Assembly: GCA_025352145.1 (NCBI GenBank)
Contig: JANXTY010000056.1
Span: 1 to 64,000 of the forward strand
Source: Oxalobacteraceae bacterium
GTDB taxonomy: Bacteria; Pseudomonadota; Gammaproteobacteria; Burkholderiales; Burkholderiaceae_D
Length of the DNA: 64,000 bases
Direction of reading: 5' to 3'
Shown in pieces: positions 1 to 64,000 of this stretch. Each line of letters starts with the position of its first letter. The stretch's first letter is position 1. The notes under the pieces were generated by a model. That model ran no database searches, was not told the DNA's origin, and was given only the letters and a program-made list of their open reading frames with translations. The position numbers were made by a program, and so were the translations under genes.

Positions 1-40
1 GCCCACACTTATCGACTGTTAATTTTTAAAGAACTGTACC
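1..40 (-). promoter_or_regulatory. rRNA operon leader with boxA-like antitermination site
   Basis: Read on the minus strand, this edge contains GTTCTTTAAAAATTAACAG followed by a stretch ending GTGTGGGC. This resembles the leader or spacer sequence (boxA, C/TTCTTTAAAA) that precedes 16S or 23S rRNA in betaproteobacteria. A good rRNA-type promoter lies about 80 bp upstream on the same strand. The 16S gene itself should lie just outside the left edge. The motif is seen directly; the identity of the operon is inferred. Confidence 0.7.
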
Positions 41-104
41 CGCCTCAGCGTCAAACTCGCGTCATTCGCTTCGCTATCAAATCGTTTTGTTTGCTAGCAG
101 CAGA

Positions 105-175
105 GAGATGAGATTATGGGGCGCTTCACATTTTCCGTCAATACTTATTTTCGAAAAAAACCGAAGAACTTTTAC
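105..175 (-). promoter_or_regulatory. strong sigma-70 promoter of rRNA type
   Basis: On the minus strand, TTGACG (136-141) and CATAAT (113-118) are separated by exactly 17 bp. An A/T-rich stretch around 142-172, with runs of A and T, could act as an UP element. Transcription would start near 105 and enter the boxA-like leader at 1-40. The spacing and near-consensus hexamers fit an rRNA P1 promoter. It lies downstream of the enoyl-CoA hydratase gene on the same strand. Confidence 0.72.
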
Positions 176-228
176 CTCTAACCCCCTCCCCGCCTTAACC
201 ACTCCTCCTCAACGGGAGCCGTACTATA

Positions 229-1005
229 TCAAACGTTCCTAAACCTTGGCAAGCGCTTTTCTAGAAAAGATTTCATTCCTTCCTTTTGATCCTCTGTAGA
301 AAAGGTACTATAGAACATTCTGCGCTCATACTGGATACCGTCTGCCAGGGAAGATTCATAAGCACGATTTATTGACTCCTTAATCATCATGACTGCAGGC
401 AGCGACATTGCTGCAATCGTTGCCGCCACTGTCAACGCCTCTTCCTGCAATTTATCTGCCGCTACAATTCTCGATACCAAACCTGCACGTTCCGCTTCGA
501 CAGCATCCATCATGCGCGCCGTCAAGCACATATCCATCGCTTTTGCCTTGGAGATCGCACGTGGCAGGCGCTGGGTTCCACCAGATCCGGGAATCGTGGC
601 GAGCTTTACTTCTGGCTGACCGAATTTTGCCGTGTCGGCAGCAATAATAAAATCACACATCATCGCCAATTCGCAGCCGCCGCCCAAGGCGTAACCCGCT
701 ACCGCAGCGATCACTGGTTTGCGGACTTGGCGAATGTACTCCCAGTTGCGCGTGATGAAATTGCCCTGATACACATCCATATACGAAAAATTAGCCATCC
801 CACTAATATCTGCGCCCGCAGCAAAAGTTTTTTCGCTGCCCGTAATGACAATGCATCCAATATCTTTGTCCTCATCAAATTCTAAAAGCGCTGCACCTAA
901 CTCATCCATTAATTGCTCGCTCAACGCATTGAGCGCGGCCGGGCGATTCAAACGAATTAAACCAACTTTTCCATGTGTTTCCACGAGAATATTTTCGTAT
1001 TGCAT
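229..1005 (-). CDS. enoyl-CoA hydratase/isomerase family protein
   Basis: A crotonase-fold enzyme of 258 residues, the usual length. It is expected to hydrate trans-2-enoyl-CoA to 3-hydroxyacyl-CoA in beta-oxidation or phenylacetate-type pathways. The CoA-binding and oxyanion-hole motif AAGADI is present near residue 62. GGGCEL near 108 carries the first catalytic Glu and GQPEVKL near 128 the second, followed by the [10 protein letters not shown] signature. The ATG at 1005 has a strong GGGAGG ribosome site a few bases upstream. The gene stands alone, with the rRNA promoter behind it and the helicase gene upstream on the same strand. The family call is firm; the physiological substrate cannot be read from sequence. 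Confidence 0.9.
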
Positions 1006-1083
1006 ATTGCCTCCCTTATTAAATTGGATTGGATGTGACCATGAACATCACATGCTGATGCGCGGGCTTTAAGCCCCTGGCAC

Positions 1084-3378
1084 TCAAGCATTCGATACGT
1101 ATTTCTCAAGCTTTGCCACACTCAGATCCAACAATTTCATGCCATTGCGTCCAAAATTAATGTGCGCCCTAGAGTTTGTGCCACCACCTTCGATATTGAT
1201 AATTACACCCTCCCCAAATTTCTGATGATGCACTGTCTCACCGATACTCCAACCTATATCTCGCTTACCTATTTTTTGTGCAATGAGTTTATTTTCCAGG
1301 CCCACACCCAATTCAGATTTATCCCATGCCGCTTTATTGCTGCCAAACCATTGTGACTGTATTTTTGGCGACAGCCATTTCAAGCTCTGATCTGGCAACT
1401 CACCCAAAAAACGTGATTTCATGTGATAACGCGTTTGGCCATGCAACATACGCGTTTGCGAAAAACTCATGTAAAGGCGTTTTTTTGCGCGTGTAATAGC
1501 GACGTACATCAAACGTCTTTCTTCATCCACACCCCCATCTTCCTTTGCGCTATTCTCGTGAGGAAAAAGGCCCTCCTCTAACCCTGTAATAAATACGGCA
1601 TCAAACTCCAAGCCCTTGGCCGAATGCACTGTCATCAACTGCATGGCATCTTGCCCTACCTGCGCTTGGTTGTCCCCCGCTTCAAGCGATGCATGCGATA
1701 AAAAAGCCGACAACGGCGACATGACCATTGACAAGGGCGTGTCTGCATCAAATAAATCAACACCATCATCATTAGCAAGGGCGGAGGCCACGAACTCTTG
1801 TGTCTTTGGGCCCAAGAAGGCTGGGGTATCACGCCCATACCCCTCTTCCGACACAAACAGGGTCGCAGCACTTACGAGTTGCTCTAGATTCTCGATGCGA
1901 TCTGCACCCTCCTTTTCGTTTTGATAATGCATTAACAGACCGCTTGCATCAAGCGCGCACTGCACCATTTCTGCCAAGGGCAACTGCTGCGACTCAAATC
2001 GCACGCTTTCGATCAATTTAACGAACTCGCTGAGGGACGAACCCGCTTTACCAACAACATAAGGCACGGCAGCATACAAAGAAATGTCATACTGACTCGC
2101 CGCATGCTGTAATTGCTCGAGCGAACGCAAGCCGATGCCACGCGTAGGGAAATTGACTACTCGCAAAAATGCCGAATCGTTATGCGGGTTATCCATCAGC
2201 TGCAAATAAGCGATCGCATGCTTGACTTCGGCGCGCTGAAAATAGCGTAAACCACCATAAACTTGATACGGGATACCCGCCGAAAAGAGTGCATGTTCAA
2301 TGACGCGTGACTGCGCATTGGAACGATACAAAACCGCCACTTCCCGACGCAAGGAACCATCAGCGATTAAGTTTTTCGCTTCCTCGATAATCCATTGCGC
2401 CTCTTGCAAATCGGAACTAGCCTCAAAAATACGCACCTGTTCGCCATGTCCGGCATCGGTATGCAGATTTTTTCCAAGTCGCTGGCTATTATTGGCAATT
2501 AACACATTGGCCGCGTCGAGAATATGGCCATGCGAACGATAATTCCGCTCCAGCTTAATCAAATTTTCAACCTTAAATTCATACTCGAATGCACTCATAT
2601 TGCCGACATTGGCACCACGAAATGCATAAATACTTTGATCATCATCGCCCACCGCAAATACCGCACCCTGGTGACCGGCCATTAACTTGAGCCATTTGTA
2701 TTGCAAGTCATTGGTATCTTGGAACTCATCAACCAATACGTGCTTGAAACGCGCTTGATAATGTTCTCGCAAAGCTTGATGCCGACTGAGCAACTCATAA
2801 GTACGCAGCAGCAACTCCGCGAAATCGACCACACCCTCGCGCTGGCATTGATTGTCATAAATATCGTATAAAGCAATAAGTTTACGATTGTAGTCATCGG
2901 TAGCTGCTACATCCTTGGCACGCCATCCTTGATCCTTGGCACCGTTGATGAAATACATCAAGTTTTTGGGCGGATATTTTTCATCGTCGACGTTTTGTGT
3001 TTTAAGCAGGCGTTTAATGAAAGATAACTGATCCTGTGAATCGAGAATCTGAAAGGTCTGGGGCAAGGCGGCATCACGAAAATGGGCCCGTAACAAACGA
3101 TTACACAAGCCATGAAAAGTACCTATCCACATGCCGCGCGTATTGATCGGCAACATGGCCGACAAGCGCGTCATCATTTCCTTAGCCGCCTTATTCGTAA
3201 AAGTGACGGCTAATAGGCCGTTCGGCGAAACCTGCCCGGTCTGAATCAACCAGGCTATACGCGTAGTGAGTACACGGGTTTTCCCGGAGCCGGCACCCGC
3301 CAAAATCAGCGTGGATTGTGCCGGAAGGGTGACAGCAGCAAGTTGTTCTTCGTTTAGATTATGGAGTAAATTTTGCAT
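1084..3378 (-). CDS. uvrD: UvrD/Rep-type superfamily 1 DNA helicase
   Basis: An ATP-dependent 3'-5' DNA helicase of 764 residues, as expected for UvrD/PcrA, acting in mismatch and nucleotide excision repair. Visible motifs are Walker A AGAGSGKT (residues 28-35), motif II VDEFQDTN, motif III GDDDQSIYAFRG, the late motif TVHSAKGLEFD, and VAITRAKKRL. The C-terminal tail keeps the short Tudor-like segment (VHHQKFGEGVI) typical of UvrD. The ATG at 3378 gives the family N-terminus (MQNLLHNLNEEQLAAV). A TATAAT hexamer ends six bases before this ATG and no Shine-Dalgarno site is visible, so the mRNA could be leaderless. UvrD rather than Rep is inferred from the Tudor-like tail. Confidence 0.93.
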   Translation of the reverse strand: MQNLLHNLNEEQLAAVTLPAQSTLILAGAGSGKTRVLTTRIAWLIQTGQVSPNGLLAVTFTNKAAKEMMTRLSAMLPINTRGMWIGTFHGLCNRLLRAHFRDAALPQTFQILDSQDQLSFIKRLLKTQNVDDEKYPPKNLMYFINGAKDQGWRAKDVAATDDYNRKLIALYDIYDNQCQREGVVDFAELLLRTYELLSRHQALREHYQARFKHVLVDEFQDTNDLQYKWLKLMAGHQGAVFAVGDDDQSIYAFRGANVGNMSAFEYEFKVENLIKLERNYRSHGHILDAANVLIANNSQRLGKNLHTDAGHGEQVRIFEASSDLQEAQWIIEEAKNLIADGSLRREVAVLYRSNAQSRVIEHALFSAGIPYQVYGGLRYFQRAEVKHAIAYLQLMDNPHNDSAFLRVVNFPTRGIGLRSLEQLQHAASQYDISLYAAVPYVVGKAGSSLSEFVKLIESVRFESQQLPLAEMVQCALDASGLLMHYQNEKEGADRIENLEQLVSAATLFVSEEGYGRDTPAFLGPKTQEFVASALANDDGVDLFDADTPLSMVMSPLSAFLSHASLEAGDNQAQVGQDAMQLMTVHSAKGLEFDAVFITGLEEGLFPHENSAKEDGGVDEERRLMYVAITRAKKRLYMSFSQTRMLHGQTRYHMKSRFLGELPDQSLKWLSPKIQSQWFGSNKAAWDKSELGVGLENKLIAQKIGKRDIGWSIGETVHHQKFGEGVIINIEGGGTNSRAHINFGRNGMKLLDLSVAKLEKYVSNA

Positions 3379-3392
3379 CCAGCGATTATAGC
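3379..3392 (-). promoter_or_regulatory. possible -10 element placing the start at the uvrD ATG
   Basis: TATAAT on the minus strand occupies 3385-3390, so a transcript starting seven bases downstream would begin at the A of the uvrD ATG (3378). No convincing -35 hexamer is present 16-18 bp upstream. The hexamer is seen directly; its function and the leaderless mRNA are inference. Confidence 0.35.
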
Positions 3393-3483
3393 TGCGGTGT
3401 GCTTATGCTTGTTTGCTACTTTGCTTGACGTTTTTTTTACTCATTCCGTTTAGGATCGGCTTCCCCAACAAACGTTAGGGAAG

Positions 3484-3516
3484 ATGAAAAAAAAGCCCAC
3501 TGGTTAGAGTGGGCTT
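3484..3516 (-). terminator. rho-independent terminator for minus-strand transcription
   Basis: Arms AAGCCCACT (3493-3501) and AGTGGGCTT (3508-3516) pair around a 6-base loop. On the minus strand the stem is followed by a run of eight T residues. No protein gene ends here on the minus strand, so it may terminate an unannotated small RNA from 3520-3735. The same stem arms recur in the terminator at 19375-19403. Confidence 0.6.
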
Positions 3517-3877
3517 AAATCTATTTTTCTTGGAGAAGAATAGAGGAGACAGGCAAATTATGCTGCGCCGCCACATAAATAGCCAATTCTTGTTTTAAAT
3601 ATCAGACATATTGTTTATGAATGTAGGCCATCTCAAGACTATTTCGGAAGTACCCTGTGCCCATGGCCAACTTAATTATTTTTTACCAGTGGTCTGGTAG
3701 TTTTATCCCATCCACTATGCGCGACTTCAATGTTGCATGCCAATGCGAATCTAGTCTTGAACCTACTAAGCAATGAAATGAAAGAGATTACTCATGCTGA
3801 TTTTCCCATGGGGCTTGTGCATAATCACATACGATGTTCCTGATATACACTAATTTCTCAAAAATCTGCGAGTCAAC
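3517..3877. other. gene-poor intergenic region, possible small RNA
   Basis: No convincing coding sequence is seen in about 360 bp. On the minus strand, TTGAAG and GATAAA are 17 bp apart around 3710-3740, and the terminator at 3484-3516 lies about 200 nt downstream. That arrangement would suit a small RNA. A hairpin TACCAG-TGGT-CTGGTA is at 3684-3699. On the plus strand, AGGAGACA near 3544 precedes an ATG that opens only a 12-codon frame. Confidence 0.3.
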
Positions 3878-5482
3878 ATGCCCGATAAGCCGGAAAATCT
3901 ACCATCACAGAATCCAGCCGACATTGCACGAGAAACCTTCCGCCGTCTCGCTACGCAACGTATTGCGCCGACGCCAGATGCCTACCAAAAAGTTTACGAC
4001 GAAATTGCTGGCATTGCCGCACCAGGCAATAACATTGAAACGAGATACACGGAAAAAGTGATCGAGGAAACGGAATCAACTGCAAAAACTGTACTTACCA
4101 ATTTTGCAGCCAGTCTCTCAGGATGTCCGATTGAGATTGCCGACTTCGGCAATCGATTCAACCAGGCCATTCATGAAGGGGATTGGGCTGCCTACAGCAA
4201 AATACTGACGCAATTAATTGAAAAATATCTCCGACAACCGAACGCTACAGCAGCGAGTTTGTCATTGGCTATCGATAACGATCAAACTAAACTTTACCGG
4301 GATCTTTTGGGGAGAACACTGACCTTTGGCCTGACATCGCTCTTGCATGACGCACCCGAACTAGCCAAAGAGTCAGAATTTTTAGGAGGGGCGCTTAAGG
4401 CTGCACAAACCGAAGGAGCACTAAACGACATCGCCGCTGGTATCAAAAAACTCTGCTATCGCATTGAATTAAAAAGCGGTGACCGTGCCGAACAACAAGA
4501 GCTGTTGTTTCGCCTTTTCCATCTTTTACTGGAAAACGTGCAAGAACTGCTGGACAACGATAATTGGTTACATGGGCAGGTCGAAGTGGTGCGAAACATC
4601 ATTTCCGGTCCGCTCAATCATCGCATACTGGAAGATGCGACACGTGCACTCAAAGAAGTAATTTACAAGCAAGGCCAACTCAAACACAGCCTGACCGACG
4701 CTAAAATTACGGTCAAAAACATGATGATGACGTTTATTGACCGACTAGGAACTGTCGCCACCAGCACCGGTGATTTTCACGAAAGAATCGGCGGTTATTC
4801 TGAAAAAATCGCCAGGGCCGATAACATCAACGAACTCAATCAGATACTCGACGATGTACTACGCGAGACCCGGAAAGTCCAGACCGAAGCCTTGCGCTCA
4901 CGTGACAACATGGTCGCGGCTAGACAAGAAGTGCAAGATGCCGAATTACGCATCCATACACTACAAACAGAACTCCAGCATATGAGCGAAATGGTGCGGG
5001 AAGACCAGTTAACCGGAAGCTTGAACCGGCGCGGCATCGAAGATGTATTCGAACGCGAGGTAGCACGTTCAGAACGACGCGGCACGCCGCTTTGCGTAGC
5101 CATGCTGGATCTTGATAATTTCAAGCGTCTCAATGATACGCACGGACATCTCGCCGGTGATGGCGCACTTAAACATCTTGTGCGCATCGTAAAAGAAACC
5201 CTGCGTTCAATTGATGTTATCGGCCGTTTCGGCGGTGAAGAATTTCTTATTTTACTGCCCGAGACTTCCATCGAAGCAGCAACACAAGCCATGACACGAC
5301 TGCAACGCAAGTTGACCAAGCATTTTTTTCTGCACGAAAATGAAAAAGTCCTCATTACCTTCAGCGCGGGCGTCGCACTGCGAGGGCCTGGCGAGGCTCA
5401 TAAATCGTTGATAGAACGTGCCGACAAGGCGATGTATAAGGCCAAAAAAATGGGAAAGAATCGAGTGATATCGGCAGAATAA
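3878..5482 (+). CDS. GGDEF diguanylate cyclase
   Basis: A 534-residue protein predicted to make cyclic di-GMP from two GTP. The C-terminal GGDEF domain (about residues 375-532) has the active-site motif GGEEF. RSID lies five residues before it, matching the RxxD product-inhibition I-site, so feedback control is likely. The first 370 residues form a largely alpha-helical region of unassigned sensory type. It begins with a segment (NPADIARETFRRLATQRIAP) common to burkholderial GGDEF proteins, and a coiled coil around 320-375 links the two parts. No membrane segment or signal peptide is evident, so it is probably cytosolic. No EAL partner is nearby. The neighbouring phoR gene is convergent. Confidence 0.88.
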   Translation: MPDKPENLPSQNPADIARETFRRLATQRIAPTPDAYQKVYDEIAGIAAPGNNIETRYTEKVIEETESTAKTVLTNFAASLSGCPIEIADFGNRFNQAIHEGDWAAYSKILTQLIEKYLRQPNATAASLSLAIDNDQTKLYRDLLGRTLTFGLTSLLHDAPELAKESEFLGGALKAAQTEGALNDIAAGIKKLCYRIELKSGDRAEQQELLFRLFHLLLENVQELLDNDNWLHGQVEVVRNIISGPLNHRILEDATRALKEVIYKQGQLKHSLTDAKITVKNMMMTFIDRLGTVATSTGDFHERIGGYSEKIARADNINELNQILDDVLRETRKVQTEALRSRDNMVAARQEVQDAELRIHTLQTELQHMSEMVREDQLTGSLNRRGIEDVFEREVARSERRGTPLCVAMLDLDNFKRLNDTHGHLAGDGALKHLVRIVKETLRSIDVIGRFGGEEFLILLPETSIEAATQAMTRLQRKLTKHFFLHENEKVLITFSAGVALRGPGEAHKSLIERADKAMYKAKKMGKNRVISAE

Positions 5483-5559
5483 TCTCAGCGAAAGGCGAAT
5501 GCCGACCATACCTACTTGTTGCCATGTCGAAAAGCCCGAGTACCTCCGTCGCCATGAAA

Positions 5560-6864
5560 CTACGCCATATCATTTACTATGATTACACTTGCCGGAAATT
5601 GGGCTTTGAACACACTCCCAGCGCCGCGCTCCGACTCAATAATCAATGCTGCCTGATGGCGCATGAGCACGTGCTTGACAATAGCCAATCCCAAGCCCGT
5701 ACCCTGAGTTTCTCTTGAACGGCTTTTATCAACGCGATAAAACCGCTCCGTCAGGCGGGAGAGATGCTCTGGACTGATACCGATGCCATTGTCGCGCACG
5801 ACAAATTCTGGCTGTCCACCAATAACGCGCCATAACAAATTAATTTCTCCCGATACGGGCGTATAACGCACCGCGTTCGAAACCAAATTACTAAAAGCAC
5901 TTCTTAATTCATCGGGTCCACCGTGGATATCAGGGCCATCAACGGTCAGGGTGATAATATGCCGCCCGGAAGATAAGGCCTGAGATTCCTGCAAAATCTG
6001 ATCGAGCATCACGGCAATATTGACTTGTTCTGGACGCACCGGGTAATCAATCGATTCGAGACGGGTCAAGGTCAACATATCTTCTACCAGATTTTGCATA
6101 CGACGCCCCTGTTCACTCATCAGACTAAGATGAGACATACGGGTCTCTGGACCAAGATTTGGTTGCAGCGATGCGATTTCCAAAAAGCCATTAATGACCG
6201 TCAATGGCGTGCGTAATTCATGCGACGCATTGGCAATAAAATCACGCCGCATCATCTCGATTCGTACCGACTCAGTCGCGTCATGCGTAACCAATATCTG
6301 GCGCCGGTTTTCGAACGGAATGATTTGTACAATCAATTTGCGCTCCCGGAGTGCCAAAGTGAGAGGTTGTTCGTAACGTCCCAAAATCACATAGTCAATA
6401 AAGTCGGGGCTACGAATCAGATTGGTTACCCGCATACCCTTATCACGTCCCAGCATCAAGCCGAGATGCCTTTCTGCCGCTGGATTGCACCACTCCAAAA
6501 ACAACACGTCGTCCATAATCGCCACACCATCGGGCAACAGATGCATTGCCTGGCGAAAGCGGGCCAGCCATTCAGTCAGCTCGGCCTTATTTTTATCGTC
6601 GGCGCGACGCAAGCGATAGAGCTTGGAAAAAATGTCAGTCCACGCTCCCCAACCATCTGGCAACCTCACTTTCTGGGGGTCATCGAGCCAGTTGCCCAGT
6701 TGATAAAGATAATAGAGCTGAAGACCGACCATAACGGTCATGATCCCCAAAGCAACGCCCAGACCCGATATCGGGCCGAAGAGAGACCATGCCAGCGCCG
6801 ACCCGCACAACAAGAACACGAGACGCAGAACAGCAGGAACCCAAAATAGCAATCGAGGACTCAT
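5560..6864 (-). CDS. phoR: phosphate regulon sensor histidine kinase PhoR
   Basis: Membrane sensor kinase of 434 residues that phosphorylates PhoB when phosphate is scarce. Two hydrophobic segments near residues 8-30 and 35-55 anchor it, with a PAS-like domain at about 95-195. The HisKA box NASHELRTPLT holds the phospho-accepting His. The ATPase boxes follow: N box (FSNLVSNAVRYTP), G1 (DNGIGI), F box (ERFYRVDKSRS) and G2 (GTGLGLAIV). The short N-terminal membrane region without a large periplasmic domain matches PhoR, which senses through the Pst-PhoU complex. It is the last gene of the pst-pho block, but a 270-bp gap separates it from phoB, which is unusual. Confidence 0.93.
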   Translation of the reverse strand: MSPRLLFWVPAVLRLVFLLCGSALAWSLFGPISGLGVALGIMTVMVGLQLYYLYQLGNWLDDPQKVRLPDGWGAWTDIFSKLYRLRRADDKNKAELTEWLARFRQAMHLLPDGVAIMDDVLFLEWCNPAAERHLGLMLGRDKGMRVTNLIRSPDFIDYVILGRYEQPLTLALRERKLIVQIIPFENRRQILVTHDATESVRIEMMRRDFIANASHELRTPLTVINGFLEIASLQPNLGPETRMSHLSLMSEQGRRMQNLVEDMLTLTRLESIDYPVRPEQVNIAVMLDQILQESQALSSGRHIITLTVDGPDIHGGPDELRSAFSNLVSNAVRYTPVSGEINLLWRVIGGQPEFVVRDNGIGISPEHLSRLTERFYRVDKSRSRETQGTGLGLAIVKHVLMRHQAALIIESERGAGSVFKAQFPASVIIVNDMA

Positions 6865-7134
6865 AGTTCGTTTCTAGCGCTAAGAAACATATAAAAATAA
6901 CTTCCGGATTTATCCCGCATCTGACGCATGCGCTGCTCAGTTGTTCGTCGTCGCCATAGCTCGAAACTCCCTATGACTCCTCCACTCGCCTTTGCAGAAA
7001 TACTGCCTTGCAAGGCAGTATCGTTACACAAATCGATGGCATGCCATTCAAACACCCTGGACTACCATCCTGTCAGGCACATCCCATTCCGCAATTTATT
7101 TTTCCAAACGCTTCCAATGAGAATAAAAATGGAA
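6865..7134. other. phoB-phoR intergenic region with a perfect palindrome
   Basis: A 270-bp gap where most relatives have almost none. It contains the perfect 22-bp palindrome at 7000-7021 (arms ATACTGCCTTG / CAAGGCAGTAT). A 64-codon minus-strand frame (6861-7055) has no recognised family and no clear ribosome site, so it is not called a gene. Confidence 0.4.
7000..7021. repeat. 22-bp perfect palindrome
   Basis: Each half is ATACTGCCTTG read inward on its own strand. It could be a protein-binding operator or, in RNA, a hairpin between phoB and phoR. No T-run follows on either strand, so it is not a standard terminator. Confidence 0.5.
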
Positions 7135-7824
7135 TTATTTTTCGGAAAGCATGTAGCCAACACTACGCACCGTTTTAATCAAATTTTCCGCCTCTTTCAA
7201 AGCCTTACGCAGCCGCAAAACATGCACATCGACGGTCCGCTCTTCAATCACGACATGATCGCCCCAAACTTTGTCCAATAATTGACTTCGGGAGAATACA
7301 CGGTCCGGGTTGGCGAGAAAAAATTTGAGCAATTTAAATTCAGCGTGGCCAATCTCTATTTTATGACCTTCCAAGGTGACAGAGCAGCTTACAGGGTCAA
7401 GCGTCACGACACCGGCAGTCATTAAATTCTGAGTATGTTCGGGCAACTTGCGACGCAACAAAGCCTTAATACGAGCGGTCAATTCACGTGGCGAAAATGG
7501 CTTGGTTACATAGTCGTCGGCACCATGATCGAGACCGGCAATTTTATCCTCCTCCATACTTTTTGCGGTCAACATAATAATCGGCAGGCCGTTGAATTGA
7601 CGGTCAGAACGTATGCGCGACAACAAGCGCAATCCGGTTTGATCAGGCAGCATCCAATCAAGCAAAATCAAATGTGGCGTACGTCTTTGCAAAAAATCCC
7701 ATGCGTCCGCAACGTTATGCACCGCAACAGCATTCCAGCCCGCCTCCTTGAGCGAGAACGATACCAGCTCCACAATCGCTGGCTCATCTTCCACAATCAA
7801 AATAGTTGTTTTGTCGGAAGACAT
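7135..7824 (-). CDS. phoB: phosphate regulon response regulator PhoB
   Basis: OmpR-family response regulator of 229 residues, the usual length. The receiver domain (1-120) has the acidic pair in VEDEPA, the phosphorylated Asp in LLDWMLPD, the conserved Thr in MLTAKS and Lys in VTKPFSP. The C-terminal winged helix (about 130-228) ends with the recognition segment RTVDVHVLRLRKAL. When phosphorylated by PhoR it should bind Pho boxes such as those proposed between pstS and ppk. It lies 12 bp after phoU on the same strand. Confidence 0.96.
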   Translation of the reverse strand: MSSDKTTILIVEDEPAIVELVSFSLKEAGWNAVAVHNVADAWDFLQRRTPHLILLDWMLPDQTGLRLLSRIRSDRQFNGLPIIMLTAKSMEEDKIAGLDHGADDYVTKPFSPRELTARIKALLRRKLPEHTQNLMTAGVVTLDPVSCSVTLEGHKIEIGHAEFKLLKFFLANPDRVFSRSQLLDKVWGDHVVIEERTVDVHVLRLRKALKEAENLIKTVRSVGYMLSEK

Positions 7825-7836
7825 TATTCGCGCCGC

Positions 7837-8544
7837 TTAACTGGGTGGATTATCAAGTAAAGTACTAACGTAATCAGAATGGCGAATATCCTTGCCTTCG
7901 ACAATGTAGATAACATATTCGGCGATATTTTTCGCATGATCACCGATCCGCTCAATCGCCTTGGCTACCCACAATGTATCAAGCGCAATCGAAATAGTTC
8001 TGGCGTCTTCCATCATGTAGGTGATCAAACTGCGCATGATGGCACCAAACTCATGATCAATCAATGCATCCTGGCCAATCAATTTGACCGCCTGCTTTTC
8101 ATCAAGACGCGCAAAGGCATCCAAGGCGTCGTGCAACTGAGTCGCCGCACTGCCGGCCATTGACCGCACCGTGTCGAAATGATTGACGATGGCCGTGTTA
8201 ATTCCATGCAGATTCTTTGCCGTACGTGCGATTTTTGTAGCCTCATCGCCGATCCTTTCCAGATCGGTAATGACCTTGATAGTCGCCATCACCATCCGCA
8301 AATCGTTTGCCGCTGGTTGACGTCGCACAATCAAATGGCTGCATGCATCATCGAGTGTGACTTCCAAGCGATTGACGGCTTCATCAGACTTAATTACCTG
8401 TTCAGCTTGCACCACATTACCCGTGCGAAAACAAGCCATTGCTTCGGTAAATTGCGTCTCCACCAAACCACCCATCAGTAAAACTTTGGAACGTATCATC
8501 TCCAAATCTAAATCGTATTGTGTTGATGAATGTTCGCCTGTCAT
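7837..8544 (-). CDS. phoU: phosphate signalling protein PhoU
   Basis: Cytosolic helical-bundle protein of 235 residues with two PhoU repeats (about 20-110 and 120-215). Each repeat carries the ExxDxxE/D-type metal-binding signature, as in RIGDEATKIA and RIGDHAKNIA. PhoU links the PstSCAB transporter to PhoR and keeps the regulon off when phosphate is plentiful. It sits between pstB and phoB as in many proteobacteria. The ATG at 8544 is preceded by GGAGAATCCC. Confidence 0.95.
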   Translation of the reverse strand: MTGEHSSTQYDLDLEMIRSKVLLMGGLVETQFTEAMACFRTGNVVQAEQVIKSDEAVNRLEVTLDDACSHLIVRRQPAANDLRMVMATIKVITDLERIGDEATKIARTAKNLHGINTAIVNHFDTVRSMAGSAATQLHDALDAFARLDEKQAVKLIGQDALIDHEFGAIMRSLITYMMEDARTISIALDTLWVAKAIERIGDHAKNIAEYVIYIVEGKDIRHSDYVSTLLDNPPS

Positions 8545-8607
8545 AGGGATTCTCCGTTTTTATTCGACAAAAATAGGGTTACGTGAAACGCGTGCAATGC
8601 AGGCGAT

Positions 8608-9405
8608 TTAGCCGAAACGGCCGGTAATATAATCTTGCGTTTCCTTCCGGGCAGGGTTCATGAAAATATGATCTGTCTCGCCAAATTCGACCAATTCTCC
8701 CAAATACATATAAGCAGTGTAATCAGAACAGCGTGCTGCCTGTTGCATATTGTGGGTCACGATAGTGATGGTGTAATCCTGCTTGAGTTCGCCAATCAAC
8801 TCCTCAATTTTTGCAGTCGAAATCGGATCGAGTGCTGAGGTCGGTTCATCCAGCAAAAGCACCTCTGGCTTCACAGCAACGCCACGTGCGATGCATAGAC
8901 GTTGCTGTTGTCCCCCTGACAGACTCAAACCACTCTTGTTCAACTTATCTTTTACCTCTCCCCATAATGCAGATTTTTTGAGTGCCCATTCGACACGTTC
9001 GTCCATTTCACCCTTCGACAACGCCTCATACAAGCGCACGCCAAAAGCGATATTGTCGTACACCGACATCGGAAATGGTGTGGGCTTTTGGAACACCATA
9101 CCCACCTTGGCGCGCAGCATGTTGACATCTTGCCCTGGATCCAGAATATTACGTCCGTGGTACATGATTTTTCCTTCCGCGCGCTGACCTGGGTACAGGT
9201 CATACATGCGATTCAATGTACGCAGCAAGGTCGATTTTCCGCAACCGGATGGGCCGATAAATGCAGTCACTTTTCTGTCGAAAATATTCAAATTTACGTT
9301 TTTCAGGCTTTGCGTATTACCGTAAAAAAAGTTCAAGCCGGAAATCTCAATGGTGGGGGCATCTTTACCATTTGGTTCAACATTTGAGGACATTGGATTA
9401 TTCAT
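8608..9405 (-). CDS. pstB: phosphate ABC transporter ATP-binding protein PstB
   Basis: ATPase of the high-affinity phosphate importer, 265 residues. Walker A is GPSGCGKST, the ABC signature is LSGGQQQR, Walker B is [12 protein letters not shown], and the switch His is in IVTHNM. The C-terminus ([21 protein letters not shown]-type) is typical of PstB. It follows pstA by 18 bp in the pstSCAB-phoU operon and works as a dimer under PstA-PstC at the inner membrane. Confidence 0.97.
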
Positions 9406-9423
9406 TTCGCTCGCTGGAGATAA

Positions 9424-10326
9424 TTATTTGGGAATTTTTTGGCTAAATAAGGTACGCGAAAGTACGTTCAAACCGAGCACGCTAAACGTAATTAATAATG
9501 CTCCGCCCCAGGCTAATGTACGCCAGTTGTCATAAGGGCTCATCGCAAACTGATAAATCACCACAGGCAGATTGGCCATCGGCGTATTCATATCTACGCT
9601 AAAAAATTGATTGTTCAAAGCTGTAAATAATAACGGTGCCGTTTCTCCTGAAATACGAGCTAACGCCAATAACACACCGGTCACCACCCCCGCCTGCACC
9701 GCACGCAAACGCACCAGCATCGACACTTTCCAACGCGGTGCGCCAAGTGCAAACGCGGCTTCCAGCAAACTGCTCGGCACCAATCGCAACATATTGTCCG
9801 TCGTGCGTACCACCACAGGTACTGCAATGAGCGAGATTGCGATGGTACCGGCCCATCCAGAAAAATGATGGGCCTTAGCAACATACAGGGCATACACAAA
9901 CAAACCGATGACAATCGATGGGGCAGACAACATGATGTCGGTTACAAAGCGCGTTACTTGGGCGAATTTATTTTTTTCACCGTATTCGGCCAAATAGATG
10001 CCCGCAAAAATACCTATCGGCGTACTAATCAAAGTGGCTGCGCCCACCAACATCAAGCTGCCTACAATGGCATTGGCCAAACCACCTCCTTCACTACCGG
10101 GGGCAGGTGTCGACTGGGTAAACAATGCCAGATTGACACCGCCGAAGCCCTTGATAAGCAAGGTAATCAGTATCCACATCAGGAAAAATATTCCAATCAT
10201 CATGGACAAAAAAGATAAGGTAATGCCGATACGATGCACTATCAGACGTTTGCGATACACCGAAGTCATCGGTGACGAATTTTGCGCGGAAACTTGCACT
10301 GCTGGGGGCGCTGTGACTTCGCTCAT
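9424..10326 (-). CDS. pstA: phosphate ABC transporter permease PstA
   Basis: Inner-membrane permease of 300 residues with about six hydrophobic helices. The first spans roughly residues 30-60. The cytoplasmic coupling motif ([20 protein letters not shown]) falls near 185-205, where it contacts PstB. It pairs with PstC to form the phosphate channel. Its start overlaps the end of pstC by 4 bp, which indicates translational coupling. Confidence 0.95.
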
Positions 10327-11369
10327 TTCGACCCTTCTTTTAGAGACATTCCCATCAACATAATCTTGGCTGCGGACAGAACGATGAAAGTGATGAGGAA
10401 TAGTATTAAGGCCAAAGCGAACAAGGACGACACATGCAACACGGATTCAGCCTCATTAAATTCATTAGCCAAGGTGGATGCAATGCTGTTACCCGCAGAA
10501 AATAATGACCAGGATAATTTATGTGCGTTGCCAATCACAAAAGTTACTGCCATGGTTTCACCCAACGCTCTGCCTAGACCTAACATCACTCCCCCTACCA
10601 CACCAGTTTTGGTATAAGGGAGAACTATTTTCCGCACTACTTCCCATTTGGTGCAACCTAATCCATAAGCAGATTCTTTTAAGACTGCCGGCACAACTTC
10701 AAATACGTCGCGCATCACCGATGCAATAAACGGGATGATCATCACCGCCAAGATAATACCTGCGGTCAGAATGCCGATCCCCATCATGGGGCCGCTGAAA
10801 AGTTGTCCGATCACAGGCACAGAGCCAAGCATCTGCTTGAGTAGCGGCTGTCCGTACTCGGAAAAAATCGGCGCAAAAATGAACAAGCCCCACATACCAT
10901 AAATAATACTAGGCACCCCTGCTAACAATTCGACCGCAGTTCCTAGTGGGCGTTTGAGCCACGGTGGACAAATCTCGGTCAAAAATAAGGCAATGCCGAA
11001 ACTGACGGGAAATGCAATCAGCAAGGCAATAAATGAAGTGGACAACGTACCGACAATAGCAATTAATGCGCCGTATTTGTCGTTGACCGGATCCCACTCA
11101 ACGGTGGTAATGAAGGCCGGTCCGAACTCTTTAAAGGCCGGTATCGCGCCATGTACGAGAGAAATAATAATACCAACCAGAACCAGCAATACACTCAAGG
11201 CAGATATCAAGGTAATTTTATGAAAAACAAAATCTTGTATTCGCTGGCGACGCATACTTTTCAACATGGCTATCTGCTCGATCGGAGAGTCTGCTTTTTC
11301 CGCAGAAAATCCCAGCCCTGCGGAAGAAATATTTGCACCCATCAGTATCATATCCATAAAAAATTGCAC
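10323..11369 (-). CDS. pstC: phosphate ABC transporter permease PstC
   Basis: Partner permease to PstA, 348 residues as listed, with six or more hydrophobic helices and the coupling loop [20 protein letters not shown]. The listed start at 11369 is a GTG; an ATG follows at 11357. Both give an N-terminal extension of over 30 residues compared with typical PstC, so an internal Met at 11267 or 11255 is possible. It lies 117 bp after pstS. That gap holds an A/T-rich hairpin (11392-11412) that could limit read-through from the abundant binding-protein gene. Confidence 0.94.
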
Positions 11370-11391
11370 TGAAGGCCGCCCACAAATATTT

Positions 11392-11412
11392 CGATTATTT
11401 CAATAATAATCG
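11392..11412. repeat. inverted repeat between pstS and pstC
   Basis: Arms CGATTATT and AATAATCG are separated by 5 bases. As RNA this is a weak A/U-rich hairpin between pstS and pstC. It could protect the pstS message 3' end or lower expression of the downstream genes; the role is inferred from position only. Confidence 0.35.
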
Positions 11413-11486
11413 CCCATTCATGAGCAGCCCCCCCTCGGCGAAGTACCAACCCCGCCACTTGAACGGCTATCTAAATTCTAGAATTC

Positions 11487-12539
11487 TTACCAAACTGCCT
11501 TGCCAGAGGCATCTTTCAACTCAGCTTTCCATGCATCCTGAACCAATTTGACGACTGGAGCAGGCATAGGGACGTAATCAAGTTCGGCAGCCATAGCAGC
11601 GCCGTGTTTGAATGACCAGTCAAAGAATTTTAATACTTCTTTACCTTTTTCCGCATCGGCCTGAACCTTGTGCATGATGATGAAAGATGCGCCCGTAATA
11701 GGCCAGCTAGCCTTGCCTGGCTGGTTGGTCAATACAACAGCGAAGCCGGGAGTTTTAGCCCATTGCGCACCTGCTGCAGCTGCCTTGAATGCATCATCTT
11801 CTGGCTGAACAAATTGCCCATCCAGATTTTTCAGTTGCGTAAAGGTGATGTTGTTCTTTTTAGCGTAGGCATACTCTACATAACCAATAGTGCCTTTGAT
11901 CTGTTTCACCGTTGCAGCAACGCCTTCATTGCCTTTACCGCCTACGCCCAGTGGCCATTTGACTGCTTTATCAGCGCCGACCTTGGCTTTAAATTCAGGA
12001 TTTGCTTTCGACAGGTAGTCACTGAACAAGAAAGTAGTGCCGGAACCATCGGCGCGATGTACGACAGTGATTTCATCAGCTGGCAATTTCACGCCTGGGT
12101 TCAATGCGACGATTTCTGGCGCATTCCATTTGGTGATTTTTCCCAAATAAATGTCGCCAACTACTTGGCCCGTTAATTTCAATTGGCCTTGTTTCACGCC
12201 ATCCAAATTAACCACCGGCACCACGCCGCCCATGATTGCCGGGAATTGCATCAAGCCCGCCTCTTTCAATTCATCCGCAGTCAACGGCGCATCGGAAGCG
12301 CCAAAATCAACCGTCTTGGCTTTGATTTGCTTGATACCGCCGCCGGAACCGATGGATTGGTAATTCAAGCCATTGCCTGTTTCTTTTTTATAGGTTTCAG
12401 CCCATTTAGCATAAATTGGATAAGGGAAAGTAGCGCCAGCACCGGTCATATCCGCAGCCGATACAGGAGAAACAGCCAAAACCAGGGTCATTGCAATGGT
12501 GAGGGATGCTACAGATTTTATAATGTCGTTGATTCGCAT
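11487..12539 (-). CDS. pstS: periplasmic phosphate-binding protein PstS
   Basis: High-affinity phosphate-binding protein of 350 residues. A Sec signal peptide with likely cleavage after VSA-A (near residue 28) precedes the mature start DMTGAGATFPYPIYAKW, a PstS hallmark. Phosphate-contact segments SIGSGGG, DFGASDAPL and RADGSGTTFLF are all present. The ATG at 12539 has AAGGAG upstream. It is first in the pstSCAB-phoU-phoB-phoR block, divergent from ppk, with PhoB-box-like repeats in the shared region. Confidence 0.97.
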   Translation of the reverse strand: MRINDIIKSVASLTIAMTLVLAVSPVSAADMTGAGATFPYPIYAKWAETYKKETGNGLNYQSIGSGGGIKQIKAKTVDFGASDAPLTADELKEAGLMQFPAIMGGVVPVVNLDGVKQGQLKLTGQVVGDIYLGKITKWNAPEIVALNPGVKLPADEITVVHRADGSGTTFLFSDYLSKANPEFKAKVGADKAVKWPLGVGGKGNEGVAATVKQIKGTIGYVEYAYAKKNNITFTQLKNLDGQFVQPEDDAFKAAAAGAQWAKTPGFAVVLTNQPGKASWPITGASFIIMHKVQADAEKGKEVLKFFDWSFKHGAAMAAELDYVPMPAPVVKLVQDAWKAELKDASGKAVW

Positions 12540-12578
12540 ATCGGCTCCTTAAGTGTGGGGTCAGACTTGACGGTGCGA

Positions 12579-12612
12579 ACTTTACAGGGCAATTATTACA
12601 GCTGTATGACGA
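12579..12612 (-). promoter_or_regulatory. putative PhoB-dependent promoter of pstS
   Basis: On the minus strand, GTCAT (606-610 of the 12 kb block, i.e. 12606-12610) and GTAAT (12595-12599) lie exactly 11 bp apart, the repeat period of a Pho box. A weak -10 (TGTAAA, 12581-12586) follows about 9 bp downstream. The repeats are seen; PhoB binding is inferred from the gene it serves. Confidence 0.5.
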
Positions 12613-12652
12613 CTACAAAATAACGTTCACAATTAAAATTGTGCCGAATTCG

Positions 12653-12686
12653 GCGTCACAAAGATGTCATATTCGACCTTTATACT
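12653..12686 (+). promoter_or_regulatory. putative PhoB-dependent promoter of ppk
   Basis: GTCAC (12655-12659) and GTCAT (12666-12670) are direct repeats 11 bp apart (CGTCACAAAGATGTCAT), matching the Pho-box layout. TATACT at 12681-12686 starts 10 bp after the box, the classical spacing for PhoB-activated promoters without a -35 hexamer. It would drive ppk-sixA under phosphate limitation. Confidence 0.6.
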
Positions 12687-12782
12687 CGGCGCGACCACAG
12701 TTGCCAGTGTGAAATTTCATCCCGCATATTTACCACTTACTTAATTGGTGCCAGGGGTGACCAAAAGCCCTAGACTAGATCG

Positions 12783-14894
12783 ATGCGCAAAAAAATGAAA
12801 TCGGAAAACAGAAATACTGCGGAGATCTCCGCTGCCAGTATCTTTCTTGACCGAGAGTTATCGCAGCTCTCTTTCAATCGCAGAGTACTGGCTCAAGCTG
12901 AAGACAAAACGATTCCCTTGCTGGAGCGCCTGCGCTATCTTTGTATCGTCAGCAGCAATCTTGATGAATTTTTTGAAGTGCGCGTCGCCAGCCTTTTGGC
13001 CCAAAGCAGTCTCAGCGGCCCTCTCTCAGAAAACCCAACGCTGATGGCATCGCTAAACCGCATTAGCGTGGAATGCCACCAGCTCGTAGAACAGCAATAC
13101 GCCGTTCTCAATACCGAGATCTTGCCGCAATTGCAGGCCAAAGGTATACGCCTGCTCCATCACCATCAGCGGAGTGAGGATCAACGTGCATGGGTTAAAT
13201 CGTATTTCGAGCGCGAGGTACGTCCCATTCTGACGCCCATCGGACTGGATCCGGCACATCCGTTTCCACAAGTAGTCAACAAGAGTCTGAACTTTATTGT
13301 CTCTCTCGCCGGCAAAGATGCCTTTGGACGCAGTACCGGCATTGCCATTGTAAAAGCGCCACGTGTATTGCCCCGCGTTATTCGCTTGCCTGAGGAACTC
13401 TCTAAAAATGGCATCGATTTTTGTCTCCTGTCCTCTATCATCCACGCCCATATCGGCGACCTGTTTAGTGGCCGCGAAGTCCTCGCCTATTCACAATTTC
13501 GGGTCACCCGCGACAGCGATTTATGGGTCGACGAGGACGAAGTAAAAAACCTGCGCCAAGCATTGAAGGGAGAATTGCAAAGCCGTCAGTTCGGCGCATC
13601 GGTGCGTCTGGAAGTAGCCAAGAGTTGCCCTCCACAATTAGCGCAATTTCTGCTCAATCAATTTGGACTGGATCCAAGCCGGCTCTACCCGGTCGATGGG
13701 CCGGTTAATATGGTGCGTTTATCTGAGCTGATCGATCATATCAAAATACCTGCCTTGCGCTTCCCGCCTTTCCTCTCGGATTTGCCGCATAAAATCAGCC
13801 ATACCGACATCTTTTCCGTGCTTAAAAAACAGGATGTGCTATTGCACCATCCGTTCCAGTCTTTTCAAACCGTGGTCGATTTTATTCGTAGCGCTGCGCA
13901 CGATCCTGATGTAATCGCTATCAAACAAACCATTTATCGCACCGGTATGAATTCCGACCTGATGGAATCGCTGATTATGGCAGTCAGGCTAGGTAAAGAG
14001 GTGACGGTCATTGTGGAACTGATGGCACGCTTTGATGAAGAAGCCAACATCAACTGGGCCGACAAACTCGAACACGCGGGAGCGCAAGTCGTGTATGGCG
14101 TAGTCGGCCTGAAAACACACGCCAAACTAGCGCTGGTATTACGCCGGGAAGAAGGTGCTGTGCATTATTACGCTCACCTTGGCACGGGCAACTATCATCC
14201 GACTACCACCAAGCTTTACACGGACTTCGGGTTGTTGACAACGCATCAGGCGCTAGCAACTGAGGTCAATGAAGTCTTCATCCATCTGACTAGTTTAACT
14301 AAAGCTAAAAAACTCACTCACCTGTGGCTCGCGCCATTCGTATTGCAAAACCAAATCATCAAGGCAATCCAAAATGAAGCGCGCATCGCACGATTAGGAC
14401 GTCCCGGCCGAATCATCGCCAAAATTAACGCCTTAGTCGATGAGACCGTCATCCGCGCTCTCTATGCCGCTTCCCAGGATGGTGTGAAAATCGACCTGAT
14501 CGTGCGCGGCGCATGCTCTCTCAAACCGGGCGTCCCTGGTTTGTCGGAAAATATCAAGGTACGTTCTATCATCGGACGCTTCCTTGAACACAGCCGCATT
14601 TATTATTTCCGCAATGATCTGCAGCATGATGTATATCTCGCCAGTGCAGATTGGATGACACGCAATCTATTTCGCCGCATCGAAGTTGCTTTCCCTGTAC
14701 TAGACAAGGCATTGAAAAAACGTGTCATTTCGGAAGGGCTCAATCCCTACCTGAAAGACAATAGCAATGCCTGGGAATTGCAATCCGATGGACAATACCT
14801 ACGCCGCAAACCACGCGGCAAGCAAGCGTCCTTTAGTGCGCAACGGCACCTGATGCTTTTGCTCGGTTCCGATACAAGTAATGATCGTCCTTAA
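12783..14894 (+). CDS. ppk: polyphosphate kinase 1
   Basis: Makes inorganic polyphosphate from ATP reversibly, 703 residues, normal for PPK1. The N-terminal domain starts with FLDRELSQLSFNRRVL and SNLDEFFEVR. The catalytic C-terminal half has two phospholipase-D-like domains, with an active-site His in GLKTHAKLAL and conserved LGTGNYHPTTTKLYTD. The ATG at 12783 is followed by another in-frame ATG at 12795; neither has a strong ribosome site. It is divergent from pstS and 5 bp before sixA. A Pho-box promoter upstream would tie polyphosphate synthesis to phosphate starvation. Confidence 0.96.
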   Translation: MRKKMKSENRNTAEISAASIFLDRELSQLSFNRRVLAQAEDKTIPLLERLRYLCIVSSNLDEFFEVRVASLLAQSSLSGPLSENPTLMASLNRISVECHQLVEQQYAVLNTEILPQLQAKGIRLLHHHQRSEDQRAWVKSYFEREVRPILTPIGLDPAHPFPQVVNKSLNFIVSLAGKDAFGRSTGIAIVKAPRVLPRVIRLPEELSKNGIDFCLLSSIIHAHIGDLFSGREVLAYSQFRVTRDSDLWVDEDEVKNLRQALKGELQSRQFGASVRLEVAKSCPPQLAQFLLNQFGLDPSRLYPVDGPVNMVRLSELIDHIKIPALRFPPFLSDLPHKISHTDIFSVLKKQDVLLHHPFQSFQTVVDFIRSAAHDPDVIAIKQTIYRTGMNSDLMESLIMAVRLGKEVTVIVELMARFDEEANINWADKLEHAGAQVVYGVVGLKTHAKLALVLRREEGAVHYYAHLGTGNYHPTTTKLYTDFGLLTTHQALATEVNEVFIHLTSLTKAKKLTHLWLAPFVLQNQIIKAIQNEARIARLGRPGRIIAKINALVDETVIRALYAASQDGVKIDLIVRGACSLKPGVPGLSENIKVRSIIGRFLEHSRIYYFRNDLQHDVYLASADWMTRNLFRRIEVAFPVLDKALKKRVISEGLNPYLKDNSNAWELQSDGQYLRRKPRGKQASFSAQRHLMLLLGSDTSNDRP

Positions 14895-14899
14895 TCAAC

Positions 14900-15358
14900 A
14901 TGGATCTCATCTTGTGGCGTCATGCCGAAGCAATTCTCGGGGAACCAGACGAAGAAAGGGCACTGACCGCAAAAGGGCGCAAGCAGGCCGCGCGAATGGC
15001 AGGATGGTTAGATCTGAACCTGCCAAACAGCTGCAAAATCCTGGTGAGTCCCACCACCCGAACAATCCAGACTGCACAGGCGTTAGACCGCCAGTTCAAA
15101 ATCCATCCTGCGCTAGCGCCTAATACCCAGCCCGAAGACATTCTGCAAGCAGCCAACTGGCCCTTAAGCAAAGAGCCTGTGCTAATCATCGGCCACCAAC
15201 CCACAATGGGCCTGCTGGTATCATGGCTACTAACAGGGGTGATGCAAGAATGGACTATTCGCAAAAGCAATGTATGGTGGATCGCGCAAAGAGAGCGCGG
15301 CGATGTCTCTACCAATTATTTGCGGGCAGCGATGGCACCGGATTTAATTGGGAAATAG
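14900..15358 (+). CDS. sixA: phosphohistidine phosphatase SixA
   Basis: Small histidine phosphatase of 152 residues. The catalytic motif is RHAEA near residue 7, and the second conserved His is in IIGHQPTMG near residue 97. SixA removes phosphate from phosphohistidine on Hpt or PTS proteins in the cytosol. It begins 5 bp after the ppk stop, so the two are co-transcribed. That pairing is common in betaproteobacteria. The natural substrate here is not known. Confidence 0.9.
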   Translation: MDLILWRHAEAILGEPDEERALTAKGRKQAARMAGWLDLNLPNSCKILVSPTTRTIQTAQALDRQFKIHPALAPNTQPEDILQAANWPLSKEPVLIIGHQPTMGLLVSWLLTGVMQEWTIRKSNVWWIAQRERGDVSTNYLRAAMAPDLIGK

Positions 15359-15542
15359 CGTGATTTCCCTTGCTTAGAGTTACCTGAGCTAGTCTGGCTG
15401 CTCCGGTCAGTCTGTAGGCGGCGCCTCGTGCCGCAGCATATAATAAGTTGTGTCAGTCCAGCCTCTATACCAAAGATTTATCTCAAGAAATGTCATTATT
15501 TTTCTCTTTTGCATAACAACGACTTCAATAAAACAACGCACC

Positions 15543-16412
15543 ATGCCCTCCTCAGAACCACGCCAACTCGATTTTTTTTCGCAGGATTTTCCTGGCTGCT
15601 CGACATCGAATACACCACAAACAACATACCCTGTCGATCCCACAAAATCGGAACTAAAGTTGTCGCCCCCTCCACCAGTTATCATCAGCCCCAAGCGCCG
15701 CGTGCAACTCGAAAATCATTCCCTGGACTACGCGTTACGCCGCTCTAAGCGCCGCTCCATCGGTTTTATGATCGATGATGAAGGGCTACGCGTGACGGCA
15801 CCGAAGTGGAGCACCATCCACCAGATTGAAAAAGCGATTCATGAAAAACAGCGCTGGATTTTTGCAAAATTGCACGAACAGCGCGAACGTTCTGTGCGTC
15901 GTTTACAACCCAAAATGCGCTGGGAAGATGGGGGGACCTTACCTTATTTAGGCTATGACATCACCCTGCGCATCCGCTCTACCCAATCTGCCGGGATCAT
16001 CTACGAGGAAGCTACGCGCGAATTAATCGTGTGTCTGCCCGGAAAAGCGATTGAACAACAATTGAAAGATCGGGTGCAAGGTTGGTTACAAATGGAAGCC
16101 AAACACTTGTTTGGGGAACGTCTTCTCTTGTATGCAAAAAAACTGGACGTTACTTACCAGTCGTTCTCCCTATCATCGGCCAGCACGCAATGGGGTTCCT
16201 GTACCGCCGACGGCAAAATTCGATTGAATTGGCGGCTGATCCATTTTGCACTGCCATTAATCGATTATGTGATTGCACATGAACTATCCCATCTGCGTGA
16301 AATGAATCACAGTCCACGTTTTTGGGCCACGGTGCAATCGATTTTTCCGGAGTTTGAAACCGCCAAAAAAACTTTGCGGAGCAACTTGCCAGATACCCTG
16401 CCGATTTTCTGA
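15543..16412 (+). CDS. YgjP-like zinc metallohydrolase (DUF45/M48-related)
   Basis: A 289-residue protein if started at the ATG at 15543 (MPSSEPRQLDFF); an open frame extends upstream to 15450, but that part looks non-coding. The zinc site HELSHLREMNHSPRFW lies near the C-terminus. It has the HExxH pair plus a downstream conserved NHS.xFW segment typical of YgjP/DUF45. The preceding motif TQWGSCTADGKIRLNWRL is also diagnostic. These proteins are predicted zinc-dependent hydrolases of unknown substrate. It stands alone in the gap between sixA and the NHL lipoprotein. Confidence 0.88.
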   Translation: MPSSEPRQLDFFSQDFPGCSTSNTPQTTYPVDPTKSELKLSPPPPVIISPKRRVQLENHSLDYALRRSKRRSIGFMIDDEGLRVTAPKWSTIHQIEKAIHEKQRWIFAKLHEQRERSVRRLQPKMRWEDGGTLPYLGYDITLRIRSTQSAGIIYEEATRELIVCLPGKAIEQQLKDRVQGWLQMEAKHLFGERLLLYAKKLDVTYQSFSLSSASTQWGSCTADGKIRLNWRLIHFALPLIDYVIAHELSHLREMNHSPRFWATVQSIFPEFETAKKTLRSNLPDTLPIF

Positions 16413-16539
16413 AAAGGCTGCATTCAGAAAAATGGTGGCGATCCTATTTCACCACCCCATACGGCCGATTTTCCATTCAAACAATGCCGACCTTGCGTGC
16501 ATGAGTGTATTCGCCTCCATCTACGCATCCAAATAAGTA

Positions 16540-16568
16540 TCGACAAAATCTCAGACCCCCCGTAAAAT
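16540..16568 (+). promoter_or_regulatory. possible promoter of the NHL lipoprotein gene
   Basis: TCGACA (16540-16545) and TAAAAT (16563-16568) are 17 bp apart, about 90 bp upstream of the preferred ATG. A second TATAAT is at 16580-16585 without a matching -35. Confidence 0.35.
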
Positions 16569-16654
16569 ATTGCTTCTTTTATAATCCAGGCGATGTGATC
16601 AAAACCTCTGCAGCAGCACAAAACTCGCTTATCAACAACACTACCCCCTCTGGA

Positions 16655-19366
16655 ATGATGATGCAAATAAAATGTATTACCCGATCTGTACTGGAAAATT
16701 GGATAGTCCCACTCGCCGCCCTGATGTTCCTCATCGCGGGCTGCGGTGGAGGAACATCAACCACTGGCTCGCCGTCCGCCACCTTGAAAGCCGTATCGGG
16801 CAGCAGTGCCGTGACTAGCGATTACTACCCCGCCGTGCAACAACTCTATATCGCCTATTTCGGACGACCGGCCGATCCTTCCGGTCTGGTTAATTTTGCT
16901 GCCGCATTAGTCGCTGCGGGCGCGCCAACCGATATCCAAGGTTTAAATGCAGCCTACGGCACCAATGCAACAGTCAGGGCATTGATTGATAATTTCGGTA
17001 CCAGCGAGGAATCAAAAACGTTGTACGGCAGCGATACCAATGCTTTTGTCACCGCCGTTTATCAGGGCCTGTTTAACCGTGCTACGGATGCAGGCGGATT
17101 TGCATTCTGGGTGGGCGCTATCAATAGCGGAACGCTCACTAAAGGCAATGCTGCCATTTCCATCATGGCTGGCGCGCTGGCAAACACCACCACGCAAGGG
17201 AAAGCGGATGCCGCTGCCGTCAACAACAAAGTTATTGCTGCCAATTATTTTACGAATACGGTGTCAACGTTTGCCTATCAGGGAAACACCGCTGCTGCTA
17301 GCGTACGGTCGATGCTGGGAAAAGTTTCCGACACTACCGATACGACGGTATTCCAAGGAACTATCAATAATACGATTGCGGGACTGGCCTCAGCCATATG
17401 GTTTGCTGGGCCGTACACTGGCGTAGCAAGTAGTGTTGACGGCCCAGCTGCGACCGCCAAATTTAATGGCCCTTCGAGTGTAGCCATCGACGCCGCCGGG
17501 AATATCTATGTCGCAGAAGCCAGCAATACGATTCGAAAAATTTCTTTCGCCGGGGTAGTGAGCACCATCGCCGGTACTGCCGGAATTAGTGGATCAACAG
17601 ACGGAACGGGAGCAGCGGCGCGCTTTGATTTGAGTACTTATAGCAAGCTGGCCGTAGATGCTGCAGGCAATCTTTATGTCTGTGATACATACAATCATAC
17701 TATCCGAAAAATTACGCCATCTGGCATGGTAACGACACTGGCAGGTTCAGCAGGTATCGCTGGTTCGGCAAATGGCCTCGGTGCGGCGGCAAGATTTAGT
17801 ACACCCATTGGTTTGACCGTTGACAAAGCGGGCAACGTGTACGTGGCGGATACAGTCAACTCAACCATTCGCATGATTACGCCGAATGGCTTGGTCACAA
17901 CGCTGGCCGGCAGTCCTGGCCTCACCGGCGCAAACGATGGCAACGGTAGTGCGGCTCGTTTTAACTTTCCCTATGCCATTGCAGTAGATTCCGTTGGAAA
18001 CGTTTTTATTGCTGATGCTGCAAACTACACTATTCGAAAAATCACCGCGAATGGAAGCGTGACAACACTTGCAGGAACTGCTGGCATTAAGGGATCTTCC
18101 GACGCCTCGGGTATATCAGCGAAGTTTAACTTCTCGTCTGGCATAGCAATAGATAGTGCCTCCATTGTCTATGTAACAGACTCAAATAGCAGCACTATTC
18201 GTTCGATCACACCGTTTGGTCAAGTAGTTACCATAGCAGGTACGGTGGGAGGCAATAGTCAGGTAGATGGATTCGGCACGGGTGCCGTATTTTCGTACCC
18301 TCATGACCTGACATTGGACAGCAGCGGAAATATTTATGTGGCCGATTTTGGCAACAATGCGATCCGCAAATTCAATACCCAGAAATTAGCATCAACAGTT
18401 GCGGGCGGCGATTACACCTCTGGTTCGACGGATGGTATTAGTAGCGCTGCTCGTTTTAATTTTCCTTTTGGTTTGGCCGTGGATAGCAGTCGAAATGTCT
18501 ACGTGGCAGATACAAATAATCATACAGTACGCAAGATTACGCAAGCAGGTTCGGTAACGACACTTGCAGGCTCCGCAGGTGACATTGGCACAACGGATGG
18601 CTTAGGCGGAGCTGCACGTTTTAATGTTCCGCACGGAGTAGCTGTCGACAGTGCTGGTAATAGTTATGTGGCGGATGCACGGAATCATATCATCCGAAAA
18701 ATTAGTCCATTTGGGATGACAAGTACGCTGGCTGGTTTAGCCGGGGTTTCTGGCAATACCGACGGAGTAGGCTCAGTGGCACGCTTTAACTATCCTAGTG
18801 GACTGGCCGTGGATGCGATAGGAAATGTTTTTGTTGCCGATACCAGCAATCAAACCATACGAAAAATCACGCCTGCAGGTGTAGTCACGACATTGGCAGG
18901 AAGCCCCGGAACCACCGGATCTACCGATGGACTGGGGAGCGCTGCGCGTTTTTATAACCCACTTGGAGTGATATTAGACAGTATTGGAAATGTGTATGTA
19001 CCCGATTATTCCAATTCCATCGTTCGCAAGATCACCCCTGCAGGTTTAGTGACCACTTTTGCCGGTAGTCCCGGTGTCAAGGGATCAGCCAATGGCCAGG
19101 GTGCCTCCGCGAGCTTTTCAAATCCCATCGGGGTTGCTTTAGATAACGAAAACAATGTCTATGTCGCAGACGATGGCAATGACACAATTCGTAAAATTAC
19201 GCCCAACGGTATGGTAACGACAGTGGTTGGCCGCCCGGGATCGGGAGGGCTTGTAATCGACAATGAGGGCGGTTATCTTCCTTTTCCAAAAGGAATAGCT
19301 ATTGATAATAACAATGTGATGTACGTATCCACACTAAATAATATTTTTAAAATTCAGCTACCGTAA
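16655..19366 (+). CDS. lipoprotein with DUF4214 and about 12 NHL repeats
   Basis: A 903-residue protein from the ATG at 16655; the frame is open to 16505, but only the later start gives a signal peptide. The hydrophobic stretch ends in the lipobox LIAGC, so lipid attachment and export are expected. Next is a DUF4214 domain (YYPAVQQLYIAYFGRPADPSG, about residues 45-210), linked with S-layer or extracellular proteins. Eleven complete and one partial NHL repeats of about 55 residues follow, each like NVYVADTxNxTIRKITPxGxVTTLAG. Twelve blades would make two six-bladed propellers. Function is unknown; surface binding or carbohydrate/protein interaction is an inference. A hairpin terminator follows directly. 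Confidence 0.85.
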   Translation: MMMQIKCITRSVLENWIVPLAALMFLIAGCGGGTSTTGSPSATLKAVSGSSAVTSDYYPAVQQLYIAYFGRPADPSGLVNFAAALVAAGAPTDIQGLNAAYGTNATVRALIDNFGTSEESKTLYGSDTNAFVTAVYQGLFNRATDAGGFAFWVGAINSGTLTKGNAAISIMAGALANTTTQGKADAAAVNNKVIAANYFTNTVSTFAYQGNTAAASVRSMLGKVSDTTDTTVFQGTINNTIAGLASAIWFAGPYTGVASSVDGPAATAKFNGPSSVAIDAAGNIYVAEASNTIRKISFAGVVSTIAGTAGISGSTDGTGAAARFDLSTYSKLAVDAAGNLYVCDTYNHTIRKITPSGMVTTLAGSAGIAGSANGLGAAARFSTPIGLTVDKAGNVYVADTVNSTIRMITPNGLVTTLAGSPGLTGANDGNGSAARFNFPYAIAVDSVGNVFIADAANYTIRKITANGSVTTLAGTAGIKGSSDASGISAKFNFSSGIAIDSASIVYVTDSNSSTIRSITPFGQVVTIAGTVGGNSQVDGFGTGAVFSYPHDLTLDSSGNIYVADFGNNAIRKFNTQKLASTVAGGDYTSGSTDGISSAARFNFPFGLAVDSSRNVYVADTNNHTVRKITQAGSVTTLAGSAGDIGTTDGLGGAARFNVPHGVAVDSAGNSYVADARNHIIRKISPFGMTSTLAGLAGVSGNTDGVGSVARFNYPSGLAVDAIGNVFVADTSNQTIRKITPAGVVTTLAGSPGTTGSTDGLGSAARFYNPLGVILDSIGNVYVPDYSNSIVRKITPAGLVTTFAGSPGVKGSANGQGASASFSNPIGVALDNENNVYVADDGNDTIRKITPNGMVTTVVGRPGSGGLVIDNEGGYLPFPKGIAIDNNNVMYVSTLNNIFKIQLP

Positions 19367-19374
19367 TACTAAAG

Positions 19375-19403
19375 AAAAAGCCCACTTCATACGTGGGCTT
19401 TTT
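19375..19403. terminator. bidirectional terminator
   Basis: AAAAAGCCCAC (19375-19385) and GTGGGCTTTTT (19393-19403) form an 11-bp stem with a 7-base loop, with T-runs on both strands. It ends the NHL lipoprotein transcript and can also stop minus-strand transcription coming from waaA. Confidence 0.85.
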
Positions 19404-19501
19404 GTTATACCGTTCAGTATGAAGGAAATGTCCGGGCTAAGCGTATTTGATGTCCGAACTGAAGCGAATCCGCAGCGCAAAACGAGCTGCCTTTAAATCC
19501 A

Positions 19502-20821
19502 TTAACCAAGCAAAACCCGCAACAGCCCCATCGTCCGCGCCGTAGCACCGCGATGCTGCAACGCGAATGATTGCGCCCGCGCGCCCATCTCTGCACATTG
19601 CCACGGCGCTTGCAATAACTGCTGCGCCTTTCGCATCAGATCTGCTGCATCGGCAACCCGCAAGGTAGCGCCCGCAGCCACGGCGTCTTCCGTAATCGTG
19701 CCAAAATTAAAGGTGTTCATACCGATCAACACGGGCTTGCCGAGCGAGCAGGCTTCGATCAGGTTGTGTCCGCCCAGCGCCATCAGACTGCCGCCGATAA
19801 AGGCCAGATCGCAGGCTGCGTAATAGGCGAACATTTCCCCCATCGAATCGCCGAGAAAAACCTGCGCCTGATCGGAAATTGCACAAGAAGATGCATCCGA
19901 CATCACGCTAGTTTGGAACTCTTCAGGCAGCAAAGAACGACGATACAGATGCAAACCACGTCCTTCGACCATGCGCGCCACTTCATCGAAGCGCTGCGGA
20001 TGGCGCGGCACGATGATGAGTAAGGTATGGGGGAAATCGAGCGGAGAAAATGCATCAAGAATCATGGCCTCTTCCCCCTCACGCGTATTGGCACACAAAA
20101 ATATCCGGCGCGTTCCAATCGCCGCACGCAGGGCTGCGCCTTTTGTCAGCATGGCTGCTGGTGGACTCACATCAAATTTAATGCTGCCGGTCACCGCTAC
20201 GTTCCGTGCGCCGAATTCGCGCAGGCGAATGGCATCGGCTTCGGTCTGCGCTGCCACGCAAGCCATGCTTTGCGCAGCCGGGCGCATCAAGGAGGACAAT
20301 CGCTGCGCCTTGACCAGCGAACGAGCCGATAAGCGGGCATTGACCAACGCCACCGGGATCGCATGCGCCGCACATTGGGCGATCAGATTCGGCCACACTT
20401 CTGTTTCCATCAGGATGCAGATACGCGGTGAAAAATGTTGAAGGAAGCGTGCTACCAGCCAACCTGCGTCATACGGCAAATACGACTGCAGCAACGGCAG
20501 GCCACACTGACCGAACAGCGCGTAGCCAGTCGCGCGCCCGGTCGGGGTCATGTGCGTGAGCAGAATCGTTTCGCCTGGATAAGCTTGTAGCAAAGCCTCG
20601 ATCAGCGGCTCGGCTGCCCGGGTTTCTCCGACCGATACGGCATGCACCCAGATCACTTTACGCCTGGTGTCGCGATCTTTCAATGTGCGATAAATACCGA
20701 AACGCTCGGCCACATGCAAGCGATAGCCGGGTTCTTTGCGCCCCCGCGACCAGAGTCTGAATAACGCCAGCGGCAGGGCCAGGTACCAAGCCAGGGAATA
20801 GAGCCGACGCGATAAGGACAT
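19502..20821 (-). CDS. waaA: 3-deoxy-D-manno-octulosonic acid (Kdo) transferase
   Basis: Inner-membrane-associated GT30 glycosyltransferase of 439 residues that adds Kdo from CMP-Kdo to lipid IVA. The N-terminus has a membrane-proximal hydrophobic segment (LAWYLALPLALFRLW). Then come family motifs VHAVSVGETRAAEPLI, the acceptor-side LMETEVWPN, and the CMP-Kdo site (FIGGSLMALGGHNLIEACSLGKP). It begins 3 bp after waaC, so both lipopolysaccharide core genes are one operon. Confidence 0.95.
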   Translation of the reverse strand: MSLSRRLYSLAWYLALPLALFRLWSRGRKEPGYRLHVAERFGIYRTLKDRDTRRKVIWVHAVSVGETRAAEPLIEALLQAYPGETILLTHMTPTGRATGYALFGQCGLPLLQSYLPYDAGWLVARFLQHFSPRICILMETEVWPNLIAQCAAHAIPVALVNARLSARSLVKAQRLSSLMRPAAQSMACVAAQTEADAIRLREFGARNVAVTGSIKFDVSPPAAMLTKGAALRAAIGTRRIFLCANTREGEEAMILDAFSPLDFPHTLLIIVPRHPQRFDEVARMVEGRGLHLYRRSLLPEEFQTSVMSDASSCAISDQAQVFLGDSMGEMFAYYAACDLAFIGGSLMALGGHNLIEACSLGKPVLIGMNTFNFGTITEDAVAAGATLRVADAADLMRKAQQLLQAPWQCAEMGARAQSFALQHRGATARTMGLLRVLLG

Positions 20822-20824
20822 CGC

Positions 20825-21865
20825 TTACGCTCCCATGATGATCGTCGGCGTCATACCCCACACTGCTGGCAACAATATTTTAAGCGCAGCCTGCACTTGT
20901 CCAACGCTAGGCGGGCAACCCTGATCGCCCAGGTTGATGATCTTGTCCGACCAGTCGCCCTGGGTTTTCCAGCACGGCGAATCGCAATAAAGTTCAATCG
21001 TGGGACGATTAAATGCCGCAGCAATGTGCGTCAGGCCAGTATCGACGCCGATCACCAGCACAGCGCGTTGCGCCAGGGTGACGGCTTCCATCATGGTCAG
21101 GCGCGGCAAGACCTGCGCATGGGACATGTGTACGGCAAGCTGCTCGGCTTCCTGTTTCTCCTGGTCTGAACCCCACGCTAACAGCACGGGAAAACCGCGT
21201 TGTGCGAGCATGTTGGCAATCTGTATCCAGTTTTCCGGCGCCCATTTTTTTGCATCACGCGCAGTGCCATGAAAAAATACCACATACTCTTGCTGCGGCA
21301 TCCATTCGGGCAATTGCTGCGGTGCCTGCATATTAAAATCTGCGGGCAGATCCAATGTATACCCCAGTGCAGCCGCTGCGACCATTCTGCCCCGCGTCAC
21401 TGCATGGGTACGGACATCGACCGCAATACTCATCGTGTGAAAAATGCGCGAAATGCCTTCGTAGCCTGAACCTTCCGTACCGTTCGCCAGCCCGATTTTT
21501 TTTCCGCTAGAGACAATGCGCGACAGCCCCATCACGATGCCCGTCTTGAGCAGCCCTTGCGTATCCAACACCACATCGTAAGATTGCTTACGCAAGGCAT
21601 GCAAGAAAGCGCCGATCTCCGCACGCGTGGCGGCCGACAGCAAACTCTTGCGCCAGCGCCGCAGCGCAAATGGAATGATTCGGTTGACGCCGCGACAAAG
21701 CTTGACCAACTCGACGTAATTTTCTTCCACCACCCAGTCAATCTGCGCGTCAGGATAACGGCGCAAGATGTCGCTCACGATGGGCATGTTATGCACCACA
21801 TCACCCATCGATGAAACACGGATGAGGAGAATTTTTAATCCCGGATTCAAAGCAGCGATTGTCAA
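20825..21865 (-). CDS. waaC: lipopolysaccharide heptosyltransferase I
   Basis: GT9 enzyme of 346 residues that adds the first L,D-heptose to Kdo2-lipid A. The start KILLIRVSSMGDVVHNMPIV is the typical WaaC N-terminus, with the conserved Asp after SMG. GTARDAKKWAPENW and GVDTGLTHIAAAF (nucleotide-heptose binding) follow. The gene order pgm-waaC-waaA on the minus strand places it in inner-core synthesis. Confidence 0.94.
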   Translation of the reverse strand: MTIAALNPGLKILLIRVSSMGDVVHNMPIVSDILRRYPDAQIDWVVEENYVELVKLCRGVNRIIPFALRRWRKSLLSAATRAEIGAFLHALRKQSYDVVLDTQGLLKTGIVMGLSRIVSSGKKIGLANGTEGSGYEGISRIFHTMSIAVDVRTHAVTRGRMVAAAALGYTLDLPADFNMQAPQQLPEWMPQQEYVVFFHGTARDAKKWAPENWIQIANMLAQRGFPVLLAWGSDQEKQEAEQLAVHMSHAQVLPRLTMMEAVTLAQRAVLVIGVDTGLTHIAAAFNRPTIELYCDSPCWKTQGDWSDKIINLGDQGCPPSVGQVQAALKILLPAVWGMTPTIIMGA

Positions 21866-21877
21866 AGCGAGCGCACT

Positions 21878-23254
21878 TTAAAACGGCAACACCGCATCGG
21901 GCTTGGCAGCCAAGATAACGCGCTTGAATGCTGCCTGAATCCGGCTCAGGGCTTCCTGAGATTCGCCTTCAAATCGCATCACGACCACTGGCGTCGTATT
22001 CGATGAACGCGCCAGGCCAAAACCGTCGGCATATTCAACCCGTAAGCCATCGATGGTGATGATCTCTGTCGCGCCGGGGAATTGCGCCTCGTTGCGTAAT
22101 TTTTCGATCAGGGCGAAGTTCTCGCCCTCCAGTAAATTCAACTGTAATTCAGGCGTGCTGCTCGACTGCGGCAGGGCATTTAATACCGCCGATGGATCGC
22201 TAACGCGACTCATCAATTCCAGCAAGCGTGCTCCGGCATACAAGCCATCGTCAAAGCCGTACCAGCGATCTTTGAAGAAAACATGGCCGCTCATTTCGCC
22301 ACCCAAAGGCGCGCCGGTTTCGCGCATCTTTGCCTTCACCAACGAATGGCCGGTCTTCCACATCAACGGCTTGCCCCCACGCGCCGCAATCCACGGCGCT
22401 AAGTGCCGCGTACATTTCACGTCGTATAAAATTTCGGCCCCAGGATTACGCGTCAATACATCTTCCGCAAATAACATCAACTGACGATCTGGGTAAATGA
22501 TTTGTCCGTCTTTGGTCACTACGCCCAGACGGTCGCCATCGCCATCGAAAGCCAGGCCAATTTCAGCATCGGTTTTCTGCAAACAACGGATCAAATCCTG
22601 CAAGTTCTCGGGATGTGCGGGGTCAGGATGATGGTTAGGAAAATTGCCATCGACTTCGCAAAACAATTCGACCACTTCGCAACCCATGCCGCGATACAAA
22701 TCACCGGCAAACGCACCTGCCACGCCGTTGCCGCAATCGACCGCAATTTTCATCGGGCGTGCCAACTTCACATCACCAATAATGCGCTGCAAATAAGCGG
22801 CTCCAATGTCATGGGTACTATAGCTACCGGCACCATGAGCGAAATCTTTGCTGATGATTGCTTGATACAACGCCTGGATGGTTTCGCCGTAAATGGCCTC
22901 ACCCGCCAGCACCATTTTGAAACCATTGTAATCGGGAGGATTGTGGCTGCCGGTCACCATGATGCCCGACTGCGCATCGAGAACCTGGGTGCCGAAATAC
23001 ACCATGGGCGTAGCAACGACACCAAGATCGATCACCTTGATTCCCGTCATTTGTAAACCCTGCGCCAGTGCGGCAGTCAACTCTGGGCCAGACAAACGTC
23101 CATCGCGACCGATGACCACTGTGTATTCACCTTTGGCACGCACTGCAGAACCAAATGCCTGACCGATTTGCAGGGCCACCGTGCTATCAAGAGTCTTACC
23201 AACGATGCCGCGAATATCGTAGGCTTTAAAAATAGTTTTGGAGAGGGTGAGCAT
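21878..23254 (-). CDS. phosphomannomutase/phosphoglucomutase
   Basis: Alpha-D-phosphohexomutase of 458 residues, like AlgC/ManB. The phosphoserine loop is TGSHNPPDYNGFK, the metal loop DGDGDRLG, the sugar-binding loop GEMSGHVFF, and the phosphate-contact loop RSSNTTPVVVMRFE. It interconverts 1- and 6-phosphates of mannose or glucose, feeding sugar-nucleotide synthesis for lipopolysaccharide. It sits 12 bp upstream of waaC, supporting this role. Substrate preference cannot be decided from the sequence. Confidence 0.92.
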   Translation of the reverse strand: MLTLSKTIFKAYDIRGIVGKTLDSTVALQIGQAFGSAVRAKGEYTVVIGRDGRLSGPELTAALAQGLQMTGIKVIDLGVVATPMVYFGTQVLDAQSGIMVTGSHNPPDYNGFKMVLAGEAIYGETIQALYQAIISKDFAHGAGSYSTHDIGAAYLQRIIGDVKLARPMKIAVDCGNGVAGAFAGDLYRGMGCEVVELFCEVDGNFPNHHPDPAHPENLQDLIRCLQKTDAEIGLAFDGDGDRLGVVTKDGQIIYPDRQLMLFAEDVLTRNPGAEILYDVKCTRHLAPWIAARGGKPLMWKTGHSLVKAKMRETGAPLGGEMSGHVFFKDRWYGFDDGLYAGARLLELMSRVSDPSAVLNALPQSSSTPELQLNLLEGENFALIEKLRNEAQFPGATEIITIDGLRVEYADGFGLARSSNTTPVVVMRFEGESQEALSRIQAAFKRVILAAKPDAVLPF

Positions 23255-23334
23255 AATTAAAAAAAGAATAGAAGCGCAAGTGCGCGCTCATGAAAGAGGC
23301 GCGGTCAACGAAGAATGCTGAACCGCGTGAAATT

Positions 23335-24420
23335 TTACCGACGAATCATCCACCGGGGCACCTTGAATTTTACAATCCTTGCGTAAAACCAAACGTAGCT
23401 AATCACGAACAACACACAAAACAAAATCAGTACCCCAGTATGCTGCCAAAACAACGTGGCAGGAATCACTGCCATCAGGGACAAGACCCATAGATACGGT
23501 GATGTCAGCGCATTGCGCCGTATTAAAACGCGCGCTTCATCATTGTCCGCCGTGCGTTTTACGATACGACGGAAGATAAGACTGTGCAAATGAATTCCAT
23601 CGGGCATGCCAGGCGGCTTGCCACTTACCCACACACGACGATAAACCGAAAAAAGGGTTTCAACCGCTGGATAGAGCAAGAGCAATGCAGCATACCAAGT
23701 AGATATCTGGGGGTGGTGCATCACCAATAACACAGCCAACTCCGCCAGTACAAAGCCAATAAAATACGCGCCGCCATCACCTAAAAAAATGAGTCCTGCC
23801 GGATAATTCCATACCAGAAAACCGGCAATCGCCCCCACCACCACCAGCGCCATACTGAGCACAAATAAATCCTGTACTTGCCACGCAACATAACTAAGCG
23901 ACAGCAACATACATATGGCGACCACCCCAGCCAAACCATTAAACCCATCGATAATATTGACTGCATTGGCAATCCCCGCAACTGCGAACATCGTCAAAGG
24001 CAATGCAATCCACATCGTTGTGAACGCCCAGCCAGAAAAAATCCAGTCAATCCGATTAATCTGCGCCCCCAAGAGAAAATACGCTACTGCCGCAGCCAAC
24101 ATGGTGAGCGCCAAACGCACCGAGGGCCTGACGCGCCCAGTGTAGTCTTCAACAATGCCACCAATGAAAGCCACTGAAGAACAGAGCAACAGCAACAAGA
24201 TAGGCGCACTGACCAACGGGGCACGCCATATCGATAAAATACCACTACTCATCGTCGCCAGAAAAATGCATAAGCCGCCTATTCTGGGCACCGCATGGTT
24301 GTGGACTTTTTGCACATCCTGAAAATCCGAATCTAAAGCGGGCCCATGAAAAAGCGCATGCTTAATCACCAACAATGTCAGAAAAAGGGAGACAGCAAAA
24401 CTAACCAGAAAAAAAATCAT
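23335..24420 (-). CDS. WecA-like glycosyl-1-phosphate transferase (family 4)
   Basis: Polytopic membrane protein of 361 residues of the MraY/WecA family, moving a sugar-1-phosphate from UDP-sugar to undecaprenyl phosphate. About ten hydrophobic helices are visible. Conserved cytoplasmic motifs are VHNHAVPRIGG near the N-terminus, NIIDGFNGLAG, FLGDGGAYFIGF, and the HIHR-like loop PDGIHLHSLIFRR. The last is a WecA-type rather than MraY-type signature. No O-antigen cluster is attached, so it may initiate a polysaccharide made by genes elsewhere. The lipid-linked sugar is not determinable. Confidence 0.88.
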   Translation of the reverse strand: MIFFLVSFAVSLFLTLLVIKHALFHGPALDSDFQDVQKVHNHAVPRIGGLCIFLATMSSGILSIWRAPLVSAPILLLLLCSSVAFIGGIVEDYTGRVRPSVRLALTMLAAAVAYFLLGAQINRIDWIFSGWAFTTMWIALPLTMFAVAGIANAVNIIDGFNGLAGVVAICMLLSLSYVAWQVQDLFVLSMALVVVGAIAGFLVWNYPAGLIFLGDGGAYFIGFVLAELAVLLVMHHPQISTWYAALLLLYPAVETLFSVYRRVWVSGKPPGMPDGIHLHSLIFRRIVKRTADNDEARVLIRRNALTSPYLWVLSLMAVIPATLFWQHTGVLILFCVLFVISYVWFYARIVKFKVPRWMIRR

Positions 24421-24898
24421 TTTTACCCAGCATGAAACTCAAAATTAAACTCAAAATTATTTATTGAACAGTGAGTGGGAAATTTCACGCAAACTGTCTT
24501 GATATTAAGAAAGGTCGGCCGGTGCACTTCATTAAAAATCCTGAGGGGAAATCAAGGAACACAGGTATAGCGCTAATAGTGGCGCCACAAATACCATCGG
24601 TCCCATTGCCGCCAATCCGCATTTAATTTCTCTGAAGACGCGCCATCCAATAATGGCACTATGTATTTCTACGCTGTCAAACATCAGCGATGTTACCGCT
24701 TCATAATTTATATCCCTTCGCATTATACTCATGCACATCTGATCCATACGCAAAAAACAGGCTCTTGTGTGTAGCAACACACCCAGACCCACTGCCTTCC
24801 AAACCCAAGAGGGGCAGCATGCTCGATGAGTGAAAATACCCCGCGTCATGAAAATTAATGTGTGAGAATTAACCCCTATTATGTGATGGATTATATTT
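24421..24898. other. long intergenic region between wecA-like gene and apaH
   Basis: A 478-bp gap between divergent genes. It must hold the promoters of both, but no convincing hexamer pair was found. The only open frame of note is on the minus strand (see 24532-24738). No repeats or RNA gene were recognised. Confidence 0.4.
24532..24738 (-). CDS. doubtful small membrane protein
   Basis: The C-terminal half of a minus-strand open frame could encode 61-68 residues from Met at 24738, 24732 or 24723. It ends in a hydrophobic helix (GPMVFVAPLLALYLCSLIS). No ribosome site and no recognised family support it, and the longer 124-codon version looks non-coding upstream. It could be a gene remnant. 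Confidence 0.2.
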   Translation of the reverse strand: MCMSIMRRDINYEAVTSLMFDSVEIHSAIIGWRVFREIKCGLAAMGPMVFVAPLLALYLCSLISPQDF

Positions 24899-25723
24899 AT
24901 GACCACTTATGCCATTGGTGATGTGCAGGGCTGCCATCAACAGATGCTTTCTTTGTTAGCAAAGATACGTGGTGCCTCGCCTCAATCTCATATTGTGTTC
25001 CTAGGCGACTTGGTCAACCGCGGACCACAATCACTACAAACGTTAAAACACATTCGCGCACTTGGTTCTAGCGTCCAAACAATATTAGGCAACCATGACT
25101 TGCATTTACTGGCAAGCGCCCATGGAATTCGCCCACCGCAAGAAGCAGATACCTTAGCCGATATTTTGAATTGCCCGGAACGGGAGGATTTATTGGATTG
25201 GGTCCGACGCCGGCCACTGGCGTTATGGATCGACCAACATCTGTTGGTGCATGCCGGTGTTTTACCGCAGTGGACCGCGCAACAAACCATCGAACTGGCG
25301 CATGAGGTTGAAGCAGTGTTACAAGGGCCGGATTGGGTAGATTTTTTGCGGGAGATGTACGGCAACACGCCAGCACAATGGGATGATGCCCTCACGGGGG
25401 TGGAACGACTGCGCTGCATCGTCAATGCACTCACACGCATGCGCTTTTGCACCCCGGAGGGCAGAATGGATTTCAAGGTAAGTGGTAGCGCCGAAGCAGC
25501 ACTTCAGGGAACGCTTCCGTGGTTCGATCTGGCGGAGCGCAAGACGCAAGACATCACGGTGGTATTCGGACATTGGTCGGCCCTGGGCCTCGTCATGCGG
25601 CCCAATTTAATCGGTCTCGATACGGGCTGTTTGTGGGGGGGGAAACTTACTGCGCTACGCCTTGAAGATCGTGTCCTGTTTCAGGTCGGATGTCCACAAT
25701 ATCGTCAGCCTGACAAAGACTAA
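24899..25723 (+). CDS. apaH: symmetrical bis(5'-nucleosyl)-tetraphosphatase
   Basis: Metallophosphatase of 274 residues that hydrolyses Ap4A to two ADP. The calcineurin-like motifs are GDVQGC (residues 7-12), [18 protein letters not shown], and later VHAGVLPQW and GHWSALG. The C-terminal [19 protein letters not shown] is diagnostic for ApaH. Its last 77 bases overlap the 3' end of plsC on the opposite strand, a tail-to-tail overlap. It is not next to ksgA or pdxA as in enterics. Confidence 0.95.
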
Positions 25724-26453
25724 TTGGTAGTCCTAGCGCCTGCCCGATCGCTTCGCTGGATGCAACAGCAACTCCTCTACGGCTTGTGCCTTTAGTCTCG
25801 ATTAATGGCAATCGTAACAATTGCGCGGTGATATTTTTTGCTTTGAGAATGCGCTGTATGCTCTGTGCGAAACTCATGTCGCCGATGAACTCAATTGCAT
25901 CATGATGTTCCCCAGCCGCATTCACATAACGCAGCGCATACGGTTGAATAGGCACGTCGGCATCAATCGCCGCTTCAAATAAATTAGCATGAAAGGGCAA
26001 TAAAACGCCTTGCCTGCTGGTCGTGCCTTCCGGGAAAAAAGCCACGCGCTCACCGGCATGGATGCTGGCAACCATGTTCTCGAATATTCTACGTACATCA
26101 CGCCGATTTCCGCGTGCAATAAATATCGTACCGACGCTGTGGCAAAGCCAGCCAATCAAGGGCCAATCACGCACATCTGATTTCGCAACAAAGCGGCATG
26201 GATGCATCGAATTGATGACGAAAATATCAAGCCAGGAAACGTGATTCGCAATGACCATGGCATGCGAGATAGTCTGTGCGCTAGCGAGATCCTTGATCTC
26301 AACTTGAACCCCACAAATGGTAAGCAACTGGCCGGACCATTTTCTAATCCGCCATTCATGGCTGTGCGCATTAGCAAAAGGGAAAACCACTGCACAGGTA
26401 AACAAGCCGACAAGCAAATGCAGCGCGACGCGCAACAGACGGTAAACAATCAT
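25647..26453 (-). CDS. plsC: 1-acyl-sn-glycerol-3-phosphate acyltransferase
   Basis: Membrane acyltransferase of 268 residues that converts lysophosphatidate to phosphatidate. An N-terminal hydrophobic helix ([21 protein letters not shown]) is followed by the catalytic NHVSWLD (HX4D) and the substrate-binding [10 protein letters not shown]. The order and spacing match PlsC. The C-terminus overlaps apaH by 77 bp on the other strand. The gene just upstream on this strand (pyr block) is separated by 43 bp beyond its ATG and transcribed the same way. Confidence 0.9.
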
Positions 26454-26496
26454 CCTAAAATTATTTTCCTATGGACGAAACAATGAATGAACAAAA

Positions 26497-27783
26497 TCAG
26501 CGCTGAAATGCCACATGACCTGCCACGATGGTGGCGCTCACTTGACCCGCCAATTCGTAACTCAAAAAAGGCGTGTGCTTTCCTTGACTCGCCAACGCAG
26601 CCGCTTCTACCTTCCAGCATCGTTCAGGATCGAAAACGCACAAATCGGCGACACTACCCACCGCCAACTGCCCACATGACAATCCGGCGACTTTGGCCGC
26701 GTCCCAGGTGATTTTGGCAATGGCTTTAGCGATGCGATTGTCAGAAGGAGCGAGACATTCATTGGCCCATTTAAGCGTCAGCGCAAGCAGTAATTCCAAT
26801 CCGGTCGCACCTGGCGATGCTTCGCCAAACGGCAGCAGTTTTTCATCGTCATCGACTGGCGTATGATCAGAGCAAATCGCATCAATCGTGCCATCAACTA
26901 GCCCCTGCCGGATTGCGTCGCGGTCACGCTGTGCACGAAACGGCGGGGTTACGCGGGCGTTGGAATCGAAAAATCCGATGTCGGTGTCGATCAAGTGAAT
27001 GTGGTGGGCACCTACATCGCAACTCACTGGAAGTCCTTCTTTTTTGGCCTGCCGCACCAATTCCACGCCTGCAGCCGACGAGATGCGACACAGATGCACG
27101 CGTGCGCCGGTGGCACGCATCAGCTCCATAATCGTATGCAAGGCAATAGTCTCCGCTATCACCGGCACACCGGACAATCCTAGTCGCGACGCCAGCGGCC
27201 CACTGTGGGCAATTCCGCCGCGTCCGATATGGGCATCTTGCGGACGTAGCCACACACTATACCCAAAGGTTTTAGCGTACTGCATGGCACGCAGTAGCAC
27301 ATTGGTGTCGAGAATAGGTTCTTCCGCTTGCGAGAAACCGATGCAACCGGCTTCAACCAGCTCCGCCATTTCAGTCAAAGCCACCCCTTTCAAACCGACC
27401 GTCAGCGCTCCCAGCGGGTAAACGTGCGCTTGATTGATGGTTGTTGCACGGTGTTTAAGCATCTCTACCAGCCCCGGCTCATCGAGTACCGGATCGGTAT
27501 CGGGCGGACAGATGAGACTGGTGACACCGCCTTGCATTGCCGCCTGCAATTCCGATTCCAGCGTCGCCTTGTATTCATAACCCGGCTCGCGCAATCGGGC
27601 AGATAAATCAACGAAGCCAGGCACGACGATCTGACCACTGGCATCGATTGTTTTTTCAGCGACAAAATCATTTGGCGCCTGACCGATCGCAGCCACTTTT
27701 CCAGCCACAATAAAAATATCGCTGATGGCATCGATACCATTGGCGGGATCAACCAACCGTCCGTTTTTAATATGGAGTTTCAT
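26497..27783 (-). CDS. inactive dihydroorotase homologue (PyrC'/PyrX type)
   Basis: A 428-residue amidohydrolase-fold protein of the type-I dihydroorotase family. It lacks the metal ligands: the usual HxH is S61-A-R63 ([10 protein letters not shown]), the bridging Asp of FSDDG is missing in GFSQAEEP, the next His is R180 (VWLRPQDAH) and the CHxS His is R233 (LCRISS). Asp306 in CSDHTPV is kept. In Pseudomonas such a PyrC' is catalytically dead and needed to assemble aspartate carbamoyltransferase. It overlaps pyrB by 4 bp, as there. A working dihydroorotase should therefore be encoded elsewhere. The ligand loss is seen; the structural role is inferred. Confidence 0.9.
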
Positions 27784-28745
27784 CCTTGATTTCCTGCCAG
27801 AATGCTCATGACTGCCATCCGCACCGCAATGCCGAAGGTCACTTGGGGAAGTATGACTGCCTGGGGTCCGTCTGCTACTGCCGAATCTATCTCAACGCCA
27901 CGGTTCATGGGGCCGGGATGCATGACAATCGCGTCCGGCTTGGCCAGTGCCAGACGCTCTGGCGTTAAGCCGTAACTCTTAAAAAACTCTTGCGCCGAGG
28001 GCAACAGGGCACCGCTCATGCGTTCGTTTTGCAGGCGCAGCATGATAATGACATCCACCCCTTTTAATCCCTCGTTAATATCGGTAAAGACTCGCACGCC
28101 CATCTGCTCAATGCCGCCCGGCAGCAAAGTGTAGGGTGCAATGGCACGCACTTCCGGCACGCCCAAAGTGGTTAGCGCATGGATATCCGACCGGGCCACT
28201 CTGCTATGCAAAATATCGCCGACAATGGCCACCGTCAGGTTGGTGAAATCTTTTTTGTAATGCCTGATCGTGTACATATCCAGCAAGCCCTGCGTCGGGT
28301 GTGCATGACGCCCATCTCCGGCGTTGACCACGTGCACATGCGGCTGCCTGGTATCGACTAAGTGTTTGGCAATCAGATAGGGAGCACCCGATTGTGCGTG
28401 ACGCACCACAAACATGTCTGCATGCATCGCAGCCAGGTTGTCGATGGTGTCGAGCAGAGATTCTCCCTTGCTGGCCGAGGATGCGGAAATATTTAAATTG
28501 ATGACGTCTGCCGACAAACGCTTGGAAGCAATTTCAAAGGTGGTGCGGGTCCGCGTTGAGTTTTCAAAAAACAAATTGAACACACTTTTACCACGCATCA
28601 GCGGCACTTTTTTGACCTCGCGGTCAGACACGCTGACAAAAGAGGAAGCCGTATCGAGGATGTGATTGACGACCGCCCTTGGCAGGCCTTCAATGGTGAG
28701 CAAATGTTGGAGTTCGCCGTTTTTATTGAGTTGCGGATTAAGCAT
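27780..28745 (-). CDS. pyrB: aspartate carbamoyltransferase catalytic subunit
   Basis: Catalyses carbamoyl phosphate + aspartate to carbamoyl aspartate, 321 residues. The carbamoyl-phosphate motif is [13 protein letters not shown], with [14 protein letters not shown] next and the aspartate-side [11 protein letters not shown] later. No pyrI lies nearby; instead the dead dihydroorotase homologue follows with a 4-bp overlap. This supports a dodecameric PyrB-PyrC' complex of Pseudomonas type. pyrR lies just upstream on the same strand. Confidence 0.96.
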
Positions 28746-28787
28746 GGTCGATTGTCAGGTTTGCTTTTAAGGTTGCAGCGGACTTTG

Positions 28788-29315
28788 TCACTGCGCCGGC
28801 TTGTTTGGATCATCAATCGTCAGCGAAAATTTTCCCTCTTCTGAACGATGTAAAACCAGGGATTGTTTATCCGCCAAAGTAACCGTGCCTGCCACAAAAT
28901 CGGCTGCAATAGGCAGCTCGCGCTCACCTCGATCTACTAACGCTGCCAACATGATTTTCGCGGGGCGCCCATAGTCGAACAATTCGTTAATCGCTGCACG
29001 TGTAGTACGTCCGGTGTAAAGAACGTCATCTACCAGCAGGAGCGTGGCGCCCTCAACTTCAAAGGGAATGAAAGTAGGTTTCACCTCGGCGTGCAAACCT
29101 TTTTCCGCATAATCGTCACGGTAAAAAGAAACGTCGATAAAGCCGAGACGCTGCCCCAACCCAAGTTCAATGGCCAGTCGTTCCGCCAGCCATGCGCCGC
29201 CGGAATAAATACCGATAATGGCAACGTTCTGAGCCTCTGCCAAGCCCGCTTTGACTTGTTGCGACAAGACCTGATACAGCGCCTCGGCATCTAATTTATA
29301 GTTTGGTGATGTCAT
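28788..29315 (-). CDS. pyrR: PyrR: uracil phosphoribosyltransferase/pyr regulator
   Basis: A 175-residue PyrR from the ATG at 29315 (MTSPNYKLDAEALYQVL); this start overlaps the end of ruvX by 20 bp. The PRPP-binding motif is LLLVDDVLYTGRTTRAA. It may have uracil phosphoribosyltransferase activity and regulate pyr genes, although no clear attenuator hairpin with an anti-antiterminator was found upstream of pyrB. It belongs to the yqgE-ruvX-pyrR-pyrB-pyrC' run, a common betaproteobacterial order. Confidence 0.9.
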   Translation of the reverse strand: MTSPNYKLDAEALYQVLSQQVKAGLAEAQNVAIIGIYSGGAWLAERLAIELGLGQRLGFIDVSFYRDDYAEKGLHAEVKPTFIPFEVEGATLLLVDDVLYTGRTTRAAINELFDYGRPAKIMLAALVDRGERELPIAADFVAGTVTLADKQSLVLHRSEEGKFSLTIDDPNKPAQ

Positions 29316-29688
29316 CAAAATATTGTTGCAAAATGATAGCGGCGGATAAAGCATCGATCACCTCACCGCGTTTGGCCATAATAACGGCAGAAGAATAACG
29401 TTCGTCTACCAGTACTATCTCTACCCCAAAACGTCCGTGCAACTGATTCGCAAAACGGCGACAACGCACCGTCATTGCATGTTCCGCGCCATCTGGATGA
29501 AACGGTAACCCAACGATACATCGCGCCGGCTTCCATGCGTCGACCAGAACCGCAATTTCAGCAAACCTGGCATCGTTCGTAGCGGCTGCAATGACCTTTA
29601 AAGGCTGGGCTTGTTTCAATAAAGTATTACCGACAGCAACACCAATACGTTTGAGGCCGAAATCAAACGAGAAAACCGTTTCCATCAA
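29296..29688 (-). CDS. ruvX: RuvX/YqgF Holliday-junction resolvase-like nuclease
   Basis: A 130-residue RNase H-fold protein. The first catalytic Asp is in SFDFGLKRIGVAVGN (residues 7-21), a Glu is in LVDERYSS, and the last Asp is in EVIDALSAAIILQ. YqgF proteins are linked to 16S rRNA 5'-end processing and possibly recombination. The gene lies 12 bp after yqgE and overlaps pyrR. Confidence 0.93.
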   Translation of the reverse strand: MMETVFSFDFGLKRIGVAVGNTLLKQAQPLKVIAAATNDARFAEIAVLVDAWKPARCIVGLPFHPDGAEHAMTVRCRRFANQLHGRFGVEIVLVDERYSSAVIMAKRGEVIDALSAAIILQQYFDDITKL

Positions 29689-29700
29689 CTCGACTGACCG

Positions 29701-30267
29701 CTAGGCATGCCCGGCCTCAGCGGCGAGCATCATCGGATCAATGCCGAGCAACTTGATCGCTGCCAGATAGCGATCTTCGATGGGCAGATCAAAAATGACA
29801 ATGGGGTCGGCAAGGACCGTCAACCAACCGTTGCGCGCAATCTCGCTTTCCAATTGACCTGGACTCCAACCTGAATACCCTACACTCACCAATAACCGCT
29901 CGGGCCCAAGCCCGGAGGCAACTTCTTCCAGTACATCCCTGGAGGTCGTAAAAGCAAGCTCCTCGGTCACTTTCAAACTGGAAGAATACGTACCAGAGGG
30001 AGCATGTAAAACAAAGCCGCGATCATCCTGCACCGGTCCGCCAAACATGATAGCCTTGCTCGCGATCGGTGCCATTTCCAAACTCAGTTCAATGCGTTCA
30101 AAGAGCACTTCCATCGTCATATTTGTCGGTTTATTGATGACCACACCAAGCGCACCATTCACATTGTGCTCACAGATGTAGACAACGGTGCCGCCGAAAA
30201 CAGGATCAAGCATAGACGGCATTGCAATCAAAAAATGATTTGCCAAATTAAGCTCGGGAAGTGTCAT
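29701..30267 (-). CDS. YqgE/AlgH family protein (UPF0301)
   Basis: A 188-residue cytosolic protein with the family N-terminus (NHFLIAMPSMLDPVFGGTVVYICEHN). Later come GALGVVINKP, the GGPVQ.DRGFVLH block and VSVGYSGWSPGQLE. Biochemical function is unknown; the family is found next to ruvX in most proteobacteria, as here. It is divergent from the photolyase gene. Confidence 0.93.
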   Translation of the reverse strand: MTLPELNLANHFLIAMPSMLDPVFGGTVVYICEHNVNGALGVVINKPTNMTMEVLFERIELSLEMAPIASKAIMFGGPVQDDRGFVLHAPSGTYSSSLKVTEELAFTTSRDVLEEVASGLGPERLLVSVGYSGWSPGQLESEIARNGWLTVLADPIVIFDLPIEDRYLAAIKLLGIDPMMLAAEAGHA

Positions 30268-30402
30268 GGCGGCAGTATGATCAGAGTGTCAGGATAATCC
30301 GTGGTGTACAAGTAGTCCTAAGAAGAATTTCCGTCCGTGCTACGTTTCGTGGTCTTGCGTTGCCCTGAAAAGCATTTTATCAGTTTTAATTCCATTTCCC
30401 TC

Positions 30403-31884
30403 ATGCACTTTTTTGATAAGTCCCTGGTCTGGTTTCGGCGCGATCTGCGAGCATACGACCATGCCGCTCTACATCATGCATTGCAACACAGCAGAGTCGT
30501 CTACTGCGTCTTTGTTTTCGATGTTGATATTCTCGCGACGTTACCCTCCAATGACCGCCGCGTGGCCTTCATCCACGCCAGCGTTGTCGAACTGGACACA
30601 CAGTTACGTGACCTGGGCGGCCAGCTGGCAGTGCGCCACGGCGTTGCCACCAGCGTTATCCCTGCACTGGCAGCCGCGCTAGAGGTTGACGCGGTATTTA
30701 CGAACCATGATTATGAACCGCAAGCGATCGCCCGTGATGCGACAGTCGCCCAATCCGTGTCTGCCTCAGGCCGACAGTTTCTAACTTTTAAAGATCAGCT
30801 TATCTTTGAAAAAGAGGAAGTATTGTCTTTATCGGGAAAGCCATTTTCGGTTTTCACGCCCTATAAAAATGCGTGGATCAGAAAATTGCAAGCGCTGCAA
30901 GCACAAAGCAATAATAGTTATTTACTGCCTTATTTAATAGAACCTTTCTGTGCAACGCTAGCGGTTTTTCCACCATCTATCGGAGGAAAAATTCCTACGC
31001 TGGGTGAATTGGGATTCAAAGAAGGTAACCTCTCTGCACTGCAGATTATCCCCGGCGCATCAGGTGCCCAGACCCAATTTGCCGATTTTTTGCCGCGCAT
31101 GGCTCACTATGATCTAACCCGCGACTTCCCTTCCGTTAAAGGACCATCCTATTTATCGGTGCACCTGCGTTTCGGCACTATTTCTATTCGGACTTTGGTG
31201 CGTTGGGTAATGGAAACGATATCGGTAGGTGAGGGGGGAAATGGTGCCGCAACTTGGTTGTCCGAACTCATTTGGCGCGAGTTTTACAGCATGATTTTGT
31301 ACCACCACCCACGGGTTGTCGATCAAGCGTTTAAGCCCGCTTACGATGCTATCGTTTGGGAATCCGGCACAATGGCATCAGACTATTTTCAGGCTTGGTG
31401 TGAAGGCCGAACCGGTTACCCTTTGGTCGATGCGGCAATGAGGCAAATCAGGCAAAGCGGATATATGCACAATCGCCTGCGCATGGTGACTGCCTGCTTT
31501 TTGATCAAAGATCTGGGTATCGATTGGCGCTGGGGAGAGCGCTATTTTGCCCAGCATTTGAACGATTTCGATCTGGCCTCGAATAACGGCGGCTGGCAAT
31601 GGGCAGCTTCTTCCGGCTGCGATGCACAACCGTATTTTCGTATTTTCAATCCCATTACCCAATCGGAAAAATTTGACCCAGAGGGAAAGTTTATCCGCCG
31701 CTACCTTCCCCAACTATCTCGCCTGTCCAATCGGGATATTCATGCGCCGTGGCTAGCGTCTTCAATGGCGCTGCAGCTTGCGGGGATCGAATTAGGCAAT
31801 CACTATCCATCACCTATCATCGCGCACGACATTGCGCGCATGCGGACAATGGCGCGTTATTCAGTGGTAAAAAAAATCCCGTAA
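30403..31884 (+). CDS. phrB: deoxyribodipyrimidine photolyase
   Basis: Light-driven repair of cyclobutane pyrimidine dimers. With the ATG at 30403 (MHFFDKSLVWFRRDLRAYDH) it has 493 residues; 22 upstream codons to 30337 do not resemble the family. The N-terminal antenna domain runs to about residue 140. The C-terminal FAD domain has GYPLVDAAMRQ, the HNRLRM motif, and DFDLASNNGGWQWAASSGCDAQPYFRIFNP-type blocks (written here in short) with Trp residues for electron transfer. It is a class I CPD photolyase. A hairpin terminator follows. Confidence 0.93.
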   Translation: MHFFDKSLVWFRRDLRAYDHAALHHALQHSRVVYCVFVFDVDILATLPSNDRRVAFIHASVVELDTQLRDLGGQLAVRHGVATSVIPALAAALEVDAVFTNHDYEPQAIARDATVAQSVSASGRQFLTFKDQLIFEKEEVLSLSGKPFSVFTPYKNAWIRKLQALQAQSNNSYLLPYLIEPFCATLAVFPPSIGGKIPTLGELGFKEGNLSALQIIPGASGAQTQFADFLPRMAHYDLTRDFPSVKGPSYLSVHLRFGTISIRTLVRWVMETISVGEGGNGAATWLSELIWREFYSMILYHHPRVVDQAFKPAYDAIVWESGTMASDYFQAWCEGRTGYPLVDAAMRQIRQSGYMHNRLRMVTACFLIKDLGIDWRWGERYFAQHLNDFDLASNNGGWQWAASSGCDAQPYFRIFNPITQSEKFDPEGKFIRRYLPQLSRLSNRDIHAPWLASSMALQLAGIELGNHYPSPIIAHDIARMRTMARYSVVKKIP

Positions 31885-31912
31885 TTGTCCAATACGTGGA
31901 TTGGTGTCATAA

Positions 31913-31940
31913 AAAAACCCGCCGATGTAGGCGGGTTTTT
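31913..31940. terminator. bidirectional terminator between phrB and chpA
   Basis: AAAAACCCGCC (31913-31923) and GGCGGGTTTTT (31930-31940) form an 11-bp stem with a 6-base loop and T-runs on both strands. It can end the phrB transcript and the converging pil-chp operon. Confidence 0.88.
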
Positions 31941-31956
31941 AAACAGTGCTAGCTTC

Positions 31957-31995
31957 AATATTCGAATATTCAACTATTCGAATATTCAACTATTC
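31957..31995. repeat. tandem 16-bp A/T-rich repeat
   Basis: ATTCGAATATTCAACT occurs twice back to back (31960-31975 and 31976-31991), with a partial third copy (ATTC). The palindrome AATATTCGAATATT lies at 31957-31970. It sits between the terminator and the 3' end of chpA. No function is apparent. Confidence 0.7.
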
Positions 31996-32001
31996 CAACC
32001 A

Positions 32002-35000
32002 TCAAACAGCCGGCACACCTTTATTAACAAAACCAGCAATCGCCTCCAACAAATTGGCTTCATGGAACGGCTTCCCGAAATAAGCATTCACCCCTAGCTC
32101 CATCGCATAGTTTCGATGTTTATCGGCAGTGCGCGACGTAATCATAATAATCGGGGTCTGGCTGGTACGTTCATCGCCACGCACGTTGCGGGTCAAATCG
32201 AATCCATCCATGCGCGGCATTTCAATATCGACCAACATGACATCTGGCGTGATGGACTGTAATTGTTCCAGTGCATCGACACCGTCTTTCGCCAATACCA
32301 CTTGATATCCCTCGCGCAAAAGGAAACGTTGTGTCACCCGCCGCACTGTCAGTGAGTCGTCGACCACCATGACAATTTTCATCTTACGTAAACCTGCTAC
32401 CGGCTCCACCACCGGAACCTCTGGAGGTGCCATAGGAATGCTCTGTATCGATGAGGTCAACTCAGCAACGGCACCCATTCCTTCCGGCGTTTCCGTCTGC
32501 GTGATGCGAGGAGCACGCATGTTTTCATGGGCCAGGCGATTAGCAAGTGGTACTGGATTCAGAATTAAAACGATATCGCCCGACCCCAGTACAGTCGCCC
32601 CTGCAATGCCAATCATCCGCGCCAATTGCGGTCCAATATTTTTGACGACCACCTCTCGATTACCTAGCACTGCGTCGACGTGAATGGCGACACGATCATT
32701 ACCATTTCTCAAGATCACCACCGGTGAATATTGTTGTGCAACCGGCGCTGCGCTCGCTTCACCCAATAGTGAGGAGAGATAGTGCAGCATGATGCGTTCG
32801 CCACGCCACACCACAGCGCCTTCGTTATAAGCCGCTGCCAAAGCAATACTCTTTAACTGCTGTACCTGCTCAACCAAGACCGACGGTATTGCATAGGTTC
32901 TGCCACCAGTAGTGAGCAAAACGACCTGGGTCACCGCAAGAGTGAGGGGCAAATGAATCGTGAAATGAGCACCCTTTCCGGCTTCAGATGCAATGGCGAC
33001 CCGACCACCCAAACCTGCAGCTTCAGAACGCACCACGTCCATACCAACGCCGCGCCCAGCCAGCTCGGTCACTTCCGACGCGGTAGAGAAACCCGCCTCA
33101 AAAATCAAATCAGCCGCTTCTGCATCGCTTACGTCAGAATCTTCTGTGATTAAACCAATTGTCTTTGCCTTGGTACGAATACGATTAATATCAAGACCTT
33201 GACCATCGTCCTTAAAGTGAATAACCACCTCATTACCTTCCTGGCGAATTTCAACCAGTAACTCGCCAATTTCTTCCTTGCCGTTAGCCCGCCGGGTCTC
33301 GCGCGACTCGATACCATGCACAATGGCGTTTCGCAACAGATGCTCGAATGGCCCAGCCATTTTCTCTAGAACGCCACGGTCGATTTCGATGCTCGTACCT
33401 CGGATATCCAGATTGACCCGCTTATCGACCTCTTTGGAGGTTTGGCGCGCAACGCTGTACAACCGATCCGAAATACTGGCGAATGGCACCATGCGCACCC
33501 GCATCAAATCCTGTTGCAAATCGCGCGTCAAGCGTGCTTGCACAGCCAGCCCGCTGGTCGTTCCGTCCACGGTGCGTGTCAGTGTTTCCTGGACCGAGGC
33601 AACGTCATTGACGCTTTCGGCCATCATGCGTGTAAGTTCTTGCAAGCGCGAAAAACGATCGAACTCAAGCGGATCGAATTCGCGATCATTACTCAGTGTC
33701 ATCCGTGAAGTAATTTGGGTTTCTGCCTGAATCTCTACTTCACGCAGCTGGCCGCGTAGCCGCTTCATGTTGTCGGTCAGTTCTGTGAGAGACTGCCGCA
33801 AAGTACTTACTTCATTTTCCAGCTTGGCACGCGATATCGACACTTCACCGGCTTGATTTACCAAGCGATCAAGAATATCGGCCCGTACCCGTACCAGCGG
33901 CGTTGCCGTGACAGGAGTTTTTACCGCGAGCGGGGCAAGCTTGGTCGGCGACGTCCGCACATCTGACGCGACATTACTTGCGCTCACTAACGCACCTTGC
34001 TCTTCGGACTCGGGAACCTCTTCAGATGCATATGCATCTGGATTTTCCAGTCGATCAAACAACTCCAGGCTCATATCATGCTGAACCAGCAAATCCTCAA
34101 TATCTTCGGAAGAAATTGCCCGAGAGGACATCATCCTTTCAACGTGGGTCTCAATTTCGTGTGTATGCTGCCCCAGGCGCATTGCACCCGCCATGCGAGC
34201 GCTGCCTTTAACAGTGTGCAACAGGCGCAAGAGAATCTGTGAAGGGGCGAGATCCGATGGACTTTGCTGCCATGCTCGCAGGGCTTGCCCCACCGCAGGC
34301 AACATATCCCGTCCTTCTTCCAAAAAGATAGGTAACAAATCCGTATCCAGCACATCTTTAATGACCGAAGCAGCATCCACAGCGGCCGCTTCTTGACCTC
34401 CGTGTTGCGATGCCTCTGCATCCTGCGTCACATTGACAATGACCGGCTGGGACACAGAGAATTCTGGCAATAGTAGTGGTGCCTCCTTTTGCGGCGTCTC
34501 CTCTTGTTCAAGTGCCGCTGGTTCTATTGGCTGAACGAATGCTAGATTTTCCGGTGCAATGACTGGCGGTTCCTTTTGATACAAAGGCATTGCCAAGTTT
34601 TCCTGCTCGGAAACGGTCGGTGCGCTAAGGGTCAGGTCTACAGAAGCCGAATAATTAGGCCCTTGTTCAAAGACGGACGCCTCATCAATTTGGTGAGTGG
34701 TAGGAACATCAAGCTCCCTAATCTCTTCTGGCGTAGGTGCACGCAATTCTGGCACCCCATCATCCGTAAGATCCGTCGTTACATCCACGTCTTCCCGTGG
34801 CACCCCTCTTGTAAAAGAGTCGGCGGAAACGTCATCATAGAGATCGGCATCCGTCTCATGTGGGTCTTCGACAAACACCGGCACGTCTTCATAGGGATTC
34901 ATGAGAGGACGCTGCGCAAAGTCTTCTTGCAATCGATCTAATGCGCCCAGAAGTTCCGTCTGATGGCCAGCCATTTCACCAACCGAGAAGGTATGCAGCA

Positions 35001-38000
35001 TTTGCTTTAAGCCATCAATACACCGATCCAGCATATCGAAATCCTGTACCGTCAATAGGACAGGCTGTCGCATTAAGCTCTGCAACACCATTTCGAGAGC
35101 ATGCGCAACTTCATGCAAAGTAGTGAAGCCCACTGTCGCCGAACTACCGCTCAAGGAGTGCGCGGCGTTAACAGACTGAATGCTGACGTGACGATAGGTT
35201 TCGTGGCGCCATTCCGCGAAATCCTGCGATAACAATCGTACTATTTGATCGGTTTCCGCAATATAAATATTATACAAAGGCACGCTGATCTCAAGCTTGC
35301 CGATATGCTTAACGTGGTCATCCGATGGCATGACATCAGAAACAGACATCTTCGGAAATTCGATGACCTCGGCAATAGTCTCAGACTGGCTTTCAGCAAC
35401 GGGATCCTCCGCCAACGCAACTGAAAACGGCACCTCTTCCTCAGGATGGATGAGCTCAACTAACTCAATTTCAGGAATCATTTCTTCCAACGCAAAGGGG
35501 TCGATCGTGCCTGCGTCAGCTTCTGCTCGCTGCTCGGCATCAACTTGGGAGAGCAATATGTGAGGGGCAGCAAATGGTGCTTCATCCAACGCAATTTCCA
35601 GCGCAGGCGAATCGACTTCAAGAACAACCGCTGGCAGCACTTCTTCCGCTTGCGCCGGGATCTCTTCAACAGCGATAGGAACTACCGCCTCGACTATTTC
35701 TTCAAAATAAAATGCTTCACCCGATTTGACCCGTTCCGCTGCTTTTACCAATGCTGTTGCAGTCCGTTGCGAATATCCTTGGTTGGCATTCAATTCCTGC
35801 ACCCAAGCGCTTAATTCCTCCGCAGATTTATCCAATAAGGCATAAAGATCGGGAGTGCCAGACCGCGCCTCAGCCAACCAAAGATTCATTACTTGCTCAA
35901 TACTGGAAGCGGCTTCAGCAAATATGTTCAACCCCACCATACGGCCACTCCCTTTCAAGGTATGAAATGAGCGACGAAGCGTGGTTAGATGTTCTTGATT
36001 ATTCGAATTTTGGCGCGACTCGGGAATGGTTTGCTGAACGTAGGTTAAAACTTCCTCCGCTTCCGCCATGAAAATTTCGAGCAACTCCGCGTCGATGGCT
36101 TCTTCGGTCGCCGGCGCAGCCGGGGGCACAACCAGAATTACTGGGACGGGTGCTGCAGCCTCTGTGGGGTAAATACTCGTCAACGCGTCCTGTGACGCCG
36201 GGAAATCGGGACTTTCCAACAAATCGATAGCCGCTTGCGCCCGCCCAGTGACCTCGGGATCATCCAATAAGGCTGCGTCACGACGTACTTGCTTAAGCGT
36301 GGATTTTAATTGTTCCTGTAGCGCCTCGTTATCGGGATGGGCCACCAGTGAGGCCGCCAACTCAACGGACTGCCGTTGGTGCAAACTCAACTCTTCCTCT
36401 ACTGTCGAAAAGGTGGTCGGGCTAGCCAGGGAATCCCCTACAGGAGGAGCGCCCACTTTCTGCAAAGGGGACGATGCCACGACTACCGCTTGCCCCGCTT
36501 GCACACTCACATTTCGCTCAATCAGATTCGCACGAAAAAACCCTAGCTTATCGTCGAATGCAAATCGACCCTTGGCTACCTCCACGCTCTGAGACAACAT
36601 TTCGACAAAGAAACCCAAGGCACCGATATTTTGCGCTACATCACGCAACGCCTTCTGTTCAGCGGCAATATCCCTATCTGCAACATCACCAGAATTGGCA
36701 AATCGCTGCACAGCGGCTTTGGTATGCAAGATGGCACGCATCGCATCATCCAGACCCAGCATTGCCAACACACCGCCAATCTGGTGCAGTACTGGATCGA
36801 TTTGCAACAGCACGGCGTGTTTCGAGGGATCGATAAAATATTCGTCCAACGCCTTTTCGATAATTCTAAGGCTTGATTTCATTTCAGCAGCGAGCGCATT
36901 GAGGGTTTGACGTTGTTGTCCCTGCCGCGCCAAGTCGTCCATCCACTCAACAGAATCTTGCTCGAGCTCTCCGGCTGCAATCGACAGCAAACGATCCGTC
37001 AACGCTTTAGCCCGCACCGGAAAATCGTCCGGAAGACGATTGATATTCTCCAGGCTGTTTTCTACAAATAGCAGACTCGTTGCGACTTCAAGACTTAACG
37101 AACTACCCGGCGTTGCCTTGACCGCATGACGTGCGATCCCTTTAAGTTCCGCCAAAAATTTAGACAACGCCGGCGCATTCAATTTCGTGCTAGCTTCTGT
37201 CAATACTTTCATTTCATGTTCGAAGGACTCCCCTAAATTGCCGTCACCTTCTGCAATCCGGCCCCAAATATTTTTTGCATGCGTCACCGCATCCTTGGCG
37301 GCATGCAAGGCTACAAAATCAACCTGTCCATACCGCTTTTTCTCGTAATCGGCCGGCACCAATCCACCGAGCTGATACACACTGAAAATTTGTGTTGCAC
37401 GCAACGAAGGGTTCACCGCACGCGCAATGAAAAACAAGGCATCCCGCAACAATCTTTCAGAAATGCTGGGCGAGCCTTCAATCAAACGACGAATTTGAAG
37501 ATTAATGCGACCAAACAACTGCTTGACGTACAACTCGCTCTTAATTTGGCCCAAAGATACCGATTCTGCAAAACCATGCATCACCCACCAAAAAGCCTGT
37601 GAATGGGAATTTGTTTGACGACGTTCAAGCTCAGCGATAATTTCTTTCATCACTTTGGTATGTTCACGATCCGTCACGGGATCAACACTCTTTAAGAACA
37701 TTAACAACGATTTCTCAAAGTGTTTCCGCAAGCCGGCATAATCAGCACGCTCCACTGCGGGGCCATTTGGCGTAGAGGGGGCCGGTGGAGGCAATTGCGG
37801 CCTAATCGCCAAATTGGGAAAAAATAAATCTGCGGGGTGGATTCTTTCCGCACCACGTACTTCTAGCAATGTCTTGTAATAAGGAAATAAGCGAACGGGC
37901 TGAGGCGCAGTCCCTGTCAGCAATTCTTCCAGATACTCGATCACCGCCTGATAGCTGCGTTCAATAGCTAGCGCCTCTTTTTCAGTCAATGGGAGCTTGC

Positions 38001-38286
38001 CGCCCTCAATCCGATCTAGCAAATCCTCCACGGTTTCAGTCATGATAGCCACGCCATCCACATCGACGATTTCTAAAGCGCCGTGCGCCTGATGTAGATA
38101 GGTCTTGGCATGCCGGAGCAAAGTCGATTGGGACTCAGCGTCTTGAGAAACAGCGTCAAATAACGCCGTTTTTGACCGGGAAAGTGCTTCGCGGATTTCA
38201 CCGATAACCCACGATAAAGGGCCTGTATCGAAATCATTTTTGCGCGGTTCAGGTAATTTGGTGGTCATGAGTGCCTCGGAGTTCAA
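32002..38286 (-). CDS. chpA: ChpA/PilL: CheA-type hybrid histidine kinase of the Pil-Chp system
   Basis: A 2094-residue kinase that controls type IV pilus twitching and surface responses. Hpt-like modules are centred on H68 (AHGAL), H775 (FHTLKGSG), H1043 (AHSLSGSS) and H1357 (LHTVKGSA). Then follow the dimerisation region, the HATPase (N box HLLRNAIVHGIE near 1650; GRGVGMDVV), a CheW-like domain and a C-terminal receiver domain with phospho-Asp D2020 (LVDIEMPRMDG). Acidic Pro/Glu-rich linkers join the Hpt domains. It is last in pilG-pilH-pilI-pilJ-chpA. No pilK or chpB (adaptation enzymes) follows. Confidence 0.94.
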   Translation of the reverse strand: MNSEALMTTKLPEPRKNDFDTGPLSWVIGEIREALSRSKTALFDAVSQDAESQSTLLRHAKTYLHQAHGALEIVDVDGVAIMTETVEDLLDRIEGGKLPLTEKEALAIERSYQAVIEYLEELLTGTAPQPVRLFPYYKTLLEVRGAERIHPADLFFPNLAIRPQLPPPAPSTPNGPAVERADYAGLRKHFEKSLLMFLKSVDPVTDREHTKVMKEIIAELERRQTNSHSQAFWWVMHGFAESVSLGQIKSELYVKQLFGRINLQIRRLIEGSPSISERLLRDALFFIARAVNPSLRATQIFSVYQLGGLVPADYEKKRYGQVDFVALHAAKDAVTHAKNIWGRIAEGDGNLGESFEHEMKVLTEASTKLNAPALSKFLAELKGIARHAVKATPGSSLSLEVATSLLFVENSLENINRLPDDFPVRAKALTDRLLSIAAGELEQDSVEWMDDLARQGQQRQTLNALAAEMKSSLRIIEKALDEYFIDPSKHAVLLQIDPVLHQIGGVLAMLGLDDAMRAILHTKAAVQRFANSGDVADRDIAAEQKALRDVAQNIGALGFFVEMLSQSVEVAKGRFAFDDKLGFFRANLIERNVSVQAGQAVVVASSPLQKVGAPPVGDSLASPTTFSTVEEELSLHQRQSVELAASLVAHPDNEALQEQLKSTLKQVRRDAALLDDPEVTGRAQAAIDLLESPDFPASQDALTSIYPTEAAAPVPVILVVPPAAPATEEAIDAELLEIFMAEAEEVLTYVQQTIPESRQNSNNQEHLTTLRRSFHTLKGSGRMVGLNIFAEAASSIEQVMNLWLAEARSGTPDLYALLDKSAEELSAWVQELNANQGYSQRTATALVKAAERVKSGEAFYFEEIVEAVVPIAVEEIPAQAEEVLPAVVLEVDSPALEIALDEAPFAAPHILLSQVDAEQRAEADAGTIDPFALEEMIPEIELVELIHPEEEVPFSVALAEDPVAESQSETIAEVIEFPKMSVSDVMPSDDHVKHIGKLEISVPLYNIYIAETDQIVRLLSQDFAEWRHETYRHVSIQSVNAAHSLSGSSATVGFTTLHEVAHALEMVLQSLMRQPVLLTVQDFDMLDRCIDGLKQMLHTFSVGEMAGHQTELLGALDRLQEDFAQRPLMNPYEDVPVFVEDPHETDADLYDDVSADSFTRGVPREDVDVTTDLTDDGVPELRAPTPEEIRELDVPTTHQIDEASVFEQGPNYSASVDLTLSAPTVSEQENLAMPLYQKEPPVIAPENLAFVQPIEPAALEQEETPQKEAPLLLPEFSVSQPVIVNVTQDAEASQHGGQEAAAVDAASVIKDVLDTDLLPIFLEEGRDMLPAVGQALRAWQQSPSDLAPSQILLRLLHTVKGSARMAGAMRLGQHTHEIETHVERMMSSRAISSEDIEDLLVQHDMSLELFDRLENPDAYASEEVPESEEQGALVSASNVASDVRTSPTKLAPLAVKTPVTATPLVRVRADILDRLVNQAGEVSISRAKLENEVSTLRQSLTELTDNMKRLRGQLREVEIQAETQITSRMTLSNDREFDPLEFDRFSRLQELTRMMAESVNDVASVQETLTRTVDGTTSGLAVQARLTRDLQQDLMRVRMVPFASISDRLYSVARQTSKEVDKRVNLDIRGTSIEIDRGVLEKMAGPFEHLLRNAIVHGIESRETRRANGKEEIGELLVEIRQEGNEVVIHFKDDGQGLDINRIRTKAKTIGLITEDSDVSDAEAADLIFEAGFSTASEVTELAGRGVGMDVVRSEAAGLGGRVAIASEAGKGAHFTIHLPLTLAVTQVVLLTTGGRTYAIPSVLVEQVQQLKSIALAAAYNEGAVVWRGERIMLHYLSSLLGEASAAPVAQQYSPVVILRNGNDRVAIHVDAVLGNREVVVKNIGPQLARMIGIAGATVLGSGDIVLILNPVPLANRLAHENMRAPRITQTETPEGMGAVAELTSSIQSIPMAPPEVPVVEPVAGLRKMKIVMVVDDSLTVRRVTQRFLLREGYQVVLAKDGVDALEQLQSITPDVMLVDIEMPRMDGFDLTRNVRGDERTSQTPIIMITSRTADKHRNYAMELGVNAYFGKPFHEANLLEAIAGFVNKGVPAV

Positions 38287-38467
38287 AAAGCGACGAATCG
38301 AAGATGGATTTATCGCAACGCATCACTAATGGGCTCCAAGCAAGAGCCTCGATGATAGGTAACACAACATTGGGGAGAACACAGAATCAGACTTACTAAT
38401 CATCGCAAAACTGATGTTTCTCCAAAATTTTACGCTAGGCCACCCATCCGATTTACAGGCATTTCTA

Positions 38468-40849
38468 TCATGCCACGACGCGGAAACGGGACACTGAATT
38501 TTTAAGTTCTTCAGCAAGCATAGACAGTTCATGAATCGAATGCGCTGTCTGCTGGGTTCCCTCCTTGGTCTGCTCTGTCATCGCCAAGATATGCTGAATG
38601 TTATACGCCACACCGTTGGCCGATGTAGCTTGTTGCTCTGTCGAAAAAGAAATCCCTTGAATCAGCTCCGCCAACCGATTAGAAACGCGACTAATGTCCG
38701 CCAAAGCAGCACCGGCCGCATCGGACAGTTTTGCTCCCTCAACCACCCCCTGTGTTGATTTTTCCATAGCAGCTACCGCATCATGGGTATCCGTCTGAAT
38801 GGTTCGCACCAACGCACCAATTTGTTTTGTCGCTTCGCCGGAACGTTCCGCCAAACGCTGAACCTCTTCCGCAACCACCGAGAAACCACGACCTGCTTCA
38901 CCCGCCGACGCAGCTTGAATCGCCGCGTTAAGCGCCAGCACGTTGGTCTGTTCAGTAATGTCTGAAATCAGCTCGGTAATTTCGCCAATCTCTTGTGAAG
39001 ATTCACCGAGGCGCTTAATCCGTTTAGATGTTTCCTGAATTTGCTCCCGAATTTCATTCATACCCTTGATCGCATTTTCCACCGCAGTCGCACCCTGCTC
39101 AGCAGCAGCAACCGACTGACGAGCCACCTCAGCGGATTCGTTAGCCGATTTTGACACGTCAGTAATTTCTTCAGCCATTTTCAAAACAGCTTCACTTGCG
39201 TCTTGAATTTCACGCGACTGCTGTTGTGACGCAGAGAGCAATTCGGTGGAAATATTTTGCGCCTGATTCGATGCCGATGTAACCTGCTCTGCAGTATTGG
39301 TTACCCGTCCCACCAGTCCACGCAGCTCTTCGACGGTGTAATTAACCGAGTCTGCAATAGCGCCGGTAATGTCTTCCGACACCGTCGCCTGAACTGTCAA
39401 ATCGCCATCGGCCACCTCTTGCAACTCATTCATCAATCGCAAAATAGCAGCCTGATTTTGTTCATTCGTATTATTCGCTTCCTCTTCCTGCTTTTGAGCC
39501 TGTCGCCTTTGGGCATCCGCTTCCTGGCTGCGAGTGTCGGCATCTTGAGTCCTGTGACGGCTATCTTGCAACAACACCACGGCAATTACCGCAGCCGAAA
39601 GCAAGGAGAAAAGTGCGCTGAAAATCATCATCCAGAAAGTCAATCCGAGGGAATCTTGGTCTATCCGATAAGCTTTTTGCAATGTCGATAAATTTTGCTT
39701 CAATGCTTCATTCTTATTAAAGATAGTTTGTTCCGCTTCTTTAGCCGCAATAAAATTTTGCAAGCTGCCGAGAATCGAATCAACCGCATCATGGTATTGC
39801 GTAAACTCTTTTTTTAACTCGGTTAATTTATCGATCGTTTCTCTATCCTTGGTAGCGGTCAAATGAAACAAATCGCTGCCCTTCAGAAAACCGTCTACTA
39901 TGTCTTGAAAAGTTGTGGTGTCCTTTCCCAACAAAAACGACGTTGCAGGATCGACGCTATCTTTCAACATAAATTCATTCGCACTACGTGCCAAACGTTG
40001 CGTCAACATTACGAGTCGGCTGGCCGCAGAGATTTCATCTGTCGAAGCACCGCCCTGCGATTTAGCATTAGCAATTTTCTCGCTCAAATCCTGCAGCTTT
40101 GGCGTCAGGTCATTCATTTTCTTCAAAGTCTGACCAAAACCAACGAGCTCTTTATTAAAACCAAAAATATCCCTGGCGGCTTTATCAGTAGATATCCAGG
40201 CAGCCTGGGTCTGCAAAAGAAGCGCCTCCATAGCCTTGTTCGGCTTTTCGATTTCATGGCCTTGATAGTTTCCGCCGACTATAAGAAGGTTCAAATCCTT
40301 ATTAAATTCTCTTCGGCTATCGTCCAATTGTGCGAACGCTTCCTGCTTAGCTGCAATCGCATTCGGCGCTGCTTTACCGATACGCTGGGAGTGCATCAAT
40401 GCATCACTGGCAATCTGTGTCTTATTCGAGCTTTGCGCATTATTTCTCGCATTCAATACCACAAACATAACCGTCAAAAACAACGAAATACCCAGCACAA
40501 CCCCAATAAATCGAATTTGTTTTTGTAAGGGCCAATCGCCAATCAGCGGTAGCTTCATGGCGCTACTACTTTGGTCGAGGAAACCAATCGGAGCCGCATC
40601 GCGCATCACTTCTAAACTAGAGCGTACCCGCTGCTTTGGGGCCTCCGTAGCAGAACGAGCCCCCTTCTGGGAATCCGATTTATCACCAACTGGAATCACC
40701 GTATCAAACTGGTCGTCAGGCATTCCAGAATCAAGCGCGGTCATCGTCAAATTCTCTTCGACAATCTGCTCATCCCTGCCTTTAGATAAGAACGGTAAAT
40801 TGAAAGCCATGCTAAGTCTCCTAATTGCCAATAATTCTATGCACGCCAT
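38468..40849 (-). CDS. pilJ: PilJ: methyl-accepting transducer of the Pil-Chp system
   Basis: Inner-membrane chemoreceptor of 793 residues as listed; the start may be at a Met inside the first 14 residues ([11 protein letters not shown], 40807). One membrane helix is near residues 130-150 and a second near 415-435, bracketing a periplasmic PilJ-type sensor region. A HAMP-like segment and the MCP signalling tip ([42 protein letters not shown]-type, described in short) come next. Unlike most MCPs, it pairs with PilI and ChpA here. It lies between pilI and chpA. Confidence 0.93.
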
Positions 40850-40873
40850 GACATTGGGGCCAAGGCGGAAAGA

Positions 40874-41449
40874 TCATAAACCGATATGTAAAAATCGGGG
40901 ATCCTGTACGATTAAGGAAAGATCAAGTTGAGTCCACATCTCGGACTCTTCATCACGATAGCGCTGTCCAGACCAAGGCATAGTGCCTTGCGAATCCCCA
41001 TCTTGAACTACCATATCCGTCAAATTTCGCAATCCCAAAACGCGCGACACCAACAATCCACAATTGAATGAAAGGGTAGGAGAAAAAACCACAATGCGGC
41101 TTTCCTGTTCCATTGGAGATGGCGGCATTCCCTGAAAGCGGGCAAAATCAATCACGCCGATCAGGTTTCCACGAACATTCGACAATCCAAGATACCAATC
41201 ATGCGTCAAAGGAACTTTCGTAACCGCACCGACCGACATGATTTCGCTTACCTGTTGCAGATCAAGTAAACAACGCGTCTGGCCGACCATTACTCCCAGT
41301 TGATTGACGCGCACATCCGTCCCACTGCGCGCTATTTGCATGCGCTCTAATAGTTGCGACTGAAATTCGCGAAGGCGGCTCCGCCGGGCCGCACGATCAG
41401 GCTTGCGGGCATAACTAGTCGATGGAGTATCGGAAATGGGTTGAGTCAT
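40874..41449 (-). CDS. pilI: PilI: CheW-like adaptor
   Basis: A 191-residue CheW-domain protein that couples PilJ to ChpA. The domain starts near residue 45 (VNQLGVMVGQTRCLLDLQQVSEI), with the conserved NVRGNLIGVIDF segment. It is preceded by a 35-residue basic N-terminus (SYARKPDRAARRSRLREFQ). It follows pilH by 9 bp, consistent with an operon. Confidence 0.9.
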   Translation of the reverse strand: MTQPISDTPSTSYARKPDRAARRSRLREFQSQLLERMQIARSGTDVRVNQLGVMVGQTRCLLDLQQVSEIMSVGAVTKVPLTHDWYLGLSNVRGNLIGVIDFARFQGMPPSPMEQESRIVVFSPTLSFNCGLLVSRVLGLRNLTDMVVQDGDSQGTMPWSGQRYRDEESEMWTQLDLSLIVQDPRFLHIGL

Positions 41450-41458
41450 GGACTGTCG

Positions 41459-41824
41459 TTATCCCAGCGAAGCGATTTTGGACAACAATTCTTCTGCATT
41501 GATAGGCTTAATCAAATAATCGCAAGCGCCCTGACGCAAACCCCAGATCCGATCAGTCTCCTGATTTTTGCTGGTGCAAATAATCACGGGGACATCTTGG
41601 GTGTCGGGATCCTTCGAGATGGCGCGCGTTATTTGAAATCCATTTTTGCCAGGCATAACGACATCCATCAAAATTAACTGCGGCTTATCTGCCTTTATTT
41701 TCAGCAGAGCATCCTCGCCGTTTTCAGCTGTAGAGACGGAAAATCCATTTTTAATGAGAATATCGGTCAGATAGTAACGCTCTGTTGGCGAATCATCGAC
41801 GATAAGTATTTTCTGTATAGCCAT
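41459..41824 (-). CDS. pilH: PilH: single-domain response regulator
   Basis: A CheY-like receiver of 121 residues. The acidic pair is DDS (residues 10-12), the phospho-Asp is in LILMDVVMPGKNG, the Thr in ICTSKN and the Lys in YLIKPI. In Pseudomonas, PilH opposes or fine-tunes PilG, acting on the pilus retraction motor. It lies between pilG and pilI. Confidence 0.9.
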   Translation of the reverse strand: MAIQKILIVDDSPTERYYLTDILIKNGFSVSTAENGEDALLKIKADKPQLILMDVVMPGKNGFQITRAISKDPDTQDVPVIICTSKNQETDRIWGLRQGACDYLIKPINAEELLSKIASLG

Positions 41825-41847
41825 CTTTAAGATCCTTGCTTCAAGAG

Positions 41848-42249
41848 TTACTTCGATTGCACTTGGGCAGTATGCTCACGTACCGTTTTGAGCAAACTGT
41901 CTTTGGTAAAAGGTTTCGTCAGATATTCATCTGAACCTACCATTGCGCCACGCGCACGATCAAAGAGGCCGTCTTTGGACGACAACATGATCACGGGCGT
42001 GGCATGAAATTTGGCACTTTTTTTTATGAGCGCACATGTCTGGTAGCCATCTAATCTGGGCATGAGAATATCGCAAAAAATCAATGCGGGATGGTGGTCA
42101 TTGATTTTCGAGAGCGCATCAAAGCCGTCATCTGCAAGAACAACCTGATAACCAGCTTGTCCCAAAAAAATTTCGGCAGAGCGACGAATGGTGCTACTGT
42201 CGTCTATCACCATTATCTTCAAACTGCCGTTTTCCAACGATGTAGTCAT
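41848..42249 (-). CDS. pilG: PilG: single-domain response regulator
   Basis: A CheY-like receiver of 133 residues. The acidic pair is DDS (16-18), the phospho-Asp lies in LIFCDILMPRLDGYQTC, the conserved Ser/Thr in MLSSKDG and the Lys in YLTKPF. PilG is activated by ChpA and promotes pilus extension in known systems. It is the first gene of the pil-chp operon. A weak promoter (TTGATT-16 bp-AATAAA) is proposed upstream. Confidence 0.92.
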   Translation of the reverse strand: MTTSLENGSLKIMVIDDSSTIRRSAEIFLGQAGYQVVLADDGFDALSKINDHHPALIFCDILMPRLDGYQTCALIKKSAKFHATPVIMLSSKDGLFDRARGAMVGSDEYLTKPFTKDSLLKTVREHTAQVQSK

Positions 42250-42303
42250 AACGTGATCTCAATCAACCAACCATAAATTTTGCTCGATGTCAGCAAAAAG
42301 CTA

Positions 42304-42331
42304 TTTATTGTGCATCGCAATAAAGAATCAA
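42304..42331 (-). promoter_or_regulatory. possible promoter of the pil-chp operon
   Basis: On the minus strand TTGATT (42326-42331) and AATAAA (42304-42309) are 16 bp apart, about 55 bp upstream of the pilG ATG. Match to consensus is moderate (4 of 6 in each). Confidence 0.3.
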
Positions 42332-42392
42332 TTTCCTTTGAGCATGATTCTTTTTGTAAAGATACCCTAAGAATGCGCTTGTAAATCAAAAA

Positions 42393-42417
42393 ATTTAAAA
42401 AAAACGCTCAAAAAGCG
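42393..42417 (-). terminator. terminator overlapping the rubredoxin stop codon
   Basis: On the minus strand, CGCT (42414-42417) and AGCG (42405-42408) pair around TTTTG and are followed by eight T residues and more A/T. The stem includes the last codons and the TGA of the rubredoxin gene (V-A-F-stop). The stem is short, so efficiency may be modest. Confidence 0.5.
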
Positions 42418-42635
42418 ACCATTTCGAAATCTTCTTTCCTTGCACCGCATTCCGGGCATGTCCAATTCATCGGCACATCCTCCCATCGCGTGCCGGGGAC
42501 AACGCCCTCATCGGGCAAACCCGCTCTCTCGTCATATATCCAGCCACAAATTAAGCACATCCACGTTTTCAATCCGGCATTGGCTGCTGCAGTCGTAATT
42601 ACACCCGTCACATCTTTCGCTACTTTGTCGCTCAC
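42408..42635 (-). CDS. rubredoxin
   Basis: Small iron protein of 75 residues carrying one Fe(SCys)4 centre. The ligands are C27 and C30 (MCLICGWIYDE) and C60 and C63 (TCPECGARKEDF), with the conserved aromatic core. It has about 20 extra N-terminal residues (KDVTGVITTAAANAGLK) compared with the usual 54-residue form. No internal Met would give the short version, except by a non-ATG start. It serves as a one-electron carrier; the partner is unknown. It is divergent from the ThiD-like gene, a pairing seen in many Burkholderiales. Confidence 0.93.
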   Translation of the reverse strand: MSDKVAKDVTGVITTAAANAGLKTWMCLICGWIYDERAGLPDEGVVPGTRWEDVPMNWTCPECGARKEDFEMVAF

Positions 42636-42692
42636 GTTTGACTATCCTTCGATCAAGTAAAATAAGAAGTTAGACATCTTAATCTACCCGCC

Positions 42693-43517
42693 GTGCAAAA
42701 CCAAATTTCTCCTCTAATATTAACTTTCGGCGTCTCAGATCCTGTCGGTGCGGGTGGAATTCAAGCTGATATCTCGTCGTTTGCGGCGATGGGCTGTCAC
42801 GGCTTGTCTGTCATCACCGGAATTTTGATGGGCGACACGACTCGAATCGAGGAATTGCAATTTATCGATCCCGATTGGTTGTCCGATCAAGCGCGGCTAG
42901 TGCTCGAAGACATGCCTGTGGCAGCATTTAAAATCGGGGTTCTCGGTAGCATCGATAATGTGTCAACGATCGCAGAGATCGTATCGGACTATCCCGAGAT
43001 CCCTTTAGTTTTGGATCCATTTATTTCTGGAATGCCGCTTCAAGGAATGGATGATGAAGACATTGCAAATGCGATGTGCGATTTACTCATTCCGCAGACT
43101 ACGTTGCTATTGATTTCTTCGGTCGATCTGACATTGCTGGCAGAAACATGGCGCGACCCTTCGTCCCAAGACTCACTATTGTCAGACGTCATGCATCTCA
43201 TTAATTCAGGCTGTGAGTATGTCCTCGTCACTGGAACAGCCAGTGCCGTGCATAATGTGGCGAATACCCTTTTCGATGCCTCAGGTGTTGTCCGAGAGGA
43301 TTTCTGGCCGCGCTTGCCAGGCGCATTTGTCGGTGCCGGTTCGACCTTGGCGGCAGCCATCACTGCCATGCTGGCTAATCGCATTGATGTTCCTGAAGCG
43401 GTACTTGAAGCGCAGGAATTTACACACGCAGCATTAACGCACGCGCAACGTTTCGGCATGGGGAAATTAGTGCCGGATCATTATTTCTGGGCACGAGAAC
43501 CAGACACACCACATTGA
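42693..43517 (+). CDS. divergent ThiD-like hydroxymethylpyrimidine kinase homologue
   Basis: A 274-residue ribokinase-fold protein, starting at a GTG. It keeps family marks: GVSDPVGAGGIQADI (usually GSDPSGGAGIQADL), KIGVLGS, VLDPF and VLVTG. It departs at the anion-hole motif, where the usual GTGC is GAGS (near residues 214-217), so the catalytic-type Cys is Ser. A classical ThiD phosphorylates HMP and HMP-P in thiamine synthesis; activity here is uncertain. It lies 51 bp before hemL and is divergent from rubredoxin, with no other thi gene adjacent. Confidence 0.75.
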   Translation: MQNQISPLILTFGVSDPVGAGGIQADISSFAAMGCHGLSVITGILMGDTTRIEELQFIDPDWLSDQARLVLEDMPVAAFKIGVLGSIDNVSTIAEIVSDYPEIPLVLDPFISGMPLQGMDDEDIANAMCDLLIPQTTLLLISSVDLTLLAETWRDPSSQDSLLSDVMHLINSGCEYVLVTGTASAVHNVANTLFDASGVVREDFWPRLPGAFVGAGSTLAAAITAMLANRIDVPEAVLEAQEFTHAALTHAQRFGMGKLVPDHYFWAREPDTPH

Positions 43518-43568
43518 TGCGTCACCAAGTGCCACTCCATTTTCAACCATCCTCTCGCATAAAACTCT

Positions 43569-44867
43569 ATGGCTTCCAGTACGACATCCCTAAACGATTC
43601 TTTATTTGCCCGCGCTCAACTGACGACACCAGGCGGGGTCAACTCGCCCGTGCGCGCTTTTCGTTCCGTCGGCGGATCTCCACGCTTCATTACCCGTGCT
43701 GAAGGCGCTTATTTTTGGGATGCTGATGGGAAGCGCTACATTGACTATATCGGCTCCTGGGGACCGGCGATTGTGGGTCATGCGCACCCAAGCGTCGTCA
43801 AGGCGGTGCAGGAAGCGGCCGCACGCGGCCTGAGTTTTGGGGCTCCCACGGAAGGCGAAATCGAGATGGCAGAAGAAATTTGCCGCTTGGTCCCGTCAAT
43901 ACAACAAGTGCGTTTAGTCTCCAGCGGAACCGAGGCGACGATGAGTGCGCTACGGTTAGCACGCGGCGCTACCGGGCGTGACAAAATCATCAAATTCGAA
44001 GGTTGTTATCACGGCCATGCAGATTCCCTTTTAGTGAAAGCAGGGAGTGGCCTGCTGACCTTCGGCAATCCCACCTCCGCCGGAGTACCGGAAGATTTCG
44101 TCAAGCACACCGTGGTCCTTGACTATAACAACCCTCAACAACTGGAAGACGCCTTCGAAGAAATGGGCGGCCAAATCGCTTGCGTCATTGTCGAACCGGT
44201 TGCAGGCAACATGAATCTGATTAAAGCAACGCCAGAATTTTTGCACACCATGCGCCGCTTGTGCACGCAATACGGCACCGTCCTCATTTTTGATGAGGTC
44301 ATGTCGGGTTTCCGGGTCGCGCTAGGAGGTGCGCAAGCACTATATGGCATTACGCCTGATATCACCGCACTGGGCAAAATTATCGGCGGCGGTTTACCCG
44401 TCGCCGCGTTTGGGGGGCGGGCCGACCTGATGCAACATCTTGCTCCGCTGGGAGCGGTCTATCAAGCGGGCACTTTATCCGGCAATCCCGTCGCGGTTGC
44501 GGCAGGAATGAGTACGCTTAAACTGATTCAGGTTCCAGGATTTTATGAAACGCTGGGCGCACAAACGACGAAACTGGCGCTAGGCTTATCGGCTGCAGCT
44601 AAAACTGCAGACATAGCATTTTGTGCCGATGCAATTGGCGGGATGTTTGGTTTATATTTTGGAAAAATTATTCCAACATCGTATGCAGAAATGATGGCGT
44701 GCGACAAAACCCTGTTCAACACTTTTTTTCACGCGATGCTGGACCTGGGGGTGTATTTCGCGCCTGCTGCATTTGAAGCAGGTTTTGTTTCAGCTCAACA
44801 TGACGACAAAATCATCGCTGCCACCATTGCCGCAGCAACGGAAGTGTTCGCAAAGATGAATCGTTGA
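43569..44867 (+). CDS. hemL: glutamate-1-semialdehyde 2,1-aminomutase
   Basis: PLP enzyme of 432 residues giving 5-aminolevulinate in the C5 haem pathway. Family marks are [12 protein letters not shown] at the N-terminus, [47 protein letters not shown], and the PLP lysine in [11 protein letters not shown]. Length and motifs are standard. It follows the ThiD-like gene in the same direction. A 30-bp perfect palindrome lies about 100 bp downstream. Confidence 0.97.
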
Positions 44868-44969
44868 ATCGTATTGTCCAAAAATCGGAAATTGACCGCT
44901 TCTCTCGCTTAATAACTGATGTTACGCAGAGCGCGGCAAAATTGTTATTCTTGGTTGACGCACGGGCGT

Positions 44970-44999
44970 TGGTGAGGCACGGCATGCCGTGCCTCACCA
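44970..44999. repeat. 30-bp perfect palindrome between hemL and corA
   Basis: Half-site TGGTGAGGCACGGCA is followed by its exact reverse complement. As RNA it would make a very stable 13-bp stem between two converging genes. No T-run follows on either side, so it is not a canonical intrinsic terminator. It could be a REP-like element or a factor-assisted terminator. Confidence 0.75.
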
Positions 45000-45088
45000 T
45001 GACGTTGCGCAGATTGACGGCAAACACGCAATATTCTACCGATGTGGAATACCGCTGCCAATCCGGCATACCATTTTGTCAAACGCCC

Positions 45089-46057
45089 TCACTTCAACCA
45101 GCCACGACGCCGGAAATACCAAAACGGGGTCACAGCCGATACCATCATTAATACCCAGGCATACGGATAACCCCAGGTCCACTCCAACTCAGGGAACCAC
45201 CCTTTAAAATTCATTCCATAAATACTGGCAATGAGCGTGGGGGGCAAGAACGCTACACTGGCCACTGAAAATATCTTGATGATTTTATTCTGGTTAATAT
45301 TAATAAAACCGACTGTTGCATCCATCAAGAAGTTGATTTTATCGAACAGAAAAGACGTATGCCCATCCAGCGATTCGATGTCACGCAAAATCTGGCGCGC
45401 TTCCTCGAATTGTTCTGCGCTTAACAAACGACCGCGCATTAAAAAACTCACGGCGCGACGTGTATCCATCATGTTGCGCCGAATACGTCCATTTAAATCC
45501 TCTTCCTGCGCAATCGCATTGAGTACAGCAGCCGCATCTTGGTCAGTAAATTCTTTTTGCAAAACACGCCGACTGACTTCTTCAAGCTGCTGATAAATCC
45601 CCTCTAGCGCATCGGCAGAATACTCGGCATCGGTCGCATACAAATCAAGCAACACGTCCATATGATCAGTAATCGAGCCTGGGCGGGAGCGCGCGCGCAT
45701 CCGCACCAACCGAAACACGGGAAGATCATCGGTATGGACCGAGAACAGCATGTTTTTTGCGAGGATAAAGGCTACGGTAACAATGCGTGACGGGCCGTCG
45801 TCTTCCTCCAGCAAAAAATCGGTACGCAAGTGAAGGTCGCCGCTTTCCGCCTCATAATAACGTGCGGATGCCTCGATATCCTTGACCTCATCTTCGCCTG
45901 GAAGCGTAACACCGTAAATCGCCTTTACCCAAGCGCGCTCGTCATCGTTCGGGTCGGTCAGATCGACCCATACCGGGCCGACTTTTTCAAGGTCGTTCCG
46001 ACTTTCAATGGGTACCTGATTAAGCCGTCCGTTTTGCAATACGAATACGTTGATCAT
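45089..46057 (-). CDS. corA: CorA magnesium/cobalt transporter
   Basis: Inner-membrane divalent cation channel of 322 residues. The cytosolic domain occupies about 1-255. Two C-terminal helices follow, the first ending in the YGMNF signature (GMN filter) and the second ending PFWYFRRRGWLK. Family marks include the acidic inter-helix loop (PELEWTWGYP). It converges with hemL. A 22-nt repeat end lies about 110 bp upstream of its start. Confidence 0.94.
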   Translation of the reverse strand: MINVFVLQNGRLNQVPIESRNDLEKVGPVWVDLTDPNDDERAWVKAIYGVTLPGEDEVKDIEASARYYEAESGDLHLRTDFLLEEDDGPSRIVTVAFILAKNMLFSVHTDDLPVFRLVRMRARSRPGSITDHMDVLLDLYATDAEYSADALEGIYQQLEEVSRRVLQKEFTDQDAAAVLNAIAQEEDLNGRIRRNMMDTRRAVSFLMRGRLLSAEQFEEARQILRDIESLDGHTSFLFDKINFLMDATVGFININQNKIIKIFSVASVAFLPPTLIASIYGMNFKGWFPELEWTWGYPYAWVLMMVSAVTPFWYFRRRGWLK

Positions 46058-46169
46058 CTAATCTTTCAGGATGGCATTTGGATTTTTTTCGCACGAAGGC
46101 GAAACGATCACTACGACGGGCCCAATAAAAAACGCATCGGCATCAAAATAGCGCAAGTGTACTTTCATG

Positions 46170-46191
46170 GCTACGGTTGTGCAGAGGTCTC
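46170..46191 (-). repeat. solo end of a dispersed inverted-repeat element
   Basis: Read on the minus strand this is a 22-nt sequence starting GAGACCTCTGCACAACC, identical over all 22 positions to 60490-60511. No opposite end was found within the 240-bp gap between corA and the DUF4124 gene. It is likely a remnant of the same element family. Confidence 0.75.
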
Positions 46192-46298
46192 TTTCATTGG
46201 CGTGTCGTAAATAGCCCTAAAATAGCCACAACAAGGAACGCATTATTTTAGTATGCCGAGAACCGGCAACAAAATACCCGTTTTCCATACCCATAAAA

Positions 46299-46712
46299 TT
46301 ACATCTTGGTGGTTTTTTCTATCAATTTATCTTGCATATTAGGAGCACTATCCTCCTTGGGAGGTGGTGGAGGTTGGGGGGCATCGAACCCTTGGCTGTC
46401 TCTCACCCGCACAGTTTTTGTTGTGCTATTCTTTCCGTCACATTCGACATTGGAATACATTACTTTGCCATCGACAGTACACTTTCGTAAAGCAGAAGAC
46501 TCGCCTTTAGTAACCGTCTCAATCGCCTGCTGTGATTTTTTTATAGTGTCCGCACTACCGGATGCACGTATCAGACCAGACCACGCCTCAACAAATAAAT
46601 TGCGGTCATAGCGCATGGCAAAAAGCGCCGCCATCGCGGCAAAACTGAACAAAGCCATAAAAACGGCGACCCACAACAAGCTCAATCCTGCCTGCTTTCG
46701 ACGGTTCATCAT
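46299..46712 (-). CDS. DUF4124-type membrane-anchored protein
   Basis: A 137-residue protein from the ATG at 46712, which has GGGAG about 8 bases upstream; an earlier TTG at 46727 is less likely. A single N-terminal hydrophobic helix (AGLSLLWVAVFMALFSFAAMAALFA) precedes the DUF4124-like segment around ALRKCTVDGKVMYSNVEC. That segment has the paired Cys and the YSN..C pattern of the family. A Pro-rich stretch (DAPQPPPPPKED) follows. It is probably inner-membrane anchored with its body in the periplasm. Function is unknown. No neighbour on the same strand is close. Confidence 0.75.
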   Translation of the reverse strand: MMNRRKQAGLSLLWVAVFMALFSFAAMAALFAMRYDRNLFVEAWSGLIRASGSADTIKKSQQAIETVTKGESSALRKCTVDGKVMYSNVECDGKNSTTKTVRVRDSQGFDAPQPPPPPKEDSAPNMQDKLIEKTTKM

Positions 46713-46926
46713 GATTAATTCTCCCAATCAATAGGTAAAAAATTCAACCCGGATTTTCCATTAGGACACGAGTCCAAGTGTGCCTCTGGCGCACTGCCAG
46801 GCGATGCGCCAGATGTGCGATTGGGTTCGTAGGCACTCTCACGTCAATCGCAATTTTCATTTTTTCTCCAGCGTAAGCAAGCATGCGGCTTTGACAGAAA
46901 AAAACTGTTTAAGGAGAAATCTGGGT

Positions 46927-47622
46927 TCAAGGCAACTCCGCAGATTCCATACGATGCAAAATTAATTCTGTACGATGTCCCAAGTAAGTTGATCCTTGGT
47001 GTTTGTCATAAAAACGTGGCTTGGGTAACATCACAGCCAAACGAGCAGCCTGACTGGCACCCAGATTAGCGGCACTCATTCCATAATAATGTTGTGCCGC
47101 AGCTTCAGCCCCAAAAACCCCGCTGCCAAACTCGACCACGTTCAGATAGATCTCAAAAATGCGTTCTTTGTCCATCCAAAATTCGAGCATAAAAGTAATA
47201 ATGAATTCTTGCCCCTTACGCACATAGCTACGATCACCGGACAGAAATAAATTTTTAGCCAATTGCTGTGTAATGGTAGAACCGCCCCTGACCACTTTTC
47301 CCTTTTTGGTATTTTTCTCATAGGCTTTTTGCAAGGCCTCCCAATCCACGCCTTCATGCTCAGAGAAATTAGCATCTTCGGAAGCGATAATGGCCCGCTT
47401 CAAATAAGTGGAAATACGATTGTACGGTACCCATGCATGCTGCAGTTTCGCGTTGGGATTTTTTTCTCGCAACACGCTCAGTTGCTGGCGCATAAAACTC
47501 GTCGATTGCGGATTGTGATTCACCCACCACCCTATTTGAATAAAAAAATACAGCTGCATCAGCAACACCGCAAGGAGGGGTATCAGTACGATCCAAAGCA
47601 GCAGCTTGCGCAATGGTTTCAT
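46927..47622 (-). CDS. mtgA: monofunctional biosynthetic peptidoglycan transglycosylase
   Basis: GT51 glycosyltransferase of 231 residues polymerising lipid II. The N-terminal membrane helix is [21 protein letters not shown] (residues 7-27, given in part). The first catalytic Glu lies in [12 protein letters not shown]; the other motifs are [27 protein letters not shown] and [13 protein letters not shown]. There is no transpeptidase domain. It overlaps the end of aroE by 4 bp, so translation is probably coupled. Confidence 0.95.
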
Positions 47623-48458
47623 GACGTAGTCACAACCAGCTTACTACGCAGCTCGCCAAATACTGCGGCAGTATTTGGCCGGATGCCACGCCAAATAAAA
47701 AAAGCCTCGGCGGCTTGCTCAATCAACATGCCCAGACCATCGCGTACCTGCGCACCATGCTGCGCAGAAAAACGCATAAAGACGGTAGGTTCCCTGCCAT
47801 ACATCATGTCATACGCAAGTGTCTCTTTTGTAAACATCGATGCCGGAATTGGCGGTAACTCGGCCGCCATGCTAGCCGACGTTGAATTAATGACGATATC
47901 GAATGTCCCTTCCACATCCAGCCCTCCAAAATCGCGAGCCACTACCGCTCCCTCCGTGTCAAATTGATTCACCAGCTGATCAGCCTTCGTACTCGTGCGG
48001 TTCGCAATAACAAGCTGCGATGGTTGCTGCTCCAACAAAGGCAAAATCACTCCGCGCGCTGCACCGCCGGCACCGAGCAACAAGATTCTTTTCCCATTGA
48101 TAGCAACACCGGCATTCGCCATGATGTCAGTAATCAAGCCAATGCCATCGGTGTTATCCGCCAAAATTGCATCACCGTCGAAACTAAGCGTGTTAACTGC
48201 ACCTGCCGCCCGCGCCCGTGCAGTGCACTTACTGGCCAGGGCATATGCCTCAAGCTTGAACGGTACAGTCACGTTCATGCCTTTGCCTCCTTGAGCAATG
48301 AAATCGCGCACGCTTGCAACAAATCCATTCAACGGTGCGAGCAAAGGTTCGTAAATCAAATCCTGTTTGAGTTGCGCGGCGAAATAGGCATGTATCTCAG
48401 GCGATTTACTATGTGTTATCGGGTTGCCTATCACAGCATAGCGATCAGGCGCTTTCAT
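47619..48458 (-). CDS. aroE: shikimate dehydrogenase (NADP+)
   Basis: Reduces 3-dehydroshikimate to shikimate, 279 residues. The shikimate site is [12 protein letters not shown] near the N-terminus, the catalytic Lys is in [11 protein letters not shown], and Asp is in ADNTDGIG. The NADP site is [11 protein letters not shown] plus [10 protein letters not shown]. It lies between tonB-like and mtgA genes on the minus strand, a usual betaproteobacterial arrangement. Confidence 0.96.
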
Positions 48459-48534
48459 GTCGACAGCCCTATTAATTGGCTACGCGTAGCAAAGTCAAGT
48501 TTGGAATATTCCCTACAATGAATAGAGAGACCCA

Positions 48535-49425
48535 TTAGTTTGTTCTCCCCCGCAAATCTGCTTCCATTTTATTTTCACGCGTAAAATTAAAATGGATTAC
48601 GAATACCCATACATCATCTTTATCGACAGAACGCTCCTTGGCAGGAAACGGTCCAAATGGGGCGGAGCGCTTCACAATATTGACAGCAGCACGATCCAAA
48701 GCGGGATTCCCGGAACTACGTTCTATGGCAACGCCCTCTTTTTTGTAAAGGCTGCCATCTTGAAAAATGGAAATGGAGACCATCATTTCCCCATATAATT
48801 TTTTCCCATTTTGCTGGGGAAAATTCAAGGTGCCGATATCTTCCACCCGTTTTTCCAGGTTTTTGTAATACATCGCATAACCCACTTCACGCGTGCTGGG
48901 GGAAATGAACGTTTTGCGCGGACGTTTATTCTGATCCTCGATCATCTGCAAGATCTCAGCAGTCGTTCTGGCAATTGCTTTAGTACTGTCCTCTGTATCC
49001 GTTCCCTCCGGCGTGGGCACACTCTCCGTCGTACTCTGCTTGGTCACTGCGTTCGTCTTAAAAGGAGTGGATTTGCGCAATTGATCCAGGGCTCTCTTCT
49101 GGATATCTTCCAGGGCTTCACTCTTGTGCTTCAGCGCTTTAAGGCTGTCTCCATCGGCAAATTCACGCATATCAGGAAGCGGCGATTTAGCCCGTCCTGA
49201 ATCGGCATTGCCGCCGCCGTCCAGATTTGCCTGGGCAAGCGCATCGGCCTTGAGGGGTTTTTTATCGTGTTTGGCGTTGACCAGAATAATTTCCAGCCCA
49301 GCATCAGATGGCTTGATATTAAATGCCTCGGGGACGGTAAAACGGAGGAACAATATTGCCGCATGCGCCAACACCGAAATGGCAACAGCAATACTGAGCG
49401 TCGTATTTTTTAGAAGTTTTTTCAA
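48535..49425 (-). CDS. TonB family energy-transducer protein
   Basis: A 296-residue protein with one N-terminal membrane helix (SIAVAISVLAHAAILFLRF) including the conserved His of TonB. A long charged periplasmic spacer follows, then a C-terminal TonB-like domain (about 205-285), with YGEMMVSISIFQDGSLYKKEG and NPALDRAAVNIVKRSAPF. The spacer lacks the usual Pro-Lys/Pro-Glu repeats. No exbB or exbD is next to it. It probably couples proton motive force to outer-membrane processes; the receptor is unknown. Confidence 0.85.
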   Translation of the reverse strand: MKKLLKNTTLSIAVAISVLAHAAILFLRFTVPEAFNIKPSDAGLEIILVNAKHDKKPLKADALAQANLDGGGNADSGRAKSPLPDMREFADGDSLKALKHKSEALEDIQKRALDQLRKSTPFKTNAVTKQSTTESVPTPEGTDTEDSTKAIARTTAEILQMIEDQNKRPRKTFISPSTREVGYAMYYKNLEKRVEDIGTLNFPQQNGKKLYGEMMVSISIFQDGSLYKKEGVAIERSSGNPALDRAAVNIVKRSAPFGPFPAKERSVDKDDVWVFVIHFNFTRENKMEADLRGRTN

Positions 49426-49525
49426 TGGCAGAATAGAAGACTATTTCGTAACGCAAGGATTCTACGGCAAAGCCCCCAATTTTCCGATATTTCTATACAG
49501 GTCCGCCGATAAATCGTGCTGCCCG

Positions 49526-51655
49526 TCATTCGGTAAGAAGTTCGGTATAGGATGGAAGAATCACTAATGCCTCGACTTCGAGCAAGCTGGCCCTCTCCAA
49601 TGGGACACTTTCTTGGTTTTGTGCTGGGTCTGGCACCAGGCCCAGTACCCCCTTAGGCGCCGCATCCTGCGCTAATTCTTGCGCTGCACCTTGCTCTGCG
49701 TCACCCTCATCGTCGTCTTCACCTATTTCATCCAATGACTCGCTAGAAAGAGAGATCGGAATTTCCAGCAACCGCGCTTCGATACTCAGATCGATCTCAT
49801 CCCAACGCAATAAATCGAGTTTAACTTGCGCGCCGCGCGCTACCTGAGGCATGCCGGGTAGCTTGATTACCAAAGGCAGATCCACCAAACGCAACACCTC
49901 GTCTTTCAATACGACCGCATCGACCTGTCGTGCATTTTCTTGCGTCAACCAACGCAGACACCAGTAACGCTCCATTCCATTCTGGAAATCCGCATAAGCA
50001 GCGTAAGCCGCATCAAAAGCAGAAATGATGGCGAACAGATTAGCGTCTCTTGGTTTGAACGGCGCGACCAACGGTGCAGTCACCCCATGTTCGATGCAAG
50101 CAAGAATTTGCCATTGATTAACCAGATCGGTGTAGCGCCGCAGCGGCGAAGTACTCCATGCGTATTGATCCACGCCCAGCCCCTGATGCGGCGCCGCGTG
50201 GGTGACCATGCGCACCTGCATTTTGGCCGCCCAGCCGTTGCCATTACCACCGCCCTGCGCGCGATAAATGCCAGGCACGCCATAATCGTGCAATAACTTT
50301 CCCCACGTACTATTGGCAAAAATCATCAACTCGGCCACGATCTTATCGAGTGGTGCACCGCGCTTGCGGCGCACGACGCTGACTACATCGTTTTCCACAT
50401 AAAAATTAAAATCGACGCGGTTGTTTTGTTCCGGCTTTAAGCCGAAACCTTCGCGCTTGGCCATGCGGCCTTTTTCCAATACCTGAATCCATTGCCACAA
50501 CACCGCAATGTCGGCCTTGTGCGGATAATCGCCAGCGTCATTGGCGAGATTTTCTTCCGTCACCAAAACATCCAGATCGTTATGCCGCAAATTGCTGGCC
50601 ATCGGCACCAGTTCAGCGCGGGTTTGCGTTTCCACCACTGACCAGTCGCTCGGATCGAGCGTGGCGTACAACGACAGCGCTGGACGGGTCTGACCCGCGC
50701 CCAACGTATAAGCACCCACCAGCTCATCGGGCAGCATGGTGATTTTGTCGCCCGGCATATACACGGTGGACATGCGCTGACGTGCAATGGCATCAATCGC
50801 ATCTTCGGGCTTAATGCCTAATGCCGGGGCAGCAATATGAATGCCGATCCGCCATTTGCCATCGTCCAACTGCACCAAGGAAAAAGCATCATCGATCTCG
50901 GTCGTGGTCACGTCGTCGATGGAAAAAGCCTGCACATTCGCGGTCGGCAAACCAGTGGTCGGCGGCGGCACATTGATCACAGGAAAGCCGGTGCCTTTGG
51001 GGAAATTCTCGAACAAGAATTTGGATAAATGCAGCTCTTTGGCAGAAGCGACGCCACCGGTCGCCAACATCAGGCGCGGCGCCGTGGTGTGCAAATCGTT
51101 GCAGGCAGTATCAAGCGCCTTGTATTCGATGCTGTTTTTATCGGGTTTGAAAAGCAGTTGCAGCGCCAGCGTTCTCAAACCCTCGGGCAAGCGATTGGCT
51201 TTCAGCTCTTCGACATACTGTGCCTGAATCAACGCCTGCTGCTTCTTCTTTTCCACACCAGCCAGCGCAGCCTTGAGCGAGGCTTCCGGTGCGGCTTTGT
51301 AAGTACCACGGCCTTTTTTATAAAAATAAATCGGCGCGGCATGCAGCTTCAGGATCAGTCCGGCCGCTTCATGCGGCAGCGGCGCGTGGCCGAAATATTC
51401 GGCGCCAAGATCGGAAAATGTAAACTCCTCGTGCCCGGCGACTTCCCACAAAAAATCCAGGTCAAGATCAAGCGCAATTTTTTGCGCCTCGGCCAGCATC
51501 TGCTCCGGCGAAGGCGTGCTGTATTGCAGCAAGACGTCCTTGACTTTGACCTTAGTGCGCTTGCCGCTTGGCATTTCAACTTGGTATGCCTCACCCGCCT
51601 GGGACAACACAGCTCCGACTTTAAAATCGCCGGACTCTTCAAAAAATAAATTCAT
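49526..51655 (-). CDS. RNB-domain exoribonuclease (RNase II/R family)
   Basis: A 709-residue 3'-5' exoribonuclease. The catalytic RNB domain begins near residue 240 with AFSIDDVTTTEIDDAFS, which holds the clustered Asp residues, and continues to RYTDLVNQWQILA. The N-terminal 230 residues differ from the classical cold-shock domains of RNase R. The C-terminal part ends in an acidic tail (GEDDDEGDAEQG) rather than a basic S1 tail. This is the shorter burkholderial RNB form found between ubiC and tonB. Substrate range is unknown. Confidence 0.9.
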   Translation of the reverse strand: MNLFFEESGDFKVGAVLSQAGEAYQVEMPSGKRTKVKVKDVLLQYSTPSPEQMLAEAQKIALDLDLDFLWEVAGHEEFTFSDLGAEYFGHAPLPHEAAGLILKLHAAPIYFYKKGRGTYKAAPEASLKAALAGVEKKKQQALIQAQYVEELKANRLPEGLRTLALQLLFKPDKNSIEYKALDTACNDLHTTAPRLMLATGGVASAKELHLSKFLFENFPKGTGFPVINVPPPTTGLPTANVQAFSIDDVTTTEIDDAFSLVQLDDGKWRIGIHIAAPALGIKPEDAIDAIARQRMSTVYMPGDKITMLPDELVGAYTLGAGQTRPALSLYATLDPSDWSVVETQTRAELVPMASNLRHNDLDVLVTEENLANDAGDYPHKADIAVLWQWIQVLEKGRMAKREGFGLKPEQNNRVDFNFYVENDVVSVVRRKRGAPLDKIVAELMIFANSTWGKLLHDYGVPGIYRAQGGGNGNGWAAKMQVRMVTHAAPHQGLGVDQYAWSTSPLRRYTDLVNQWQILACIEHGVTAPLVAPFKPRDANLFAIISAFDAAYAAYADFQNGMERYWCLRWLTQENARQVDAVVLKDEVLRLVDLPLVIKLPGMPQVARGAQVKLDLLRWDEIDLSIEARLLEIPISLSSESLDEIGEDDDEGDAEQGAAQELAQDAAPKGVLGLVPDPAQNQESVPLERASLLEVEALVILPSYTELLTE

Positions 51656-51847
51656 TGGTTTGCTTTTTGGTTACTTATCAATATTTTTAAGGCAGTGAAG
51701 TTTTCACTTCAGTGCAGCGTTTTCAACGCGTAAGTCTCAATTGTAGGACGCAATGCGCTTCATCTATTGCGCCGTATGGTGGCATCAGCAGAATGGAAAG
51801 CATCCCCTAGGTACGTCCGCATTCGGTGCAATGCATTGCACCAGTGT
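51656..51847. other. intergenic region between ubiC and the RNase gene
   Basis: A 192-bp gap that contains the perfect 18-bp palindrome GGTGCAATGCATTGCACC (51825-51842), just past the ubiC stop. No T-run follows. Nothing else was recognised. Confidence 0.5.
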
Positions 51848-52468
51848 TCAATCCAACTCCAACACCGAAGGCAAAAAAACCTCCGTCAGCAGCAGCAACC
51901 CATTCTTGCGACGATACAGGCAGCGCCGGGCAAACAATTTCTCACACTCCCACTCACCAAGCGCAGCGCTTACGCGCCGGTGTAGCGGATGATTCTGGCT
52001 CAAGCGTGCATATTGCAGCGGCCCGCGCGACACCAGCGGATCGCCAAACAGGGTCGTGCCGAGCGAGCGCTCCCCGAGCCGTCCGAATAAAGGCCAGTCA
52101 CTTGCACTTGCCTGCAAGGGTACGACTGTGTGCGCAAACACGACCGGACGCTGATCGCAATGCAGCAGCACTTCACGCTCCCATACGCGCACGGGCCGCG
52201 CCAGTTGTAACGCTGCACACTCGTCAACCAGGCACAAATTTTGGCGCTGGTGCAAACGCTGCACGCGGAAATGGGCCGAGCGTGCTATCAGTTTGGCCGT
52301 CAGCGAGGCAGTGTCGGTGAGCCAGCGGCGCATTTCGGGTACCGCCGTTGTGGCATTCCCTGTACAGCTTCTTTCTCCGTTTTTCTCGTCATTTTTTACA
52401 TCATTCTCTGCACCGTTCATCCCACCATGCAGCACGCCATTCACATGGGAAAACCAGCGTGCCTTCAT
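51848..52468 (-). CDS. ubiC: chorismate pyruvate-lyase
   Basis: Converts chorismate to 4-hydroxybenzoate and pyruvate, the first ubiquinone step. The ATG at 52468 overlaps the yqiA TGA as ATGA, giving 206 residues, about 40 more than enteric UbiC. The catalytic Arg lies in WEREVLL and the Glu in LLLTEVFLP; PLFGRLGERSLGTTLF is also family-like. The extra length is a polar Asn/Asp/Glu-rich stretch near residues 18-40, which interrupts the N-terminus before MRRWLTD. It may be a disordered insert. Confidence 0.85.
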   Translation of the reverse strand: MKARWFSHVNGVLHGGMNGAENDVKNDEKNGERSCTGNATTAVPEMRRWLTDTASLTAKLIARSAHFRVQRLHQRQNLCLVDECAALQLARPVRVWEREVLLHCDQRPVVFAHTVVPLQASASDWPLFGRLGERSLGTTLFGDPLVSRGPLQYARLSQNHPLHRRVSAALGEWECEKLFARRCLYRRKNGLLLLTEVFLPSVLELD

Positions 52469-53049
52469 GCCGGTTCCGGCGCGGCAATGCCGCAAAATTC
52501 CATGACTTCTTCCATGTATTCGCTAAAATCTGCCAGACCGTGGTCGCTGCCAGCGATCACGGTCTGGCGCGCATGCGGATAATGCCTCACCATGTCGTGC
52601 CAATTGAGCACTTCGTCACCGGTCGCCGCCAATAAAAAATAACGCTCCGGGCGAGTGATTGCAGGAACTGCCAATACCTCCAGCTCGGCGATATATTCCT
52701 GCCGGAATTCAAACGGCTCATCCGAATGGTAAGCGCTAGTCACGCCCACCTGCTGTTCCAGGTCGTATTGCGGCTTGACGGCGGGATTGAGCAAGACGGC
52801 GCGGCAGCCGAGGTGTTCAGCCAGCCAGGTGGCATAAAAACCGCCGAGCGATGAGCCGATGACCGTCAAGGTTTCGGACGGTATGTCTTGGACCAATTGC
52901 CGCGCCAATGCAACTGCTGCCGCAGGCGAGGACGGTAATTGCGGACAAAGGATGCGGGCATCCTGCCCCAAGGCATGCATGCGCTCGACGATCAGGCGTG
53001 CTTTAAAGGACTGGGGCGAAGAACGAAAACCATGTAGATACAGGATCAT
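52465..53049 (-). CDS. YqiA-like esterase (UPF0227)
   Basis: Alpha/beta hydrolase of 194 residues. The N-terminal YLHGFRSSPQSFKA, the nucleophile elbow GSSLGGFYATWLAEH (Ser near residue 67), an acid in ATGDEVLN, and the His in GSDHGLADF complete the triad. Cytosolic esterase, physiological substrate unknown. It overlaps mpl by 4 bp and ubiC by 4 bp, so the three are translationally linked. Confidence 0.92.
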   Translation of the reverse strand: MILYLHGFRSSPQSFKARLIVERMHALGQDARILCPQLPSSPAAAVALARQLVQDIPSETLTVIGSSLGGFYATWLAEHLGCRAVLLNPAVKPQYDLEQQVGVTSAYHSDEPFEFRQEYIAELEVLAVPAITRPERYFLLAATGDEVLNWHDMVRHYPHARQTVIAGSDHGLADFSEYMEEVMEFCGIAAPEPA

Positions 53050-54428
53050 TGTGCCAGTGCATCCAAAATTTTTTGATGCACGCCACCGAAACTACCATTA
53101 CTCATCACCAGAATCTGATCGCCCGGCATCGCCGCTTTGACAATGGCTTGTACTAAAAAAGCGATATCGTCAAAAGTCTGCGCTTTGGGACCCAGGGGGG
53201 CCAACGCCTCTGCCAGGCTCCAGCCCAAAGCGTCTTTTCCGGTGGTAGCGCCAAAACCAAATACCACATCGGCGTCACATAAACTACCAGGTAACGCTTG
53301 CTTCATGGCGCCCAATTTCATCGTGTTCGAACGTGGTTCCAGTACGGCCAGAATGCGCGCGCCATCCACTTTTTTGCGCAAACCTGCGACGGTTGTTGCA
53401 ATCGCCGTGGGGTGATGTGCAAAATCGTCATACACACGAATGTTGTTGACCACCCCGCGTACTTCCATCCGCCGTTTGACATTTTCAAATTTAGCTAGTG
53501 ATGCGATCGCCTGGCTTGGCAACACACCGACATGGCGCGCCGCTGCAATCGCAGCCAGCGCATTAAGCCGGTTATGCTCACCAGTGAGCATCCAATGTAC
53601 AGTGCCTTGCATTTTCTTTTGAAAAAACACATCGAAACTACCATCGTCGTGTTCTTTCATTACCCAGTCCGGGCTATCGGTATCGGTACTGTCAAACCAC
53701 TCTTTTTCGCTCCAGCAACCACGCTCAATAACACGCTGCAAAGAAGCTTCATGGCCGTTGATAATCAAACGCCCCACACCCGGAATGGTGCGAACTAAAT
53801 GGTGAAACTGAATCTCAATGGCGTTCAGATCAGGAAAAATATCGGCATGGTCATATTCAAGATTATTGAGAATCGCAGTCTTGGCGTGGTAGTGCACAAA
53901 TTTACTGCGTTTGTCGAAAAACGCAGTGTCATATTCATCCGCTTCAATCACAAAAAAATCGGACGTCTGATCCTTGCCAGACAATCGCGCAGAGATGCCA
54001 AAATTCATCGGCACACCGCCAATCAAAAATCCCGGCGCATAGCCAGCGTCTTCCAAGACCCAAGCAAGCATGGCAGAGGTGGTCGTTTTCCCGTGGGTTC
54101 CCGCGACCGCAAGTACCCACTTATCCTGCAATATATGCTCACCTATCCATTGTGGCCCAGAGGTATAGGGCAAACTGCGATTGAGAATCTCCTCCATCAA
54201 CGGATTACCGCGCGAGACAACATTGCCGATCACGAATAAATCAGGATTCAAGTCGATCTGCTCAGAACCGAAGCCCTGAATTAACGGGATGCCTTGCGCT
54301 TCAAGTTGGGCGCTCATCGGCGGGTATACGTTGGCGTCGCAACCTGTCACTTTGTGCCCGGCTTCTTTGGCAAGCAACGCAAGGCCGCCCATAAAAGTAC
54401 CGCAAATGCCGAGAATATGGATATGCAT
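53046..54428 (-). CDS. mpl: UDP-N-acetylmuramate:L-alanyl-gamma-D-glutamyl-meso-diaminopimelate ligase
   Basis: Murein-peptide recycling ligase of 460 residues. The N-terminal Rossmann part begins HIHILGICGTFMGGLALLAK. The ATP loop is GTHGKTTTSAML, with the Mur-ligase EADEYDTAFFDKRSKF and the later HHPTAIATT block. The GICGTFMGG start distinguishes Mpl from MurC. It heads the mpl-yqiA-ubiC run and is divergent from the nucleotidyltransferase-like gene 62 bp away. Confidence 0.96.
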   Translation of the reverse strand: MHIHILGICGTFMGGLALLAKEAGHKVTGCDANVYPPMSAQLEAQGIPLIQGFGSEQIDLNPDLFVIGNVVSRGNPLMEEILNRSLPYTSGPQWIGEHILQDKWVLAVAGTHGKTTTSAMLAWVLEDAGYAPGFLIGGVPMNFGISARLSGKDQTSDFFVIEADEYDTAFFDKRSKFVHYHAKTAILNNLEYDHADIFPDLNAIEIQFHHLVRTIPGVGRLIINGHEASLQRVIERGCWSEKEWFDSTDTDSPDWVMKEHDDGSFDVFFQKKMQGTVHWMLTGEHNRLNALAAIAAARHVGVLPSQAIASLAKFENVKRRMEVRGVVNNIRVYDDFAHHPTAIATTVAGLRKKVDGARILAVLEPRSNTMKLGAMKQALPGSLCDADVVFGFGATTGKDALGWSLAEALAPLGPKAQTFDDIAFLVQAIVKAAMPGDQILVMSNGSFGGVHQKILDALAQ

Positions 54429-54490
54429 GGATCTTGTTTCAGATTGGAATGCTGTAATTTTACCCGACCAGTGGCATTATTACGCCTGCC

Positions 54491-55108
54491 ATGACCATTA
54501 CCTCATACTCCCCAGCAGAAATACTGCGCACTGAAATTGCCGCTGCTGCTGCAAGAATGATTGCTGAAGACGGTACCGATTACGGTACCGCCAAGCGCAA
54601 AGCCGCCAAACAAATCCTGGGGGATGCTCGCGTACGGAGCGACGCATTGCCGGACAATACACAAATTGAGGATGAGGTACGACTCTACAACACACTATTT
54701 TTTGCCGACACCCAGCCTGCTCGCCTGCGCCATTTACGGTCTTTGGCGCTCACAATAATGGAGGAACTCCTGCACTTCAATCCATTTTTAACCGGCGCTG
54801 TGCTCAATGGAACTGCGGGGGAGCATTCAGACATTTACTTGCAGCTATTTTCCAGTAGTCCGAAAGACGTTGAAATCTTTTTACTCAACAAAAATATTCA
54901 GTTTGACGTAGCGGAAACGTCTCATTTCAATAAGCACCATCATAGCTTGGTGGAAACAGTAAGTTTTATGTGGCAACACGAAGGGGTTCATCTCGCTCTT
55001 TATGAAATCAACGATTTACGCGGCGCGATAAAAACTAAAAATGGCCGCTTAGAGCGAGCCAACGTCGACGTCTTGCGGACATTGATCATGGAAAGTGCTG
55101 AGCAATGA
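54491..55108 (+). CDS. nucleotidyltransferase-like protein of unknown function
   Basis: A 205-residue protein conserved in Burkholderiales by its context, but not a named family I can identify. The middle (residues 101-132) resembles a nucleotidyltransferase core: GAVLNGTAGEHSDIYLQLF, then DVEIFLL. The usual GSxxxxSDxD becomes GTAGEHSDIY, so only D114 and E128 of the metal carboxylates remain visible. An N-terminal helical domain (1-95) precedes it. Catalysis is therefore uncertain. It overlaps the downstream thioredoxin gene by 4 bp and is divergent from mpl. Confidence 0.7.
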   Translation: MTITSYSPAEILRTEIAAAAARMIAEDGTDYGTAKRKAAKQILGDARVRSDALPDNTQIEDEVRLYNTLFFADTQPARLRHLRSLALTIMEELLHFNPFLTGAVLNGTAGEHSDIYLQLFSSSPKDVEIFLLNKNIQFDVAETSHFNKHHHSLVETVSFMWQHEGVHLALYEINDLRGAIKTKNGRLERANVDVLRTLIMESAEQ

Positions 55109-55626
55109 GGCGCAACCTTGCTTTAATGGCCACAGCCTTGGTTTTTACACTAGCGGGGGCCTTATTTGGTGCCAGCCAACTCCGATCCACCGCTTCCATA
55201 ACAGTGGTGGCAGCGCTTCTGAACTCAAGTCTGCCGGATGCAGGTGGGAAATCCCAAGCGCTATCACAATGGCAAGATAAAACCTTGGTCATCAATTTCT
55301 GGGCTCCTTGGTGTGCTCCGTGCGTACAGGAAATGCCAGAACTTTCGGCATTACAAACAGAAATGGGGGCAGAAAATATCCAATTTATCGGCATCGGTAT
55401 AGATTCTCCGTCAAACATTACTATGTTCTTGTCAAAATACAAAATCAGCTACCCCTTGTATGCGGCCGACATGCAGGGAGTTGATTTAACTCGACAGTTT
55501 GGCAATCAGACCGGTGGCCTTCCTTTCACTGTATTAATCAGCAAAAATGGAGAAATAAAAAAACGCTATTGGGGCCGTATCACTACACATGAATTGCGCG
55601 CAGACCTGAAAAAATTAATTAATTAA
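55105..55626 (+). CDS. TlpA-like thiol-disulfide oxidoreductase
   Basis: A 173-residue thioredoxin-fold protein. An N-terminal helix (LALMATALVFTLAGALFGA) acts as signal anchor, and the active site is C70-A-P-C73 in FWAPWCAPCVQEMPEL. The cis-Pro region is GGLPFTVLIS. It probably works in the periplasm, reducing cytochrome or other thiols. It overlaps the upstream nucleotidyltransferase-like gene by 4 bp; aroQ follows after 85 bp. Confidence 0.88.
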   Translation: MRRNLALMATALVFTLAGALFGASQLRSTASITVVAALLNSSLPDAGGKSQALSQWQDKTLVINFWAPWCAPCVQEMPELSALQTEMGAENIQFIGIGIDSPSNITMFLSKYKISYPLYAADMQGVDLTRQFGNQTGGLPFTVLISKNGEIKKRYWGRITTHELRADLKKLIN

Positions 55627-55711
55627 TTTTATTGCATCTAATTTTAGCTTGCCAATCCCCGCTCCTTGACGGCAAAATGCGCCTATCATCGTCAAATAGT
55701 ATTGCATCTTC

Positions 55712-56149
55712 ATGGCAACAAACATTCTCCTTCTAAATGGGCCTAACTTAAATTTGTTGGGTTCGCGTGAGCCCGAAGTCTATGGTTCCTGCACGCTTAC
55801 ACAAGTGGAGAATGCTGCCATTGCGCAAGCTAAAGCGGCGGGTGCGATGTTGACCTGCTTCCAAAGCAACCACGAAGGTGCGTTGATTGATCGCATTCAC
55901 AAGGCGCGTGCCGATGGTATAGATGCCATCGTCATTAATCCCGGGGGATTTACCCATACCAGTGTCGCTCTAAGGGATGCATTGGCAGGTGTCGCCGTCC
56001 CTTTTATTGAAGTACATATCTCCAATATTCATCAACGTGAAGATTTTCGCCACCATTCCTATTTTTCCGATATCGCCATTGGTGTGATCTGCGGGTTAGG
56101 CGTAGACGGTTATCGCCTAGCCATAGACTTTTCACTAAAAACACGCTAA
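55712..56149 (+). CDS. aroQ: type II 3-dehydroquinate dehydratase
   Basis: Dehydrates 3-dehydroquinate to 3-dehydroshikimate, 145 residues. Motifs are [20 protein letters not shown] with the catalytic Tyr, the lid Arg in GSREP, QSNHEG, and [16 protein letters not shown]; the catalytic His is in [10 protein letters not shown]. It leads into accB and accC in the same direction. Confidence 0.97.
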
Positions 56150-56239
56150 TCTCCCGGATCTGCGCGCAAATGTATTTTAATTGCGCTTATTTATCATTTT
56201 CAATACTTCACCCACAATACTCATTCCAAGGAATTTCAC

Positions 56240-56692
56240 ATGGATTTGCGAAAACTCAAGACCTTAATTGACCTGGTCGCGGAATCAGACATCGCGGAAC
56301 TGGAAGTGACCGAAGGCGAGGGCAAGGTTCGTATCGTCAAGACCTCTGCGCTGCCACAAAACCAAGTCATGATGATGCACCAGCAAGCCCCCCAATACAT
56401 GCCCGCGCATGCTGCTGCAACCCCAGCCAACGTCGCTGCAGCGGTAGTAGAACCAACAGGCCATATCGTTAAATCGCCCATGGTGGGAACTTTTTATCGT
56501 TCCTCCGCACCCGGCTCCCCTTCCTTCATCGAAATCGGCTCCGTCGTGAACGAAGGAGATACGCTCTGTATTATCGAAGCGATGAAACTGCTCAATGAAA
56601 TTGATGCCGATGCGTCAGGCGTCATCAAACAAATTCTGGTCGAAAATGGCCAACCCGTAGAATTCGGCCAACCGTTATTTGTAATCGGCTAA
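56240..56692 (+). CDS. accB: biotin carboxyl carrier protein of acetyl-CoA carboxylase
   Basis: Biotinylated subunit of 150 residues. The C-terminal biotinyl domain has the acceptor Lys in IEAMKLLNE and the thumb segment [17 protein letters not shown] flexible Ala/Pro-rich linker ([14 protein letters not shown]) joins it to the N-terminal part ([22 protein letters not shown]). It is 73 bp ahead of accC, the usual pair for fatty-acid initiation. AAGGAA lies upstream of the ATG. Confidence 0.97.
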
Positions 56693-56765
56693 TTTTTTTC
56701 GCTGGTAGCGTAATGCGTTAACAGTGCGACGACTGCACTGAACTCTGATCTCACCTCCCTACACT

Positions 56766-58139
56766 ATGTTCGAAAAAATTCTCATTGCCAACCGAGGCGA
56801 AATTGCACTCCGCATTCAGCGTGCTTGCCGTGAAATGGGCATCAAAACCGTCGTCGTCCATTCTGAGGCTGATCGCGAAGCGAAATATGTCAAGTTGGCC
56901 GATGAATCGGTCTGCATCGGACCTGCGCCGTCAACCCTCAGTTATTTGCACATGCCCGCCATTATCAGCGCGGCAGAAGTGACCGATGCGCAAGCCATTC
57001 ATCCAGGTTACGGCTTCTTGTCGGAAAATGCCGATTTTGCCGAACGAGTAGAAAAATCCGGCTTTGTTTTTATCGGCCCGCGCTCTGAATCCATCCGTTT
57101 GATGGGCGACAAAGTATCTGCCAAGCAAACGATGATTAAAGCGGGTGTGCCGTGCGTGCCTGGCTCGGATGGTGCGTTGCCAGACGACGCCAAAGAAATC
57201 ATTCAAATTGCACGCAAAATCGGCTATCCCGTCATCATCAAGGCCGCGGGCGGCGGCGGTGGACGCGGCATGCGCGTGGTGCACACCGAAGCGGCATTGC
57301 TCAATGCGGTGGCTTTGACCAAAACAGAAGCGGGAACCGTCTTCGGCAATCCTGAAGTCTATATGGAAAAATTTCTGGAAAATCCACGCCATGTGGAAAT
57401 CCAGATTCTGGCGGATGAATTTAAAAACGCGATTTGGCTGGGCGAACGCGATTGCTCCATGCAACGGCGTCACCAAAAAGTGATTGAAGAGGCGCCCGCG
57501 CCCGGCATCCCTCGGAAAATCATCGAGAAAATTGGTGATCGTTGCGCGGAAGCCTGTAGAAAAATCGGCTATCGCGGAGCAGGAACTTTTGAGTTTCTCT
57601 ACGAAAATGGGGAGTTCTATTTCATCGAAATGAATACGCGCGTGCAGGTCGAACACCCTGTCACTGAAATGATTACCGGCGTAGACATCGTACAAGAACA
57701 AATTCGGATTGCGGCAGGAGAAAAATTACGCTACCGCCAACGCGATATCGTATTGACCGGCCACGCCGTCGAATGCCGGATCAACGCCGAAGATCCCTTT
57801 AAATTTACCCCGTCCGCGGGAAAAATCATCACTTGGCATGTGCCAGGCGGACCGGGCATACGGGTCGATTCCCACGCCTATGCGGGATATTATGTTCCGC
57901 CACATTACGACTCGATGATCGGCAAAGTCATCGCCTACGGCACTACACGCGAACAGGCGATCCGCAGAATGCACATTGCGCTGTCGGAAATGGTTGTGGA
58001 GGGAATTCAGACCAATATTCCCTTACATCGCGAATTAATGCTCGATGCACGTTTCATTGAAGGTGGTACCAACATTCACTATCTAGAACACAAGTTGGCT
58101 GACAGGATAGACGTGGCGAAAAAATCCGGTGCCAAATAG
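56766..58139 (+). CDS. accC: biotin carboxylase of acetyl-CoA carboxylase
   Basis: ATP-grasp enzyme of 457 residues carboxylating biotin on AccB. The N-terminus is [18 protein letters not shown]. The glycine-rich ATP loop [13 protein letters not shown], the metal-binding [24 protein letters not shown] region (short form) and the catalytic Arg in NTRVQVEH follow. Length and motifs match AccC exactly. accB and accC form one operon, with prmA next. Confidence 0.98.
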
Positions 58140-58223
58140 CGACTTACCACTACCTATGCTTGTCCTTGCAACTTCTTTCTTGTATCACCCCTTCTTGCAT
58201 CACCCTTTAATTTAGGACCTGTA

Positions 58224-59132
58224 ATGAGTTGGACTGAAATCGTTATCGAAGTCGAACGTAACCATGCAGAAGCCTTGTCCGATGCGTTGATGGATGCGGG
58301 TGTACTGTCGGTATCGGTAGAAGACGCGGACGAAGGAACCAGTGAAGAACAACCACTGTTCGGAGAACCCGGCATGGAACCGGCACAAGCCGCATGGGAA
58401 CACAGTCGCGTGATAGCGCTGACCGAAGTCAATGCCGACCACCCCCAAATTGTGGCTCAATCCGCCCAAGCCAGTGGGTTGGGAAGCACACCAAACTATG
58501 TATTACGCCCAGTGGCAGAACAAGATTGGGTACGACTGACGCAATCGCAGTTTGTACCCATCCACATCGGAAAAAACATCTGGGTTGTGCCGAGCTGGCA
58601 TGAAGCGCCGAACCCGGACGCACTGATACTCGAACTTGACCCGGGCTTGGCATTTGGTACCGGCAGTCATCCAACGACACGGCTCTGCATGGAATGGTTG
58701 GAAGCACATGCGCCAACGGATTTGTCCGTACTCGACTATGGCTGCGGTTCCGGTATTTTGGCGATGGTGGCAAAAAAATGTGGTGCAGACGAAGTCACGG
58801 GCGTCGACATCGATCCGCAAGCAATTGAATCAGCCACTCACAATGCCGAGCGTAATCATTGTGATTGCGCCTATTATTTACCGGATGCATTCGCAATTGC
58901 ATTGAATGAAAAACGCTTCGATATTGTTGTTGCCAATATCTTGTCGAGCCCTTTGAAATTGATGGCGCCGATGTTATCGGGACGCGTCGCTCCCGGCGGT
59001 GCGCTGGTACTATCCGGTGTGCTGGCGCGCCAGGCTGAAGAAGTCGCCGCAGCATATGCGCCATTTATCCAATTGACGGTATGGGCCGAACACGATGGCT
59101 GGGTCGTCTTGTCCGGCAACCTCACTTCCTAA
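58224..59132 (+). CDS. prmA: ribosomal protein L11 methyltransferase
   Basis: SAM-dependent trimethylation of L11, 302 residues. The N-terminal recognition domain starts [20 protein letters not shown], followed by the methyltransferase domain with [34 protein letters not shown] (SAM loop) and the NPPY-like [10 protein letters not shown]. It is placed between accC and the DUF3426 gene, common in betaproteobacteria. Confidence 0.97.
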
Positions 59133-59137
59133 ACGCA

Positions 59138-60346
59138 ATGGCGCTCGCCACTCAATGTCCCCACTGCCACACGACCTTCCGTGTAGCGCACGACCAGCTC
59201 AAGCTGCGATCCGGCATGGTCCGCTGCGGTTCATGCCAACACATTTTTAATGGTATCGAACACTTAGCCGCAACACAGGGCTCCCCTGCGCCTATTGAGG
59301 CTAGCAAAAAGAGCCCTGATACCGATGACACCGATGTATCCACTGCTTCAACAAGCCTCCCTCATGCGCCAGCACCAATTGCACCCACGCACACTGGACT
59401 TTCACCAGAGTCTCGCATAGTACACTTAGCACCATCAGTGCCAGATGAGAGCGACTCCCTCGACTTCGCCCTCGATCCCCTCAGCTTTGACTCTGCCAGC
59501 CGCTCCAAAACACCAGCGTCGTCCTCGGAGGTGCATACCTTCAATGCGCAACCACCGAGCCTACCGGTCGCTGCAGAACCAGATCTGGCTGATCGGAATG
59601 AAGAACTGGAAGAGGCTGCATCCTTCCCGCCATCCTCTTTTCTAATAAATAAAGCCCTATTAAATACCGAAACGACTGAGGCAGAGGATGCGGTATTCGA
59701 GGAGGCCGAATTCAGCACGGACTTAGCTGTCAGCGAAGATCCGTTGTGGGACCAGGCGATATCCATGAGCGAAGCACGGATAGAAGAATATCCTCCCGTC
59801 TTCGGATTGAGTGACGAGCCTGACTTCGTCAAACACGGGCGCCGTAAGCAAAGCCACAAGCGCGCAATGCGCATTGCATTGTGGCTTAGCATTTTCTTTT
59901 TCTCAGTCAGCTTGTTCGTACAAAGTACGTACATCTTCCGCGACCTGATAGCTGCCTGGTATCCGCCATCGAAACCGTTCCTGATGCAAGAATGCGAATG
60001 GATTGGCTGCCAAATTGGGTTGCCCATGCAGATCGATACCTTGACCATAGAGCCAAATGACCGTGCGCTGCTTAGCCTGGACAAGAACAAAACAATTTAT
60101 GAATTTAACGTGCTACTGCACAACCACAGCACACTACCCCAAGCCTGGCCTTACATTGAACTAACCCTTAATGAGGCCAGCGGACAAGCTGTAATGCGAC
60201 GCATCTTCAAACCAAGCGATTTTCCACTCCCTGCGTCAGATATTGCAAAAGGCATTGCCCCCGAATCAGAACAATCCGTCCGATTTTTTTTCAGGCTTTC
60301 GCAAATTCAGGCGGCTGGCTATACCGTAAAAGTCTTTTACCCCTGA
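59138..60346 (+). CDS. zinc-ribbon and DUF3426 membrane protein
   Basis: A 402-residue protein from the ATG at 59138, 5 bp after prmA; an earlier frame into prmA is not needed. The N-terminal zinc ribbon has two CxxC pairs (CPHCHTTFRV and VRCGSCQHIF), as in MJ0042-type fingers. A long low-complexity acidic Ser/Pro/Ala-rich region (about 45-240) precedes one membrane helix (MRIALWLSIFFFSVSLFVQS). A C-terminal DUF3426 domain follows. Function is unknown. The zinc ribbon is predicted cytosolic, the DUF3426 part periplasmic. Confidence 0.85.
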   Translation: MALATQCPHCHTTFRVAHDQLKLRSGMVRCGSCQHIFNGIEHLAATQGSPAPIEASKKSPDTDDTDVSTASTSLPHAPAPIAPTHTGLSPESRIVHLAPSVPDESDSLDFALDPLSFDSASRSKTPASSSEVHTFNAQPPSLPVAAEPDLADRNEELEEAASFPPSSFLINKALLNTETTEAEDAVFEEAEFSTDLAVSEDPLWDQAISMSEARIEEYPPVFGLSDEPDFVKHGRRKQSHKRAMRIALWLSIFFFSVSLFVQSTYIFRDLIAAWYPPSKPFLMQECEWIGCQIGLPMQIDTLTIEPNDRALLSLDKNKTIYEFNVLLHNHSTLPQAWPYIELTLNEASGQAVMRRIFKPSDFPLPASDIAKGIAPESEQSVRFFFRLSQIQAAGYTVKVFYP

Positions 60347-60675
60347 GTCTAATTCCCATTGAAACCGTATTACGCAGCCGATATTCCCTGTTTGTCATCC
60401 CAACGTATTTTTAGAGGAAAGCGCGCTGGACGCAACACAATGAACAACACCAATAGAGTAGAGCGCCTTTCTATATCCATTCAATACCTGAGACCTCTGC
60501 ACAACCGTAGCGAGCGGCGAAATAGTGGATCGAGAAGCGCAACCGGTCGACTGGTGCTGCGGGCAATTCGGGCTAGCTGCAATCCGCCTGCGCAACGACA
60601 CATGCCTGCAGCGGCGCGCAGTAGGCTGTACAGAGGTCTCTCCCTTAGCTTTTCCCACATCATCACTCACACACC
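60347..60675. other. gap carrying a MITE-like element
   Basis: A 329-bp gap between the DUF3426 gene and the kinase gene. A 151-bp inverted-repeat element occupies 60490-60640. The remaining flanks hold no recognisable gene, and open frames here are short and lack ribosome sites. Confidence 0.5.
60490..60640. mobile_element. 151-bp MITE-like element with terminal inverted repeats
   Basis: The left end GAGACCTCTGCACAACC (from 60490) and right end GGCTGTACAGAGGTCTC (60624-60640) are inverted repeats. The outer 10 bases are identical and 15 of the first 17 match. There is no room for a transposase. The interior is G/C-rich with a near palindrome ACCGGTCGACTGGT. No clear target-site duplication flanks it. 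Matching ends occur at 46170-46191 and 61858-61880. It is probably a non-autonomous element mobilised by an insertion sequence elsewhere; the family is not assigned. Confidence 0.65.
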
Positions 60676-61608
60676 ATGACATCACTCATCTGCGGTTCAC
60701 TTGCCTTCGACACCATCATGCTATTCGATGGCCGATTTTCTGAAGCAATTCTGGCCGACCAGTTACACAAGGTTAACGTCGCCTTTTTAGTTCCCTCCCT
60801 GCGGCGCGAATTTGGCGGCTGTGCCGGCAATATCGCTTACAACCTGAAACTGCTCGGTGGCGATCCGCACATCATGGCGACCATCGGGCAAGACGGTGCG
60901 CCTTATCTGGAACGCCTCGACAAACTAGCAATATCACGCCGCAATATCCGCGTCATCGACACCTCCTACACCGCGCAAGCTTTCATCACCACCGATGCGG
61001 ACAACAATCAAATCACCGCCTTCCATCCCGGTGCGATGGGGCTATCGCATCAGAATAAAGTGGCAGATGCCGGCCCGGTCAAACTCGCCATCGTTGCGCC
61101 TGACGGCAGAGAAGGTATGCTGCAACATGCCAAAGACTGTGCGGTGCTGAACATACCTTTCATCTTCGATCCGGGCCAAGGTTTACCGATGTTCAATGGT
61201 GCCGAACTGATCGATTTCATCGAACTGGCCAGCTATGTGGCAGTCAATGACTATGAAGCGGAATTATTGATGCAACGCACCGGGCTAGGCCTCGAAAACA
61301 TTGCCCAGCGTGTCTCGGCCTTGATCGTGACACGGGGAGAATCGGGTGCTGAAATTTATGCCGACGGCAAACGCATCGACATTCCTTGCGTCCGCGTAGA
61401 ACAGGCGATCGATCCTACCGGTTGCGGGGATGCGTTTCGTGCGGGTCTGATGTACGGCATGCTCAACGACATGGATTGGCCCACCTCTGGACGACTCGCG
61501 AGCTTGATGGGCGCAATCAAAATCGCCTGCCAAGGAGGACAAAATCACCACCCGACCCACATTGAAATTGCGGACCGTTTTGCGAATGCATTTGGATACC
61601 GATATTAA
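60676..61608 (+). CDS. PfkB-family carbohydrate/adenosine kinase
   Basis: Ribokinase-fold kinase of 310 residues. The N-terminal substrate motif is GGCAGNIAYNLKLLGG. The C-terminal PfkB signature DPTGCGDAFRAGLMYG holds the catalytic Asp and anion hole. The overall form resembles adenosine kinase-like sequences (FHPGAMGLSHQNK), but the sugar or nucleoside is not fixed by sequence. The ATG at 60676 follows the MITE-like element by 35 bp, so the element may carry or disturb its promoter. It converges with thiS, 27 bp away. Confidence 0.85.
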   Translation: MTSLICGSLAFDTIMLFDGRFSEAILADQLHKVNVAFLVPSLRREFGGCAGNIAYNLKLLGGDPHIMATIGQDGAPYLERLDKLAISRRNIRVIDTSYTAQAFITTDADNNQITAFHPGAMGLSHQNKVADAGPVKLAIVAPDGREGMLQHAKDCAVLNIPFIFDPGQGLPMFNGAELIDFIELASYVAVNDYEAELLMQRTGLGLENIAQRVSALIVTRGESGAEIYADGKRIDIPCVRVEQAIDPTGCGDAFRAGLMYGMLNDMDWPTSGRLASLMGAIKIACQGGQNHHPTHIEIADRFANAFGYRY

Positions 61609-61635
61609 ATACAGATATTAAACTCCTCTTACCTC

Positions 61636-61839
61636 TTAACCACCGCCAATAGCGCGCACTATGTCCACTCTATCCCTAGGTAACAGAACGCGCTGCGGCC
61701 ACAAGTGGCGTGGCACAATTTCACGGTTAATCGCCACCGCCAGAGCCTGATTTACCAACGCTAAAGACGCGATCAACGCCTCTACGTTATGTGCATCCGG
61801 CACTGGATGCGGCGCACCGTTCAATTCAATTTCAATCAT
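61636..61839 (-). CDS. thiS: thiamine biosynthesis sulfur carrier ThiS
   Basis: Ubiquitin-fold sulfur carrier of 67 residues from the ATG at 61839 (MIEIELNGAPHPVPDA), with AGGAA upstream. The C-terminus VDIVRAIGGG carries the terminal glycines that are adenylated and thiocarboxylated. It lies 34 bp after thiC. Normally thiO, thiG and thiE accompany it, but transcription here meets the kinase gene instead. The open frame extends upstream into the repeat end, which is not part of ThiS. Confidence 0.9.
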   Translation of the reverse strand: MIEIELNGAPHPVPDAHNVEALIASLALVNQALAVAINREIVPRHLWPQRVLLPRDRVDIVRAIGGG

Positions 61840-61857
61840 CGCGGCATTCCTATTTTT

Positions 61858-63968
<2,111 letters not shown>

Positions 63969-64000
63969 GCTGTATTTTATGCAGGCGGCGAGGCTGCATT

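Follow-up and report, generated by a model that had tools for sequence, protein, structure and literature searches.

A 151-bp inverted-repeat element of an Oxalobacteraceae bacterium and the putatively mobile hairpin family to which it belongs

What is the short element between a DUF3426 gene and a kinase gene at positions 60490-60640 of the window, i.e. the whole 64,000-nucleotide stretch analysed here, and does its importance lie in its ends or in what they enclose? A sequence-only reading had taken it for a member of a dispersed MITE-like family whose transposase is encoded elsewhere. We asked how far this holds for the window, for the host genome and for related bacteria. The features that matter in the window are the following.

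45092-46057: corA (CorA, PF01544, E 1.7e-54)
46170-46191, minus strand: lone 22-nt left end, about 110 nt upstream of corA (blastn, 100% over 22 nt)
59081-60346, plus strand: zinc-ribbon/DUF3426 gene, adjoining the element (PF11906, E 7.1e-31)
60485-60489, no strand: left copy of the putative decayed 5-bp target duplication, TACCT (sequence; the family shows a 5-bp duplication)
60490-60640, plus strand: the element, end type A, canonical strand of the family (inverted pair and models R1 and R2)
60490-60506, plus strand: left terminal inverted repeat, GAGACCTCTGCACAACC
60507-60544, plus strand: conserved core, left half, GTAGCGAGCGG..GAGAAGCGCAACC (blastn and model alignments)
60545-60614, plus strand: variant interior, exceeding the standard 121-bp form in length (blastn)
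60615-60624, plus strand: conserved core motif, right, CGCGCAGTAG (model alignments)
60624-60640, minus strand: right terminal inverted repeat with two mismatches, reading GAGACCTCTGTACAGCC on the reverse strand
60641-60645, no strand: right copy of the putative decayed 5-bp target duplication, TCCCT (sequence)
60676-61608, plus strand: PfkB-family kinase gene, adjoining the element (PF00294, E 3.4e-35)
61858-61880, plus strand: lone right-end remnant of 23 nt at the 3' end of thiC (end search and sequence)

The window copy and its lone ends

The element is complete, as had been proposed: its 17-bp inverted ends lie 117 nt apart and are complementary at 15/17 positions (88%), and Pfam confirmed both neighbouring genes, which are on the plus strand, the kinase ATG following the element after 35 nt. 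The covariance model R1, built from 18 copies of the family, scored 62.2 bits (E 3.1e-13) on the window copy, compared with 120-128 bits for the three top copies in the host genome, and also 28.5 bits on the minus strand; the core model R2, built from 64 copies, matched positions 60502-60628 with 21.1 bits (E 0.0024). By blastn, bases 1-61 of the element are 95% identical to the copy at C22:64496-64556, and the variant interior is partly common to two further copies (83% to C31:55584-55703 and 89% to C43:669-756). The flanks TACCT and TCCCT are identical at four of five positions, as a decayed 5-bp target duplication would be. Folded as DNA, the window copy did not stand out from its shuffles, 23 of 200 of which folded at least as well (z -1.17).

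Four sites in the window match the 17-bp end with at most three mismatches, where 0.12 are expected, and none of 100 shuffles reached four. The two lone ends already noticed from the sequence are real. The one upstream of corA, in opposite orientation to the element, is exact over 22 nt, and the one at the end of thiC (ThiC, PF01964, E 5e-184) deviates at two of 17 positions (61858-61874). The latter is additionally a right end and supplies the stop codon of the gene: thiC ends ..YRKQ stop on the minus strand, the TAG being part of the element's CAGTAG, and in the reading direction of thiC the remnant reads ..CGCAAGCAGTAGGTTGTGC...

Copies, end types and putative transposases

In the 3.48-Mb draft genome of the host, the 17-bp end occurs at 41 sites with at most two mismatches (one site for a reversed control pattern), blastn of the element gave 36 matches at E 1 or less, and R1 gave 39 at E 0.1 or less, including several places hit on both strands. 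The expectation of a genome-wide family was thus borne out, the family having many copies with ends in inverted pairs mostly near 121 bp. The exact GAGACCTNTGCACAACC was present in seven of 392 genomes of the same family, the host genome among them; the other six (Undibacterium amnicola, U. flavidum, U. seohonense and three MAGs) all belong to genus g33 of our genome set, which is called Undibacterium here, the host being of another genus. NCBI taxonomy places Undibacterium in the Oxalobacteraceae; its GTDB family we take to be Burkholderiaceae. R1 copies were detected in 36 of 43 Undibacterium genomes, with 1 to 80 matches each, and the complete copies first examined were mostly 121 bp long. 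Two internally deleted copies of 72 and 54 bp (L082 and L006) have kept both ends, the 72-bp one with an exact 5-bp duplication. A 292-bp stretch in Formosimonas limnophila (L136:5190-5481) has perfect GAGACCTCTGCACAACC ends around an unrelated interior, without a duplication.

We extracted 131 copies and typed the ends of the 129 that were longer than 70 bp, leaving out L201, which lies near a contig edge. Allowing up to four mismatches per end, 51 copies were assigned to type A (GAGACCTCTGCACAA), 26 to type B (GGAAGCTCTGATTAAG) and the other 52 to type C, a crude rule that put L200 into type C despite the ends of L198 and a CTAA match, and that left some rows resembling type C in type B. Type A copies carry an exact 5-bp duplication in 21 cases and agree at four or more of five positions in 35, with seven copies matching exactly over 4 bp only, not 5 bp; among 2550 mismatched flank pairs, 0.20% showed a 5-bp match. 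Type B is characterized by 4-bp duplications that resemble YTAR (five TTAA, two CTAA, one TTAG and one TAAT), with an exact match in nine of the 26 copies against 8.2% of 650 mismatched pairs. Type C has no target duplication of constant length (exact 5 bp in one copy, 4 bp in another), and many copies outside types A and B show private yet complementary end stems and no duplication.

The family therefore shares with MITEs the terminal inverted repeats, the lack of a transposase of its own and the many dispersed copies, together with a constant-length duplication in type A (5 bp, four of five in the window copy) and in type B (4 bp). Since target duplications accompany both the GAGACCTCTGCACAACC and the GGAAGCTCTGATTAAG ends, copies of both kinds appear to have been inserted by a target-duplicating transposase, and the spread of types A and B by transposition is well supported by the sequence comparisons. 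For the GAGACC-type copies as a group, ordinary intergenic DNA conserved in the absence of mobility is excluded. In genome G371, type A and type B ends enclose cores that share a 12-nt insertion with one variable base (L314-L317 and L319-L322), from which it follows that ends were exchanged on one core, or cores between ends.

Which enzyme might have moved these copies? IS5 elements generate 4-bp duplications of the YTAR type, as seen in type B. The resemblance to insertion-sequence ends that had been remarked upon was found again in an IS5-type transposon of another bacterium, Solidesulfovibrio, with GAGACCNNTGCACA ends like those of type A: an annotated IS5-family transposase gene is bounded there by GAGACCAATGCACA and GAGACCACTGCACA and by a 5-bp ATATC duplication, whereas our element contains no transposase gene. 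GAGACC ends were absent from the seven other IS5-type plasmid elements among the eight compared. A Chloroflexi MAG (L183) contains GAGACCTTTGC ends, without a target duplication, around an ORF 40% identical to the Solidesulfovibrio transposase, and a second, broken copy in the same MAG encodes DUF772 and DDE_Tnp_1 domains.

The host genome yielded 14 PF01609 matches, several of them at contig edges and with single weak end sites (12-13 of 17) present, at none of which was an intact gene enclosed by paired GAGACC ends, although draft assemblies may lack copies; an autonomous transposon in the host genome was rejected on these grounds. Eleven PF01609 matches in five of the six Undibacterium genomes had no such end pair around an intact gene either, and the sixth genome, U. 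amnicola (G155), had no PF01609 match. With the IS5 transposase with similar ends as query, matches in the host and the six Undibacterium genomes were weak or absent. As no comparable transposase was found in these seven genomes, we infer from enzymes of other phyla that IS5-family transposases may act in trans on the ends of the element. A 99-bp copy of the element in G288 has a decayed DDE_Tnp_1/PF01609 match (L096:1501-1992) at a distance of about 60 nt, which contains five stops and scores below the cut-off. A truncated ORF next to an end in L125 had no Pfam match.

Ends of this kind also turned up farther afield. Three Chloroflexi and Deltaproteobacteria MAGs (L145-L174) contain 18, 22 and 16 GAGACCTYTGCA-type ends with at most one mismatch, many of which form inverted pairs about 60-130 bp apart around quite different interiors, so that several unrelated short elements appear to share ends of this type. 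Some lone end matches in Deltaproteobacteria, Verrucomicrobia and others are probably due to chance. Two end matches in viral contigs were likewise taken as chance, there being no second end nearby, and a longer end pattern was not found in the viral contigs. A 34-base match in plasmids was unrelated, and a blastn search of plasmids and phages with one core sequence, which diverged copies could escape, gave no match.

The conserved core hairpin and its relatives

Standard copies form one long imperfect hairpin with conserved unpaired motifs, in which stems are kept by compensatory change. The structure, drawn by us from the sequences themselves, comprises 46 base pairs and was evaluated on alignment A2 of 91 copies, obtained from 128 readings of 115-123 bp (some of them double) by removal of near-duplicates, which left 101, and omission of ten decayed rows; a further alignment, A3, used 64 of 84 rows. 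In A2, 93.3% of the cells were paired (77.1% in shuffled alignments), 38 of the 46 pairs had changed on both sides and were still paired (26.6 shuffled), 737 cells had changed on both sides (225.5 shuffled) and the covariation score was 0.504 (0.202 shuffled), and although the row selection for A2 and A3 favours pairing and related sequences inflate the covariation numbers, the margin is large, none of 500 shuffles having reached any of the observed values. Slid along the same alignment, the structure paired 32-39% of the cells. There is little variation in the unpaired motifs GTAGCGAG, GCAGTA, GAGAAGCG and GAGCATCG.

These results bear on one rival explanation, a plain MITE in which only the ends matter and the hairpin is a by-product of a palindromic IS5-type derivative. 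Real duplications and transposon-like ends speak for it. Against it stand the compensatory changes, seen also in the end stems where copies lack recognisable transposon ends, the conserved unpaired motifs and the occurrence of one core with several end types. The earlier MITE-like reading is supported by the many copies, the inverted ends, the 5-bp duplications and an IS5-type transposon with similar ends, but it is incomplete: the ends are not what defines the family, since a single core is found with differing ends and target duplications, and what they enclose is a conserved hairpin with strong covariation, often situated in operons at stop codons. The core moreover extends well beyond the host genome. 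Within the host's family, 240 of the 392 genomes searched, and 31 of the 44 genera, had R2 matches, with E values down to 6e-28; as about ten candidates were scored in each genome, the copy numbers are lower bounds.

Across the class, R2 matched 18 of 369 genomes, one of them the host; matches in the remaining 17 were weak (best E 1e-8 to 2e-4). By eye, several of these weak matches, in other gammaproteobacterial families (L386-L399), resemble longer hairpins that share GTAGCGAGC and CGCAGTAGG. Some have additional inverted repeats on their flanks, for example CTCAGAGGTTGTGA, and together they have the look of a wider, related superfamily.

Could the family then consist of RNA genes, with a structured RNA or sRNA transcribed from the canonical strand or an sX9-like sRNA from the other, that acquired mobility only in some lineages? 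In favour of this, several genomes have one copy only, and the Xanthomonas sRNA sX9 (Rfam RF02228), the closest relative known, matched weakly in L388 (39.2 bits, E 0.001), L386 (30.2 bits), L387 (27.5 bits) and L224 (26.0 bits), the alignments in L224 and L386 sharing GCUCGCUAC. However, all these matches lie on the reverse strand, opposite to the canonical one, and below the gathering score of 44, and not one of the 34 loci scanned exceeded an Rfam gathering score. Moreover, sX9 is a 76-nt model with short local hairpins that covers one half of the diverged relatives, whereas the element forms a long-range hairpin. A passage in PMC9029176 lists sX9 among the 20 most prevalent sRNA annotations in bacteria, and one in PMC6337395 names it for two Herbaspirillum genomes. 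The sRNA explanation is further weakened by the position of the copies relative to genes, given below, and we regard it as quite improbable.

Position at stop codons, strand asymmetry and a possible role in operons

To describe the genomic context, the neighbouring genes of 126 copies of at least 100 bp (77 non-A and 49 type A) were classed by a codon-usage score, which replaced a noisy context based on the longest frame; because this score is unreliable in other genera, the polarity reported here is claimed for Undibacterium and the host genome only. A gene ends towards the right end in 47 of the 77 non-A copies, and in 42 of these 47 it does so within 10 nt, so that they directly adjoin the gene rather than forming the separate units expected of an sRNA. 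At the left end the corresponding figure is 4 of 29. Once copies with similar flanks had been merged into independent sites, the counts were 24 of 29 for the right end and 4 of 18 for the left. Type A copies lie within 10 nt of a gene end in 8 of 23 cases on the right and 2 of 23 on the left. A true stop codon was present at the computed place in 38 of the 42 right-end junctions, with TAA in 23 and TAG in 10 of the 42.

Ten neighbour fragments were confirmed by Pfam. The hairpin is located at the stop codon of the first gene in groES/groEL, exbB/exbD (MotA/TolQ/ExbB and ExbD/TolR domains), gshA/gshB and parE/parC, the last pair named by us from domains of the gyrase B C-terminus and topoisomerase IV subunit A. 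The neighbours at the thiolase/SDR, ABC permease/ATPase and pirin/DoxX sites were named by eye. Copies between pyk and fba are an exception: they have the other orientation, the canonical strand being the sense strand, and instead of adjoining a stop codon they immediately precede the start of fba, with about 170 nt to the end of pyk. Among 15 Undibacterium genomes chosen for comparison, the groES/groEL site was filled in four and empty in the other 11 (22-52 nt between the anchors of empty sites), and it is empty in the host genome as well (49 nt).

On the plain-MITE explanation, copies at stop codons would reflect gene-sparing insertion into YTAR/TAA targets, and YTAR does contain the TAA and TAG that prevail at the junctions. 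The fixed polarity of the sites and the conservation of one site across several genomes (the groES/groEL cluster comprises seven loci from different genomes) speak against this, and together with the evidence from the hairpin they make a plain MITE an unlikely explanation.

The two strands of the hairpin are not equivalent. Taking as canonical the strand of the window copy that is read on the plus strand, G.T pairs exceeded A.C mismatches in non-A copies by 51:13 in the end stem and by 61:8, 69:2 and 16:3 in the three inner stems; in type A, the ratios in the same four stems were 26:17, 45:9, 26:8 and, against the trend, 5:9. For 51 of 55 non-A copies, and for 34 of 36 of type A, the canonical strand had the more stable predicted RNA fold. 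By orientation to genes, G.T to A.C in non-A copies was 115:11 for antisense, 47:14 for sense and 35:3 for other copies. When each combination of column and pair type was counted once, the excess fell to 28:17 in non-A and 30:29 in type A copies, so that much of it may reflect shared ancestry, and we consider the evidence for strand selection suggestive. Both the stability of the canonical strand and the G.T excess agree with an sRNA transcribed from it.

Strand-specific stability and polarity at stop codons also recall attC sites, which have a strand-specific fold and a polarity, and hence a single-stranded DNA hairpin worked by a recombinase, as in integron attC sites or REP elements. Exchange at attC sites leaves no target duplications, whereas types A and B carry them, and type C shows no conservation of its end sequences; such a mechanism is very improbable here.

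The explanation that we favour, and hold to be somewhat probable from the comparison of sequences, is that the element is a copy of a non-autonomous mobile family of intercistronic hairpins of about 120 bp, spread by IS5-type transposition and with a presumed role at the mRNA level. IS5-family transposases would move copies with type A and B ends in trans. Copies with private stems, which sit with one fixed end at a stop codon, some of them at the same site in several species, would be retained because the hairpin, in an mRNA between two cistrons, might alter processing or decay of the transcript; unequal expression of the two cistrons could follow, as has been proposed for ERIC/IRU and NEMIS. 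Retention with compensatory change, siting at stop codons in operons and the predominance of one polarity are the reasons for which we argue for such a use at the RNA level.

Known repeats offer parallels in description. ERIC forms a hairpin, and its target duplication is TA. According to passages in PMC2229807, ERIC is an MITE-like intergenic repeat of about 120 bp that is co-transcribed with its neighbours and apparently involved in mRNA stability, and RNase III is proposed to cleave the RNA stem-loop of NEMIS in adjacent mRNAs. Like ERIC/IRU/RU-1, the 127-bp enterobacterial repeat, the non-A copies place a hairpin between co-oriented genes, and the window copy, too, lies between two plus-strand genes. 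Our element differs from ERIC in its hosts, in its 5-bp or YTAR-like duplications instead of TA, in the several end types on one core and in the fixed polarity at stop codons. NEMIS/Correia repeats of Neisseria are similarly non-autonomous with an RNA stem-loop, and have other hosts. A description of the hairpin element was not found in the literature searched, mostly outside subscription papers, and a search with the sequence string gave solely unrelated papers among the matches listed.

For the window copy itself, the type A ends, the rearranged interior and the slightly decayed ends suggest that it is probably inert, or at most has a local influence on the kinase gene downstream. For the family, the main point that an mRNA-level explanation leaves unexplained is the strand result. 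For most operon copies it is the less stably folding strand that is present in the mRNA, and selection on operon mRNA alone does not predict the stability of the canonical strand or a G.T excess that is found in antisense copies, too. A broader view, which we would as readily doubt as accept, is that of a structured mobile element throughout the bacterial family, with a covarying core that has diverged relatives in other Gammaproteobacteria (sX9 representing one half of these) and that swaps ends together with transposase and duplication, recurrently recruited, mostly in one orientation, to stop codons of core operons such as groES-groEL, and under selection on the fold of the strand opposite to most of the mRNAs.

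If this is true, an apparently undescribed hairpin would reside inside core operons in many genomes of a large bacterial family, and the relative expression of groES and groEL or of exbB and exbD may depend on it. It would also exemplify a mobile element that conserves an RNA-like fold while its ends can be exchanged, and sX9 sRNA annotations would have to be re-interpreted.
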